IMG/VR virus record: IMGVR_UViG_3300038338_000003
Coordinates: 1 to 46,746 of that record
Strand: one strand, 5' to 3'
Length of the DNA stretch: 46,746 bases
From: a virus
Of the stretch, positions 1 through 46,746 are shown piece by piece. A program made the translations under genes and the position numbers. Each line of letters starts with the position of its first letter. The stretch's first letter is position 1. Below the pieces are notes generated by a model, which was not told the origin of the DNA, did not search any database, and saw nothing but the letters and a program-made list of their open reading frames with translations.

Positions 1-2
1 AG

Positions 3-1634
3 AATAACTTTATCCCTATGTTCAATCAGTCCGGGTTTGACGACATAATCCGATCCAGCGACGAGGGTAACACGCGTAAGACCGGTAAGACCGCGAATCA
101 CCTACAGTTTGCCGGCGGCGCGTACCTTGTACCGTTCGGGGCGATCAACGCGGCGAAGATGAGGTCCTATTCTATAGCCGTAATGCTAAAGGACGAGATA
201 GACGCGTGGCCTGAGACCGTCGGTAAGGACGGAGACCCGGATAAATTATCGGACGGCCGCCTTAAAGGGTACTGGGACCGCCGTAAGATATTCCGGGGGA
301 GTACGCCGCTTATAGCTTCGACCTCCAAGATACAGAAAGCCTATCTGCGTGGTGATCAGCGTAAATACATGGTAAATTGTCTCGGCTGCGGGCACTCGCA
401 GGAATTACGCTGGAGCACGGAGGATAAAGAGACCGGCGTGGTAGGCGGGTTTATGTGGGAGATGGATGACGGCACGCTGGATCTCGATTCGGTACGGTAC
501 TGCTGCTCCGCGTGCGGCCACGCCCACTACGAGAGGGATAAAGAGCGGCTATTCTCGGAGGACCACGGCGCCAAATGGGTACCGACCGCTAAGCCCGCGG
601 AGCCCGGCATACGCTCGTACCACCTTCCCGCTATGTATTCACCTATCGGTATGGCCCCGTGGTCGAGTCTTGTATCGGATTATCTCGAGGCGTACGACGT
701 AGAGGGACGACGCGTTAAGGACATAACGGCGTACCAGGTATTTTATAATAACGTCCTGGCGGAACCGTTCGAGGTAATGGGCTCCAAGATCAGATTCAGC
801 AGTGTATCCGCGCACCGTAGAGCGGTGTACCGCCTCGGGCAGATACCTAACCGTTACGCAGTGCAGCATAGCGGCAGCCCCGTTTTACTGCTAACGTGTC
901 AGGTTGACGTTCACGCTAAAAACCTCGCGGTTAGCGTCATGGGGTGGTGTCGTGATACGAAGCCGTACGTTATCGATTACTGGAGATTCGAAGTGAAAGA
1001 GGGAGAGCCGGGATGTGACGAGGCGGGTAGCCCGGTCTGGGGCAGACTGCGCGAGCTCATAGAGGAGACGGAGTACACAGCGGATGACGGTACGCGCTAC
1101 AGGATCGCGCTAACGTTGATAGATGCAGGTTACGCGAACGACGTGGTTACCTCATTCTGTGCGGACTATAACTCGGGGGTCTACCCGATCCTCGGGCGTG
1201 ACCGCCCAGGTAAAAATCAGGCCATTAAAGAGTTCTCCAGCTTCGAAACGCAGGCGGGCACCGTCGGGTATAAAATCGTAGTCGATCACTATAAAGACCG
1301 TTTGGCCCCCGTACTACGTCGCGAATGGGCGCCGGAGAGCGGAGTACAGAAGCAATATCACTTTAACGCACCGGTCGACATTACGGACAAACAGCTTAAA
1401 GAGCTCACCGTAGAGACCCGCAGGGAGAAAACGGACGATAAAGGCCAAACGGTGTATTACTGGCACCGCCCCGGTAACGCGCGTAATGAGCTCTGGGACT
1501 TGCTTGTATACGGCCACGCCGGTATCGATATCCTCGCGTGGTCGATATGCCGCCAGCACTTCGAACTGGATACGATAAACTGGCCGCAGTTCTGGGATTA
1601 TATAGAGTCTAACGCGCTTTATTTTGAGAAGTGA
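3..1634 (+). CDS. Terminase large subunit, lambda gpA family (5' truncated by window edge)
   Basis: The ATPase-nuclease that cuts the concatemer and pumps DNA into the prohead. The frame is open to the left edge, so the first ATG at 18 is internal; about 543 residues are visible against about 640 in lambda gpA, and the Walker A loop is missing, so roughly 100 N-terminal residues lie outside. A Walker B-like KDEIDAW segment is near residue 60. A pair of CxxC motifs (CLGCGH, CCSACGH) frames a zinc-finger-like insertion typical of GpA proteins. The nuclease half follows (LTCQVDVH, TLIDAGYAND). The small terminase subunit, which normally precedes this gene, is not in the window. Identity rests on family motifs and on the portal downstream. 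Confidence 0.93.
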   Translation, partial: NNFIPMFNQSGFDDIIRSSDEGNTRKTGKTANHLQFAGGAYLVPFGAINAAKMRSYSIAVMLKDEIDAWPETVGKDGDPDKLSDGRLKGYWDRRKIFRGSTPLIASTSKIQKAYLRGDQRKYMVNCLGCGHSQELRWSTEDKETGVVGGFMWEMDDGTLDLDSVRYCCSACGHAHYERDKERLFSEDHGAKWVPTAKPAEPGIRSYHLPAMYSPIGMAPWSSLVSDYLEAYDVEGRRVKDITAYQVFYNNVLAEPFEVMGSKIRFSSVSAHRRAVYRLGQIPNRYAVQHSGSPVLLLTCQVDVHAKNLAVSVMGWCRDTKPYVIDYWRFEVKEGEPGCDEAGSPVWGRLRELIEETEYTADDGTRYRIALTLIDAGYANDVVTSFCADYNSGVYPILGRDRPGKNQAIKEFSSFETQAGTVGYKIVVDHYKDRLAPVLRREWAPESGVQKQYHFNAPVDITDKQLKELTVETRREKTDDKGQTVYYWHRPGNARNELWDLLVYGHAGIDILAWSICRQHFELDTINWPQFWDYIESNALYFEK

Positions 1635-1652
1635 CCCAAATTGTGCTACAAT
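1624..1652 (+). promoter_or_regulatory. Sigma70-like promoter with extended -10
   Basis: TTGAGA (1624-1629), a 17-base spacer, then TACAAT (1647-1652) preceded by TG at 1644-1645. It overlaps the end of the terminase gene and would start transcription about 20 bases before the next gene. Seen in sequence; activity is inferred. Confidence 0.6.
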
Positions 1653-1678
1653 AGTGCTAAAAAATGTGGGGTAGTGCT

Positions 1679-1933
1679 ATGGATACACAGTTCCTACAAG
1701 ACCGTATTACCGCTACTAAAGCTCAAATTATCATATATGAGGACGCTATCGCGGCGCTCGGGACCGAGGGTGTGCAGTCCTATACACTTGATACCGGCCA
1801 GAGTAGACAGACGGTAACTCTCCTCGATCTCGCGGGTCTTAACAAGACGCTGGAGTCCATGTATAATCGACTGTGTACAATGCAAGCCAGACTAAACGGG
1901 TCCGGCGTAATAATCGGAGGGCCGAGCTGGTGA
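1679..1933 (+). CDS. Small head-tail joining protein, gpW-like by position
   Basis: An 84-residue, mostly helical protein between terminase and portal, the place of gpW in lambda, which completes the head-tail junction. The segment from about residue 34 (YTLDTGQSRQTVTLLDL) resembles the gpW pattern of a short beta hairpin followed by a helix that begins with a hydroxylated residue and a DL pair. The ATG at 1679 is chosen because GGGGTAG lies just before it; an ATG at 1664 would add five residues. It overlaps the portal start by four bases. Function is by position and weak resemblance. Confidence 0.65.
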   Translation: MDTQFLQDRITATKAQIIIYEDAIAALGTEGVQSYTLDTGQSRQTVTLLDLAGLNKTLESMYNRLCTMQARLNGSGVIIGGPSW

Positions 1934-3561
1934 GTCAGGTAATTATAGGCGGAGCGCGTGACAATCTGGCGGAGCTTATCGCCGCAGAGCACGCCGCGAC
2001 CGCACCGACGGAGCACCCTGTAGCGGTATCCGTTAACGAGTTAGCGCAATACGTCGGGGGCGTCTCCGAGTCCTGGACCGGCGATAAGTTCGCGGGGGGC
2101 TTCGGGGTCACTAAAGACTACGACGTAGTAGACTACTGGACCCTCCGTCTGCGATCCAAGCAACTATTTACAGAGAACCTATACGCGCGGGGCCTTATCC
2201 GCCGTCTTATCACAAACGAGATTAATAAAGGGCTGGCGCTTGAAGCCACGCCGGACGCGGATATCCTGGGTATCGACCCTGAAGATCTGGCCGCATGGTC
2301 CGAGAACACGGAGCGCCGCTTTGCTATTTGGGGGAAGACCCCGGAGCTGTGTGATTATAAACAGGCTAAAACGTTCGGAGCGGTACAGCGCGAAGCTCGT
2401 TTAATGGCCCTCGTATCCGGTGACGTCCTCGTTATAGTGCGGCAGGGGCTCGCTAATCTCCCTATGGTGGAGCTGGTAGACGCTGAGCACGTCGCGGACC
2501 CGGCGTCGGACACGATGATCCGTGCGGTAAGCGCACGCGGGCACACGCTATCCCATGGCGTAGAGATGGATGCCGCAGGGCGTCATGTCGCGTTTTTCGT
2601 AACGCAGAGCGACGGCACGTCCAGACGCGTAACGTCATACGGACGTAAGACCGGCAGACGCCAAGCGTGGCTATTGTACGGAACGGAGCGTCTTATAGAT
2701 GAAGTTCGCGGCCAGTCTCTTCTCGCGCTCGTTATCCAATCGCTTAAAGAGGTTGACCGGTATCGGGATGCGGAGCAACGCGCAGCCGTAATTAACTCTA
2801 TGGTCGCGCTATGGATAAAAAAAGGCGAGGATAAGATGGGTACCAGCCCGTTAACGGCTGGTGCGATTCGTAAGGACACTGTAACCACACAAAACGACTC
2901 CCAGGGGCGTAAGGACGTACAGTTCTCCCAACATATGCCGGGTATGATGTTCCAAGAGCTACAGACCGGGGAGGAGCCTGTCAGTTATGACACGCGCCGC
3001 CCCAATGTTAACTTTGGGGTATTCGAGGCCGCCATTATCAACGGGATAGCGTGGGCTAACGAAATGCCGCCGGAAGTCTTAACCCTCGCATTCCAGAACA
3101 ACTACTCCGCCAGCCGCGGCGCGGTCAATGAGTTTAAGATCTATTTAGAGAAAGCGCGTAACGCGTTCGGCGAAGAGTTTGCCAGCCCGATCTACCAGGA
3201 TTATCTACTATCCGAGGTCTTAGCGGACGGTATCAACGCCGACGGGCTTCTCGAGGCGTGGGTCGATGGTAGTAAGTGGGATATCCTCGGCGCGTGGATG
3301 CTCGCGGACTGGTCGGGTGCTATTAAACCTAACGTCGATCTACTTAAAGAGGTCCGCGCCTACGCTGAGATGATGGGGCAGGGGCTCATTACCCGAGAAC
3401 GCGCGACCCGAGAGCTTACGGGTATGAAGTTCTCTAAAGTGTCCCAGCAGTTAGCGCGGGAGAATGAAGCGTTAGCCGCTGCGATCCAGCCGCTAATCGA
3501 CGCGGGTATCGTTAAAGACGAGAATCCGGAAGATATAGATACACTGGACGAGGAGGACTAA
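1930..3561 (+). CDS. Portal protein, lambda gpB family
   Basis: The dodecameric ring at the packaging vertex through which DNA passes. About 543 residues, as expected for the lambda-type portal family. The core region (DYWTLRLRSKQLFTENLYA, then ARGLIRRLITNEIN) matches the conserved N-terminal block in which a row of Arg and Asn residues precedes the wing domain; SASRGAVNEFK near residue 400 matches the crown-side helix. GTG at 1930 is preceded by CGGAGG nine bases away and overlaps the previous stop by four bases. A GTG at 1873 gives 19 more basic residues but has no clear ribosome site. The C terminus is acidic. Confidence 0.92.
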   Translation: MSQVIIGGARDNLAELIAAEHAATAPTEHPVAVSVNELAQYVGGVSESWTGDKFAGGFGVTKDYDVVDYWTLRLRSKQLFTENLYARGLIRRLITNEINKGLALEATPDADILGIDPEDLAAWSENTERRFAIWGKTPELCDYKQAKTFGAVQREARLMALVSGDVLVIVRQGLANLPMVELVDAEHVADPASDTMIRAVSARGHTLSHGVEMDAAGRHVAFFVTQSDGTSRRVTSYGRKTGRRQAWLLYGTERLIDEVRGQSLLALVIQSLKEVDRYRDAEQRAAVINSMVALWIKKGEDKMGTSPLTAGAIRKDTVTTQNDSQGRKDVQFSQHMPGMMFQELQTGEEPVSYDTRRPNVNFGVFEAAIINGIAWANEMPPEVLTLAFQNNYSASRGAVNEFKIYLEKARNAFGEEFASPIYQDYLLSEVLADGINADGLLEAWVDGSKWDILGAWMLADWSGAIKPNVDLLKEVRAYAEMMGQGLITRERATRELTGMKFSKVSQQLARENEALAAAIQPLIDAGIVKDENPEDIDTLDEED

Positions 3562-3828
3562 ATGGCGACGATATTAGACACGGCGTGCCCCGCCGGAGGA
3601 TGGACCAAAGTAGCCGCCAATATGAAAGTAGGACGCGTGGCCGCGTTGGATTTAAACGCCACCGCGTGTTATTACGCAGTGGTAGCGACCGGAGCGCTGG
3701 CCCCTACGCTACTAAACGAGGGTACGCTAATGCGCGGCTCCATGGTAGCGGACAGTAGCACTGCGGTAGACGTATACTACTGGCCCGTAGGTGCGGATAG
3801 CTCCGCCAGATCCACGATAATTACATAG
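3562..3828 (+). CDS. Small beta-rich protein of the head module, unknown
   Basis: Not recognised. Eighty-eight residues, Ala/Val/Thr-rich with alternating hydrophobic residues that suggest a beta-sheet protein, and no membrane segment or Cys cluster beyond two scattered Cys. It starts one base after the portal stop, with GAGGAGG inside the portal end as ribosome site. Position between portal and another virion protein suggests a minor head or decoration component. Confidence 0.6.
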   Translation: MATILDTACPAGGWTKVAANMKVGRVAALDLNATACYYAVVATGALAPTLLNEGTLMRGSMVADSSTAVDVYYWPVGADSSARSTIIT

Positions 3829-3842
3829 AAAGGGATAGAATT

Positions 3843-4631
3843 ATGGCTAGAGTAAACAGTTATAACGGGCCGTTACGGACGGTACAGGGCTACGGTGCGG
3901 AAGTCGCCAGAGGCGAAGTAGCGGGCGCTACGATATTCGGAGCGTATGGAAAGCTCACCACTGGCGGAGCGGTGGTAAATAACATCATATGGCCTAACGG
4001 GGCTTTCACTTTTCCCGATCAAGTTACGGGGGAGACCATCTCTTTTGTTAGCTCCAGCGCGCAGGACGCGGTAGGCGGCACGGGGGTATCCCGAGTAGAG
4101 GTACACTATCTTGACGTTGACCTACAACCACAGAGCGCATTTATTACGCTCACGGGGATCACTCCCGTAACGGGGCAGTTATCCGGAGTGCGTTTTATAC
4201 AATGTATGCACGTGGAAGACGTCGGAACCGATGTATCCGCGGCCGGGCTTGTAGAGGCGTACCGCGCTACCGATGCCGCGGTGGTGTTTAGTCTGATAGA
4301 GGCGGGGGCTGAGCGTTGCTCGTCGTCTATGCGGATGGTACCAGCCGGAAAGCGGTTAATGGTCGAGGCCGCAGTCGCGAGCTCCGTAAGCGGTACCGCT
4401 GCCGCCGGTACGATAGTAGAGATCGTGGCCACAGAGCTCGATAACCATCAGTATCTTAACCCGTTTATATGGATGCCGCACGGCTCGATAGGGGTGCAGG
4501 ACGGTAGCGAGGCGCTAGCGTTTCCTTCCCCGATACCGTTTAAAGCCGGGACTATCGTAGGTATGCGTACGACTTCGGATAAGGTGGCCACCATCACCGG
4601 CGACTGGTTCGGAATTCTGGAGGAGGTGTAG
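3843..4631 (+). CDS. Virion structural protein, head-associated family
   Basis: A 262-residue beta-rich protein. The block from about residue 68 (FVSSSAQDAVGGTGVSRV, then LTGITPVTG) matches a pattern seen in many phage head-module proteins: SSSxxDxxxGTGxxxVxVxxLD followed by xxxxTLxGxTPV. These are commonly annotated as virion structural proteins of unknown exact role. A ribosome site AAAGGG precedes the ATG. The next gene starts two bases after its stop. A fibre or decoration role is possible but not shown. Confidence 0.65.
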   Translation: MARVNSYNGPLRTVQGYGAEVARGEVAGATIFGAYGKLTTGGAVVNNIIWPNGAFTFPDQVTGETISFVSSSAQDAVGGTGVSRVEVHYLDVDLQPQSAFITLTGITPVTGQLSGVRFIQCMHVEDVGTDVSAAGLVEAYRATDAAVVFSLIEAGAERCSSSMRMVPAGKRLMVEAAVASSVSGTAAAGTIVEIVATELDNHQYLNPFIWMPHGSIGVQDGSEALAFPSPIPFKAGTIVGMRTTSDKVATITGDWFGILEEV

Positions 4632-4632
4632 T

Positions 4633-5718
4633 ATGACTGTAATAAACCTTAACGGAGTAGTGGGCTGGGACATAACCGCGGAGTCCGTCAGCGAGCAGAT
4701 CGATAACGCTACTGGGGACCTCGTATTCGATATGAATTCTCCAGGCGGTTTTATTACCGAGGGTGTGGCTATTTTAAATAAGATCCGCAGTTATTCGGAC
4801 GGTAAGACTACGGCGCGTATTTCTTTCGCCGCGTCGATGATGACTCAGATCGCTCTAGCGTGCGATGATGTGCAGTGCTACGATAACGCGGTATTCATGG
4901 TGCATAACGCGCAGGGCGGAGAGTTCGGAGATCACCGCGCTATGGATAAAAAGAGCGTACTATTAAAAAGTATGACGAATATGCTGTCCAGAGCGTACAT
5001 TAACAAGACGGGGAAAAGCGAAGACGAGATTAAAAAGCTAATGGACGACGAAACGTTCCTCTTCGGAGAGGAGATCGTGGATAACGGCTTCGCGGACTCC
5101 GTGATCAGCACAGATGAGGACACGGATAAGAACTACGCTACCGCTTTAGCGCAGGAAACGTATAAAAACTGTGTTAACAAAACGAGCGGAGAGGAGCCTG
5201 TACAGGACCAGATAGCGGCTATCGCCGGTCTCGGAATTAACGGAAATGCAGTTTTAGATGGCGCTAATGGCGGAGAATCCGACAATTTAGGATATAATTC
5301 AGTAGATGCGGGTGCTAATGGCGTCCGTGTACTCGATCAGGAAGCCGCCGTCGGCGGGGAACAAACAAGGGGGAAACCAATGGACATCAATCAGTTGAAA
5401 ACCGAGCATCCCGCGCTCTTTGCAGAGGCGGTAAGTATCGGTACAAATGCGGAACGCGAACGCGTGGAAGCGCACGTTACAATGGGGGAAGCGTCGGGCG
5501 ATACCGCGCTGGCTATGGAATGTATTAAGAACGGCGCTGAGTTGAGCGCTTCTATTAATGCTAAGTACATGGCCGCGGGTATGAAGAACAACGCTATCGT
5601 AGCACGTACGGAAGAGAGCGAAGGCGATCTTAACACACCTGCGGCAGACGCGGACGCTAAAGAAACAGCGCTTGCTAAAGCTACAGCGGAAGCTCTGGGG
5701 GTAGAGATCGATGGCTAA
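4633..5718 (+). CDS. Head maturation protease (ClpP-like) fused to scaffold
   Basis: A 361-residue lambda gpC-type protein. Residues 1-160 form a ClpP-fold serine protease: MNSPGG at 35-39, nucleophile Ser68 in FAASMM, His91 in VFMVHN, and an acidic pair at 138-139 in the position of the third catalytic residue. It trims scaffold and portal in the prohead. Residues 180-249 are a Gly/Asn/Ala-rich linker. Residues 250-361 are a helical scaffold domain that can also be made separately from an internal start (see 5380-5718). It overlaps the next gene by eight bases. Confidence 0.9.
   Translation: MTVINLNGVVGWDITAESVSEQIDNATGDLVFDMNSPGGFITEGVAILNKIRSYSDGKTTARISFAASMMTQIALACDDVQCYDNAVFMVHNAQGGEFGDHRAMDKKSVLLKSMTNMLSRAYINKTGKSEDEIKKLMDDETFLFGEEIVDNGFADSVISTDEDTDKNYATALAQETYKNCVNKTSGEEPVQDQIAAIAGLGINGNAVLDGANGGESDNLGYNSVDAGANGVRVLDQEAAVGGEQTRGKPMDINQLKTEHPALFAEAVSIGTNAERERVEAHVTMGEASGDTALAMECIKNGAELSASINAKYMAAGMKNNAIVARTEESEGDLNTPAADADAKETALAKATAEALGVEIDG
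5380..5718 (+). CDS. Nested in-frame scaffold protein (lambda Nu3-like)
   Basis: An internal ATG at codon 250 of the protease gene is preceded by AAGGGGG, six bases away, a stronger ribosome site than most true starts here. It would make a 112-residue protein: an N-terminal helix (MDINQLKTEHPALFAEAV), Glu/Ala-rich helices, an acidic linker and a C-terminal helix. This copies the lambda C/Nu3 arrangement, in which the scaffold is the C-terminal part of the protease gene in the same frame. Separate expression is inferred. Confidence 0.75.
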   Translation: MDINQLKTEHPALFAEAVSIGTNAERERVEAHVTMGEASGDTALAMECIKNGAELSASINAKYMAAGMKNNAIVARTEESEGDLNTPAADADAKETALAKATAEALGVEIDG

Positions 5719-6409
5719 TCTAACTACTACTAATCTGGATATCGGTACGGTAATCGTCTCGGATGCGGTCTTTATCGATGGTATTCTTGCGTTTCCTGGG
5801 GCGGACACTTATGTAGAAGGTACTATCCTCGCGCGTAAGCAAGTTGCGGACGCTATTACGGCGGCTGCAGATGTGGGTAACACCGGCGACGGTACAGTTA
5901 CAGCAGTCAGTGTGATCGCAGGCGATACTATCCCATCAGTGGGCGCGTATAACCTCGAGTGTGTTGCGGCTGTAACCAATGGCGGTACGTTCAAACTGGA
6001 AGACCCTAACGGGGCCATTATCGCTAATGATCTCGTTATGACTGCCGGAGCTGGAGCGGCCACGGTATTCTACGTGGGGGGTGTGACGTTTACAGTCACA
6101 GACGGAGCTACCGATTTTATCGTGGGCGATAAATTTTCTCTTACCGTTGCGGCGGACGGAGATATCGTTATTTTCGCAGAGGACGGTATCGGCGGAGCGC
6201 AAGTTCCGAGCATGGTACTTACCTACGATGTAACGGCTACAGGTGCGGCGGACGTTCCAGCGCGCGCTATGGCTAGCGGGCGTGTACGCCGCGAGAAGTT
6301 GGTAATCGACGCCGGCGGTACAGTTACCGACCGTATCGTGGATGGCCTGCGTGACTTTGGTATCGTGGCGGAAAAAGTCACGGAACTCAATATCCAAGAC
6401 AATCAGTAA
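5711..6409 (+). CDS. Head decoration protein, gpD-like with inserted domain
   Basis: A 232-residue protein directly before the capsid gene, the place of lambda gpD, whose trimers clamp the expanded shell. N-terminal residues (DIGTVIVSDAVF, AGTILARK-like VEGTILARK) and the C-terminal part (PARAMASGRVRREKLV) fit the gpD family, which is usually about 110 residues. Between about 55 and 150 sits an extra beta-rich block (GTVTAVSVIAGDT to GDKFSLTVAA) that accounts for the doubled length. Such insertions are known in decoration proteins and may be displayed on the capsid surface. The start overlaps the scaffold stop. Confidence 0.8.
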   Translation: MANLTTTNLDIGTVIVSDAVFIDGILAFPGADTYVEGTILARKQVADAITAAADVGNTGDGTVTAVSVIAGDTIPSVGAYNLECVAAVTNGGTFKLEDPNGAIIANDLVMTAGAGAATVFYVGGVTFTVTDGATDFIVGDKFSLTVAADGDIVIFAEDGIGGAQVPSMVLTYDVTATGAADVPARAMASGRVRREKLVIDAGGTVTDRIVDGLRDFGIVAEKVTELNIQDNQ

Positions 6410-6421
6410 AAGGGGCTCGCT

Positions 6422-7504
6422 ATGAGTGATAAAGTAACTAAAGTAATGCTGGACGCGTACGAGCAAGACGCGCAGCCGACTCTGTTTTTCGCGGGTATGT
6501 TCCAGTCTCCGCGTAAGAACTTCCACAACTCGGAAGAGGTGGAGATCGATATCGTCCGTACGGAAGAAGATATCTCTATCGCTATCCAGGATCTGAGCAC
6601 GGGCGCACGCCTTAACTCGGACGATATCTACACAAACAAAGCGTTTAAACCGCCGATCCATAAAGAGGCGGGGCCAATTAACGCGCATACGCTTATTAAG
6701 CGTATGCCGGGTGAAGACCCGTTTATGGCGGTCGACTTCCAAGCGAATGCTATTAAACGCGGTGTCGCGCTCGGTACTAAACTGCAACGTAAAATCCTGC
6801 GCTCTATCGAGCTGCAGGGTAGCCAGGTTCTTACGACCGGTACCGTAACGCTCACAGACGACGCGGGTAACGCGGTGTACGAGATCGATTACGCACCTAA
6901 AGCAACGCACTTCCCTACGGCGGGCGTGGCGTGGGATAACGCGTCCTCTACAAAACTGGCGGACATCGAAGCGCTGGCTAACGTTATCCGTTCGAACGGT
7001 CTGGCTAATCCGGATATGCTTGTCATGGGTGAGGGTTCTTACGAACTGTTTATCCGAGATTCGGCGGTTCTGGAGCGTCTTGATAACCGACGTATCGAGG
7101 GTAACGGTATCGTACCTATGGATCGTATGGGTAACGGCGGTATCTATCGTGGTACGGTAGAGATCGGTAACTACAAATACGACCTGTGGACTTACGCAGG
7201 CCGCTATAAAGACCCGCAGACCGGCACGTCTACGGCGTACCTCCCGGATGATAAAGTTATTGTCCGTGCCTCGTCTGGGCGTCTGGACGCTACCTTCGGC
7301 GGTATCCCACGTATCGGCGCTCCGGACCCACGTGTCCCGGCTGCGCTTACATCACGTGTCACGGTGCCTAGTCAGATGGTCGATCTCCAAATGAATTCAT
7401 GGATTACGCTCGATGGCGAGACCATGATGGTGCAGGCGGGTACTCGTCCGTTGTTGATTCCTACGGCGATCGATACTTTCGGCTGCCTCGATACAGGTAT
7501 CTAA
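6422..7504 (+). CDS. Major capsid protein, lambda gpE family
   Basis: A 360-residue HK97-fold capsid protein of the Phage_cap_E family. It has the family layout: an N-terminal helix, a beta arm (NSEEVEIDIVRTEEDISI), a central region with PFMAVDFQANAIKRG, and a peripheral domain with LANVIRSNGLANPDMLVMG and the conserved late segment YLPDDKVIVRASS. Ribosome site AGGGG six bases before ATG. Expected to be the most abundant virion protein. Its codon use is the most biased in the window. Confidence 0.95.
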   Translation: MSDKVTKVMLDAYEQDAQPTLFFAGMFQSPRKNFHNSEEVEIDIVRTEEDISIAIQDLSTGARLNSDDIYTNKAFKPPIHKEAGPINAHTLIKRMPGEDPFMAVDFQANAIKRGVALGTKLQRKILRSIELQGSQVLTTGTVTLTDDAGNAVYEIDYAPKATHFPTAGVAWDNASSTKLADIEALANVIRSNGLANPDMLVMGEGSYELFIRDSAVLERLDNRRIEGNGIVPMDRMGNGGIYRGTVEIGNYKYDLWTYAGRYKDPQTGTSTAYLPDDKVIVRASSGRLDATFGGIPRIGAPDPRVPAALTSRVTVPSQMVDLQMNSWITLDGETMMVQAGTRPLLIPTAIDTFGCLDTGI

Positions 7505-7549
7505 ATGCTACCCGGTATCGCCGGGGGCTAATCATAAAGGAGCCTAATT

Positions 7550-8034
<485 letters not shown>

Positions 8035-8038
<4 letters not shown>

Positions 8039-8415
8039 GCCTCCGCACGCTGGCAGAGAAGCACCTCGGCTTTATCTTAGAGGATAGCGCTACGGGCTTC
8101 GGCTGGCCTATTACAGTTACGGACCCCTCGGGTCTGTCCCTGCCTTTTACTGGTTACTCCGATGATATCGCGCAGGTCATCGATCCCGATACGGGGCAAG
8201 CAGTGAGCGGCAGATTAGCCTCAGTAGCGTTACGTATTTCCTCCCTCTACGAGGCGGGCATGGCGCTACCGAGAGGCATAGCGGACTCAGCGAGTAAACC
8301 GTGGGTTATAGAGTTCAATGATATAAACGGGCTCCCGTATAAGTTTAAGGTATCAGCGTCTAACCCGGATAGAGCGCTGGGTGCGCTCGTATGCCTACTG
8401 GAGGTTTACGAATGA
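8035..8415 (+). CDS. Probable head-tail connector protein
   Basis: A 126-residue mixed alpha/beta protein between the capsid and tail-terminator genes. It opens with a helix (SLRTLAEKHLGFIL), contains a bound-looking loop GFGWPITVTDPSG and a beta segment (GRLASVALRISSLYEAG), and ends with GALVCLLEVYE. Size and order fit the head-closure/connector protein found here in phages with this capsid type. No specific family was recognised. Its end carries the GGAGG ribosome site of the next gene. Confidence 0.6.
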
Positions 8416-9077
8416 TCCCAGCACTTATAGATAAGCATGACACCTTCGAGGTAGTACGCGATCAGATAGCCGCGATTCTAGCCACGGAGGTAGCATCCCA
8501 GATGGCGCTCGCTACAGCCGCAGCTAAAGACCCGGACGACTGGAAACTACGTATCTTCTCCGAGCGATCAAACCCGTGGGAGCAACTACTAAACGAGCAG
8601 ACAGACCGCAGCCCGATAGTTAACGTATGGTACGATAACTCCGGCTTTAATCAGTCCGCGAGCAACGTGGTAGAGCGACAAGCTACGGAAGCCGTCTATA
8701 ATATCGACTGTTACGGGTATGGCATGTCCTCAGATGATCCAACGGGAGGTCACACCCCCGGCGATAAAGAGGCCGCTCTCGAAGTGCACAGGGCCTTACG
8801 CCTCGTACGTAATATATTAATGGCTGCGGACTATACGTATCTCGGGCTCCGTAAAACCGTGTGGAAGCGCTGGCCGCAGTCCGTTACGGTATTCCAGCCG
8901 CAATTAGACGGGCGCTCAGTGGAGCAGGTAGTAGGGGCACGTATGGCTTTTAGGGTTACATTTAACGAGTTTTCTCCGCAAGTGGCCGAAAATGTGCTAG
9001 AATTAGTATCAACAAACGTTAAACGGACGGAAGACGGCGAGATCGTTATTAACGCCGATTACGATTACACTTTATAG
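8412..9077 (+). CDS. Probable tail terminator / tail completion protein
   Basis: A 221-residue protein immediately before the tail sheath. Start ATG at 8412 overlaps the previous stop (ATGA) with GGAGG nine bases upstream. The protein has a long N-terminal helix (FEVVRDQIAAILATEVASQ), a central beta region with DRSPIVNVWYDN and YNIDCYGYGM, and a final strand set. This fits the tail-terminator fold (gpU/gpM-like) that caps the tube, but only position and secondary-structure pattern support it. Confidence 0.6.
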   Translation: MIPALIDKHDTFEVVRDQIAAILATEVASQMALATAAAKDPDDWKLRIFSERSNPWEQLLNEQTDRSPIVNVWYDNSGFNQSASNVVERQATEAVYNIDCYGYGMSSDDPTGGHTPGDKEAALEVHRALRLVRNILMAADYTYLGLRKTVWKRWPQSVTVFQPQLDGRSVEQVVGARMAFRVTFNEFSPQVAENVLELVSTNVKRTEDGEIVINADYDYTL

Positions 9078-9091
9078 TAAGGAGTTACAAG

Positions 9092-10588
9092 ATGGCTATA
9101 AGTACAGCAGTAGACCTGTCCGCGGTAGCGCGGGTGGTCGGGATTCAAACAGTATTTAAAGACCTCCGCGGCGGTGGCATTTTATTTCTACCGCAGCGGG
9201 CGGCTGTAGTGGGGCAGGGGAACACAGCCTCTACGTACTCTACGGATAAACGCCAGGTAACCAGCGCGACGGAAGCGGCGAGTATTTACGGCTTCGGGTC
9301 TCCGATCCATTTAGCGGTTAAACAACTCTTCCCGGTAAACGGTGACGGTGTGGGGTCTATCCCCGTAACGGTCTACCCGCTCGACGATGACGTAAGCGGC
9401 GTGGCTTCGGCCGGTGACGTTACAGCAACCGGTACGGCCACGGAGTCCGGCGTCGTTTACGTTAAAGTAAATAATATCCGCTCTGAGGCTATCGTTATCG
9501 CGTCAGGTGACGCGGGTACCGACCTGGAAGACGCGGTTACGGATGCTATTAACGCGGTGCTGGATATGCCGGTAACTGCGGTAGCGGACGGTACTGGTAA
9601 TAAATCAGACCTTACAAGTAAATGGAAGGGCGAGAGCGCTAACGATATCGTGGTAGAGATCGACGGCGAAGTAGCCGGCATTACGTGGGCTATCACTCAG
9701 CCGGTCGGAGGCCTCGTTAATCCAGACGTCCAGACCGCGCTGGATCAAGTCGGTAACGTATGGGAGACTATGGTACTCAACTGCCTGAACATTTCCGACA
9801 CTACTACGCTCGATCTCTACTCTACGTTCGGGGAGGGGCGCTGGGGCGCGCTTGTTCGTAAGCCGCTTATCGTATTTACCGGTAACACGGCGACTACGGT
9901 AACGCTCGCTACTGCGGTATCGGATGTCCGTACAACGGATCGCACTAACTCGCAGCTGGTAGCTCCGGGCTCCAGCGATCTTCCGTTCGTAACGGCAGCG
10001 CGTCAGCTCGCTCGTATCATCAAAGTGGCGAACAATAACCCACCACGTGATTACGGTAGCCAGGACGCCACAGGGCTTACACCGGGTACCGATGCTGAGC
10101 AGTGGACGTTTGCAGATCGCGAATCTGCGATTAAAAAGGGCAGCTCGTCTATCGAAGTGAAAGACGGCGTTATCAATATCTCCGATGTGGTCACATTCTA
10201 CCGCCCGACCGGCGAGCTGACGCGCTACCGTTACGTGTGCGATATCGTTAAGCTCCAGAACATTATTTTTAATCTGGACCTTATCTTCGCTACGGCCGAG
10301 TGGGACGGTGCGCCGCTTATCCCGGATGATCAACCGACCATTAACCCGGAAGCTAAAAAGCCTAAATCCGCAGTAGCGGCTATCTCGGCTATGCTTGACA
10401 GTCTTGGGCTTAACGCGATCATCAGCGACCCGGAGACGGCTAAGGCTAACACCTTCGCAGAGATCAGTAGCACAAACCCTAAACGCCTCGACGTGACCAC
10501 TACGGTACAGCTGAGCGGCAACACGAACATTATATCCGTCGATCTCAACTTCGGGTTTTTCTTCGGCACTACTACGGTAGTGGCGTAA
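9092..10588 (+). CDS. Contractile tail sheath protein, Mu gpL-like
   Basis: A 498-residue sheath protein. The start (IFLPQRAAVVGQGN-like ILFLPQRAAVVGQGN at 27-41) and TEAASIYGFGSPIHLAVKQL match the Mu gpL N-terminal domain. An inserted domain of about residues 105-200 precedes the conserved core, and the C-terminal part (TGELTRYRYVCDIVKLQNII, then VQLSGNTNIISVDLNFGF) matches the family's interlocking strand region. It shows that this is a myovirus. AAGGAG ribosome site. The tube gene follows. Confidence 0.95.
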   Translation: MAISTAVDLSAVARVVGIQTVFKDLRGGGILFLPQRAAVVGQGNTASTYSTDKRQVTSATEAASIYGFGSPIHLAVKQLFPVNGDGVGSIPVTVYPLDDDVSGVASAGDVTATGTATESGVVYVKVNNIRSEAIVIASGDAGTDLEDAVTDAINAVLDMPVTAVADGTGNKSDLTSKWKGESANDIVVEIDGEVAGITWAITQPVGGLVNPDVQTALDQVGNVWETMVLNCLNISDTTTLDLYSTFGEGRWGALVRKPLIVFTGNTATTVTLATAVSDVRTTDRTNSQLVAPGSSDLPFVTAARQLARIIKVANNNPPRDYGSQDATGLTPGTDAEQWTFADRESAIKKGSSSIEVKDGVINISDVVTFYRPTGELTRYRYVCDIVKLQNIIFNLDLIFATAEWDGAPLIPDDQPTINPEAKKPKSAVAAISAMLDSLGLNAIISDPETAKANTFAEISSTNPKRLDVTTTVQLSGNTNIISVDLNFGFFFGTTTVVA

Positions 10589-10604
10589 ACATAAGGAGCA
10601 CAAC

Positions 10605-10988
10605 ATGGCAGCAGTAGGCGGGAGCATTGAATCCGTAGAACTTGACGGCCGTACCTTTTCGGTAGCGGCGGATGCAGAAGCACAGCGTAAGCTCGGCGGC
10701 TTCGAAAATGAGGTTATGGCAAACGGAGACGGTACGGCGCGTATCATTAAAACGCGCGTACCGCTCTCTATCGACGGCTTAACCGTAGGCGTGGACGACG
10801 ACCGGGCGGACCATGAGTTCCTACAGGCGCTATCAGATCGTAACGATTACTTCCCGGTATCGATTACATACGCGTCCGGCGCGGTGTACCAGGGCTTGGC
10901 TCAAATCGTAGGCGAAATGCAGACGAGTAGCCAGAACGCTACGGCGGCGGTATCCCTAATGGGACCGGGCGTCTTAACAAAACAGTAG
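10605..10988 (+). CDS. Tail tube protein, Mu gpM-like
   Basis: A 127-residue protein of the Mu-type tail tube family, which stacks as hexamers inside the sheath. The opening pattern (GSIESVELDGRTFSVAADAE) and the central KTRVPLSIDGLTVGVDDD fit the conserved beta-barrel start and the loop facing the lumen. GGAGC ribosome site. It lies between sheath and tail chaperone, the standard order. Confidence 0.9.
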   Translation: MAAVGGSIESVELDGRTFSVAADAEAQRKLGGFENEVMANGDGTARIIKTRVPLSIDGLTVGVDDDRADHEFLQALSDRNDYFPVSITYASGAVYQGLAQIVGEMQTSSQNATAAVSLMGPGVLTKQ

Positions 10989-10998
10989 GCGGTGATCT

Positions 10999-11412
10999 AT
11001 GGCAGAGAATAAAATTAATGCAGAAATGGCGGAGCTGGAGTTCGAACGCTTCGGGGACGCTATGGATCTGGACTTCGATACGTCTTTCATGGACGAAGAG
11101 GACCGTAAAGGGTTCGAGCAGGCTAAAAGACGTATTGTAAAGGCGATCATGTCTGGCGCTATGACTGTTAACGAGGACGGGTGCCCGGTGTTCGTACCCC
11201 AGAGAGCGGAGGGGGACGTTAACCCCATCACTTTTTACGAGCCTACGGGGGCCACCTACATGGCTATGGACCGTAAGAAAAAGACCGAAGACATGGGTAA
11301 AATGATGGCGCTAATGGCGGACTATACAAAGCAGAGCGCGGGACTTTTTTCTAAAATGAAAAATGCCGACTTTAAAATCTGTCTGGCGGTGACCACGCTT
11401 TTTCTGGGGTAG
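10999..11412 (+). CDS. Tail assembly chaperone, upstream frame (Mu gp41-like)
   Basis: A 137-residue acidic protein between tube and tape measure genes. It probably coats the tape measure protein during tube assembly. Residues 1-95 carry helical segments (MDEEDRKGFEQAKRRIVKAI), and a Lys/Met-rich helix follows. It ends at TAG 11410, but a slippery run just before lets some ribosomes continue in the -1 frame to 11612 (next entry), as in the conserved G/GT system of tailed phages. Confidence 0.85.
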   Translation: MAENKINAEMAELEFERFGDAMDLDFDTSFMDEEDRKGFEQAKRRIVKAIMSGAMTVNEDGCPVFVPQRAEGDVNPITFYEPTGATYMAMDRKKKTEDMGKMMALMADYTKQSAGLFSKMKNADFKICLAVTTLFLG

Positions 11413-11612
11413 TAGTAACACCCCTCGTAAGGCACGGCGCGGACGAGAAGCTACCGAGAGGCGGCCACACGTCCGCTGCGGTCTATACCGAGATGCTACT
11501 ACAGGTAACAAGGGACTATCCGGGGGTACCGGATGTTAGAACATTAAAGGCCAGCGAGATCCGATTCTTTTACAACGGGCTCCGCGCAGAGCTTAAGGGG
11601 CATACCAAATAA
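11376..11612 (+). CDS. Tail assembly chaperone, -1 frame extension (GT-like)
   Basis: This stretch has no start codon of its own near the front but is open from 11376 and reads as a real protein domain: SGVVVTPLVRHGADEKLP, then SEIRFFYNGLRAELKGHTK at the C terminus, which closely matches the Mu gp41/gp42-type extension (EIxFFYxxLRxELK). It should appear as the C terminus of a fusion that starts at 10999. The stop at 11610 is 15 bases before the tape measure start. Confidence 0.85.
   Translation, partial: NLSGGDHAFSGVVVTPLVRHGADEKLPRGGHTSAAVYTEMLLQVTRDYPGVPDVRTLKASEIRFFYNGLRAELKGHTK
11397..11424 (+). promoter_or_regulatory. Programmed -1 ribosomal frameshift site
   Basis: The 0-frame codons CTT TTT CTG GGG TAG contain CTTTTTC (11398-11404). 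A tRNA-Phe on TTT at 11401 can slip back one base onto TTT at 11400. A short hairpin follows at once: GGGGT (11406-11410) pairs with ACCCC (11420-11424), enclosing the 0-frame stop. The heptamer is not the canonical X XXY YYZ type, so efficiency is unknown. Confidence 0.7.
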
Positions 11613-11627
11613 TTACGGAGGTGTGAT

Positions 11628-13343
11628 ATGGCGGGACGTTTCAGCGTAGAAGCGGTATTTAAAGCCGTGGATAAAGTCACCGCCCCCGTAACCCGTATGC
11701 AGAATCGTGTAGGTAAAATGACGCGATCCATGGAGCGAAGCTTTAATCGTTTAAATTTGGGTGTTAAGAATTTTACCGATAACGTCAAAAAGGGAGCGAT
11801 AGCAGTTACGGCTGCACTCGCTCTTTCTACCGGCGCTATGGCTAATGTTATTAGCACGGGCGCGGAGTTCGAGCAGACGCTCGTAGCCGCCGCCGCCAAG
11901 TACCCGGGGGAGATACGTAAAGGTACAGAGGCATTTAAACAGCTCGAGGACGCCGCGCGTAAGACCGGCGCCACTACCGAATTTACCGCCAGCCAATCCG
12001 CGCAGGCCCTTAACTTTCTTGCTATGGCGGGATTCAATGCGGAGAACTCCATATCCGCGCTACCGGCCGTCGTCGATCTGGCTACCGCCGCGCAGGTAGA
12101 CCTGGCCACCGCTACGGATATCGCCACCGATGCGCTCGGAGCGTTCGGGCTCTCAACCAAAGACCCGGCAAAACTTACCAAAAACCTCGCACGCGTTAAC
12201 GATGTACTCGCGAAGACCGCGACCACGGCTAATACCACGATAGAGCAGTTATTCGAATCCATGAAAAAAGCCGGGCCGGTAGCTACCACGGCGGGGGCCA
12301 GTATCGAAACTGTGGCCGCACTTATGGGTACCATGGCCAACTCTGGTATTAAGGCCGAGAAAGCCGGCACCGCGGTCGCTAATATGTTCCTTAATCTAAC
12401 CACCCCGTCCTCCAAGGCCGCTAAAGTTATGCGTAAGCTACGCGTGAACGTGCTGGACGCTAATAACCAGATGCGAGACGTCCCCGATATTCTCGGCGAT
12501 CTTAATAAAGCTATCGCCCCGCTTACGAAAGCGCAACGGCTTAGCGTGCTGGAGAGCATCTTCGGGCGCGAGGGTCTCGCAGGCGTGGCTACCGTTGTAG
12601 AGGGTGGCGCGGATGCGTTTAAGGCGTACCGTAAACAGCTCGAGGGCGCGACTGGAGCGTCGGGTACGATGGCCTCCGTAATGCGCGACACGCTGCAGGG
12701 CCGCTTAAATTCTCTTAAATCCGCTGTAGAGGGGGTAAAGATATCTATTTTCTCCATGACGGAGGGGCCGCTATCGGATGTAATCGTACGTATGACGGAC
12801 TGGGTGCGTGCTAACGAGGATCTTATCGCCTCTAAAATCGGCGGCTTTTTGGCACTCGTTTTAAACAACCTTGATGCTATCGGGTCCGCGCTCCTCGCCA
12901 TAGGTAAAGGCGTGGCCGCGGTTATCGCGCTTGGAATAGCGCTTAAGACGGTATCCGCCGTGCTCGGTATTATCAATCTTATCATGATGGCTAACCCTAT
13001 CGTGCTCGGTATTATGGCCGCTGTAGCTGCGGTAGCGTTACTGTCCGGAAAGCTTGACCCCGTACTCGAGATCATAAAGAGTATAGGCAGCGGTATCTCC
13101 GATGCGTTTAGCGCCGTTGGATCTCTCGGGGCTATCTTCGGTATGGGCGACGACGAAGACAAGAAAGCGCAGGCCGCAGTACCGCAGATGGTAAGTCCGC
13201 AGGATAGGGTAGCGAGAAGCGTCCAGGAGAGCCGTACCACCTCTACCGCAGAAGTCACGATCCGCGACGAGACCGGCCGCGCGGAAGTGACGGGCGGTAA
13301 GCTCGGAGGCGGTCTCGCCTTAGAGAAAACAGGAGCTCTATAA
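11628..13343 (+). CDS. Tail tape measure protein (Mu gp42-like)
   Basis: A 571-residue tape measure protein that sets tail length. Residues 1-60 are basic and helical; residues 75-350 match the PhageMin tail tape-measure core (GAEFEQTLVAAAAKYPG, GATTEFTASQSAQALNFLAM, SIFGREGLAGVATVV). Hydrophobic segments at about 405-470 (AIGSALLAIGKGVAAVIALG, VLGIMAAVAAVALL) could insert in the host membrane during DNA entry. The C terminus is polar with a Gly-rich tail. The ribosome site is GGAGGTG. Its length predicts a fairly short tail. The next start overlaps its last base. Confidence 0.93.
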   Translation: MAGRFSVEAVFKAVDKVTAPVTRMQNRVGKMTRSMERSFNRLNLGVKNFTDNVKKGAIAVTAALALSTGAMANVISTGAEFEQTLVAAAAKYPGEIRKGTEAFKQLEDAARKTGATTEFTASQSAQALNFLAMAGFNAENSISALPAVVDLATAAQVDLATATDIATDALGAFGLSTKDPAKLTKNLARVNDVLAKTATTANTTIEQLFESMKKAGPVATTAGASIETVAALMGTMANSGIKAEKAGTAVANMFLNLTTPSSKAAKVMRKLRVNVLDANNQMRDVPDILGDLNKAIAPLTKAQRLSVLESIFGREGLAGVATVVEGGADAFKAYRKQLEGATGASGTMASVMRDTLQGRLNSLKSAVEGVKISIFSMTEGPLSDVIVRMTDWVRANEDLIASKIGGFLALVLNNLDAIGSALLAIGKGVAAVIALGIALKTVSAVLGIINLIMMANPIVLGIMAAVAAVALLSGKLDPVLEIIKSIGSGISDAFSAVGSLGAIFGMGDDEDKKAQAAVPQMVSPQDRVARSVQESRTTSTAEVTIRDETGRAEVTGGKLGGGLALEKTGAL

Positions 13344-14563
13344 TGGCGTGGAATGATCGAATAAGAGAAGCGGCCTACACGTCGCCCTCCGGCACGCGTA
13401 TACGTTTCGACTACGAGAACGTTAACAAATCCGTGGATAAGAAGACCACCGCTTTTGAGTTCCCGGACGCGGACGGTACATACGTGCAAGACCTAGGCCA
13501 CACGGGTAGACGGTACCCGCTCCGTATATTTTTCTGGGGCGACGAGTACGACACTCTGTCCGATGCGTTCGAGGCGGCGCTATTAGAGCGTGGTACCGGC
13601 GTACTGGAGCACCCAGTGTACGGCGTTATAAATGTCGTACCCTTCGGCACCATAACGCGCCGTGACGATCTTAAGACCGCGGCTAACCAGGCTATTCTGG
13701 ACGTAGCGTTCTGGGAGACCGTGGGGTTAGTATACCCGTCCACTCAAAACGACCCGGCCAGCGAGGTACTTACCGCCGTATCGGATTATAACGTGGCCGC
13801 CTCGGAAGAGTTCGCGACGGTAACCGATCTGGACTCTGCTGTAGAGAAAGCTACTTTTGAGGGCGGCTATACGGCGCTACTCGATCAGGCCGCAGGGGGG
13901 CTATCGTCTATCGCGGATACGCAGGACGATGTACGTATGCAGTTTAACGCCGTGCTGGATTCTATAAACCAGGGCACAGACGTACTGATAGCGGACCCGC
14001 TCTCGCTCGCGTTTCAAACAGCGATATTACTACAGGCTCCCGCTCGAGCGCAGACCAGCATAACGGCCAGACTCTCGGCGTACTCTGATCTCTCCGACAG
14101 CATTACCGCCAGTGTGGGCGCTATGGACAGTAACGAATTCCACGCTAAAGATCTTTACGCGTCCACGTATTTAACGGGGGCGATAGTATCCGTAGTTAAT
14201 AATACTTTCGATACGAAGTCCGACGCGCTCGCCGCTGCCGAAGCTACTCTCGCGCAACTGGAAGCAGTAACCGACTGGCGGGACGACAGCTTCGCGGAGC
14301 TATCCGAGATCGATACGGGCGCCGCGTATCAGCAGCTACAGAACGCCGCCGCGCTCGCCGCCGGGTTCTTAGTGGAGATATCTTTCTCTTTAAAGCAGGA
14401 GCGCAGCGTGGTACTGGACCGTGCGCGGACGATCATCGATTTAACGGCAGAGCTTTACGGAAGTGTGGACGATAAACTCGATTTCCTAATAGACTCCAAT
14501 AATCTAAGCGGATCTGAAATACTAGAGCTGCCGGAAGGTCGCGAAATTGTCTACTACATATAG
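13343..14563 (+). CDS. Mu gpN-like tail/DNA circularisation protein
   Basis: A 406-residue protein. The N-terminal 125 residues match the DNA-circularisation protein N-terminal family (WNDRIREAAYTSPSGTRI, then HTGRRYPLRIFFWGDEYD and DVAFWET), found in Mu gpN and relatives. In virions this is a baseplate hub-associated distal tube protein. The rest is helical with repeated Ala-rich coils and less conserved. It ends inside the start of the gp44-like gene (17-base overlap). Confidence 0.9.
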   Translation: MAWNDRIREAAYTSPSGTRIRFDYENVNKSVDKKTTAFEFPDADGTYVQDLGHTGRRYPLRIFFWGDEYDTLSDAFEAALLERGTGVLEHPVYGVINVVPFGTITRRDDLKTAANQAILDVAFWETVGLVYPSTQNDPASEVLTAVSDYNVAASEEFATVTDLDSAVEKATFEGGYTALLDQAAGGLSSIADTQDDVRMQFNAVLDSINQGTDVLIADPLSLAFQTAILLQAPARAQTSITARLSAYSDLSDSITASVGAMDSNEFHAKDLYASTYLTGAIVSVVNNTFDTKSDALAAAEATLAQLEAVTDWRDDSFAELSEIDTGAAYQQLQNAAALAAGFLVEISFSLKQERSVVLDRARTIIDLTAELYGSVDDKLDFLIDSNNLSGSEILELPEGREIVYYI

Positions 14564-15782
14564 CGTAATAACCGGCGATACTTTCGCCAGCGTATCCAGA
14601 CGAAAATACGGAACCGAGAACGAAGCGGGGTTCATAGCCAGAGCTAATCCCGGAGTAGCGGAGCCGCTAACTGCCGGCACCGTAATAAACACCCCCGCGC
14701 TCCCCACGACGCCGGTAGACTCTCCGCAGACCGCGCCCTCCGACAATGAGAACGAGACCGCGGTATTAATTGATGGTAAGCGCTTTAGGTTCTGGACGGC
14801 GGTACGCATAACGCGGGCGATTGACACCATGGACACGATAGAACTGTCCGCACCGTTAGACGTGGACGCCCCAGACTTTCGCGATACGTTCCGCCCGTTT
14901 TCCTATAAACCGCTTACCGTCACTGTAGGGGGCGATCCGCTCTTTACCGGCACGATGGTAGCCGTGAGTCCCACGCTGGTACCGGACGGCAAAACTGTGG
15001 CCGTAAGCGGGTATGCCCTCCCAGGAGTGCTTAACGACTGTACACCGCCGGCAAGCGCGTTCCCCCTAGAGTTCAACGATCAGGGATTAAAAGAGATCGC
15101 CGCTACTGTCGCCGCGCCGTTTGGTCTTAAAGTGGAATTTGCTGCGGGGCAGGGCGCGGTATTCGAACGCGTAGCCGCGGAGCCTGGTAAAAAAGCCCTT
15201 ACCTTCCTCGCAGACCTCGCTAAACAGCGTAACCTCGTTATATCGAGCACCCCGAGAGGCGCGGTGATATTCTCTCAGTCGGTAGACGCAGGGTCGCCGG
15301 TCGGAAAGCTACAGCAGGGGCAGAGCCCCGTGATTTCCGTAACTCCTTTTTTCAGTCCGCAGGAATACTACAGCCACATTACGGGGGTAGAACCTGTTAT
15401 CGTGGGTCTCAGCGGGTCGCAGTTCACCGTAAAGAATCCGCGGCTGCTCGGGGTTACGCGCCCTCTTACGTTTAACGCGCCCGATACGGTAGATGCGGAC
15501 GTTAAAACTGCGGTGGAGGCCAAAGCGGGCCGTATGTATGGGAACATGGCGGCGTATTCCGTACGGGTATCTACGTGGCGCGACCCCTCCGGAAAACTGT
15601 GGACGCCTAATACTACGGTAATCCTACAGGCTAAAGATGCTATGATATACTCTGAGTATGAGTTTGTAATACGCTCCATAGAGTTCGTACGGGAGCGTGC
15701 GGAAGAGTTCTCTACGCTGGATCTGGTAGTACCTGGGGCATTCAGCGGAAAAATACCGGAGGCGCTACCATGGGACGAATAG
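14547..15782 (+). CDS. Baseplate hub protein, Mu gp44 (gpP)-like with LysM-type start
   Basis: A 411-residue hub protein that joins tube to spike. Residues 1-55 resemble a LysM-like tail motif (TYSVITGDTFASVSRRKYG), the rest matches the Mu gp44/late-control D fold (FRPFSYKPLTVTVGGDPLFTG, GYALPGVLNDCT, FLADLAKQRNLVISSTPRG). The start is a TTG at 14547 with GGAAGG ten bases upstream; no ATG gives the LysM-like strand. It overlaps both neighbours (17 and 13 bases). Confidence 0.88.
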   Translation: MSTTYSVITGDTFASVSRRKYGTENEAGFIARANPGVAEPLTAGTVINTPALPTTPVDSPQTAPSDNENETAVLIDGKRFRFWTAVRITRAIDTMDTIELSAPLDVDAPDFRDTFRPFSYKPLTVTVGGDPLFTGTMVAVSPTLVPDGKTVAVSGYALPGVLNDCTPPASAFPLEFNDQGLKEIAATVAAPFGLKVEFAAGQGAVFERVAAEPGKKALTFLADLAKQRNLVISSTPRGAVIFSQSVDAGSPVGKLQQGQSPVISVTPFFSPQEYYSHITGVEPVIVGLSGSQFTVKNPRLLGVTRPLTFNAPDTVDADVKTAVEAKAGRMYGNMAAYSVRVSTWRDPSGKLWTPNTTVILQAKDAMIYSEYEFVIRSIEFVRERAEEFSTLDLVVPGAFSGKIPEALPWDE

Positions 15783-16423
15783 CCAGAGTATTATCTTTCG
15801 TACGGTCCCTTAGCAACGGGGCGAAAGTAACGGACGTTAAGTCGGACCCGGGCGGCGGCGCGAATACAACCGCGCAGCACTTCGCCCCGGCCGGTGACGA
15901 CTCGCACCCGCTGGATACGGATTATACGCTTTTAGTACCCCTGCCACGAAGCGGAGGCGCTGCGGCGGTCGGGTATCTCGACCCGAGCAACACGCCTAAG
16001 GCCGAGGCCGGGGATAAACGCATATACGCCCGCGATTCGTCCGGAGCCGTAGTCGCAGAGGTGTGGCTAAAGAATGACGGGACGGCGCTGGTGTCGAATG
16101 GTAACGGATCCATAGAGCTAGCCCCCGACGGCGGTACTAAAGCCACGACCCCCTCCGCTACGTTCGAGGCGGCAGCGTCCGGATCGATCAAAGGCGTTAA
16201 CGGGTCGGGGTCTTTCGAGCTACAGCCCGGCGGTAATTTCGTCGTAAATAACGTAGTGATCACCCCAACGGGGGGCATAACCACGCCTACGTCGGTAACC
16301 GCGGCGACCGTTGCGGCCAGCACCAGCTTAACGGCAGCGAGCACAGAGATAGTCGGGCATACCCATACGCAGGGGCCGGATAGCGGCGGTAATACAGAAC
16401 AGAACACAGGAGGACCGGTGTAA
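15770..16423 (+). CDS. Baseplate spike protein, Mu gp45 (gpV)-like
   Basis: A 217-residue membrane-piercing spike. Residues 1-75 form an OB-fold-like domain (NTTAQHFAPAGDDSHPLDTD), residues 85-190 are repeated beta strands typical of the triple-stranded beta-helix (SIELAPDGGTKATTP, SFELQPGGNFVVNN). The C-terminal end has GHTHTQ, with His197 and His199 as the HxH pair that holds an iron ion at the spike tip in Mu gp45 and P2 gpV. Overlaps the gp44-like gene by 13 bases. Confidence 0.92.
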   Translation: MGRIARVLSFVRSLSNGAKVTDVKSDPGGGANTTAQHFAPAGDDSHPLDTDYTLLVPLPRSGGAAAVGYLDPSNTPKAEAGDKRIYARDSSGAVVAEVWLKNDGTALVSNGNGSIELAPDGGTKATTPSATFEAAASGSIKGVNGSGSFELQPGGNFVVNNVVITPTGGITTPTSVTAATVAASTSLTAASTEIVGHTHTQGPDSGGNTEQNTGGPV

Positions 16424-16866
16424 TGAGTCAGCAAGGCGATGTTAAGCTAGTCCAAACGAACGACGACGGAGATATAACGGTAACCGGCGGCGTAGTAGAA
16501 ATGTCCGGGGGTTTAGAGACCGCGGCGTACCTCTCGCTATTCGGCGGTAATGAGGACGATGACGGGCGCGACGATAACCCTAATAATTGGTGGGGCAATC
16601 TTGACGAGGACGACCCGGCGGCGATATATCGAAGCGAAACACAGCATCTACTACAGGCGATCCCAGCGACTTCGGGTAACCTTTCACGTATCGAAGACGC
16701 CGCTAAACGTGATCTGTCGTGGATGATCGATAATAGAATCGCGTCGACTATTACCGTATCGGCTAGTATTCCGGCGCTAAATAGGGTAAAATTATCTATA
16801 ACAATCGAAGCGAACGGCAAGGAGTCGAGCTTCGAGTACGTAGAAAACTGGAGGGCCTCCGTATGA
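16423..16866 (+). CDS. Baseplate wedge protein, Mu gp46-like
   Basis: A 147-residue protein of the phage GP46 family (gp25-like wedge). The marks are a conserved WWGNL turn at about 46, then TQHLLQAIPATSGNLSRIED and an amphipathic helix (AAKRDLSWMIDNRIASTITV), ending in a beta strand pair (NRVKLSITIEANGKESSFEY). Start overlaps the previous stop (TAATG) with CAGGAGG upstream; its end overlaps the next start (ATGA). Confidence 0.9.
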   Translation: MSQQGDVKLVQTNDDGDITVTGGVVEMSGGLETAAYLSLFGGNEDDDGRDDNPNNWWGNLDEDDPAAIYRSETQHLLQAIPATSGNLSRIEDAAKRDLSWMIDNRIASTITVSASIPALNRVKLSITIEANGKESSFEYVENWRASV

Positions 16867-18059
16867 GCTTAACGACCCCGACGACAAAAGATATAAGCGA
16901 TAACATAATCGCCCAGCTGGAGGCGTCTTTAAATCAGACCATCCCGCTCCTCCCTAAAGCCTTTAACCGCGTACTGGCTAAAGCTATCGCAGGCGTGTTT
17001 ATCATCCTTTATAAGTACGGCGGCTTTATGTTCTTACAGATGTTTGTACAGACGGCCAGCTCGGTAGATACGGAAGTAAACGGTAAAACGGTAAACCCCC
17101 TAACGCAGTGGGGCCGTCTTATCGGCGTGGGTGACCCCGTGGCCGCCACTAATGCGGAGCTCCTTATCGATGTAACCGTAGAGGTGCAGACGGGTAGCAT
17201 ACTGTCCGGTACGCAGCTCGTAAACTCCGATAACGGCGTAACGTATATAACTATCGGCGAAGTGCTACTTAACGCGGCCACGGTGCAGGCCACGATACGC
17301 GCAGTATCCGACCAGGCGGACGGCGGTGGCGCGGGGGCTATCGGTAATCTGGAGCCGGGCGGGATTGTATCCTTCGCTAACGCCCTGCCAAACGTAGCGA
17401 GAGCCGCCACTGTGGACTCCCAGATCGTAACCGGTGCGGACGCCGAGGACGTAGAAGTCTATCGCCAGCGCATTATCGACCGTTTCCAAAAGAGACCGCA
17501 GGGCGGCGCGTACGCCGATTACCAGGCGTGGGGCGAAGAGGTCGCGGGGATCGTAAATGTCTACCCGTATACGAGCGTATGTCCGGGGCAGGTGGACTGC
17601 TACGTAGAAGCCACGCCGGAGAGCTCCGGTGACCCGGACGGCGTACCGACTACCGCACAGCTGGAGGCCGTCCTAGAGGCTATCGAGCTTAATTCCGCGG
17701 GCCTCGCTACGAGACGTCCCGCTAACGCTCTGGCGAATACGCTACCTATAGAGCGTACGGACTTCGAGGTCCGGGTTACGGGACTATCAGTAGACAACCC
17801 GGCCACGGTGCAGACAGATATAACTACGGCGCTGGAGGAGTATTTCCTAGATCGAGAGCCGTACATACCGGGGCTATCCGTTCCGCCGCGTAAAGACCGT
17901 ATCACCCGTAGCGCCCTCGGCGGTGCGGTCGATGATATCGTTAGCGCCGCGGGGGGCATTTTTACGTCGGTAATCCTGCTTCAATCCGGCGTAAGCACGG
18001 AGCTCTACTCACTCGGAGAGGGTGAGAAAGCTAAAACGGGCACGGTAACGTTTATATGA
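16863..18059 (+). CDS. Baseplate wedge protein J, Mu gp47-like
   Basis: A 398-residue Baseplate_J family protein. Conserved segments include ANGKTVNPLTQW-like EVNGKTVNPLTQWGRLIGV, TGSILSGTQLVNSDNGVTY, and the pattern EDVEVYRQRIIDRFQKRPQG followed by GGAYADYQAWGEEVAGIVNV. These proteins form the wedge ring that links the hub to fibres and triggers contraction. Four-base overlaps on both sides. Confidence 0.94.
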   Translation: MSLTTPTTKDISDNIIAQLEASLNQTIPLLPKAFNRVLAKAIAGVFIILYKYGGFMFLQMFVQTASSVDTEVNGKTVNPLTQWGRLIGVGDPVAATNAELLIDVTVEVQTGSILSGTQLVNSDNGVTYITIGEVLLNAATVQATIRAVSDQADGGGAGAIGNLEPGGIVSFANALPNVARAATVDSQIVTGADAEDVEVYRQRIIDRFQKRPQGGAYADYQAWGEEVAGIVNVYPYTSVCPGQVDCYVEATPESSGDPDGVPTTAQLEAVLEAIELNSAGLATRRPANALANTLPIERTDFEVRVTGLSVDNPATVQTDITTALEEYFLDREPYIPGLSVPPRKDRITRSALGGAVDDIVSAAGGIFTSVILLQSGVSTELYSLGEGEKAKTGTVTFI

Positions 18060-18976
18060 AATTCTTTAGAATGTTTACTCACCTGCTGCCAAACGCTCGC
18101 GCGTGGCGTCTTATGGTGGATAAACAGTTACGCCAGTTTTTCGAGGGTCTTGCACCAACGGGATCGGACGCGGTGTCCTTTTTTGATAACGTGTGGCTTG
18201 ATCTATTCCCAGAGACTACGAGAGAGCTGGACGCGTGGGAGTCGCAGTTTGGACTACGTGATACCGGGCTAACCGAGCAGGAGCGCAGGGACCGACTCGC
18301 GGCGGCGTGGTCCGCTACGGGCGGGCAGGATCCGCGGTACATCCAGGACACGCTACAGGCTAACGGCTTCGACGTTTACGTACATGAATGGTGGATACCG
18401 GGCACGGAGCCGCCGGTCGGTGGGAAATATAAGAAGATAACGCTATATATGGAAGCGGGAGAGAGTATCGCACAGTGCGGAGAAGCGGCTGCGAACTGCG
18501 GGGACTCTGCGAGAATAACCACGTCGGAGAGGTGGTGTGCTACACCGCGTAACCCTCTGGAGTGGCTACGGCAGGTAACGGGCGATACGGTGTATATCGT
18601 AACGTGTGGTAACCTTGATGCCACGTGTGGTAACCTTGATGCCACGTGTGGGGCTACAGACTCCCCCGCGGGTTACGCGCTCGTAAATAAGATCTACAGC
18701 TCCGTACCGGACTACCCTAACACCTGCGGCAACCTGGATACGACCTGCGGTAACCTCGACGCCACGTGTGGTTACTTTACAGGTTTTAGAGACGTTCTTA
18801 AAGAGTACACGGTCCCGTCAGATGCTACTAAATGGCCGTATTTTCTTTATATCGGCGGTGAGAGCTTCGGGACTCTAGCGCAAGTAGACCCCGCTAGGCG
18901 TGACGAATTCGAGGATTTATGCCTTAAAATTTGTCCTACTCAGCAGTGGTTAGGTATACTTGTAGAATACACTTAA
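18056..18976 (+). CDS. Mu gp48-like baseplate/tail protein with Cys-Gly repeats
   Basis: A 306-residue protein of the gp48/YmfQ (DUF2313) group that attaches tail fibres to the baseplate wedge. The N-terminal 110 residues fit the family (LLPNARAWRLMVDKQLRQFF, LDAWESQFGL, RRDRLAAAWSATGGQ). Residues 140-240 carry an unusual set of CG-centred repeats (TCGNLDA and variants), counted separately. The C-terminal FEDLCLKICPTQQWLGILVEY is also family-like. It overlaps gp47-like by four bases. Confidence 0.87.
   Translation: MKFFRMFTHLLPNARAWRLMVDKQLRQFFEGLAPTGSDAVSFFDNVWLDLFPETTRELDAWESQFGLRDTGLTEQERRDRLAAAWSATGGQDPRYIQDTLQANGFDVYVHEWWIPGTEPPVGGKYKKITLYMEAGESIAQCGEAAANCGDSARITTSERWCATPRNPLEWLRQVTGDTVYIVTCGNLDATCGNLDATCGATDSPAGYALVNKIYSSVPDYPNTCGNLDTTCGNLDATCGYFTGFRDVLKEYTVPSDATKWPYFLYIGGESFGTLAQVDPARRDEFEDLCLKICPTQQWLGILVEYT
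18601..18772 (+). repeat. Cys-Gly heptapeptide repeat region in the gp48-like gene
   Basis: A 21-base unit coding for TCGNLDA is present twice in near-identical copies (18602-18643), followed by a third TCG, then a second cluster at 18720-18770 with three more units and different synonymous codons. Two related CG units occur earlier (QCGEAAANCGD at about 18475-18510). Nine CG pairs in total are within about 100 residues. Confidence 0.9.
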
Positions 18977-18988
18977 CGGAGATTAATT

Positions 18989-19993
18989 ATGGCCATAAAC
19001 CCATCCACAGAATTCGCGGGGCAGATAAACGCTCCGGATGCTAATTACACGTACGGTTCTGCCCGTAACGATACTGTCTCTGGAGACCGCCTCGGCACGC
19101 CGTGGGTAGCTGCTCTCGTTAATGATATCTTCGGCTTTCAGCAGGCGCTATTAAAAGAAGCGGCTATCGTGCCGTCCGGATCACCGGAAACGCAGCTCGT
19201 ATCCCAGTACCTCGACGCGGTACGCAAGATAACGAATACGCGGGCTAAGCCCCATAACATAACCTTAGACGCTAACTACACGCTTACCGCGGAGCAGAAC
19301 AAATACCGCAGAGTCATGATCACAGATACCGGTGTAATCCTCTCAGCCGCGCGTGACATCATCGTGGACGATACGGAGCGCCGCTTGCTTCTCGTAAACG
19401 GTACGGCGGAGATACTTACGTTTAAGACCGCCGCAGGTACGGGCGTGGCGGTCAGTCCGGGCGACACCGTGGATGCTATTTGCGACGGTACGGACGTAGA
19501 CTACGCAGTAAACACCCTCGGCGGCTTTTCGCTCGACCAGGTACTCGTAGTGGCAGAAGTTCAAACGAGCGGAACCTCTGGCGGGATCGTGAGCGCTACG
19601 GCGACATGGCTTACTCGGGTGCTTAACACGGCAGTAGTAAACACTATACCGGGCGCGTCTTTAAATGCGACCACGTACGAGGTAACTCTCCCCGCGGGTA
19701 CATACGACTTCGAAGGGTCTGCCCCCGCGGAGCAGTGTAACTCTCATAAGACGCGTGTGTATAATGTTACGGCCGCGGCCGAGGTGTCCACAGTGTTTGG
19801 TTCTACGGAGAACGGGTCCTCCGCGGCGAACGTAACAACGCGATCTTTTATCAGCGGGACGGCCACTTTTTCCGTAGAGACTAAAATAAGGCTAGAGCAT
19901 ATATTCGAGACTGCGGGGGAGCTCGGAAACCCGGGGTCGTTTACAGGCGTGGACGAGGGGTACTCCTTTGTCAAGATCAAAAAAATAGGATAA
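18989..19993 (+). CDS. Tail fibre protein 1
   Basis: A 334-residue fibre. Residues 1-75 form a virion-attachment domain that is shared with the next gene (GTPWVAALVNDIFGFQQALL, then VPSGSPETQLVSQYLDAV). The middle is beta-rich. Residues 185-334 form a C-terminal domain seen in many phage fibres (TWLTRVLNTAVVNTIPGASL, LPAGTYDFEGSAP, and a final strand VKIKKIG). It probably forms trimers that contact the cell surface. GGAG ribosome site nine bases before ATG. Confidence 0.85.
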   Translation: MAINPSTEFAGQINAPDANYTYGSARNDTVSGDRLGTPWVAALVNDIFGFQQALLKEAAIVPSGSPETQLVSQYLDAVRKITNTRAKPHNITLDANYTLTAEQNKYRRVMITDTGVILSAARDIIVDDTERRLLLVNGTAEILTFKTAAGTGVAVSPGDTVDAICDGTDVDYAVNTLGGFSLDQVLVVAEVQTSGTSGGIVSATATWLTRVLNTAVVNTIPGASLNATTYEVTLPAGTYDFEGSAPAEQCNSHKTRVYNVTAAAEVSTVFGSTENGSSAANVTTRSFISGTATFSVETKIRLEHIFETAGELGNPGSFTGVDEGYSFVKIKKIG

Positions 19994-19997
19994 TATC

Positions 19998-20594
19998 ATG
20001 GCTATATCTCCTACAGCTAAATACCCCACTAAGACCACGCCGGTAAGCGCGTCCTACCCGTACGGTGGAGCGCAGAATGTGACCACGCCGGGGGACAATA
20101 CCGGTACGCCCTGGGAGGCAGAGCTCGTTAATGACATTCTCGGCTTCCAGCAGGCACTACTTACCGAAGCGACGATCGTGCCGTCGGGCTCTGCGGAGAC
20201 CGCGTTAGTCTCGCAGTACCTCACCGCTGTAAAAGCCGTGACCCTCGCCAATGTGGTCGGGACGGCTAATACCTTTACAAAATCGCAATACGGCACGGCT
20301 GTGTCAACCGCATGGACTTCGGCAGTTTCTTTTGATTTTGCGTCAGGCGGCTTTCAAAAGGTAACAGGCACTCCTACAGCTTCATATACTGTTAGTGGAA
20401 CAAATGCACCAACGGCAACGCAGGAACATGTGTTAAAAGTATTGTTGCCTGTTCATGCTACATATACCCCGTCATTCAGTGCCACCTACTTCAAGAATGT
20501 TCCAACAGTAAGCACAACTGGTACAAGTGACCTGCTTTATTTCGAATGGGACGGTGGCTTTTATCAGTTTATCGGTTTGGTGAACATAGCATGA
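19998..20594 (+). CDS. Tail fibre protein 2, chimeric
   Basis: A 198-residue fibre. Residues 1-85 repeat the attachment domain of fibre 1 (GTPWEAELVNDILGFQQALL, VPSGSAETALVSQYLTAV). From about residue 92 (base 20275) the sequence becomes AT-rich with different codon use, giving a short beta-rich C-terminal domain unrelated to fibre 1. This looks like an old fibre base that has received a new receptor-binding tip. Its stop overlaps the next start (ATGA). Confidence 0.83.
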   Translation: MAISPTAKYPTKTTPVSASYPYGGAQNVTTPGDNTGTPWEAELVNDILGFQQALLTEATIVPSGSAETALVSQYLTAVKAVTLANVVGTANTFTKSQYGTAVSTAWTSAVSFDFASGGFQKVTGTPTASYTVSGTNAPTATQEHVLKVLLPVHATYTPSFSATYFKNVPTVSTTGTSDLLYFEWDGGFYQFIGLVNIA

Positions 20595-21655
20595 TTTTTT
20601 CTAATGCAGGTTCTTCAATATCAGGTGAGCTGTCTTATATTTATTCAGAATGGACTGGGCCGTTAGAGGCAACTGCCGCTCAAGCAGGCGAGAACTTTTC
20701 CCAAGTCTCAATAAGCGGAGACGGGAATGTTCTAGCAGTCGGAGCACCTAACTATGATGGAACGTATACATCGCAGGGAAGAGTTCAGATATATGATAAG
20801 TCTGGGACATCGTGGGTGTACAGAACTGGAATCACAGTTGCAATATCATCAAGTCCGACTCTGCTCGGATTTAGTACTTCGCTAAATCATGACGGTACAT
20901 TACTCGCGGTAGGCGTTGCGTACTATGACGGTACATTCACAAATGAAGGGCAAGTTAGAGTATACGACATATCCGGCGTAACTGTAACACAAAGATATAT
21001 CATACCCAACCCTTCACCAGAAGCAGACGCGGCATTCGGTGATAGTGTTAGCTTGAGTTCAGACGGTAATGTGATGGCTGTTGCAAGAAGCGGTGCATCT
21101 ACCAGCGCCGGATTAATAGACGTTTTTAACTTGGAGCCGTCATCATATACAAACAGACAAATAGGTATAACATGCTCTGATTCCGGCTCTGTTAAATTTG
21201 GAGGATGCGACCTAAGCAGCGACGGTTCTTTTATGAGCGCTGGCTCTTACTCTTACGACGGGACGTATACCGATCAAGGCGCGGCGTACTTGCTTGAATG
21301 GAGCGGTTCTGCATATGTTCAGGTTGGGTCAAGAATCGTTGCTTCAGACGAACAGACTGGGGCAGGGTTTGGAAGAAACACTGGTATCAATGGCAGCGGT
21401 TCGCGCATGGTAGTTGGAGCGTATTCTTGGGATAATGGCGCATCTACAAACGAGGGGAAGGTTTATGTTATATCTATAAATGGCACTACTTTTACAGAAG
21501 AAGCAACATTACTTGCGAGTGACGCTGGTTCTGGGGATTCTTTCGGGATAGCTGCTGATATTGACAATGCAGGGGCTTTGATAGTGTCAGGGGCGTTACT
21601 GTGGGATGGCACTCTATCAGACCAAGGCGCGGTGTACACCCATGAAGCACAATAA
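20591..21655 (+). CDS. FG-GAP-like beta-propeller fibre protein
   Basis: A 354-residue protein made of about six to seven repeats of a motif near SxDGxxLAVGAxxYDGTxTxQGxVxVYD (for example at bases 20710-20800 and 20885-20965). The pattern fits FG-GAP/integrin-type beta-propellers, which often bind sugars or surface proteins. ATG at 20591 overlaps the fibre 2 stop; an upstream in-frame start exists inside fibre 2 but is less likely. Codon use is AT-rich like the end of fibre 2. Likely the receptor-binding partner of fibre 2. Confidence 0.78.
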   Translation: MIFSNAGSSISGELSYIYSEWTGPLEATAAQAGENFSQVSISGDGNVLAVGAPNYDGTYTSQGRVQIYDKSGTSWVYRTGITVAISSSPTLLGFSTSLNHDGTLLAVGVAYYDGTFTNEGQVRVYDISGVTVTQRYIIPNPSPEADAAFGDSVSLSSDGNVMAVARSGASTSAGLIDVFNLEPSSYTNRQIGITCSDSGSVKFGGCDLSSDGSFMSAGSYSYDGTYTDQGAAYLLEWSGSAYVQVGSRIVASDEQTGAGFGRNTGINGSGSRMVVGAYSWDNGASTNEGKVYVISINGTTFTEEATLLASDAGSGDSFGIAADIDNAGALIVSGALLWDGTLSDQGAVYTHEAQ

Positions 21656-21664
21656 GGATATTAA

Positions 21665-22219
21665 ATGACAACACACATAAAACTGATTAACGGAGAGTAT
21701 GACTCCACTGTAACGAAAGATACTCAGGTGTCTAATACGGTCGGCGAGGAGGTATTTGTAAAGATGCTTAGCTCAATCAAAGACCCAGCCGAAAAACTTG
21801 CATACGGCTACCCAGAGTTAAAGAGGACTGCTGTACCTGCGCATGACACTGCAACGCATAAAGCCGTACCGATTGATGTGTCTCTTGGTTCAGTGGTGGG
21901 CGACTTTTGGGAGGTTGGTTATGAGATTGTGGCACTTACAGCTGAAGAGTTGGCTGATAATGCAACTAATGCGGCGAAAGAAGCCGAACGCCAAGCCAAG
22001 AAAGCCGGAGATGTTTATACGCTTAATGCGGTAGATTATGTTATCCCGTTCACAAAGTTTGATGGTGATGCTATCGTGCAAGTTGAGACAGCCTTCCGTT
22101 ACGGGCAGACGTTGACCAACATCGAATTCACTAACGGCACTGTAATGCCCATAACATCGGCAGAGCTTGCGGCATTCGGGGCGTGGTTTGCGGCAAAGCG
22201 TAACGCATTTTTCCAATAG
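21665..22219 (+). CDS. Fibre-associated protein, probable tail fibre assembly factor (DUF4376-like)
   Basis: A 184-residue protein after the fibre genes. The C-terminal 75 residues (DYVIPFTKFDGDAIVQVETA, then FTNGTVMPITSAELAAFG) resemble the DUF4376-type domain common in fibre-assembly proteins. An Ala/Glu/Lys-rich helix separates it from an N-terminal domain containing the DVSLGSVVGDFWEVGYEIV strand pair. AT-rich like the two genes before it. The likely role is a chaperone or a minor fibre part. Confidence 0.68.
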   Translation: MTTHIKLINGEYDSTVTKDTQVSNTVGEEVFVKMLSSIKDPAEKLAYGYPELKRTAVPAHDTATHKAVPIDVSLGSVVGDFWEVGYEIVALTAEELADNATNAAKEAERQAKKAGDVYTLNAVDYVIPFTKFDGDAIVQVETAFRYGQTLTNIEFTNGTVMPITSAELAAFGAWFAAKRNAFFQ

Positions 22220-22228
22220 CTAATCATA

Positions 22229-22237
22229 TGGTATAAT
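22229..22237 (+). promoter_or_regulatory. Extended -10 promoter for the lysis genes
   Basis: TGGTATAAT: a perfect TATAAT (22232-22237) with TG one base upstream. No good -35 is seen. It lies in the only gap before the lysis cassette, about 20 bases ahead of the first ATG. Confidence 0.6.
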
Positions 22238-22257
22238 ATTACGATCAGGGGGCGGGC

Positions 22258-22758
22258 ATGGCAGGTAACAGCGAAGAGCAGGCGGAACATCACGAGAAGG
22301 TAGGCCGCTTAGAAGCGGAAGTCCATACATTAACGAAAGCGGTGGAGAAACTCTTTGGCAAGTTCGATGAGTTTGTGGCCGCCAGCTCCCGCCCTATAAG
22401 TCTCGGGGTGATCCTCGGGGCCGGATCGTTTCTTTTAATGCTTATCGGCGCGCTCTTAACGTTCGTTACGTATGTATCTAACGCAAACGTGGCCCCAGTG
22501 GTCGGGCAGCTACGCCAGACTACAGACGCCGTACAATCCGTTAACGCTATGGTAATGCAGAATGCCGGCGGGCTCCAACTTCTCAATAAAGAGATCTCGA
22601 CCATCGACAATAAAGCGACCGGTAATCAGGATACGCTGCAGTGGATGATATTCGAGGAGAACCTCCCTAAACAGATCGCTAAGCTGCAGGGTGACCTCGA
22701 TCTTATAAACCAGCGTTTAGACCTACACGTAAAACATACTACAGGAGCTAACAAATGA
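22258..22758 (+). CDS. Membrane protein with coiled coils, lysis cassette
   Basis: A 166-residue protein with an N-terminal heptad helix (VGRLEAEVHTLTKAVEKL), one clear membrane span at about 48-72 (ISLGVILGAGSFLLMLIGAL) and a long C-terminal helix. This plan occurs in accessory holin or antiholin-type membrane proteins of phages, but no family was recognised. It leads the lysis operon, with an AGGGGGCGGG stretch before ATG. Its stop overlaps the next start (ATGA). Confidence 0.6.
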   Translation: MAGNSEEQAEHHEKVGRLEAEVHTLTKAVEKLFGKFDEFVAASSRPISLGVILGAGSFLLMLIGALLTFVTYVSNANVAPVVGQLRQTTDAVQSVNAMVMQNAGGLQLLNKEISTIDNKATGNQDTLQWMIFEENLPKQIAKLQGDLDLINQRLDLHVKHTTGANK

Positions 22759-22850
22759 CAACTAAACCCAAACCAAAACCGACGACACGCCCGAAACCTA
22801 AAGGTACTCCAAAGCCTAAACCACGTACTTACCCAGGGCCTAAGAAATGA
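22755..22850 (+). CDS. 31-residue Lys-Pro-rich microprotein
   Basis: A tiny gene locked between two ATGA overlaps (stop of the membrane protein, start of the amidase). The peptide is MTTKPKPKPTTRPKPKGT followed by PKPKPRTYPGPKK: 10 Lys and 10 Pro, with three Arg and no acidic residue. AGGAG lies six bases before its ATG. It cannot fold in the usual sense and should be an extended, strongly basic chain. Function unknown; the place suggests lysis or cell-envelope contact. Confidence 0.7.
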   Translation: MTTKPKPKPTTRPKPKGTPKPKPRTYPGPKK

Positions 22851-23383
22851 AACGGGTAGCGCTTGTCGTAGGACATAAAGCTGCGTCTCCGGGTGCAATT
22901 AACGAGGCGACCGGTACGTCGGAATTCGAATTCAATCTAATGCTCGCTGAGAGCATAGCGGACGCGCTGGCCGGCACAGACGTGGAGTGCCCTATCGTAC
23001 TCCGTAGAAGCTATAACGAGCTACCTGGCGACATTAACGAGCTTAACCCGGATTACGTGGTATCTCTGCACTGTAACGCCTTTAATACGCAGGCTACGGG
23101 GGTCGAGACGTTGTACTACCACAACTCCACCCGCGGGAAAGCTATGGCGGAGATCCTGCAGCGTAATGTAGTTAATGCTCTTAAGCTGCGTGACCGCGGA
23201 GTAAAGCCGAAGCACAGCGAAGACCGCGGCGGCTATCTGCTACGGTACACAGACGCGCCGTGTATTATCGCGGAGCCGTTCTTCATCGACAATAGCGTGG
23301 ACTTCGGCGTGGCTATGCGCTACCAGCTGGATCTCGTCGATGCGTACACGTCCGCGATATTAGAAATAGCTGAGGGGGTGTAA
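22847..23383 (+). CDS. Endolysin, N-acetylmuramoyl-L-alanine amidase (Amidase_3)
   Basis: A 178-residue zinc amidase that cuts the bond between N-acetylmuramic acid and L-alanine. The zinc ligands are visible: His10 (VVGHK), Glu26 (GTSEFEFN) and His75 (VSLHCNA), with catalytic Glu143 in IAEPFFIDN. It consists of the catalytic domain only, without a signal peptide or wall-binding domain, so it should need the downstream holin for release. No cell-wall domain fits a Gram-negative host. Confidence 0.92.
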   Translation: MKRVALVVGHKAASPGAINEATGTSEFEFNLMLAESIADALAGTDVECPIVLRRSYNELPGDINELNPDYVVSLHCNAFNTQATGVETLYYHNSTRGKAMAEILQRNVVNALKLRDRGVKPKHSEDRGGYLLRYTDAPCIIAEPFFIDNSVDFGVAMRYQLDLVDAYTSAILEIAEGV

Positions 23384-23384
23384 C

Positions 23385-23954
23385 GTGAATCTTTTAAGTA
23401 TCATAGGGAAAGTGGGCGGCGGTATTCTGCGCGACATGGTGCCGGGTGCCGGCGCGATCATCGACACAGTTAACGAACTGTTACCGGACGATAAGAAACT
23501 CCCAGCGAGCGCTACGGGTGAGCAGGTGGGCGACGCGGTAGCATCTCTCCCACCGGAGCATCGAGCCGCGGTTATGAATAAAGAGTTTGATGTTGAGATC
23601 ACGCAGATCAAAGAAGCGCACTCTACGGTACGCGCGATGCTTGAATCGGACGCTAAGAACCCACAGTCCACACGGCCGCACATCGCCAAGGGCTCGTTTT
23701 ATGTAGTATCGTTCGTTATCTGTGTAGTCGTATTAACGTGGTCTTACGGGGTTGTTAAAGAGAATGAGAATGTGGTAACCGCGGTAATGAACGGGTGGCC
23801 GTTCGTACTGGCGGTAATCGGTCCGTTAGTAGTCCTGCTACACTCCTATTTCGGAGTGCTTAAACAGGAGCACAAACAGAAACTAGACGCCGCTAATGGC
23901 GTGGCCACGCCGTCGGGTGTAGCTGGCGTAGTCTCCGCGCTCTTTAAGCGGTGA
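23385..23954 (+). CDS. Holin, 3TM family-like
   Basis: A 189-residue membrane protein. Residues 1-30 form a Gly-rich amphipathic start, and two strong membrane spans lie at about 103-124 (FYVVSFVICVVVLTWSYGVV) and 137-157 (WPFVLAVIGPLVVLLHSYFG), ending with LKQEHKQK. This fits the GTA/phage 'holin of 3TMs' family, with the conserved ARP-like segment STRPHIAKG before the first span. GTG start after GAGGGGG. It is the last rightward gene before the convergent early operon. Confidence 0.8.
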   Translation: MNLLSIIGKVGGGILRDMVPGAGAIIDTVNELLPDDKKLPASATGEQVGDAVASLPPEHRAAVMNKEFDVEITQIKEAHSTVRAMLESDAKNPQSTRPHIAKGSFYVVSFVICVVVLTWSYGVVKENENVVTAVMNGWPFVLAVIGPLVVLLHSYFGVLKQEHKQKLDAANGVATPSGVAGVVSALFKR

Positions 23955-23975
23955 CGGCAGCCGTATAGGATATCC

Positions 23976-24395
23976 TTACGCTGAGGGTAGCCGTGCAGCC
24001 AACACCCCCCGCATTTTACTCTTAAGGTTATACGCGTTTAGTGTGGCCTGGTACTCAGTAGGCCCCCACACAGTTACGCCCGTGCCCTCGATCTCTGCGA
24101 CCCACCCCTCCGATACGGGGCGGCCGGTAATGCCTCCGCTATCGAGGTCCCACTCCTGAGTAAGGACGGCCACCGAGCCTACCAGCTCTTTGATACGTGC
24201 TTCCGCGGTCTCGAGGTCTTCGGCGGATTCTGTAAGGCTCTTCAGATCGTCCACGTCGTAACTCCCCATCTCATTCCGTAAGCGTATCAGCTCGTCCACC
24301 ACTTCGCGTAACGCGTGCTCTATATCGTCATGGTAGAAGCTCTCGTCCCGCGTATCTAACGCCAGTTTAAGACGTTCAAGATCATCTATTCTCAT
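23976..24395 (-). CDS. Hypothetical acidic helical protein, early operon
   Basis: Not recognised. A 139-residue protein with an acidic coiled-coil-like first half (RIDDLERLKLALDTRDES, then LTESAEDLETAEARIKELVG) and a mixed second half that ends MRGVLAARLPSA. It is the last gene of the leftward operon, coupled to the tiny gene upstream by overlap (14 bases). It ends 22 bases from the convergent holin gene; an AGGATATCCT palindrome lies between (23969-23978). Confidence 0.65.
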   Translation of the reverse strand: MRIDDLERLKLALDTRDESFYHDDIEHALREVVDELIRLRNEMGSYDVDDLKSLTESAEDLETAEARIKELVGSVAVLTQEWDLDSGGITGRPVSEGWVAEIEGTGVTVWGPTEYQATLNAYNLKSKMRGVLAARLPSA

Positions 24396-24492
24396 TTTGT
24401 AACTCCTCTATTCTAAGTATGATTAATTTCGACTGTATTTTACGTATCTCTGCGAGGGCATCCAGTATCTCTCTTCGGATCTCTTCGAGCAT
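24382..24492 (-). CDS. 36-residue helical microprotein
   Basis: A tiny gene with an AAGGAGG site seven bases before its ATG, one of the best ribosome sites in the window. The peptide is a single predicted amphipathic helix (MLEEIRREILDALAEIRK, then IQSKLIILRIEE). It overlaps its neighbours at both ends: its start lies inside the HTH gene and its stop in the next start. Function unknown. Confidence 0.6.
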   Translation of the reverse strand: MLEEIRREILDALAEIRKIQSKLIILRIEELQNENR

Positions 24493-24622
24493 CACGCGCC
24501 TCCTTAACTACGGTAAGCCCGAGCAGCATTAGCGTAAGTTTTTTGGGTGGGTATTTCTTAACGGTATCCACGGATTTACCGAGGTACTCCGCGAGTTCGC
24601 GGTGGGTGGCTTTTTTGATCAT
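24440..24622 (-). CDS. Small HTH DNA-binding protein
   Basis: A 60-residue protein. Residues 6-35 form a helix-turn-helix of the kind used to pick a binding domain by 'hashing' short phage genes: THRELAEYLGKSVDTVKKYP. The tail is basic (ARRDPKRDTGCPRRDT). AAGGAG precedes ATG. A second small protein of the same plan lies at 41613-41789 (ATHQQLADYL...RTVERWP). Probably a transcription regulator of the early operons; inferred. Confidence 0.65.
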   Translation of the reverse strand: MIKKATHRELAEYLGKSVDTVKKYPPKKLTLMLLGLTVVKEARDARRDPKRDTGCPRRDT

Positions 24623-24654
24623 CGTTCGGCTCCTTGTAGTGAGAGGCGCGGGGC

Positions 24655-24729
24655 CTAAAATAGTTTTTTAGCTACGCGTTCCATCCACGCTTCGAAGCGG
24701 TGCCACTTATCGGATAGATACTTAAGCAT
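24655..24729 (-). CDS. 24-residue amphipathic microprotein
   Basis: ATG with AGGGGG seven bases upstream, then a 24-residue peptide rich in aromatic and basic residues (MLKYLSDKWHRFEAWMER, ending VAKKLF). It is the first gene after a promoter-like sequence (24747-24786) and lies in an otherwise empty gap. A leader peptide or small membrane-active protein is possible. It may also be a chance ORF; the ribosome site and placement are the evidence. Confidence 0.5.
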   Translation of the reverse strand: MLKYLSDKWHRFEAWMERVAKKLF

Positions 24730-24746
24730 TTCGTCCCCCTTTTCGT

Positions 24747-24786
24747 TTGATATGTTATATTGTACACCTATCAATCTAAAAGTAAA
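24747..24786 (-). promoter_or_regulatory. Leftward promoter region
   Basis: Two overlapping readings on the minus strand: TTGATA (24774-24769), 16 bases, TATCAA (24752-24747); or TTTACT (24786-24781), 16 bases, TACAAT (24764-24759). The block resembles the one at 42087-42128 and the spacer of the promoter at 30942-30970. It drives the small genes at 24729-23976 separately from the polymerase gene upstream. Confidence 0.45.
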
Positions 24787-24811
24787 CTTAAAACATACCG
24801 TAATACGGTAA

Positions 24812-27013
24812 TTAATCCTTCCGATACCGTTTACCGCGCCAGCCGCCCGCCGCTTTAACGGGCCAGTCCGCAGCCCATGGCGGAAGCGTGGCCATAATAG
24901 CCTCGAACTCGTCTACCGACCCTACGCCCTCCGGCACCTCGCTCACCACCTCATCGTGGATATGTAGCACGATAGGATAGCCTGCGGCTTCTAAACGAGG
25001 CATAGCGTACGTAAGGATATCCCGAGCGGTGGCCTGTACGACGTTCTCGCATAGTTTCCCGCCGTAGGTCTCGAGCCTCGCCCATTGATTCGTATAAGAG
25101 TCGCGGCCCTCGTAAGTGATCTTTAAAACGTCTTTACCCCACGGTGTGCGGTCGGGGTGCAGACGCGGACGGTGGTAGCTGAGAGTGCGGCCGCTTAGCA
25201 GTTGGCAGTACAGCACATCATCTTTTACGCCGTAGGTGATACCGCGGTACCCGTAACAGGCCCCCGGCGCTTGGATCGCAGAGAGTGCCGCGTCCTCGAG
25301 ACCACGCCAGAAAGCGACGATAGCGGGTGACTCGTCGCGCCAGCGTTTGATACTGTCTTTGATCTCCTCTTCGCTGAGGTGCTTATCCGCGCCGAAGTTC
25401 TTCCACGCCCCGAGACCCCCCTGGTAGCCGGAAGCGAGCTCCGCTACCTTTCCGATCTTTTTACGCATAGGGTGGTGGTCCCCCGTGGTCTCTTTATGAG
25501 ATACGAACTCCTCGAACGGTATCCCCGTGATCTTCGCGGCGGACATTTCGTAAATCTTGCCGTGGGTTTTAAATACGTCAATACGCCACTGTTCGCCCGC
25601 CAGTTCCGCAAGGACGACCGCCTCAATAGCGGAGTAGTCGGAGCATATAAGATCGTGCCCCGGAGCCGCGCTAAAGAGTCCGCGCAGACAGCCGGATACG
25701 GCGGCTACCGCGTCCCCGAAGTAATACTCTACAGTGCGGAGATCACGTGTGGCTATCACCTGCAGCGCGTCCTCTACCGCTTCGATACTCCACTCTATGT
25801 CATCACCGTTAAACACATCGTCCGCGCGGCACCATGGGCACGCATTAGAGGTATTAACGTAGCGCTTACCGCATTCGCGGCATAAACGTACCGCTGGTCC
25901 CGAGTTCGGTAGGTTTTGTGGCTGCGGTCCGCGGCCGGCGAAGCGCCCAGTACGATCCGCCCCGCAGAACGCGAAGAGATCTTTAAGTCTACCGTCCGCT
26001 GATACACGTCGTGTCATGGCGAATAACTTTTTAACGCTCGCGGACCCGATTAACGCGCGTATCTCCAGAACGCGACGGGCTACGGGGGCTAAGTCCTCAC
26101 GCTCTAGCGCTGAGGTAACAGTACTCTCCTGCATGTTTGGGAGATGTATTCCGCCGGATAGTGCTAAAAATGCGATTATCCTCTCGCCCTGGTTCGCGCT
26201 GGTTATAGCACCTCCGGTTAATCCGTGTAATTCGGCCAGATACCGCTCGAAGGCTTGCTCCACGATGGCCTTACACCCAGCCAGAGACTCCGCGTCAATG
26301 TGGACGCCGCGTAGGTTTATCTGCTGGTCCAGTAACCACAGCTCTAGCTCTTCGGGGCTTAAGTCCGGTATGCGCCGGGATACGGCCGCCTCCGCTGCGA
26401 TATCCCCGATACAGTACCGATACAACTCCATAGCGTCCCTCGGGTCTTCCTCTGGACGTATGCGGCGGCGCGGGTCTTTTTTAGTTTCACTGCGCGGTTT
26501 ACTGAATTTATCTATAAGGCGCTTACCGTCGTCTATTTTTTGATCCTCGACCTGGAGAACCGTAGCGGCGTTACCCAGCGCTCCGGGTAATGAATGTGCG
26601 CGGGATTTAGCCATAGCATCACGTAACTGCTGGAACGGGAGCGGGGGCCAGCCCATACGACGGTGGCAAACGTTTTCCCAGATATGCCACTCGAAAGCGC
26701 TATTCCACGCCTCCAGCAGTCCGCCGTTAGCGATATGGTCGAAGAGCTCAGCGGGCGGTGCCATTCCCGGTATCCACAGTCTTTTACCTAGACCATCTTT
26801 AAGGTCATATGCGAGGCATAGCACCTCCGTGGTCGGGTGCTCGGAGTAAACCGCTGCACCCACGGCTTCTATGCTGGACTTCCCCTTTAGCACAGGAATG
26901 CGTTTACCCTCGGGCGTGATCACGTATCCCGCCTCGGAGTACGTCTCGAAGTCCATATCCGGCAGGACCGTAGCGTAACCGGTGCCTACCGGTATTTTGG
27001 TATGTGCCAACAT
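24812..27013 (-). CDS. DNA polymerase, family A (Pol I type)
   Basis: A 733-residue replicative polymerase with proofreading. The 3'-5' exonuclease start is DFETYS at 21-26, with NSAFEWHIW near 104 and a further Asp region at about 197-204. Polymerase motif A is SDYSAIEAVVLAEL (458-471), motif B is RKKIGKVAELASGYQGG (517-533), and motif C is HIHDEVV (684-690). A zinc-ribbon insertion (CRECGKRYVN to CPWC, 378-395) sits between the exonuclease and palm parts. Metal-binding residues all look intact. Its ATG overlaps the previous stop (ATGA). Confidence 0.96.
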   Translation of the reverse strand: MLAHTKIPVGTGYATVLPDMDFETYSEAGYVITPEGKRIPVLKGKSSIEAVGAAVYSEHPTTEVLCLAYDLKDGLGKRLWIPGMAPPAELFDHIANGGLLEAWNSAFEWHIWENVCHRRMGWPPLPFQQLRDAMAKSRAHSLPGALGNAATVLQVEDQKIDDGKRLIDKFSKPRSETKKDPRRRIRPEEDPRDAMELYRYCIGDIAAEAAVSRRIPDLSPEELELWLLDQQINLRGVHIDAESLAGCKAIVEQAFERYLAELHGLTGGAITSANQGERIIAFLALSGGIHLPNMQESTVTSALEREDLAPVARRVLEIRALIGSASVKKLFAMTRRVSADGRLKDLFAFCGADRTGRFAGRGPQPQNLPNSGPAVRLCRECGKRYVNTSNACPWCRADDVFNGDDIEWSIEAVEDALQVIATRDLRTVEYYFGDAVAAVSGCLRGLFSAAPGHDLICSDYSAIEAVVLAELAGEQWRIDVFKTHGKIYEMSAAKITGIPFEEFVSHKETTGDHHPMRKKIGKVAELASGYQGGLGAWKNFGADKHLSEEEIKDSIKRWRDESPAIVAFWRGLEDAALSAIQAPGACYGYRGITYGVKDDVLYCQLLSGRTLSYHRPRLHPDRTPWGKDVLKITYEGRDSYTNQWARLETYGGKLCENVVQATARDILTYAMPRLEAAGYPIVLHIHDEVVSEVPEGVGSVDEFEAIMATLPPWAADWPVKAAGGWRGKRYRKD

Positions 27014-27240
27014 CAGTCGACCCTGTTTAGTGCAGACAGTGCTATGGTTTTCGCGTCGGACCCAAAAGTCTTGGCCGCGGACGCTAAAATGGTCTCCTTA
27101 AGCTCACCCAAATTAATACGGCCGTTGGTGGCGGAAAATAGCCCACAGTGCCACCCTAGTATTGCTTTCCTGTCACCTAAAATCTTCGCGGAAAAAAAGT
27201 AAGTTCGTTTTCTACTCGTTCCAAATACTCTACGTGTCAT
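27013..27240 (-). CDS. Hypothetical protein upstream of polymerase
   Basis: Not recognised. A 75-residue basic protein (MTRRVFGTSRKRTYFFSA, LGWHCGLFSATNG) that ends in the polymerase start by a four-base overlap. AAGGAG precedes ATG. Translational coupling suggests a replication-associated role. Between this gene and the clamp gene (27241-27305) two hairpins are seen: a GGGG/CCCC stem near 27283 and CCTTC/GAAGG near 27266, with no strong T run. Confidence 0.6.
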   Translation of the reverse strand: MTRRVFGTSRKRTYFFSAKILGDRKAILGWHCGLFSATNGRINLGELKETILASAAKTFGSDAKTIALSALNRVD

Positions 27241-27305
27241 AATAAATCTCCTTATATTAAAGCCTTCGAGAAGGTCTTAACACGGGGAGAGCCCCGCGTG
27301 GTTAT

Positions 27306-27851
27306 TTACTCTTTGTCCGCCCGTTCCTGCGCGAAGGTAACTGGCATAACAATAAGCTCAGCTTTAATCCCGCCTAGTAAAGTAAGCCTTAGAGTAATAG
27401 GAGCTTCAGCACAACTCAGTTTTAATACCTCTACTTTTTTCGTAACGAGTTGCAGTTTCTTAAGTCTGGGTGCGAACCCGATTAAGTCAATATACCCCGT
27501 TTTCTCCCCCGCATAATGTGGGTAAAAAGCTAAAGCCTCCTGAATAGACTCGGTCTCGTGTATCACTATTTTTTCTTTACTTTGGATACGTTGGTACTCG
27601 GGAAACTTTCCCTCAGTCGTTGCGGGTTTACCCGCTACTAGAGTATTAATATTTAAGCCGGTAGATTTACCCGTATCGAGTAGTACCTGGGCGCCCTCGT
27701 TATTTTCCAGCTCATAATCTACGATAAACATTAAATAGGTGTCAGTCGATACGAGTTTTTTCCCGTCGACTAAAATATAATTTAATTCTGACTTAGGGTT
27801 CTTTTTATCGGCAAAAATACCCACGATATCTAATAACTTATTTAACTCCAT
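27306..27851 (-). CDS. Small sliding-clamp-like protein
   Basis: A 181-residue protein with beta-clamp hallmarks: GKKLVSTDTYLMFIV near residue 30 corresponds to the clamp motif LVATDGHRLA, and EGKFPEYQRI near 80 corresponds to the DGRFPDYRRV motif of DnaN. It is about half the length of bacterial DnaN and below T4 gp45. If it is a clamp it must form a higher oligomer. The gene is AT-richer than its neighbours. Its place next to the polymerase supports a processivity role. Function is inferred. Confidence 0.65.
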   Translation of the reverse strand: MELNKLLDIVGIFADKKNPKSELNYILVDGKKLVSTDTYLMFIVDYELENNEGAQVLLDTGKSTGLNINTLVAGKPATTEGKFPEYQRIQSKEKIVIHETESIQEALAFYPHYAGEKTGYIDLIGFAPRLKKLQLVTKKVEVLKLSCAEAPITLRLTLLGGIKAELIVMPVTFAQERADKE

Positions 27852-27891
27852 TTTAAACTCCTATATTTTATTGTGATTTAACATCACCCTA

Positions 27892-27911
27892 GGACCCGCC
27901 GTAACGAGTCC
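27892..27911 (-). other. Intergenic hairpin in the early operon
   Basis: On the minus strand GGACTCG pairs with CGGGTCC (one G-T pair) across a six-base loop, in the 86-base gap before the clamp gene. No T run follows, so it is not a standard terminator. It may stabilise or process the transcript. Confidence 0.4.
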
Positions 27912-27937
27912 AGGTCTACTGTTTGTCTGCCTCCTCT

Positions 27938-28171
27938 CTAGCTAAAGCGGTAACGCTGTGCACGTTCCGCCCGCTCAAAACGACGAGCTTTAACCGTTTC
28001 CGGCTGTGCTCCGCGTTCTCTGCGCATTACCCGCTTACTGCGGGATGCGTTACGTTTATTCTGTAGCTCGCTCGGGAGCTTACCGGTCTCGAAACGGGTG
28101 CTAGGTAGCACCTCCCCCGCCAGACTGAGAGCACCCGCAAACCCCGCGAGAAGCGTGGATTTAATACCCAT
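27938..28171 (-). CDS. Hypothetical basic protein with hydrophobic N terminus
   Basis: Not recognised. Seventy-seven residues: a short hydrophobic start (STLLAGFAGALSLAGEVLP), then a strongly basic tail (NASRSKRVMRRERGAQPE, ARRFERAERAQRYRFS). Could bind nucleic acid or a membrane. Its ATG overlaps the stop of the ssDNA-binding gene by one base. Confidence 0.6.
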   Translation of the reverse strand: MGIKSTLLAGFAGALSLAGEVLPSTRFETGKLPSELQNKRNASRSKRVMRRERGAQPETVKARRFERAERAQRYRFS

Positions 28172-29043
28172 TACACACCCCCAAACTGCGCGGCGATCTG
28201 CGCCTCGGTCCAGCCGTTAGCGATAAGCTGTGCTTTAGTGTACTCCACGCCGCCGAGATTATACGTGACCTCTGCTGCTGGAGGAGGCGGTGGCGGAGCC
28301 GGGGTGTTCGCCGGAGGATTAAGGAAACTCGGCGCGGGCGCTACGGGTGTGGCCGGTGCTGCGGGGGTAGCTACCGTCTGCTGTGGTTGGGCGATAGGCG
28401 TGGCTGCCGCTACAGGTGTGGCGCTCGCACCCTGCGGCAGTGCTGCGGCAGTTCCGCCGAAGATAGCCTCTCCGCTCGGTCCTGTAATGATCTCTTCGCC
28501 ATAACCTACAAACTCGACCATGGAGTGATTAAGGTACACGCCCGGCTGTTGCATCGATCCGTTACCCGATACACTACCGTAGATACGGATGTAGTAACCA
28601 CGCTTGATGCGTGCGGGGTCTGTGATCAGTTCCGCGCCGCCTGCCGTGTAGCATTTAGGGGCGAATCCTCCGGAGAAGTTAAAAACCCAGTGACCGGGGA
28701 AACCTTCACGGGTGCACGGGGCGATACCTCTAGTATTCGGTACGGTGCTATCCCCGTCGATGATCTTAAACGCAAACGCCGGGTTAATACAGTTACCGGA
28801 CGCGTCGAAGAGTGAAGGGAAGTCCGCGCGGGCCTGCGTTTTGATATCCGCGATAGTCTTGTTTACTTCCGGGTCCGTCTTCGGCACCGCGATAGCCATA
28901 AAATAATCTACGCGCGGCTGGCCTGCGTTCGGTCCGTTTTTGATTACGAGCGGGCGCCCCTCGGCGTCTGTAGTCTGGCCCTCGAAGCAGTCGCCTTGTA
29001 CGAGACGTCCAGCGGGTGTTAGAATTGGTGTTTTGTTACTCAT
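28171..29043 (-). CDS. ssDNA-binding protein, DUF2815 family
   Basis: A 290-residue phage protein of the DUF2815 group, OB-fold proteins that take the place of SSB beside family A polymerases. The conserved block RVDYFMAIAVPKTDPEVNK, then GHWVFNFSGGFAPKC and KRGYYIRIYGSVSGNGS, is visible. Residues 205-262 are a long Pro/Ala/Thr linker (disordered), followed by a small C-terminal domain (YTKAQLIANGWTEAQIAAQ). Coupled to DUF2800 upstream by a four-base overlap. Confidence 0.85.
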   Translation of the reverse strand: MSNKTPILTPAGRLVQGDCFEGQTTDAEGRPLVIKNGPNAGQPRVDYFMAIAVPKTDPEVNKTIADIKTQARADFPSLFDASGNCINPAFAFKIIDGDSTVPNTRGIAPCTREGFPGHWVFNFSGGFAPKCYTAGGAELITDPARIKRGYYIRIYGSVSGNGSMQQPGVYLNHSMVEFVGYGEEIITGPSGEAIFGGTAAALPQGASATPVAAATPIAQPQQTVATPAAPATPVAPAPSFLNPPANTPAPPPPPPAAEVTYNLGGVEYTKAQLIANGWTEAQIAAQFGGV

Positions 29044-30197
29044 TGGAAAACCTTTTTAGCTTTTTTATTATCCGCCTGGGTAAGTTTAAGCCCCGCGGAT
29101 GGTCTCTCGCTGTAAGCCGATATAACGGCTTCATCGATACCTTTATCTTTAGCCTGTTTTGGTGTGATCGCCTGCGCAGGCTTACGTAGATCCACGCCTA
29201 TGAGATCGCCGAGCGCCAGGACTTCGCCCGTAGGTTTGGCCCACTTCTCGCGACCGTAGGACGGCTCCAGCGACCAGCCCGCTACCGATTTACCGGAGCG
29301 GATCATCCCTTTAGCCTGCTCCTCGTAGCCTGTCTCCAGATACTCGAGCTGTTTTCTAGCGCGTTTCACGATAGCGAGCTGTACGCCGAGCGCCTCCGCC
29401 GAAAGCTCTACCGGGGTAGGCATAGCGGCGGCTTCAAATAACTGAATACCCGCGGTAAGCGCCGCGGTACACGCGTGGCGTGCGGTACAGTGCTTACAGT
29501 GCTCACCGGATCGCGTCGGGGCGTTCGGCCCCAGAGCTATCGCGGCGTTATTGCTAAGAGTATTAAAATACCCTCGAAGATCTGGGGCTTTTACCGCCCA
29601 CTCACGGACCGCGCCGTCGCCGCTGTAAGCGCGAGGCTGTACGATACGCATACGGACGGTTATATGCTGATCCGTGTAACCGTCGATACCGTGCTCTTCG
29701 AGAAGACCAGCCACGTAGTTTATAAGCTGCCAGTTTTCGAACTCGTCGACGACACCGTGACCGTGCTTAAAATCCCAGACGATAAGCTCTCTATCGTAGT
29801 ATAGGTACTGGTCCACGGTGCCGAATGATAGCGCGTGGATGCTTTTAGCTTCTACGGGGTGCTCCGAAGCGTGGATACAGCCGGGGCGGGCTTTTATCTC
29901 CCGTACCACATCGTTAGCATACGTCCACGCGCTATCAAAGATCTCATCCGTGATGATCACGCCGTTATCGGCGGGAGTGTCGATGTACTCGCTACGGACG
30001 GACTCTGGTACCGTTTCAGGCGTTGACACCCCGCGGGCGATAAGACGCTCTCCGAGCCCATGTGCGGCCGTCCCTTCCCGCGACTCTTCCGTCTCCTCTG
30101 TCTGGGGGTAGAGCTGGGCCATAAGCACCCAGCCGGGGCAACCGTTAGGCGCCCCCCAGATATGAGCCGACGACGGCGGGATTATAGAGTGTGACAC
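29040..30197 (-). CDS. DUF2800 protein, PD-(D/E)XK nuclease-like
   Basis: A 385-residue protein of the DUF2800 family, related to Cas4/RecB-type nucleases. Conserved parts: GTAAHGLGERLI near 44, FGTVDQYLYYDRELIVWDFK near 125-143 with the catalytic-type Asp and K, and a C-terminal Cys cluster (CKHCTARHACT at about 233-243) for a metal or Fe-S site. It is normally found next to DUF2815 and polymerase and is thought to take part in recombination or end processing. Start 30197 overlaps nothing; GTG/ATG spacing to the gene upstream is one base. Confidence 0.85.
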   Translation of the reverse strand: MSHSIIPPSSAHIWGAPNGCPGWVLMAQLYPQTEETEESREGTAAHGLGERLIARGVSTPETVPESVRSEYIDTPADNGVIITDEIFDSAWTYANDVVREIKARPGCIHASEHPVEAKSIHALSFGTVDQYLYYDRELIVWDFKHGHGVVDEFENWQLINYVAGLLEEHGIDGYTDQHITVRMRIVQPRAYSGDGAVREWAVKAPDLRGYFNTLSNNAAIALGPNAPTRSGEHCKHCTARHACTAALTAGIQLFEAAAMPTPVELSAEALGVQLAIVKRARKQLEYLETGYEEQAKGMIRSGKSVAGWSLEPSYGREKWAKPTGEVLALGDLIGVDLRKPAQAITPKQAKDKGIDEAVISAYSERPSAGLKLTQADNKKAKKVFQ

Positions 30198-30198
30198 G

Positions 30199-30906
30199 CT
30201 ACAACCCGAGACGCTGAGCTACGGCTGGGATCAGGTCAGGGCGCGCCCCGAGCAGTACGATATTACCGATACCGACCGTATCGAGCGCGCCCTGCACCAC
30301 TTCATTCCCGATCTGGTTAGACGTGATCGCAGTTACAAGCTCGGGGAGAGTGGTAACTTTACCCGTCGCGGCGGGCGCTGCTGGAGGCGGCGGTGGTGGA
30401 GGGGTGCTCGCTACGTTCTCTGTGGGGGTCCCCATAAGCGCCGTAAGCTCGGCCTCTACTTTGAATACCAGATCTTTATCGACCCCGCGTTTATTCTTCC
30501 ACTTCCCGTCTACTTTCTTAGACTTTGCAGACGTGTGGATACGAGCGTCCCATGGAAGACCGCGCGCATCGAGCTCTACGTCTGCCGCGCTGGTATCCGG
30601 CGCTTGATCCGGTTCGGATGAAAAGATCTCCGCAGGTGTGGGCTCCGGTGCGAGCATCTCGGCGGGTACTCCACTGGCTTCGATTATAGCGTCGCGGGCG
30701 GCCTCTTCTACTTCGGCCGCTGTAGCGAGCCTGCCTGTGGTCGGTGCGGGCTCAGTATACAACTGATCCGCCATAGCTTCGTCGGGTGTTCTAAACCCGC
30801 TACCAGCCTTCGCCTCTACAAGATCGACCGCCATACCGTTAAGCATTACCGCCGCGCGGTGTAGCGCTGCGTGCTCGTAGGGGATCGTTAATGTTACTTG
30901 ATTCAT
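30199..30906 (-). CDS. Conserved phage protein of the DUF2815/DUF2800 operon
   Basis: A 235-residue protein. The middle block ELDARGLPWDARIHTSAK, then KKRGVDKDLVFKVEAELT, is a pattern seen in many phages and always near ssDNA-binding or recombination genes. The ends are low-complexity (Ala/Pro/Glu, seven Pro in a row near 170) with a helical C-terminal domain. It is the first gene after the leftward promoter; AAGGAG precedes ATG. Confidence 0.75.
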   Translation of the reverse strand: MNQVTLTIPYEHAALHRAAVMLNGMAVDLVEAKAGSGFRTPDEAMADQLYTEPAPTTGRLATAAEVEEAARDAIIEASGVPAEMLAPEPTPAEIFSSEPDQAPDTSAADVELDARGLPWDARIHTSAKSKKVDGKWKNKRGVDKDLVFKVEAELTALMGTPTENVASTPPPPPPPAAPAATGKVTTLPELVTAITSNQIGNEVVQGALDTVGIGNIVLLGARPDLIPAVAQRLGL

Positions 30907-30941
30907 TTTGTTACTCCTTAAATTTTTGGGTTACAGGACGA

Positions 30942-30970
30942 ATTATACGCTATATTGTTACTAATGTCAA
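30942..30970 (-). promoter_or_regulatory. Leftward early promoter, perfect consensus
   Basis: On the minus strand TTGACA (30970-30965), 17-base spacer, TATAAT (30947-30942). Both boxes match the sigma70 consensus exactly. It drives the replication operon starting at 30906. Confidence 0.9.
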
Positions 30971-31002
30971 TAGCAAATACAAATTTATACGCACTATTGA
31001 CA
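30965..31002. promoter_or_regulatory. Inverted repeat joining the two divergent -35 boxes (operator candidate)
   Basis: TGTCAATAG (30965-30973) and CTATTGACA (30994-31002) are perfect inverted copies 20 bases apart; each contains a -35 box plus the three bases before it. A dimeric repressor or activator could touch both promoters. Confidence 0.55.
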
Positions 31003-31025
31003 CTTTAGGTAATATGTAGTACAAT
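30997..31025 (+). promoter_or_regulatory. Rightward early promoter
   Basis: TTGACA (30997-31002), 17 bases, TACAAT (31020-31025). Transcription would begin about 31032, before the ATG at 31046. It drives the helicase-methyltransferase block and lies back to back with the leftward promoter. Confidence 0.88.
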
Positions 31026-31045
31026 GCTGGAAAAAGGAATTTACT

Positions 31046-31246
31046 ATGCGCGAAGATGATATATTATACGAAACACCTTTTCATTATGTTATAGCCGTTA
31101 AAAACGGATTCGAGGTTTATAGCACTGGGCTTACACACGCTACCCGCTGCGCTCAGATCGGCTATAAGGGAGAAAAGGGGCTTAAGCGAGCTAAAGAGGA
31201 GATTAATAGACGCGAACTGTGCGCAGTGGGTGGCGTGTGCAGTTAA
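31046..31246 (+). CDS. Hypothetical small early protein
   Basis: Not recognised. Sixty-six residues, alpha/beta (HYVIAVKNGFEVYSTG, GEKGLKRAKEEINRREL). First gene of the rightward early operon, with AAAGGA before ATG. It resembles small phage proteins of unknown role that precede helicases. Overlaps the helicase start by ten bases. Confidence 0.65.
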   Translation: MREDDILYETPFHYVIAVKNGFEVYSTGLTHATRCAQIGYKGEKGLKRAKEEINRRELCAVGGVCS

Positions 31247-32877
31247 GACCTTACCAAACCGAAGCTAAAGCGGGGATTTATACCGCGTGGGCCACTTCGC
31301 TTAACGCGCTTATGGTGCTCCCAACGGGTGCCGGCAAAACGGTACTTTTCTCGGATATACTTAAAGAACACACGGGGTCCAGCTGCGCGATCGCTCACCG
31401 CCAGGAGCTCGTATCGCAGATAAGCCTAGCGCTGGCACGTGATGGCGTACGTCACCGTATTATAGGCCCTAAATCCGTAGTTAAGCTGTGCGTTAATCTC
31501 CATATGTCGGAAGTGGGGCGCTCGTATTACGATCCGTCCGCCTCCTGCGGCGTGGCGGGGGTAGATACTCTGGTTAAGCGTAAATCCGAGCTACAGCACT
31601 GGCTAAACTCCGTCACCCTGTGGGTGCAGGATGAGGCCCACCACGTGCTTGTAGGTAATAAGTGGGGCACTGCCGCGGGGATGTTTCCTAACGCTAAGGG
31701 CCTCGGCGTTACGGCCACGCCGGAGCGGGCGGATGGTAAGGGCCTCGGGCGGCACGCGGACGGGCTATTTGATGTGATGATCGAGGGGCCGTCGATGCGC
31801 GACCTTATTAATATGGGCTACCTTACGGAGTATAAAGTATACGCGCCGCCGTCTGACATAGACGTGGGGGGCATTAAGATAAGCGCGGCCACGGGGGACT
31901 ATAACCGCGATCAGATGGTAAAAGCCGTACGTAAATCCCATGTGGTCGGTGACGTCGTAGAGCACTACCTTAAGATAGCGCGCGGTAAGCTCGGCGTTAC
32001 GTTCGCCACAGATGTACAGACCGCCACGGACATCGCCGCCCAATTCAACGCCAGCGGCGTCCCGGCTGAGGTGGTAAGTGCTAAGACCCCCGACGCTGAG
32101 CGTATCGCCATCCTCCGTAGGTTTAAAAACCGGGAGCTACTGCAGCTCGTTAACGTGGACCTCTTCGGCGAAGGGTTCGACCTTCCCGCTATCGAGGTGG
32201 TGAGTATGGCACGGCCTACACAGTCGTACAGCCTCTACTGCCAGCAGTTCGGGCGTGCTTTACGCATACTCGAGGGTAAGACGCTCGCTATAATCATCGA
32301 TCACGTAGGTAACGTGGTACGTCACGGGCTCCCGGACGCGCCCCGCCGCTGGTCGCTGGACCGTAGAGAGAAACGCAGCAGCCGGCCCGCGGACGATGTT
32401 ATCCCCGTCAAGGCGTGCCCACAATGCACCGGGGTTTATGAGCGTGTGTATCCTAGCTGCCCATTCTGTGGATTTAAACCGGTGCCGGTCATTCGCTCCG
32501 GTCCTGAGTTCGTAGACGGTGATCTCGTAGAGCTTGACGCGGAGACGCTGGCACGTATGCGCGGCGAGGTGGAGAAAGTGGACGCTACCCTGGAGGACGC
32601 GCGTATGGAAGCGATAGCTAAACGTATGCCACAGATAGGCCAGCTCGCCCACGTTAAACGTCACGCTAAGCGCCAGGGGGCACAGCAGACATTACGCGAA
32701 GCACTGGCACTCTGGGGTGGGTACCAACGCGCGGCCGGTCGCTCCGATAGCGAGGGGTGGCGCAGGTTCTATTTTAAATTCGGCGTAGACGTACTCAGCG
32801 CTCAGGCACTCGGGGAGAGCGAAGCGGCCACGCTTACAGTAGCCGTAAATCAACATATAGAGGAGATGAGTAGATGA
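31237..32877 (+). CDS. SF2 DEAD/DEAH-box helicase
   Basis: A 546-residue ATP-dependent helicase. Walker A is LPTGAGKT at 28-35, DEAH is at 132-135 (WVQDEAHH), motif III is VTATPER, and motif VI is YCQQFGRALR. A zinc ribbon follows (CPQCTGVYERVYPSCPFC near 392-410), then a C-terminal domain with ARRAAGRS-like helices. Chosen start is GTG at 31237 because the family begins MQLRPYQ; a GTG at 31219 adds six residues. It may open the origin or help recombination. Confidence 0.92.
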   Translation: MQLRPYQTEAKAGIYTAWATSLNALMVLPTGAGKTVLFSDILKEHTGSSCAIAHRQELVSQISLALARDGVRHRIIGPKSVVKLCVNLHMSEVGRSYYDPSASCGVAGVDTLVKRKSELQHWLNSVTLWVQDEAHHVLVGNKWGTAAGMFPNAKGLGVTATPERADGKGLGRHADGLFDVMIEGPSMRDLINMGYLTEYKVYAPPSDIDVGGIKISAATGDYNRDQMVKAVRKSHVVGDVVEHYLKIARGKLGVTFATDVQTATDIAAQFNASGVPAEVVSAKTPDAERIAILRRFKNRELLQLVNVDLFGEGFDLPAIEVVSMARPTQSYSLYCQQFGRALRILEGKTLAIIIDHVGNVVRHGLPDAPRRWSLDRREKRSSRPADDVIPVKACPQCTGVYERVYPSCPFCGFKPVPVIRSGPEFVDGDLVELDAETLARMRGEVEKVDATLEDARMEAIAKRMPQIGQLAHVKRHAKRQGAQQTLREALALWGGYQRAAGRSDSEGWRRFYFKFGVDVLSAQALGESEAATLTVAVNQHIEEMSR

Positions 32878-33005
32878 TCAGATACTACCGACGACTTAAC
32901 CGGATAGGCGCCCTTATGGGTATTAAACGTAACTACTGCGGGCTGGAGTCTAACGCGTCGTACGCGCGTAGACTGGCGGCTCACTTTAACGTGGGTGCCG
33001 AGTGA
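32874..33005 (+). CDS. 43-residue basic microprotein
   Basis: Starts in the helicase stop (ATGA) with GAGGAG about ten bases before and ends on the methyltransferase start (TGATG). The peptide (MIRYYRRLNRIGALMGIK, then RNYCGLESNASYARRLAAHF) has nine Arg and one Cys, and is helical. Coupling on both sides argues that it is translated. Function unknown. Confidence 0.65.
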   Translation: MIRYYRRLNRIGALMGIKRNYCGLESNASYARRLAAHFNVGAE

Positions 33006-34294
33006 TGCTTAGATATGGATCGGTATGTAGCGGCATAGAGTCCGCTTCGGTAGCGTGGGAACCGCTGGGAATGAGCGCGGCGTGGTTTAGCGAGATCGAG
33101 AAGTTCCCCTCCGCCGTGCTCGCTCACCACTGGCCACATGTGGCTAACCTCGGGGACATGACCACCCTCCCCTACCTTGTATCCTCCGGCCTTGTGGAAG
33201 CCCCGCCTATTCTGGTGGGTGGTACGCCGTGTCAAGCGTTCAGTATCGCAGGGCTTCGTAAAGGGCTCGAAGACGAGAGAGGGCTGCTTACTATGCGGTA
33301 CGTCGAGCTGGCGGACGCGGTAGACAAGCAACGCGGAGAGGGCGACGAGTGCGTTATCGTGTGGGAGAACGTACCGGGCGTACTCAGCAGCGTGGATAAC
33401 GCTTTCGGATGTTTTTTAGGTGCTCTCGCTGGGGCGGACTGCGCGGCGGAGCCGGGAGAAAAGCCGGAGAACGGTAAAAATAATAAGTATTGGAGATGGA
33501 ATGCAAAATCTAACACCCACGTGGCAAAATGGTCAAATGCAGGTTACTTGTCTGGACCCAAAAGAACAATCGCGTGGAGAGTCCTCGATGCCCAATATTT
33601 CGGAGTGGCCCAACGCCGCCGCCGTGTGTTTGTTGTCGCAAGTGCTAGAGACGGGTTCGATCCCGCAGAGGTACTTTTTGAGCGCGAAGGCGTGCGCCGG
33701 GATACTCCGCCGAGCCGAGAAACGCGGGAAGAAGCTGCCCGGGGCGCTGGAGGTGGCACTGTGGTGTACCGTTGGCAAAACGAAGCTACTGGGGTTGTAG
33801 AAGACGAGATATGTTCAACTTTACTGGCGGGGGGCTGGAAAACGGATGAGCGAAACGTGGGGGCCCTAGTCTGTCATGCTATCTCTGGGGCGGTGATATG
33901 TAGGAAAGAAGGTAATGGCCCTCAGGGACCGGGTATTTACGAGGAGTACGCGCCTACGCTTACAAGTTCTGATAAACACGCTGTTTCGGTCGCTTTTAGA
34001 TACCAAGCAGGCGCAAAAGCCGGGAGCACTGGTCTTATGGAAAACTGCTCCCCGACATTGACCTCCGACGAGAAAGCCCCCGGCGTGTTACGCGAGGGAG
34101 CCGTCCGCCGCTTAACGCCTACCGAGTGCGAACGTCTACAGGGCTTTCCGGATAACCATACGTTAATCCCGTGGCGCGGTAAGGCTGTAGAAGATTGTCC
34201 CGACGGTCCGCGGTATAAAGCTATCGGTAACTCGAAAGCCGTACCCGTTATACAGTGGGTCGGACTACGTGTAGCGCTGGAGTTGCTAAAATGA
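33005..34294 (+). CDS. DNA (cytosine-5) methyltransferase
   Basis: A 429-residue C5 methyltransferase. Motif I is YGSVCSGIESASVAWEPLGM, motif IV holds the catalytic Cys in GGTPCQAFS (73-80), motif VI is ENVPG near 125, motif VIII is QRRRRVFVVA, and motifs IX-X are LTPTECERLQGFPD and AIGNSKAVPV. The target-recognition region (about 215-370) is long and includes AT-rich stretches, e.g. 33470-33580. It probably protects phage DNA from host restriction; no matching endonuclease was seen. ATG 33005 overlaps the previous stop. Confidence 0.93.
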   Translation: MLRYGSVCSGIESASVAWEPLGMSAAWFSEIEKFPSAVLAHHWPHVANLGDMTTLPYLVSSGLVEAPPILVGGTPCQAFSIAGLRKGLEDERGLLTMRYVELADAVDKQRGEGDECVIVWENVPGVLSSVDNAFGCFLGALAGADCAAEPGEKPENGKNNKYWRWNAKSNTHVAKWSNAGYLSGPKRTIAWRVLDAQYFGVAQRRRRVFVVASARDGFDPAEVLFEREGVRRDTPPSRETREEAARGAGGGTVVYRWQNEATGVVEDEICSTLLAGGWKTDERNVGALVCHAISGAVICRKEGNGPQGPGIYEEYAPTLTSSDKHAVSVAFRYQAGAKAGSTGLMENCSPTLTSDEKAPGVLREGAVRRLTPTECERLQGFPDNHTLIPWRGKAVEDCPDGPRYKAIGNSKAVPVIQWVGLRVALELLK

Positions 34295-34380
34295 GAACTT
34301 TTCTTGATATCTTACTGGTCTTTATATGCCTAATGATAGTTATCGAAATACTTATAAACTCTGGAGGAGCACTAAAATGA
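34291..34380 (+). CDS. 29-residue single-span membrane microprotein
   Basis: ATG overlaps the methyltransferase stop and the TGA overlaps the next ATG. Residues 4-24 are one hydrophobic span (FLDILLVFICLMIVIEILI), followed by NSGGALK. The ribosome site is weak (AGTTGCTAAA), so coupling must drive it. Single-span peptides of this type often modulate a host membrane protein. Confidence 0.6.
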   Translation: MRTFLDILLVFICLMIVIEILINSGGALK

Positions 34381-34598
34381 CATTCAAACAGTGGGCGATA
34401 AAATATAGGCTATGTAAGTTTTGGCAGTGGGTACTGTTCGGGAAAATAACCTCCCGCAATATCGACCGCATAGACTGGATAGTAACCGAAATAGAATACC
34501 GTGGCCGCTTTAATAGGGTAGTCGGGTACTGGGCGTATGGGTATTTTGATCCGTCCCTACCGTATCAAGGCCCCTGCGAGTATGGAGCACTAAAATGA
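34377..34598 (+). CDS. Hypothetical aromatic-rich small protein
   Basis: Not recognised. Seventy-three residues with nine Trp and many Tyr and Phe (RLCKFWQWVLFGKIT, RVVGYWAYGYFDPSLPYQG). Start at 34377 with GGAGGAG twelve bases before. Its first seven residues (MTFKQWAIK) and their upstream DNA repeat at the next gene (MTLEQWAIK), a local duplication. Confidence 0.6.
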   Translation: MTFKQWAIKYRLCKFWQWVLFGKITSRNIDRIDWIVTEIEYRGRFNRVVGYWAYGYFDPSLPYQGPCEYGALK

Positions 34599-35068
34599 CA
34601 CTCGAACAATGGGCGATTAAGCACGCGATACCCTACGCGGCGGTGCATGAACTACGCGCTATCTTCGGAGCGGTCAATACCGACCCGTCACCGCAGGACG
34701 GCGAGAGCGAAGCGGCAGTCCAGACCCGCGTACGTCTCGAAGCGAGCGCTAAAGGGTGCCGGCTCTTACGTAATAACGTCGGAGTGCTGTACGACGAGCG
34801 GGGGGTGCCTGTGCGCTACGGTCTGGCGAACGACTCTAAGCAGATGAATGATCACATTAAATCGAGTGATCTTATAGGTATCCGGCCGTTACTTATACAG
34901 CCGTATCACGTCGGTAGCGTTCTGGGGCAGTTTATGGCACGGGAGATTAAACCGGGGGCGTGGTCGTACAGCGGAACGGCCCGAGAAGTGGCGCAGCTGC
35001 GCTTTATGGAGCTCGTTGTGTCGATGGGCGGCGACGCGTGCTTCGCAAACGGAGAGGGGACGATATAA
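34595..35068 (+). CDS. VRR-NUC domain nuclease
   Basis: A 157-residue nuclease-type protein. The pattern LRNNVGVLYDERGVPVRYGL, then HIKSSDLIGIRPLLIQ and FMAREIKPGAWSYSGTAREV, fits the VRR-NUC fold, where Glu of the AREIK strand and the Asp of SSDLIG act at the metal site. Such phage proteins may resolve branched DNA or cut host DNA. ATG overlaps the previous stop. Confidence 0.82.
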   Translation: MTLEQWAIKHAIPYAAVHELRAIFGAVNTDPSPQDGESEAAVQTRVRLEASAKGCRLLRNNVGVLYDERGVPVRYGLANDSKQMNDHIKSSDLIGIRPLLIQPYHVGSVLGQFMAREIKPGAWSYSGTAREVAQLRFMELVVSMGGDACFANGEGTI

Positions 35069-35838
35069 TGGATATTAACACGGAAAACGCGCGGCTTATG
35101 TTCGGGGATTGTTTAGAGGTTATGGATGAGCTTATAGCGGAGGGCGTAGTGGTGGGCGCTATTATCTGCGATCCGCCGTACGGTACGACCGCCTGTAAGT
35201 GGGATAACGTTATAGACTTTGATAAGATGTGGCGGAGGCTGGATAGGCTTATAAAACCTAACGGGGCGATAGTTCTCTTTGGTAGTGAGCCTTTTAGTAG
35301 TGCTTTGAGAATGAGTAACATTAGTATGTTTAAATATGATCATATATGGATTCACAATAGAAGTTCAAATTTCGCACAAGCTCCATATCGACCACTTGGA
35401 ATGCACGAAAACGTATCTGTATTTTCAAATGGAGGAAACTCAAAAAACGCAAAATTAAGAATGTCATACTACCCACAAGGGCTTATAAAATTAAAAGAAA
35501 AGAAAATTTGCAAAGCAACAAGGTTAAACGGAAGAGCACATAGGAGCTCAAAAGCAGTTCAAAAGGACTATGTTCAAGAGTATACAAACTACCCGAATAA
35601 TATCTTGGAATATAAAAAAGAAAGTGCTAGATTTCACCCAACTCAAAAACCAGTAGCCCTTATGGAGTATCTAATAAAGACATACACAAATGAAGATGAG
35701 TTAGTTTTAGACTTCACTATGGGCTCCGGCACTACTGGCGTGGCCGCGTGTAACCTCGGGCGTAAGTTCATAGGTATAGAGTTGGGTGCGAAGTATTACG
35801 GGATCGCGTGCGGGAGGGTAATAGATGCAGACACGTAA
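35068..35838 (+). CDS. DNA methyltransferase, amino type (N6-A/N4-C), mosaic
   Basis: A 256-residue beta-class methyltransferase. The catalytic motif IV is DPPYGT (35-40); motif X/I lies at the C-terminal end (RFHPTQKPVALMEYLI, then LDFTMGSGTTGVAAC) for SAM binding. ATG at 35068 overlaps the previous stop (TAATG). Bases 35285-35715 switch to AT-rich codon use (poly-A-rich, host-like), while both ends match the phage, suggesting that the target-recognition domain was replaced. Confidence 0.9.
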   Translation: MDINTENARLMFGDCLEVMDELIAEGVVVGAIICDPPYGTTACKWDNVIDFDKMWRRLDRLIKPNGAIVLFGSEPFSSALRMSNISMFKYDHIWIHNRSSNFAQAPYRPLGMHENVSVFSNGGNSKNAKLRMSYYPQGLIKLKEKKICKATRLNGRAHRSSKAVQKDYVQEYTNYPNNILEYKKESARFHPTQKPVALMEYLIKTYTNEDELVLDFTMGSGTTGVAACNLGRKFIGIELGAKYYGIACGRVIDADT

Positions 35839-36037
35839 GCAGTCCCATACTGAGATAGCTACTAACCAGATTATAGGCGTTATGGGCGGCTGGCTTATCG
35901 TATACCTGGCGTTTCCGCTGTTCGACCATCTCCCGCAGGGGCAGGTAGCCACGATATCCAGCGTGCTATTTTTTGTGTGGTCGTACGCCCGTAGTTACGC
36001 GCTCCGCCGGTTCTATAACTGGCTGCACCACCGCTAG
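35825..36037 (+). CDS. DUF7220-type inner membrane protein
   Basis: A 70-residue protein with two spans (GVMGGWLIVYLAFPLFD and VATISSVLFFVWSYARSY) and the family end RSYALRRFYNWL. The start RKQSHTEIATNQIIGV matches the common QSxxEAxxNxxIG opening of this phage family. Function unknown. Overlaps the methyltransferase by 14 bases. Confidence 0.75.
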   Translation: MQTRKQSHTEIATNQIIGVMGGWLIVYLAFPLFDHLPQGQVATISSVLFFVWSYARSYALRRFYNWLHHR

Positions 36038-36040
36038 ATA

Positions 36041-36069
36041 TTGACTTTTAAGACAACACAGCGTATAAT
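36041..36069 (+). promoter_or_regulatory. Promoter of the TetR-like gene
   Basis: TTGACT (36041-36046), 17 bases, TATAAT (36064-36069). The last 11 spacer bases (ACAACACAGCG) differ by two from those of the leftward early promoter (ACAATATAGCG), so the same regulator may act on both. Confidence 0.85.
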
Positions 36070-36091
36070 ACTCAAAATAAGGATAATCATT

Positions 36092-36592
36092 ATGGATAAG
36101 AAAACATCAATAGAACGTGCAGCGAGCGAGCTTATCGCTGAGATCGGTATTATAAATATGACTCGTAAGGGCCTCTGCGAACGTGCTGGCGTACCGGACG
36201 GATCGTTCCCGTATGTAATGGGGTGTACCTTTACGGATTTTATTGATAAGCTCGAGGGCGGGGACGCGATCTTTAAGACAAGTAAGAAACGCGTAAGCCC
36301 TAAACTACGTACTAAAGCGATTATCCGCGCGGCGCTCGAAGTCGCCAAAGAGCACGGGTACGCCAAGATCACGCGGGAGGACGTAGCGGATAATGCCGGC
36401 GTGTCTCTCGGTCTGATTACGCATTACTTCGGTACTATGCCGCAGTTACGCCGCGCCGTTATGCGTGCGGCTGTATCCCAGGAGATACTCGAGGTAATAG
36501 CGCAGGGCCTCGCTAACGGTGACGACCACGCTAAGAAAGCTCCGCAGGACTTGAAGATTAAAGCTGTAGCAGCACTCGCTAACGAGTTGTAG
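36092..36592 (+). CDS. Tandem TetR-type HTH regulator
   Basis: A 166-residue protein with two TetR_N-like helix-turn-helix units in one chain and no ligand domain. Unit 1 is about 7-50 (ASELIAEIGIINMTRKGL, ERAGVPDGSFPYVMG). Unit 2 is about 75-120 (RAALEVAKEHGYAKITRED, DNAGVSLGLITHYFGTM), the closer match to the family. ATG at 36092 with AAGGA ten bases before; an upstream in-frame TTG lies in the promoter. It could bind asymmetric or doubled operators, perhaps its own promoter. A regulatory role is inferred. Confidence 0.78.
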   Translation: MDKKTSIERAASELIAEIGIINMTRKGLCERAGVPDGSFPYVMGCTFTDFIDKLEGGDAIFKTSKKRVSPKLRTKAIIRAALEVAKEHGYAKITREDVADNAGVSLGLITHYFGTMPQLRRAVMRAAVSQEILEVIAQGLANGDDHAKKAPQDLKIKAVAALANEL

Positions 36593-36593
36593 T

Positions 36594-39245
36594 ATGACTA
36601 CGCTACCAGAAGCGTTACGCCCGCTCGCGGCGTTCGATCAATTCGTATTGTGGACCACCTCGGTACGGGACGGGAAACTCGTAAAACAGCCGATAGACCA
36701 CCGTACCGCGTCGGTAGCTGATGCGCACGACCCAGGCGCGTGGCTATCGGCTGATGAGGCTTGCAGCATTGCGACAGCATACGGGGACAGCTACGGGGTG
36801 GGGTTCGTGTTCACGGCGGATGACCCTTTCTTTTTCTTCGACATAGATAATTGTTTGCTACCGAGCGGCGAGTGGTCCCCCATAGCTATGGAACTCATGG
36901 GGAGATTTCAAGGTGCCGCGGTAGAGGTGTCGCAGTCCGGGCGCGGGTTGCATATAATCGGCGTCGGGACCCCCACTACGCCCTCGTCTGGCAGACGAAA
37001 AAAGGCGGTAGACCCCCTAACAAAAAGTACGTCTGACTTATTCGACCTGTATACGGAGCTCCGTTTCGTCGCGTTGACGGGCTTCTCAGCGCTCGGGTCC
37101 GCCGGGCACGCAGTGGATCAGTCCCAACTCGATTACGTAACGGGCCACTGGCTTAAAATAGACAGCGACCACACGGTGGAGTGGACTGCGGAGCCCGTAA
37201 ACGGGTATACCGGCCCGGAGGACGATGACGAGCTTATCTCCCGCGCCCTCGCACGCAAGAGTGCGGCCTCAGTATTTAATAAAAGCGTTTCATTTCAGGA
37301 TCTATGGGAGTGCAACGAGGACGCGTTCGAGGGGGTGTATATAGACGACCAGGGGCGTAACCCGTACGACCGTAGCTCTGTAGATGCGGCTTTCGCTCAA
37401 CATTTAGCGTTCTGGACGGGTAAGAACTGCGAGCGTATGCTCCGTATTATGAAACGCTCCGGGCTCGTGCGTGATAAATGGGACCGGGAGGACTATCTGG
37501 AGCGCACGATCCTGAAAGCGGTATCTATGCAGAAAGAGGTATACTCTACGGCTCCGGCCGATACGGCCGCTGCGGATAGCGTGGGCGCGTGCAAACTGAG
37601 AGGGTCGGACGCGCAGGTAAAATATGCTGATAACGTCCGTGCGCTTAAGCTGTCGGAGTGTAAAGCTAACGAGGCGCTATCCCTCCAGCTCGCGAAAGTT
37701 CAGTCCGCTAAGTTCTGGATAGACAATAAAGACAAGACCCCCGAAGAGCTCGGCGCTATGATCACCCCCGTAGAGTCCGCAGCCGATCCGCTCGGGTGCC
37801 CTGTCGCAGGCCCCCAGGTCGTCGCCGGCTTTCAGTACCTCGGCGCTACTCAGCAGGTAGAGCATTTTAAGGGGTGCATGTATGTGCAGGATGTACACCG
37901 CGTGCTTACCCCCAGAGGTACCATGCTTAAAACGGAGCAGTTTAACGCTACGTACGGCGGGTATAGCTTTCAGCTGGACGATAGCGGCGATAAGACCACG
38001 CGCAAAGCGTGGGAGGCGTTTACAGAGTCGCAGATCCTACGTTACCCGAAGGCCGAGTCTACGTGCTTTAGACCGGAGCACGGTTTCGGGGAGGTACTGG
38101 GGGAGGACGGCTTCTCCCTGGTGAATACCTATCTACCTATTAACACCCCCGCCATAGCCGGCGATCCGTCCAAGTTTACGGGGCTTATCTCTAAACTACT
38201 CCCCGACGAGAGAGACCGCCGCATACTGTTAACGTACATCGCCGCGCTCGTCCAGAATCCGGGGCGTAAATTCCAGTGGTGGCCTGTGCTGCAGGGAACG
38301 GAGGGGAACGGTAAGACCGCAATAGTGAGCGCTATAACGTACGCGGTAGGCTCCAGATACACGCACTGCCCCAATGTGGACGAGATCTCCAAGAGTGGAA
38401 ATAAGTTTAACGGCTGGATACGCGGTAGACTTTTCGTAGGCATGGAGGAGGTATACGTGGCTAACCGCCGCGACTTCCTAGAGGCATTTAAGACCACGGT
38501 TACGAACGACCGACTACCGATAGAGTCTAAAGGCGTTGACCAGATAATGGGTGATAACCGCGCGAATGGCATCATGTGTACGAATCATAAAGAGGGCGTC
38601 CCGATCACGATAGACGGGCGCCGTTACTGTGTTTTCTTTACCGCGCAGCAGAGTAAAGCGGATAGGGTACGTGACGGTATGGGTGGTAGATACTTCCCGG
38701 ACCTATACGACTGGCTTAACGGCCGGGGAGAGTACGCGTCAATGGGCGAGAACTACGGATTTAAAGTTGTTAACCACTACCTTAAGACGTACGAGCTGTG
38801 CGAAGAGTTCAACCCGGCGGGAGCGTGCCAGGAGGCGCCGGTAACGAGTAGCACTAAAGACGCTGTGCAGGCTTCCCTCGGCGGCGTTGAGCAGGAGATC
38901 CTGGAAGCTATCGCCGAAGGTCGCCCGGGCTTCGCTAACGGTTGGGTGTCCTCCGTGGCGGTAGAGAGACTACTGGACGGTATGCGTATGGCACGATCGA
39001 TAGCACACAATAAACGCCGTGAGCTGCTACAGTCGCTCGGGTACGACTGGCACCCGGCGTTGCGGGACGGGCGCGTTAATAATCCTATCCCTATGGACGA
39101 GAACAAAAAGCCGAGACTGTTTATAAAGGTCGGGCATGTAAACGCTAATATAGCATCCCCGGCGGACGTCGCTAAGACGTACCAGGACGATCAGGGGGCG
39201 GGCGTAACGTCCACGGGTCAAGCAGCGGAGGTGTTTAATGCCTAG
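36594..39245 (+). CDS. Primase-helicase, P4/D5 type
   Basis: An 883-residue fusion. The N-terminal AEP-like primase part has FFFFDIDN (about 79-86) with acidic metal ligands and GRGLHIIG near 119. The C-terminal part is an SF3/D5-type helicase with Walker A GTEGNGKT at about 568, MEEVYV and the later Asn motif DNRANGIMCTNHKEG. A C-terminal domain follows. It should start replication and unwind DNA, working with the polymerase at 24812. Begins one base after the TetR-like stop, so both share a transcript. Confidence 0.93.
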   Translation: MTTLPEALRPLAAFDQFVLWTTSVRDGKLVKQPIDHRTASVADAHDPGAWLSADEACSIATAYGDSYGVGFVFTADDPFFFFDIDNCLLPSGEWSPIAMELMGRFQGAAVEVSQSGRGLHIIGVGTPTTPSSGRRKKAVDPLTKSTSDLFDLYTELRFVALTGFSALGSAGHAVDQSQLDYVTGHWLKIDSDHTVEWTAEPVNGYTGPEDDDELISRALARKSAASVFNKSVSFQDLWECNEDAFEGVYIDDQGRNPYDRSSVDAAFAQHLAFWTGKNCERMLRIMKRSGLVRDKWDREDYLERTILKAVSMQKEVYSTAPADTAAADSVGACKLRGSDAQVKYADNVRALKLSECKANEALSLQLAKVQSAKFWIDNKDKTPEELGAMITPVESAADPLGCPVAGPQVVAGFQYLGATQQVEHFKGCMYVQDVHRVLTPRGTMLKTEQFNATYGGYSFQLDDSGDKTTRKAWEAFTESQILRYPKAESTCFRPEHGFGEVLGEDGFSLVNTYLPINTPAIAGDPSKFTGLISKLLPDERDRRILLTYIAALVQNPGRKFQWWPVLQGTEGNGKTAIVSAITYAVGSRYTHCPNVDEISKSGNKFNGWIRGRLFVGMEEVYVANRRDFLEAFKTTVTNDRLPIESKGVDQIMGDNRANGIMCTNHKEGVPITIDGRRYCVFFTAQQSKADRVRDGMGGRYFPDLYDWLNGRGEYASMGENYGFKVVNHYLKTYELCEEFNPAGACQEAPVTSSTKDAVQASLGGVEQEILEAIAEGRPGFANGWVSSVAVERLLDGMRMARSIAHNKRRELLQSLGYDWHPALRDGRVNNPIPMDENKKPRLFIKVGHVNANIASPADVAKTYQDDQGAGVTSTGQAAEVFNA

Positions 39246-39342
39246 CGTTACGTGCACTTGCCCTCGATGTGGCGGCCCCGCTACGTGTTCTTCCGCTGGG
39301 CGCCTGTGGTGCTCTAACTGTAAATACGGTACCGGAAAATGA
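39238..39342 (+). CDS. 34-residue zinc-ribbon microprotein
   Basis: Starts eight bases inside the primase end and shares ATGA with the next gene. MPSVTCTCPRCGGPATCS then SAGRLWCSNCKYGTGK: six Cys, with CPRC and CSNC knuckles 17 residues apart, the pattern of a zinc ribbon. GGAGG lies about nine bases before the ATG. Could be a small nucleic-acid or protein-binding partner of the PP-loop protein next to it. Function unknown. Confidence 0.7.
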   Translation: MPSVTCTCPRCGGPATCSSAGRLWCSNCKYGTGK

Positions 39343-40169
39343 AAGATATAATCGTATCTTTCAGTGGTGGGGCTACGAGCGGATTTATGTGCAAATGGCT
39401 TATAGATAATATGTCGCATGTATTTAACTTACACTTCGTTTACGCGAATACGGGGCAGGAGCATGAAAATACGCTTAAATTCGTCGACCAGTGCGATAAA
39501 GCTTTCGGGCTAAATCTAACGTGGGTGGAGGCTGTAGTGCGCCACGGTGTTAGAAAAGCCTCCGGGTGTCGCATAGTCGATTTTAAAACGGCGGATCGCA
39601 GGGGGCGGGTGTTCGAAGATATGATCTCTAAATACGGTATCCCTAATAAAACATACCCGCATTGTACCAGAGAATTAAAAATACACCCTATGCGGGCGTG
39701 GGCGGAGTCCCAAGGGTTAAAGGGTGCCACGTTTGCGCTCGGTATCCGCGCAGACGAACCCAAACGTATAAAACGCGGAAACGGCAAACTGTACCCCTTA
39801 GTAGACCTAGTGAGCGTCACTAAAGAGGACGTGCTGGAGTGGTGGGGTAAACAACCGTTTAAATTGGACCTCCCCGAGCATTTAGGTAACTGTACATGGT
39901 GCTGGAAAAAGTCCTTACGTAAACTGTTAACTATTACTGCCGACCACCCCGAGATCATGGAGTTCCCTCTATTTATGGAGGCTAAATACGGCCACATAAC
40001 TACAAACGCGGATATATGCGAACGCCGCGTATTCTTTAGAGAGACGCGATCCACAGCGGATATAATAAATATGGCTAACGGGGATTTCGACCCGTTTGTG
40101 GACCTTAATTATGAGGACTGCGCGGAAGAGTGCGGGAGCGTGTTTCCAGATGAGATTCATAGTAGCTAA
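39339..40169 (+). CDS. PP-loop ATPase, PAPS-reductase-like
   Basis: A 276-residue adenine-nucleotide alpha-hydrolase-fold protein. The PP-loop is SFSGGATSG at 7-15 (SGGxxS). Further family marks are VYANTGQEHENT, PHCTRELK, LGIRADEPKRI and GNCTWCWKKS, whose CxxC may bind metal. Such genes are common in phages, where the substrate is unknown; sulfur handling, queuosine-like or DNA modification have been proposed. Standing beside two methyltransferases it could belong to a DNA-modification set. Confidence 0.82.
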   Translation: MKDIIVSFSGGATSGFMCKWLIDNMSHVFNLHFVYANTGQEHENTLKFVDQCDKAFGLNLTWVEAVVRHGVRKASGCRIVDFKTADRRGRVFEDMISKYGIPNKTYPHCTRELKIHPMRAWAESQGLKGATFALGIRADEPKRIKRGNGKLYPLVDLVSVTKEDVLEWWGKQPFKLDLPEHLGNCTWCWKKSLRKLLTITADHPEIMEFPLFMEAKYGHITTNADICERRVFFRETRSTADIINMANGDFDPFVDLNYEDCAEECGSVFPDEIHSS

Positions 40170-40413
40170 GAGCGCGAGTGTGGCCGCCGCGCAGTTACGG
40201 GAGATGGGCGCCACGCCGGTTGACGGTAAAGGCCGCTGCCTGCATATACGTGGCGTAGCGATACGTATAGTAGATATCGGCCAGGGTGGGGCGCTTAACG
40301 GGCGAGAGCCCGGCACTTTAGTGTATTTGGGTTATCAGTTTTGGAATAGGCCCGACTGGGACCAATTAAGAGAGATTATCCGCGCTCGCAAGTACGAGAC
40401 GCTGGAGTTATAA
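40150..40413 (+). CDS. Hypothetical protein after the PP-loop gene
   Basis: Not recognised. Eighty-seven residues (RFIVAKSASVAAAQLREM, GRCLHIRGVAIRIVDIGQG, YLGYQFWNRPDWDQLREI), mixed alpha/beta. ATG at 40150 overlaps the PP-loop gene by 20 bases. Its 3' end overlaps the convergent gene at 40376-40540 by 38 bases. Last gene of the rightward block. Confidence 0.65.
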   Translation: MRFIVAKSASVAAAQLREMGATPVDGKGRCLHIRGVAIRIVDIGQGGALNGREPGTLVYLGYQFWNRPDWDQLREIIRARKYETLEL

Positions 40414-40540
40414 ACGCCCCTAAGCATGTCAGGAGTGCCACGGCTCGCATGATACGTGTTTCGTAGCGTATGAGCCATTTATAGAAGTTGTCACGCGCGA
40501 TTGGAGCCTTGAACCAGCAGTTTGTAAGTAGTCGTTTCAT
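40376..40540 (-). CDS. Hypothetical 54-residue basic membrane-like protein
   Basis: MKRLLTNCWFKAPIARDN then FYKWLIRYETRIMRAVALLT, with a hydrophobic stretch MRAVALLTCLGAFITPA. AAAGG lies seven bases before ATG 40540, and it overlaps the YopX gene stop. The tail-to-tail overlap with the rightward gene is unusual. Moderate support. Confidence 0.5.
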   Translation of the reverse strand: MKRLLTNCWFKAPIARDNFYKWLIRYETRIMRAVALLTCLGAFITPASRTCERG

Positions 40541-40947
40541 TGGTTGGCCTTTAGGTGTTCTTCCCATTGGGTTGATATGACTTCTACATAAGCCTCGCTA
40601 CCTAGCGTGCATTGCACACCCGCAAAATAGTAAATGTAGAAAGTAAGTGTATCTTCATTCCACTTTACATAAAACTCCTTACGCACACTACCCGCGTAAA
40701 CATTATCCCCACCAAACTCGGCCCCAGCAACACCGCAGAAAATAGGCGTACCGTCTTTATCATCTTTACCTGTGTAAATTCCTATGCTGTCTGGGTGGGC
40801 TTTTTTACGCTCCCCCTTTTCGTCATAAATGTAATACTCTTTAACTCCATTAAAAGTTAGAATTACTAAAGAACCGTAGAACCATTCTTTCGTTTCTTCC
40901 GACCAACCACGGAAAGTAGTTAGTGCTGTGTAGTTGTGCTCGTTCAT
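40537..40947 (-). CDS. YopX-family protein
   Basis: A 136-residue protein of the YopX phage family: TTFRGWSEETKEWFYGSLV at the start, then DSIGIYTGKDDKDGTPIFCG, in which the family usually has GxxTGxxDxxGxxIFEGD, and a final strand set. The ATG at 40947 overlaps the upstream TGA (ATGA), with GAGGAGAC nine bases before. The frame is also open back to 41631, giving a possible 364-residue ORF whose middle does not look like protein. Function of YopX proteins is unknown. Confidence 0.75.
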   Translation of the reverse strand: MNEHNYTALTTFRGWSEETKEWFYGSLVILTFNGVKEYYIYDEKGERKKAHPDSIGIYTGKDDKDGTPIFCGVAGAEFGGDNVYAGSVRKEFYVKWNEDTLTFYIYYFAGVQCTLGSEAYVEVISTQWEEHLKANQ

Positions 40948-41631
40948 GACAGAGTCTCCTCTATCTCTTTGGCTGTGAGTTCCGTTAGCCATTCGTCTTT
41001 TGGGGTTGTTCCTTCTGGAAGGGGGGCAATCGTCAAACGGAAAACAAGATAAAGAATAAGTGTGAAATTTTTTATCTTTTCCGTTGTTATGTATTGAGTA
41101 CCCACATAAGCGATATAGGTGCCCTGCCACGTCCGTCGTGTGCCATCTCCCATTCCGGTCACACACTTCTACAATAACAAACTCCCCATTAGCATAAGAC
41201 CATGCAAGCACTTTATCCCAATCCAGTTTATAGACTTTGAGGGTGTAATGTCCTTTGAGTTTATCAAAGCTGCAAACCTCTTTAACTTCATCGTAAGCTC
41301 TAGCTCCCCAAAATATTTTTACCACATACCCAAGTGCTTCAAGCTCTTCTTTTTGTTTCTTTAGGTGAGCGTGAGGGTCTGTTGGTTTCTTTAGTCCCCA
41401 TGTGACTTTGAAGTCTTTTGAGTTTTCAAAGATCTCTTTGGCTTTCTCATACAGCCTCTGACTTACACCTTGTGCCCTAACTAACTCATTCGGTTGTTTT
41501 TTACCAAACTCTACGGTACAACTAAGGTGGTTTACCAGTTCCGTCTGGATGTAGTCAGGTGCCTCGACCTTGATCCACTCAAGATCCTCACGTGGCGGGA
41601 ATTCTTCCGGTGTTAAATATTCGTTACCCAT
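40944..41631 (-). pseudogene. Accessory gene, apparently frameshifted
   Basis: From ATG 41631 a protein-like sequence runs to about base 41150 (EDLEWIKVEAPDYIQTEL, SQRLYEKAKEIFENSKDF, GEFVIVEVCDRNGRWH). After that the same frame turns into Cys/Arg/Ser-rich sequence, whereas the +1 frame becomes protein-like (TYIAYVGTQYITTEKIKN, then PKDEWLTELTAKEIEETLS) and stops at 40944, exactly on the YopX start. A one-base insertion near 41110-41160 or a programmed shift would join them into a protein of about 228 residues. Product not recognised. AT-rich region. Confidence 0.6.
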
Positions 41632-41789
41632 TTTTCATCCTTCGCTTTCAAGTATTCAGCCAGCCGTACACTGGTTTTCATTAGCCGCACGCGCTCTTTC
41701 GGCCACCGCTCGACCGTTCGTGGTGATACTGGTGTTCCCTCCTTCTCGGTTAGGTAGTCGGCTAGTTGTTGGTGTGTTGCTTGTTTCAT
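41613..41789 (-). CDS. Small HTH DNA-binding protein (second copy)
   Basis: Fifty-eight residues: MKQATHQQLADYLTEKEG, then TPVSPRTVERWPKERVRL, a helix-turn-helix of the same plan as the protein at 24440-24622 (MIKKATHRELAEYLG...DTVKKYP). The end is a helix (TSVRLAEYLKAKDEKWV). It overlaps the following gene start by 19 bases. Likely regulator; inferred. Confidence 0.65.
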   Translation of the reverse strand: MKQATHQQLADYLTEKEGTPVSPRTVERWPKERVRLMKTSVRLAEYLKAKDEKWVTNI

Positions 41790-41792
41790 ATC

Positions 41793-42065
41793 CTATACTC
41801 GCAACGACGCTGAATCAATAAATGCAACAGCATTGAACCAATCATTTTCACTGTCAAATTTTTTTCTAAAAGGGAGACAAACAGTATCTCTGAAAAATAC
41901 CGTACTGTATTTTTTTGAAAAAAGATATAAGCTCAGGTTTTCCTTAAAGCCTCTATCTTTTTCAGCCCTAACGCATATCATTTGCCATAGCCTTCGTGCT
42001 TGCTTATTTCCTACTACAAGCTCATCGAATCTCGACACTGTGTTAAAGTATTTCTGGCTGCTCAT
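41793..42065 (-). CDS. Hypothetical protein, accessory operon
   Basis: Not recognised. Ninety residues, basic and aromatic (SRFDELVVGNKQARRLWQM, LSLYLFSKKYSTVFFRD). AAAAGGATGAG precedes ATG. It follows a promoter-like region and starts the segment that contains the small HTH gene. AT-rich. Confidence 0.55.
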   Translation of the reverse strand: MSSQKYFNTVSRFDELVVGNKQARRLWQMICVRAEKDRGFKENLSLYLFSKKYSTVFFRDTVCLPFRKKFDSENDWFNAVAFIDSASLRV

Positions 42066-42085
42066 CTCTCATCCTTTTTCTTTTG

Positions 42086-42128
42086 TTATGTCATATTGTA
42101 ACGTCATAAACATAAAAGAAAGCTTAAA
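42086..42128 (-). promoter_or_regulatory. Conserved leftward promoter/operator-like block
   Basis: The plus-strand sequence here (TATGTCATATTGTAACGTCA and onward to CTTAAA) aligns with 24751-24790 (TATGTTATATTGTACACCTA ... CTTAAA), which precedes another leftward group with a similar HTH gene. A TACAAT box occurs on the minus strand (42101-42096). The -35 is weak. Confidence 0.4.
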
Positions 42129-42148
42129 TATACGCAGACGTTAGCGGG

Positions 42149-42280
42149 TTATCTTTTAATCGGCTTCACGCCGTTCATCTCGCACCATAGCCGATACACT
42201 TCCCGGGCTTCGAACGTGTCGTGCTGGATAGCGTAGGCCCGTAGGCGCAACTCAGTGCGTTTTTGCTTGCTTGGCTTCAT
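42149..42280 (-). CDS. 43-residue basic microprotein
   Basis: MKPSKQKRTELRLRAYAI, then QHDTFEAREVYRLWCEMN and a GVKPIKR end: a helical basic peptide. Start at 42280 lies inside the upstream gene; the ribosome site (GGAG, about 14 bases before) is far away. Codon use is coherent and GC-richer than its surroundings. Moderate support. Confidence 0.5.
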   Translation of the reverse strand: MKPSKQKRTELRLRAYAIQHDTFEAREVYRLWCEMNGVKPIKR

Positions 42281-42530
42281 GCGCTTTCACGATCTCCGTC
42301 AGTCGCAATTCTGTAAACACTGGCTCACAGTTATCGTCTGCCATCCCATTAAAATGTACAAGTAGCGTTTCATCTTCTGTTACTTCATGAAAGTTCAGCT
42401 TTGCCGTGCCATCCTCTGATGCCTGAACGTCTACTATGTGCGGCACCCCGAACATATCTATCAGGCTTCCGTATGCTGTAATTTTCCCGTCTTTGTCCTT
42501 CGTCATATATATTGGTATTTCCGGCTTCAT
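42252..42530 (-). CDS. Hypothetical acidic protein
   Basis: Not recognised. Ninety-two residues: IYMTKDKDGKITAYGSLI, then HIVDVQASEDGTAKLNFHE and a final helix TEIVKAHEAKQ. AAAAGGGG lies six bases before ATG, overlapping the upstream stop. Beta-rich with repeated DxDG-like turns. Confidence 0.6.
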   Translation of the reverse strand: MKPEIPIYMTKDKDGKITAYGSLIDMFGVPHIVDVQASEDGTAKLNFHEVTEDETLLVHFNGMADDNCEPVFTELRLTEIVKAHEAKQAKTH

Positions 42531-42712
42531 TTGTTCCCCTTTTCATGCTTCTTCACGATCTCCCGTAGTTCGGTGTCGGTGTAGGTTTTCCCGTTTATCA
42601 GGATGGTGACGGCTTGGGCTATTGCGTTGCCGTTTTTGTCGTAGGCGGTAATGCTATACTTTCTCAAGCTTGAGAATTTTTTCACACATTGTAAGCATAG
42701 ATTCGGCATCAA
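42527..42712 (-). CDS. Hypothetical small protein, start uncertain
   Basis: Not recognised. The certain part is YSITAYDKNGNAIAQAV to ELREIVKKHEKGNK, ending on the next start by ATGA. The ATG at 42712 has no ribosome site and overlaps the previous gene by 59 bases; GTG at 42685 or TTG at 42667 are alternatives. Its tail (TELREIVKKHE) resembles the TEIVKAHE tail of the next protein, so the two may be related. Confidence 0.5.
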   Translation of the reverse strand: MMPNLCLQCVKKFSSLRKYSITAYDKNGNAIAQAVTILINGKTYTDTELREIVKKHEKGNK

Positions 42713-42881
42713 AATAATACTTAGTTCCGTTTGGCAATGTCATCATTACATTCATGCCTTTATCTTCTAATGGATAGTTTTCTATGCGTATTAAATGGCC
42801 CTTTGACCGCTTATTATTTATCGACTCTTGATCTTCGCATTTTGATTCAAGTGTTATATTTTTTCTGTAAGTAATATTCAT
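42654..42881 (-). CDS. Hypothetical protein, accessory operon
   Basis: Not recognised. Seventy-five residues: MNITYRKNITLESKCEDQ, KGHLIRIENYPLEDKGM, LPNGTKYYFDAESMLTMC. GGGGAGG lies eight bases before ATG 42881, which overlaps the upstream stop. A longer in-frame start at 42923 lies within the previous gene and is less likely. AT-rich. Confidence 0.6.
   Translation of the reverse strand: MNITYRKNITLESKCEDQESINNKRSKGHLIRIENYPLEDKGMNVMMTLPNGTKYYFDAESMLTMCEKILKLEKV
42661..42676. other. 16-base perfect palindrome TTCTCAAGCTTGAGAA
   Basis: Two eight-base arms with no spacer, followed on the plus strand by six Ts (42677-42682). As RNA on the plus strand it could form a six-pair stem with an AGCT loop and a T run, a small terminator facing against the operon. 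It lies in coding overlap of two genes. Confidence 0.5.
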
Positions 42882-43075
42882 CACTCTTCCTCCCCGCTGT
42901 ATTCGACTGGCTCGTCTTGCCAAGTTAGGTCACGGCCTATGAGTTTTTTGATTGTGCCTTTAGGGACACAACACCATTCTCCCTCTGAGAACCAGACCCA
43001 CTCTCTTCTTCTCGGCGCTTGTTCGTAAACATACTCATCTCCATCCTCATCCACTGCTAACCATATTGTTGTCAT
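42881..43075 (-). CDS. Hypothetical Trp/Glu-rich protein
   Basis: Not recognised. Sixty-four residues: a strand pair WLAVDEDGDEYVYEQAPR, then EWVWFSEGEWCCVPKGTI, resembling the many phage proteins of the 'xAVDxDGxExIFxxxPxR' type that appear in accessory operons. AAGGAG precedes ATG. ATGA overlap on both sides. Confidence 0.65.
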   Translation of the reverse strand: MTTIWLAVDEDGDEYVYEQAPRRREWVWFSEGEWCCVPKGTIKKLIGRDLTWQDEPVEYSGEEE

Positions 43076-43284
43076 TTTAGTCTCCTTGTCAACGGCTCAA
43101 AAATAGCCATTATTGTGTTCTCTAGCTTGCTTATTGCTTTATCGTACATATCAGATGCACTGCCGCCGCTACCTATCCATATTGCGGGAACGATTAAGAA
43201 AATAAAAATAGCGATGACTGCACCGATGGGCCATACTATAATCGCCAATAGTGCTATAGCTATTCTTAATAGTATCTGCTTCAT
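43072..43284 (-). CDS. Membrane protein, one or two spans
   Basis: Seventy residues. A continuous hydrophobic region at about 4-34 (LLRIAIALLAIIVWPIGAV, then IAIFIFLIVPAIWIG) can cross the membrane once or as a hairpin; the rest is an amphipathic helix (MYDKAISKLENTIMAIFE). ATG 43284 with GAGGTGA before it; longer in-frame start excluded because the upstream gene occupies it. Confidence 0.65.
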   Translation of the reverse strand: MKQILLRIAIALLAIIVWPIGAVIAIFIFLIVPAIWIGSGGSASDMYDKAISKLENTIMAIFEPLTRRLK

Positions 43285-43288
43285 CTCA

Positions 43289-43435
43289 TCACCTCTTCTC
43301 TTCATAGTTCTCAATCGTCTCAATAACAAGAGGCTCATAAAAAGCTTTATACGTCCATACTGGTACGTACTCCAGTGCTAACAATAAGAAAGCCACCGTT
43401 GACAATGGTATCAAAGCTAACACAATCCATCTCAT
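43289..43435 (-). CDS. 48-residue single-span membrane protein
   Basis: MRWIVLALIPLSTVAFLL then LALEYVPVWTYKAFYEPL and an acidic end ENYEEKR. One N-terminal span, signal-anchor type. ATG overlaps the upstream TGA (ATGA). It sits next to another membrane protein, and the two may pair. Confidence 0.6.
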   Translation of the reverse strand: MRWIVLALIPLSTVAFLLLALEYVPVWTYKAFYEPLVIETIENYEEKR

Positions 43436-43752
43436 GCGTAAACCTTTCTGCTTCTTAACGATACTGTATCTTTTAAGGTATAAACTTTTTGCTGATAATT
43501 CTTGCGAGGGTCAACAGAAGCCATGGTATTTTCTTCTATTTCGCTACTATTAACATATCTAATAAATTTAAAATTCCAGTCATGCTGTCCTGTTCCACCA
43601 TAGTATCCTGAAGTAGTGCAAGAGTATAAAGCAATTAGTCCACTTTCCATATCAACAAGATACTTTTTATTTGAAACGCTCTTGTACGGAACAGAAAAAG
43701 CACATTTTATTGAAAAGTCTTTACCTTTATATAAATCTATCTTACTCATCAA
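43432..43752 (-). CDS. Hypothetical protein with Tyr/Gly loop
   Basis: Not recognised. A 106-residue protein: KIDLYKGKDFSIKCAFSV, MESGLIALYSCTTSGYYGG, HDWNFKFIRYVNSSEIEE. Beta-rich. The start is MM with ATG at 43752 or 43749; the upstream stop overlaps. AT-rich codon use unlike the structural genes. Confidence 0.55.
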   Translation of the reverse strand: MMSKIDLYKGKDFSIKCAFSVPYKSVSNKKYLVDMESGLIALYSCTTSGYYGGTGQHDWNFKFIRYVNSSEIEENTMASVDPRKNYQQKVYTLKDTVSLRSRKVYA

Positions 43753-43967
43753 GTAATCTTTTCTATGTCTCTTGGTCTAAAGTAACGAATACGACCAGAT
43801 ACACCCGTATAGTCAGAACAAAAAGTACCTATATGCTCACATTTCACGACTATGTAATTATTTGTATTTTCATCTTGTTTTGGCAATAATACCTTTAATG
43901 GTCTAATTACATATGGATTACCTGTTAATTTATGAATTGTATTTAATTTAATATCTTGATGTCTCAT
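43749..43967 (-). CDS. Hypothetical small basic protein
   Basis: Not recognised. Seventy-two residues: TIHKLTGNPYVIRPLKVL, then NNYIVVKCEHIGTFCSDY and GRIRYFRPRDIEKIT, likely a beta barrel-like small domain. AGGGTAAGGG precedes ATG. AT-rich. Confidence 0.55.
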   Translation of the reverse strand: MRHQDIKLNTIHKLTGNPYVIRPLKVLLPKQDENTNNYIVVKCEHIGTFCSDYTGVSGRIRYFRPRDIEKIT

Positions 43968-43983
43968 CCCTTACCCTTTCACT

Positions 43984-44202
43984 TTATAAACGCCCCTCGG
44001 CGGTAGCGTTTGCGAGCTCTTCATCCATACATGCACGCGCCTGCGGACCTCTGGCACGGCACGCGTACCCTTTATTAAATCCTACGAAAAACCCAGCTCT
44101 TTTAGCGTACTCTACCTCTTCACGTACGATACGACGTTCGCGCTGTAGTAGATACACAACCGTGGCAACATACAGTGCACAGGCTATTACTACCGTCCAC
44201 AT
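43984..44202 (-). CDS. Hypothetical membrane-anchored protein
   Basis: Seventy-two residues: an N-terminal span (WTVVIACALYVATVVYLL), then a basic helix (QRERRIVREEVEYAKRAG), and a Cys pair region (GYACRARGPQARACMDE). Single-pass anchor with a cytoplasmic tail. GGGGGTGTGGG precedes ATG. From here rightwards the base composition returns to that of the core phage. Confidence 0.6.
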   Translation of the reverse strand: MWTVVIACALYVATVVYLLQRERRIVREEVEYAKRAGFFVGFNKGYACRARGPQARACMDEELANATAEGRL

Positions 44203-44576
44203 CCCACACCCCCAGCGTTCTCAGCGAGGGACAAAATAGCCGCCTTGCTCATATCGTAGCGTTTCTCACTGTGGGCGTTTGCGAACTCCTCGCTAACGTC
44301 CGCCGGATCGAGCGCCACCCCTGCTATCTTCTCTACGAACCTCAGCAGCCACGCTTTAGTTACGCGGAAGCGGCGGTCCATAGGCGCGTCGTAGAACTTG
44401 ATCTCCTGTTTGGTACGGCTGCGTGGCCGCGCTGGGCTGGCGATACGTAACGGCGGCTCCTCGTCGAAGCGCGTGGAGTCTTTCATCGGGTCACGTTCCA
44501 GATCTTTACGTTTCGACGGTTTAATGTTGAGCTCTTTACATTTCTTTTTATAACTCTTGTATGCTTCTTTAGTCAT
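44190..44576 (-). CDS. Hypothetical basic protein
   Basis: Not recognised. A 128-residue protein: Lys-rich start (TKEAYKSYKKKCKELNIK), a basic linker (ASPARPRSRTKQEIKFYD), then helices (WLLRFVEKIAGVALDPAD, YDMSKAAILSLAENAGG). GGAGGAG before ATG 44576. Could bind DNA. Overlaps both neighbours. Confidence 0.6.
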   Translation of the reverse strand: MTKEAYKSYKKKCKELNIKPSKRKDLERDPMKDSTRFDEEPPLRIASPARPRSRTKQEIKFYDAPMDRRFRVTKAWLLRFVEKIAGVALDPADVSEEFANAHSEKRYDMSKAAILSLAENAGGVGCGR

Positions 44577-44760
44577 TGTGCTTCTCCTCCATAGGTATGA
44601 TCCACACGATACGGCCGTCCTCGTCGAACGTGTAGCGCGTGGTCTCCGGTACGATACGGTTACTGCCGTCGTCGCACGTGTACATAGCCGCCACAACGTA
44701 CGCCCCGCGGCGCTCGTCCCAGGCTTCAAACTGTTTCACTATATCACATCCCTCTATCAT
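44569..44760 (-). CDS. Hypothetical small beta-rich protein
   Basis: Not recognised. Sixty-three residues: VKQFEAWDERRGAYVVAAM, NRIVPETTRYTFDEDGRI, VWIIPMEEKHND. Its acidic turns and strands resemble small phage accessory proteins. Overlaps the next gene by eight bases. Confidence 0.55.
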   Translation of the reverse strand: MIEGCDIVKQFEAWDERRGAYVVAAMYTCDDGSNRIVPETTRYTFDEDGRIVWIIPMEEKHND

Positions 44761-44761
44761 A

Positions 44762-44845
44762 CTAAGCCTCCATTTTCGCTATGAGGTAGATCACGCCGCA
44801 GACTGCGAGCGCGGCTACTGCCAAAGCTATCTCTATCGTGTTCAC
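44762..44845 (-). CDS. 27-residue membrane microprotein
   Basis: GTG start at 44845 overlaps the upstream TAG by one base; GGGAGGG lies eight bases before. MNTIEIALAVAALAVCGV then IYLIAKMEA: a single span of about 20 residues with a short charged tail. Fits a phage membrane peptide of unknown role. Confidence 0.6.
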   Translation of the reverse strand: MNTIEIALAVAALAVCGVIYLIAKMEA

Positions 44846-45084
44846 TATTCGGCCCTCCCGTTCTTAACGTAACCGCACAGGCGTACGTATGCACCTACCG
44901 CGCGCTCCCGCGATCCGAAGATCTCAGTATAGCACTGTGCGCCGTCTTTGAGGTACACACGCTGCGCTTTTACGTCTATCTTAACCTGCGCGTCACCCTT
45001 ACCGTAATACTTATCGAAACGGGCGGCGCGGAACTCATCGTAGCGGCAGGCACTCGCCAGTGGTAGTTTAGGCTTTACTGGCAT
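44845..45084 (-). CDS. Hypothetical basic protein
   Basis: Not recognised. Seventy-nine residues: MPVKPKLPLASACRYDEF, KYYGKGDAQVKIDVKAQR, ERAVGAYVRLCGYVKNG. Start ATG 45084 has GAGGGGGTG before it; a GTG/ATG at 45099 would add five residues. Overlaps the RHH gene by 17 bases. Confidence 0.55.
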   Translation of the reverse strand: MPVKPKLPLASACRYDEFRAARFDKYYGKGDAQVKIDVKAQRVYLKDGAQCYTEIFGSRERAVGAYVRLCGYVKNGRAE

Positions 45085-45292
45085 GGGACACCCCCTCACT
45101 GTCCGCGATCAGTTTCTCGATCACGTCCGTCATATTCCGGAGCTTTTCGTCGCCCATCTTGATCAGCTGGAGCTTTTTATAGGTCTCCCGCTCCACCTTT
45201 ATAGTCATTCTGTTATCAGGCATTACGCACCCCCCCGTAAGTATGCGCCTGGCTAATGCCCGCTGCGCTATTGCTCTTGTATTTTCTCCCAT
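45068..45292 (-). CDS. Ribbon-helix-helix-like regulator
   Basis: Up to 74 residues. The core from residue 27 (RMTIKVERETYKKLQLIK, then NMTDVIEKLIADSE) fits the Arc/MetJ ribbon-helix-helix fold: an alternating strand and two helices with a Thr-Asp turn. Start uncertain: ATG 45292 has GAGGTGG before it; internal ATG 45223 follows a G7 run and removes an Arg-rich lead (ARRILTGGC). Probably regulates the accessory operon. Coupled to the upstream gene. Confidence 0.65.
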   Translation of the reverse strand: MGENTRAIAQRALARRILTGGCVMPDNRMTIKVERETYKKLQLIKMGDEKLRNMTDVIEKLIADSEGVSHASKA

Positions 45293-45293
45293 A

Positions 45294-45476
45294 TCACACC
45301 ACCTCTACATATTCAAGTACAACGTTATGCACTTTAAGGTTTTTACGCTTCAAGTAACGCTTTCTGATTTTAGACTTCGCCTTAGCCTCGCTAACCGCTT
45401 TTACAGTAAACCATTTCTCGCCAAAGTCCTCGGTCCTCTTATCTTCCACTTGGGCATACCCTTCAAACTTTAGCAT
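45294..45476 (-). CDS. Hypothetical small basic protein, first gene of accessory operon
   Basis: Not recognised. Sixty residues: MLKFEGYAQVEDKRTEDF, GEKWFTVKAVSEAKAKSK, then RKRYLKRKNLKVHNVVLE, ending in a beta strand. The VEDKRTEDFGEKWFTVKA pattern occurs in small phage proteins with a cystatin-like or beta-alpha fold. AAAAAGGAG precedes ATG. AT-rich. Confidence 0.6.
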   Translation of the reverse strand: MLKFEGYAQVEDKRTEDFGEKWFTVKAVSEAKAKSKIRKRYLKRKNLKVHNVVLEYVEVV

Positions 45477-45669
45477 TTTAGCTCCTTTTTAGTAATCTGG
45501 GAGCGTCAGCCGTAGCGCACTCCAACTCTCTGTATATCCCAAATTGTAGACAAGTAGACATTAATTACAGCTTAATTACTTCGTGTTAGTAGCAATTTGC
45601 AGTTAGAAGTAGTGTTTATAGCTACTTGCGGTTACCAATCGCTTACAATAGGAAGTAAAACGGGTAAAA

Positions 45670-45944
45670 TACCCCGCATTTTCAAAACTGTACGGGGTGC
45701 CTTGAAACCCCCTATTTCAGGGGTCTGTGGCGGGTCGTACCCCGCACCCCGTACCAGCCGCTATTTCTCCCAGACTACCCGTGGCACCCACGGGGGTAAC
45801 TGTATACCCTATATATGTATACATTCTCTATTACTCTAATATAGAGAAGTACGGGGTATACGGGGTATAGGGTGGTGTAGAGCCCTATTTTAGGGGGTTT
45901 CAAGACACCCCGTACCGCTGGGTAATCGAGGGGTATGCGGGGTA
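45670..45944. repeat. Eight-copy iteron TRCGGGGTR
   Basis: Nine-base sites on both strands: minus at 45670-45678, 45738-45746, 45745-45753, 45906-45914; plus at 45691-45699, 45850-45858, 45859-45867, 45936-45944. Three flavours occur (TACGGGGTA, TACGGGGTG, TGCGGGGTA). Two pairs are in direct contact or overlap. Confidence 0.85.
45690..45915. repeat. Long-range inverted repeat, 25-base arms
   Basis: Arms 45690-45714 and 45891-45915 are inverted copies (24 of 25 bases; the motif runs from GTACGGGGTG through CTTGAAACCCCCTA). They enclose 176 bases including the AT-rich core, and each arm holds one iteron. Confidence 0.85.
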
Positions 45945-45956
45945 TCGGCACCTGTG

Positions 45957-45965
45957 TGGTATCAT
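45957..45965 (+). promoter_or_regulatory. Extended -10 promoter
   Basis: TGGTATCAT, the TGnTATAAT type with one mismatch, 25 bases before the ATG at 45990. No -35 is seen. Same class as those at 1644 and 22229. Confidence 0.55.
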
Positions 45966-45989
45966 TAGGCTAAACAGGAGGGCGGACCG

Positions 45990-46694
45990 ATGTTTAGTGT
46001 GGATGCAAGCAACGTTAAGAAGTACGAGCGGGATCTTAAGGTGTTCGCTAAGCGGGCGTACCCGTTCGCTACAAAGACTACTGTTAATCGTGCGGCGTTT
46101 GATGCACAGCGTAACGCCCGCGAAGGTGTGCGGGATGATATGGTGCTCCGTAATCGTTTCACGGTGCAGAGTGTACAGGTGGGCCAGACGCGTACGCTGC
46201 AGGTCTCACGGCAGCGGGCTCTCGTCGGGTCTTCCGCTGAGTACATGGCGGACCAGGAGTTCGGCGCTATTAAAGCGAAGCGGGGAAAAGAGGGCGTATC
46301 GATAGCTACGGGCTACTCAGCAGGGCAGCAGGGCGAGCAACCGCGTACGCGCCTACCGCGTAAGGCTAACAAGATGGCCAATATACAGCTGCAGCGACGA
46401 CGTAAGCGTGGTGGTACGAAACGGCAGCAGAATCTAATAGCAATCAAAGAGGCGGCGAAGAGCGGGCGTAAGTACGTGTTCCTGGACCTTGGGAGGAGTA
46501 AGGGTATCTTCAAGGTGATCGGCGGCGCGAGACGCCCTAAGATCAAGATGGTGCATGACCTTACGAGAGATAGCGTAGTGATCCCGCGTAACCCGTGGCT
46601 AGCTCCAGCGGTACGTAAGACGGAGGATAAGATACCTAAGTTCTACGAGGAGGCGCTCGTCTTCCAGCTTAAGCGTCGCGGACTGTTTGACTAG
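45990..46694 (+). CDS. Minor tail / tail completion protein, gpZ-like
   Basis: A 234-residue strongly basic protein of the 'prophage minor tail protein Z' group: an N-terminal helix (VKKYERDLKVFAKRAYPF), the conserved TTVNRAAFDAQRNAREGV and RNRFTVQSVQVGQTRTL, then a middle with EYMADQEFGA. The GPZ family joins or completes the tail. Finding it before the terminase rather than in the tail cluster is unusual. AGGAGGG precedes ATG. It is the first gene of the late unit seen here, and the small terminase should follow beyond the edge. Confidence 0.75.
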   Translation: MFSVDASNVKKYERDLKVFAKRAYPFATKTTVNRAAFDAQRNAREGVRDDMVLRNRFTVQSVQVGQTRTLQVSRQRALVGSSAEYMADQEFGAIKAKRGKEGVSIATGYSAGQQGEQPRTRLPRKANKMANIQLQRRRKRGGTKRQQNLIAIKEAAKSGRKYVFLDLGRSKGIFKVIGGARRPKIKMVHDLTRDSVVIPRNPWLAPAVRKTEDKIPKFYEEALVFQLKRRGLFD

Positions 46695-46746
46695 ATAGCG
46701 CACGTGCGTTACGTAGAGCTAGCCAGAAGCCACGAACGTAGCTACC
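46695..46746 (+). other. Right edge, start of next intergenic region
   Basis: Fifty-two bases with no gene start in frame. It contains a CGCACGTGCG palindrome (46699-46708) and two copies of ACGTAG. The terminase small subunit is expected further right or, on a circular map, between this edge and base 1. Confidence 0.4.

Follow-up and report, generated by a model that had tools for sequence, protein, structure and literature searches.

A NinC-type PP-loop gene and a small zinc-ribbon gene as a probable mobile insert behind a phage primase

The clearest result of this analysis is a natural empty site: of three overlapping genes that follow the primase of a tailed phage, the first two, coding for a zinc-ribbon microprotein and a PP-loop protein, are missing together from a closely similar contig in which the primase and the third gene are kept. 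The window, i.e., the whole stretch of DNA analyzed, is a complete IMG/VR virus record of 46,746 bases. It codes for a gpA-type terminase, a portal, a family A DNA polymerase, a DUF2800 nuclease and a helicase, together with two DNA methyltransferases, a TetR-like regulator and the primase. The best explanation we can offer is that genes of the type of lambda ninC would be mobile, stand-alone accessory genes of phage replication and recombination regions, and that one of them, together with the 34-codon ORF of a zinc ribbon just ahead of it, would have dropped between the primase and the gene of an 87-aa protein. The insertion runs from start codon to start codon and therefore both flanking genes are intact. 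To this whole explanation, including the sulfur chemistry proposed below, we give a probability of around 60%. Its genetic part is well supported, while the chemical mechanism, taken alone, is a tentative proposal with the odds leaning against it.

The occupied and the empty site

The three overlapping genes had already been noted after the primase in the initial annotation, and all three ORFs were confirmed (Table 1). The zinc-ribbon ATG overlaps the primase stop at 39245, the zinc ribbon and the PP-loop gene share an ATGA, and the overlap between the PP-loop gene and the 87-aa gene is 20 bp. The two methyltransferases that had been pointed out nearby are also real, one of each type listed.

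Table 1. Features of the window around the insert (positions in the 46,746-base window).
Feature	Position	Strand	Basis or remark
C5 type methyltransferase	33002-34294		profile match
N4/N6 type methyltransferase	34960-35838		profile match
Primase/helicase (NrS-1-type HBD, DUF5906)	36594..39245	+	phrog_1829 (E 2e-135), PF22763, PF19263; left flank, outside the insert
Left junction GGAGGTGTTTAATG, Shine-Dalgarno and start codon	39227..39240	+	aligned junctions
Zinc-ribbon microprotein, 34 aa, six Cys	39238..39342	+	first gene of the insert
Stretch missing from L048	39242..40149	+	occupied vs empty site, ATG to ATG; zinc ribbon and nearly the whole PP-loop gene
NinC-type PP-loop / PAPS-reductase-fold protein, 276 aa	39339..40169	+	phrog_424, lambda NinC match
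Right junction GGAGCGTGTTTCCAGATG, inside the PP-loop ORF	40135..40152	+	aligned junctions
87-aa protein, no family assigned	40150..40413	+	assigned to the primase unit

The empty site was found in L048, a 9.3-kb sister phage contig that carries the primase and the only relative of the 87-aa protein detectable in the viral collection. The longest blocks shared by the window and this contig had 96.6-99.1% identity and the shorter ones mostly 90-94%; around the insert, the shared blocks were mostly 94-99% identical. Within the 9.3 kb, the primase gene directly joins the 87-aa gene, and both the zinc ribbon and the PP-loop gene are absent. In the blastn alignment, similarity stops at 39241 and starts again at 40135, the microhomology amounting to about 15 bp. 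The left junction starts the zinc ribbon in the window and the 87-aa gene in L048, while the right junction, which is similar to it, provides the start codon of the 87-aa gene. The zinc ribbon and the PP-loop gene are therefore a unit of about 912 bp. Since L048 keeps the 87-aa gene after the primase without the other two, this gene belongs with the primase, and we assign it to the primase transcription unit, outside the insert. The initial annotation had treated the three genes as one cassette; the first two were indeed gained or lost together here, but the third goes separately. With this natural empty site, the proposed unit of three genes is corrected, and the genes that should be tested together are defined.

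The 87-aa protein is 91% identical in L048, and the dN/dS of its gene was 0.25 for this one pair, so that it looks to be under purifying selection. No match was found for it in Pfam, PHROG or NCBIfam, and the AlphaFold model was poor (pLDDT 54).

The same two sites could have been produced by loss, i.e., the three genes would be an ancestral operon from which L048 deleted the first two between short repeats, as the microhomology of the two junctions would allow. We consider this unlikely. L048 has the primase-side sequence through the ATG rather than a hybrid of the repeats. The outgroups SppYZU01 and Scuro have the primase (identity of 54 and 49%, respectively), and no PP-loop gene is annotated after it. 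Besides, the GC content of the PP-loop gene is lower (47.6%, against 56.5% in the primase). Because of the outgroups and the GC content, a gain in the window phage appears more likely than a loss in L048.

Probable mobility of NinC-type genes

The PP-loop protein matched phrog_424 over residues 3-262 in a profile search (E 9.2e-50) and lambda NinC with 34% identity over 247 aa (E 4e-40). The same phrog was matched by all 28 aligned relatives. By sequence we classify it as a homologue of lambda NinC and its gene as a new NinC-family member with well-defined limits, in agreement with the previous description of a phage-wide family with unknown substrate. Two more pairs of occupied and empty sites were found, for which reason we think that the family behaves as a mobile accessory gene, moving from start codon to start codon. 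The first concerns a NinC-type gene alone, which is found in L193 and L196 and is absent from L200, L202 and L203, over flanks mostly 90-97% identical; the L193 insert includes a short leader that has a ribosome-binding site of its own. The second is lambda itself. Its ninC lies between two 10-bp repeats (GCTGCATGAT), and in mEpX2, whose flanks are 97-98% identical to those of lambda, ninB is joined to ninD. In all three pairs, counting that of the window, the insert spans approximately from one start codon to the next. As in the window, lambda ninC is set in this way among replication and recombination genes. This is good evidence, drawn from sequence comparison, that NinC-type genes would move as single genes or small units. 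A similar pattern of insertion has been described in the Thermus phage Tsatsa, where some related phages have a PAPS-reductase-like gene between conserved genes and others lack it (PMC11437467).

The overlap of the PP-loop ORF end with the start of the next gene was found in 58 of 115 family members and is ordinary phage gene packing. Close relatives of the PP-loop protein in cellular genomes amounted to one match, with 43% identity.

The zinc ribbon and the neighboring genes

The zinc ribbon has two CxxC knuckles (C8-x2-C11 and C25-x2-C28) plus C6 and C17. Among the window's ORFs of 28-90 codons, it alone has both a Shine-Dalgarno sequence and two or more CxxC motifs, and dinucleotide-shuffled windows contained 0.01 such ORFs on average, i.e., it is beyond chance. 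A strong Shine-Dalgarno precedes its ATG. The PP-loop gene starts behind a weak ribosome-binding site, on an ATG that overlaps the stop of the zinc ribbon, and for these reasons coupled translation of the two genes is likely. No named family could be attached to the microprotein (no Pfam match; best E 0.042 in PHROG and 0.085 in NCBIfam). Its best phage match, a transposase-like zinc finger of a jumbo phage, was discarded, having an E of only 0.02.

As a general partner of the PP-loop enzyme, the microprotein does not hold. None of the 118 distinct PP-loop relatives had a comparable zinc-ribbon microprotein within 700 bp upstream, for which reason it was rejected as a conserved partner, and the pair was seen only in the window phage. 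Near these relatives there were four matches to the cysteine motif: lambda NinD and NinF, both downstream, one downstream in L024 and one upstream in L033. The last is a 36-codon ORF located 395 bp away, with overlapping cysteine spacing and no sign of being a gene, and that of L024 is likewise a short, distant ORF without sign of a gene. Plausible downstream Cys-rich microproteins are thus found only in lambda, where NinD follows NinC, whereas in the window the zinc ribbon precedes the PP-loop gene; no sequence relationship between NinD and the zinc ribbon was found. NinD is not an obligate partner of NinC either. It appears in 216 phage records and, among the annotated ones listed, mostly follows NinB without NinC in between. 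We take the zinc ribbon to be a small protein that was probably co-acquired.

No cluster of neighbors was present in more than 8 of the 62 groups of relatives, i.e., the NinC family has no conserved partner gene. The commonest neighbors look, on inspection of their sequences, like DNA polymerase, C5-methyltransferase, helicases and Rap/NinG nuclease.

This bears on the original proposal that the three genes and the two methyltransferases make up a DNA or nucleotide modification system, in which the microprotein would be a sulfur or metal carrier or a DNA-targeting subunit. The genes overlap, both methyltransferases are within 7 kb, and the PP-loop superfamily takes in DndC and SspD of DNA phosphorothioation (PMC10853773). 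However, L048 retains the 87-aa gene as well as both methyltransferases while lacking the PP-loop gene and the zinc ribbon. C5-methyltransferases were not enriched near relatives (7 of 45 loci vs. 9 of 82 control loci, p = 0.58, a rough test in which the controls were the neighborhoods of three replication genes, one of these sets having 9 loci). An association of the methyltransferases with the PP-loop gene was rejected on these grounds and, with the lack of comparable microproteins upstream of the relatives, the whole system becomes extremely improbable. A putative modification of nucleic acids by the PP-loop enzyme alone is possible.

The PP-loop protein and its candidate chemistry

The features that mark the family are all present in the window protein: an SFSGGATS loop, C109, C185 and C188 within the motif N184-C185-x2-C188-W-K-K-S, and a C-terminal C261-x3-C265. 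The SFSGGxTS loop, Cys109, NCxxC and the C-terminal CxxxC are invariant or nearly so over the 28 aligned relatives, and lambda NinC (Orf290; phrog_424 / phrog_33262) has the loop and all five cysteines. Over the 118 distinct relatives, SGGxTS was found in 111, the mid Cys and NCxxCxK in 117 each, and the C-terminal CxxxC in 94. The SGGxDS loop of proven ATP pyrophosphatases was found in none, the window protein having SGGATS, and because of its absence the use of ATP by the family is uncertain. The AlphaFold2 model had a pLDDT of 89, falling under 50 in the tail (residues 260-276) that holds the last two cysteines. The top Foldseek match was 6vpu (VIA Z 11.3-11.6), and the model matches PAPS/APS reductases (CysH), LarE, NcsA and TtuA at Z 10-11.6. 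The predicted fold is of the CysH/LarE/NcsA type, and sharing it does not by itself fix the substrate.

From these features, the PP-loop protein would most likely be a stand-alone enzyme of sulfur transfer or reduction, fed by host factors. The PP-loop-like site would bind an adenine nucleotide, Cys109 with Cys185-x2-Cys188 might form an Fe-S or metal site, and the flexible CxxxC tail could swing in to deliver or reduce sulfur. The enzyme would be served by host proteins such as IscS and thioredoxin, and not by the microprotein. Its target is probably a nucleotide or a nucleic acid. The benefit would be conditional, since lambda grows without ninC, a non-essential gene (PMC10695390). A lambda two-hybrid interaction list does not include NinC (PMC3224144).

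Three known kinds of enzyme were compared with this proposal. As a CysH-type auxiliary metabolic gene, it would reduce PAPS or APS for cysteine synthesis, which is how viral PAPS reductases are commonly annotated; this role has been put forward for others of them (PMC7785012). CysH and APS reductase are among the best solved folds (Z 11-11.6), and the mobile C-terminal tail with cysteine recalls the tails of both. However, the motif ECG[LIV]H, present in E. coli CysH, was found in none of the 118 relatives nor in the window protein, which has a C-terminal CxxxC instead and differs also in the first loop. The match to PF01507 is limited to residues 4-63 (E 1.9e-9), and a single-sequence search matched no solved CysH. 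This role is very unlikely, and the missing motif is a warning that NinC-type genes should not be counted as CysH-type genes of sulfate assimilation.

A second possibility is a phosphorothioation enzyme like DndC or SspD, acting with a host desulfurase and host DNA-nicking partners. DndC, SspD and BrxP belong to the same PP-loop superfamily, SspD binds the desulfurase SspA (PMC7188994), and the PADLOC model of SspD matched the window protein with E 5.8e-11 and lambda NinC with 1.8e-14. However, the match covers only residues 5-144, leaving out the C-terminal half, and the same model fires in 7 of 14 control genomes, for which reason we rejected it as evidence. Neither were partners found: the DndD, DndE, SspB and SspC models matched none of the 10 other window proteins scanned, although host genes could serve. 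We judge this quite improbable.

A tRNA thiolase like NcsA, TtuA or TtcA, altering host or phage tRNA during infection, would also suit the fold, which matches the first two at Z about 10-11. There are three conserved candidate cluster cysteines, and a partner gene is not needed; a set of cysteines that might carry an Fe-S cluster is shared with NcsA, TtuA and LarE. However, no RNA-binding domain was identified beyond the fold, and the canonical SGGxDS loop of these enzymes is missing, as said, from the whole family. Such an activity is rather unlikely.

Extending the preferred reading, stand-alone sulfur chemistry with host factors, to the whole family is more speculative. NinC proteins would then be widely exchanged enzymes with a cysteine signature of their own, different from CysH, DndC and the tRNA thiolases, that modify a nucleotide or nucleic acid of phage or host for a conditional advantage such as counter-defense and spread as single start-to-start genes. 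In this complete form we regard it as an unlikely conjecture. No known role for lambda NinC was found, and a literature search returned no papers on NinC biochemistry or on PptA. Since the family includes the NinC of so well-studied a phage, lambda lends itself to a direct test of the question. The best solved relative of the family profile at the sequence level is PptA (PDB 21fy; E 2.9e-5, with an alignment significant over the first 65 positions only), which has similar CTxxLK and NCxxC motifs.

Possible recombination within the primase gene

Comparison of the window with L048, the 9.3-kb contig of a sister phage that is devoid of the zinc-ribbon and PP-loop genes, revealed a divergent stretch in the primase gene, where it encodes the N-terminal region of the protein (window 36645-37392, L048:2630-3345), with 94-97% identity on both sides. 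This divergent part between such similar flanks can be taken as a sign of recombination inside the gene.

Methyltransferase genes

A segment of 182 bp of the C5-methyltransferase gene (33553-33734) had 90-92% DNA identity to several Vibrio phages, and the rest of the right arm of the window gave no match to those phages at this level. The N4/N6-methyltransferase gene, with a GC content of 44% in a region of 55-58%, is likely another recent acquisition, judging from its composition.

PP-loop genes in other phages

In lambda, ninC (L061:1580-2460) is bordered on both sides by 10-bp direct repeats (GCTGCATGAT), and phage mEpX2 has an empty ninC site between ninB and ninD. Contig L020 carries, directly 3' of its NinC-type gene and from about position 5842, a PP-loop gene of another type, which by eye resembles PptA (PDB 21fy). 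Two PAPS-reductase-like genes were also present in one Salmonella chi-like phage.

Minus-strand ORFs next to the 87-residue protein gene

The C-terminal GAFITPASRTCERG of the small minus-strand ORF was identical in the window and L048, and L048 had ca. 530 additional bases just past this ORF.

Coordinates of individual features in the window
Feature	Position	Strand	Remark
N4/N6-methyltransferase gene	34960-35838		
Small ORF	40376-40567	minus	overlaps 3' end of 87-aa gene
364-aa protein	40537-41631	minus	weak YopX-like C-terminal match, under Pfam cut-off

Follow-up and report, generated by a model that had tools for sequence, protein, structure and literature searches.

Origins of the SaPI Rep helicases consist of iterons that are recognised by the C-terminal domain of the helicase (PMC7581432), and in P4 alpha a winged helix binds the origin repeats (PMC4234260). 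Proteins that combine a PrimPol domain, an SF3 helicase and a winged helix, such as pRN1 ORF904 and those of BPP-1/BIP-1-type phages, have instead been proposed to assemble on stem-loops, and their origins are said to lack iterons (PMC4234260). For the primase-polymerase of phage NrS-1, a pair of single recognition sites has been proposed as the origin (PMC7102993); the enzyme also primes at GTGG/GTGA (PMC8718748), sites that are too common to discriminate.

Here, we analysed a stretch of 46,746 nucleotides (the window), which is the nearly complete contig of an uncultured, tailed phage that is virulent and myophage-like. Its left part encodes TerL, portal, capsid, sheath and tape measure, and its right part DNA polymerase (the phage's own, 24812-27013), exonuclease, single-strand binding protein, helicase and primase. 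Dense CAGACG/GACGCA coding repeats occur at 7573-8100, close to the gene that follows the one for the major capsid protein, and a similar repeat word is found at about 4.9 kb in Scuro. Close to the right end, a repeat-rich element is flanked by leftward genes on one side and by a rightward neck/minor tail protein gene on the other (45990-46694, plus strand; phrog_4688, E = 1.4e-65), so that transcription diverges around it, as an earlier note on this DNA had stated.

The anatomy given in the earlier note, eight copies of TRCGGGGTR on both strands, a 25-base inverted repeat and an AT-rich segment with its own hairpin, was borne out. Eight exact copies of TRCGGGGTR lie within 45670-45944 (275 bp) and only two elsewhere in the 46.7 kb, at 29853 and 36792; 2000 dinucleotide shuffles of 45477-45989 contained 0.064 copies on average and two at most. 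The left group comprises iteron 1 (45670-45678, minus strand; TGCGGGGTA), iteron 2 (45691-45699, plus; TACGGGGTG), iteron 3 (45738-45746, minus; TGCGGGGTA) and, 7 bp from the latter, iteron 4 (45745-45753, minus; TACGGGGTG), the member of this group closest to the core. On the right, iterons 5 and 6 (45850-45858 and 45859-45867, both plus; TACGGGGTA) form a tandem 9-bp pair that adjoins the core and is conserved as AGGGGTATANGGGGTATA; it is followed by iteron 7 (45906-45914, minus; TACGGGGTG), which belongs to a conserved CACCCCGNA column block in the alignment described below, and by iteron 8 (45936-45944, plus; TGCGGGGTA). The core-adjacent iterons face outward: on the left of the core, 45738 and 45745 are minus-strand copies, and on its right 45850 and 45859 are plus-strand copies. 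Between them, the core (45800-45850; 73% AT), a candidate duplex-unwinding element, folds into a pair of hairpins, one at 45801-45823 and one at 45824-45848 (z = -3.3). The inverted arms (45690-45714, plus; 45891-45915, minus) are complementary at 24 of 25 positions, and a looser match extends to 58 nt. The extent of 45477-45989 that had been assigned to the region holds in part: the element proper spans about 45669-45944, and 45477-45668 lies outside it. An AT-rich segment with several short repeats gathered around it in one place is the arrangement of an iteron origin, and, judged from sequence, the element is very probably the place where the phage begins to copy its DNA.

Dozens of related phages share the core repeat. 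In relatives, the same slot holds an AT-rich core that lies between inverted iteron groups and adjoins a tandem pair of 7-10 bp. In an alignment of 16 copies, from environmental phages, Shewanella phage SppYZU01, Klebsiella phage KpV79 and Acinetobacter phage LAPP1, four features recur: C-rich iterons on the left, a stretch rich in AT, a tandem pair of the AGGGGTATA type, and the CACCCCGNA block. What was seen to be conserved in the core is its AT-richness, the hairpins being described in the window alone. The closest relative, L029, retains all eight iteron sites, and its arms are complementary at 20 of 25 positions compared to 24 of 25 in the window. As every mismatch lies outside the iteron word, what is conserved is the iterons rather than the arms. 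The element also differs in this respect from a pRN1-type origin, a structure-conserved stem-loop of about 100 bp without iterons, in that iterons are present and flank an AT-rich core. Some relatives, SppYZU01 among them, have degenerate iteron copies only, a point against the origin reading. In Scuro, the element is located upstream of the small terminase gene, and it occurs twice, 5' of the small terminase gene and 5' of the neck gene, in KpV79 and LAPP1; the paired copies lie at L098:1-180 and 13300-13659 and at L099:120-447 and 34860-35200. In L206 (13130-13320), the iteron groups are flanked by long CTCTAT tandem runs.

The candidate initiator is an NrS-1-type primase-polymerase/SF3 helicase of 883 aa (36594-39245, plus strand), beside which lies a phosphoadenosine phosphosulfate reductase-like gene (39339-40169). 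The protein matches the Pfam families NrS-1 HBD (E = 1.9e-20) and DUF5906 (E = 1.2e-16) as well as, by sequence search, PDB chains of NrS-1 (E = 8e-23 for the PrimPol and 2e-4 for the helicase part), and Foldseek returned NrS-1 N300 and CTR and the SaPI5 primase-helicase. Like the NrS-1 enzyme, it comprises a PrimPol domain, the helix-bundle domain and an SF3 helicase. The binding protein had been suspected to be new; it probably belongs to this known family instead. AlphaFold2, run on the full-length primase with 27 sequences (mean pLDDT 85.7), predicts a C-terminal winged helix of canonical fold (residues 764-845; 38883-39128, plus strand; pLDDT about 84-93), which is the candidate iteron reader and whose helix 3 and wing are strongly conserved (NKRRELL..LGYDWHPAL..GRVNN). 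An earlier structural model, of only the C-terminal fragment, was discarded (pLDDT 51). The protein thus has its own SF3 helicase by sequence and fold, and a C-terminal DNA-binding domain by prediction only.

This combination resembles the SaPI Rep/iteron system, in which short iterons go together with a self-loading helicase carrying a C-terminal origin-binding domain (predicted in the window protein). SaPI5 PriRep1, which the window primase matches by Foldseek and by sequence, also unites primase and helicase in one protein. The iteron word and the host range differ, however, and SaPI is a satellite whereas the window represents a virulent phage. In addition, the SaPI origin lies directly 3' of the rep gene, whereas 6.4 kb separate the element from the primase gene, a distance that counts against the origin model. 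We therefore regard the element as working like a SaPI or P4 origin but do not class it as a SaPI replicon, because it is not beside the initiator gene. In L186, the element is near the primase gene, and in VapE/D5-type relatives the iterons lie upstream of it. P4 alpha has a primase, an SF3 helicase and a C-terminal winged helix (predicted for the window protein) as well (PMC4234260), but its primase is of the TOPRIM type and that of the window an archaeo-eukaryotic PrimPol. With pRN1 ORF904 and the BPP-1/BIP-1-type proteins, the window protein shares PrimPol, SF3 helicase and (predicted) winged helix in one polypeptide. The genome of NrS-1 itself has no GGGGTA cluster and no matching array, which also counts against the origin model, and the reported 8-nt priming site of NrS-1, TTTGGTTA, is absent from the window.

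We then asked whether the iteron word goes with the family of the primase, scoring as a cluster at least four GGGGTA per 320 bp; an unfiltered k-mer scan had been set aside as coding repeats dominated its output. Clusters were present at 46 of the 106 loci with the window's NrS-1-type primase-helicase family (18/31 in a first set, which includes L061, a locus without a demonstrated primase, and 28/75 in a further set), and at none of the 23 loci with a VapE/D5-type primase. Fisher's test gives 1.6e-5, which serves as a guide only since it ignores kinship among loci: the counted loci are related to each other, some are one contig cut differently, and many are short. Two results speak against the model. 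More than half of the NrS-1-type loci stay below the threshold, many of them short or without the slot, and among the genome-contig relatives 21 of 22 have fewer than four GGGGTA, the remaining one merely equalling its own shuffles.

Like the window group, VapE/D5-type phages have the tail gene, and their small terminase is homologous to that of this group, yet they carry other words in the equivalent place, namely GTGCCCC or GTGCAC (VP16-like phages), TTTGTAGTT, TTGTCACAC, TGTGACGTT or AAGTGGTCA. In L107, about nine telomere-like GTTAGG repeats lie among AAGTGGTCA iterons some 330 bp upstream of the primase gene. The primase-helicases of VP16T (L025), VP16C (L023) and PY6 (L020) are annotated as putative integrase; the two that we checked, of VP16T and PY6, have Prim-Pol, PriCT_2 and VapE-like domains. 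Between the two primase groups, a profile comparison of the C-terminal domains gave no homology. SppYZU01 and Scuro differ in their iterons from VP16T and 367.14, although the small terminases of all four are homologous. Conversely, GGGGTA is kept in KpV79, L181, L185, L186, L201 and L203 despite another small-terminase family, without detectable similarity to that of SppYZU01. As far as these sequence comparisons go, the iteron word tracks the replication protein and not the neighbouring genes, which supports the proposal of the earlier note that an initiator reads an origin here.

Its other proposal, a packaging site (cosB/pac) to which the small terminase would bind, is very unlikely in the light of the same comparison, since the iteron word does not track the small-terminase family. 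The element does lie close to the right end of the genome, and a small-terminase-like gene directly follows it in L181, L186, L201, L203 and L206. However, in about nine relatives the contig ends on the right at or near the same motif, GGTACTGT...GATTCNNCCG, 60-220 bp (mostly about 100 bp) past the tail gene, and SppYZU01 has this motif between the tail gene and the small terminase gene. These ends place cos about 0.8 kb away from the iterons and beyond the right end of the window, which does not extend that far and in which the start of TerL is also missing. Taken together, the element does not behave as a cos or pac site, which would lie at the genome end and follow the small terminase. Independent contigs (L032, L036, L037, L041-L044, L046 and L058) terminate at the cos-like motif AAGGTACTGT...GTTTTGATTCNNCCG, which is also conserved in SppYZU01 (L015; 2188-2364); in VP16-like phages AGGTTCTTCC replaces it.

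Within one phage, the two bases before GGGGTA tend to match across copies (TT in L186, TC in L185, AC in L181 and AG in L204). Between the Vibrio phages 367.14 (L101) and 97.13 (L102), whose primases are 96% identical, all iterons changed in concert from TTGTTG to TTGTAG, with otherwise similar flanks. In the PrimPol motif loop of the 367.14 primase, a local stretch, KGVTRQQV, is oddly replaced by KVGAASKNEI. This loop (62-73) was rejected as iteron reader: it differs between the two phages, but is of ordinary sequence in L064, which has the same TGTTG iteron. One C-terminal residue covaries with the iteron (G with TGTTG, mostly S with TGTAG), which is suggestive only, as it concerns two contrasts and L072 and L105 have R. 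In the NrS-1-type group, no clear pattern of covariation was seen between flanking iteron bases and winged-helix residues. We consider it improbable that phages with PrimPol-SF3-winged-helix replication proteins hold private, mutually exclusive origin-initiator pairs with homogenised iteron words, with GGGGTA also serving as the template for de novo starts by PrimPol in the NrS-1-type branch.

Anatomy, conservation and an iteron word that tracks the primase family are what we obtained here as the basis of the origin model, and we regard it as likely that 45669-45944 is a replication origin whose iterons are read by the NrS-1-type primase-helicase through its predicted winged helix, the domain type that P4 alpha employs, SaPI Rep likewise using its C-terminal domain. 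The same origin may instead be read by a TetR_N-like helix-turn-helix protein encoded directly 5' of the primase (36092-36592, plus strand; Pfam TetR_N, E = 1.5e-14), which would then act like lambda O or RepC in loading the primase-helicase. The TetR_N fold is a DNA-binding one, and a homologue directly precedes the primase at 93 of 100 relatives' loci, so that the primase and the regulator, which the earlier note had named as partners, do form a conserved module. On the other hand, 97.13, from the other primase group, lacks a small HTH_17 gene beside its primase and yet has intact iterons, the HTH_17 wing IKLGPRTTRV recurs (by eye) among phages with differing iterons, and the SaPI and P4 precedents rely on the helicase's own C-terminal domain. 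The TetR-like protein and the winged helix are equally well conserved with the primase, which counts against the winged-helix model; sequence does not separate the two, and we keep the TetR_N-like reader as a live, although less probable, alternative.

Alternatively, the iterons might be operators through which a transcription regulator controls the tail gene and the early genes that diverge from it. Transcription diverges at the element, and GTGTGGTATCAT (45954-45965, plus strand) is a candidate promoter of the extended -10 type for the tail gene. Its conserved form, GTGTGGTATTAT, 15 bp past the last iteron, is retained just 5' of the gene in most element copies upstream of the tail gene. No -35 box was seen for it, and a sigma-70 consensus scan gave one match, equal to chance expectation, and did not detect 45954-45965. 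The two copies in KpV79 and LAPP1, each 5' of a late gene, also fit such a late/early control region and count against the origin model. A promoter would not, however, require an AT-rich core with symmetric iteron groups, the arrays of L186 and L185 lie near other genes with no tail gene nearby, and the iteron word follows the primase family; we therefore hold this reading to be improbable. GC skew, proposed as a check, was favourable in the window, where the detrended minimum falls at 45843 inside the core, and in SppYZU01 (1331, inside the element). As the minima of Scuro, KpV79, LAPP1 and VP16T are not in the element, the skew mainly reports gene orientation and is uninformative about the origin.

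In the origin model that we prefer, the primase-polymerase/SF3 helicase (36594-39245) would bind the GGGGTA iterons with its predicted C-terminal winged helix and assemble on the inverted iteron groups at both sides of the AT-rich core. It would then open the core at 45800-45850, load as helicase rings and prime DNA synthesis, which the phage DNA polymerase would continue, with replication probably proceeding in both directions from the element.

In the literature that we searched, we found no iteron origin for NrS-1-type phages, which does not prove its absence. No origin has been established for NrS-1-type primases, which have been studied in vitro, and the element supplies a candidate. A conserved iteron origin would contrast with the stem-loops proposed for PrimPol-SF3-winged-helix proteins (PMC4234260). 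If the reading as private pairs were true, phages with such proteins would form a large class, each with its own iteron word. The natural variants, together with the swap of primase class at one genomic slot, make origin recognition directly testable, and Jedunavirus-like phages, as well as many uncultured ones, may gain candidate origins from the element.
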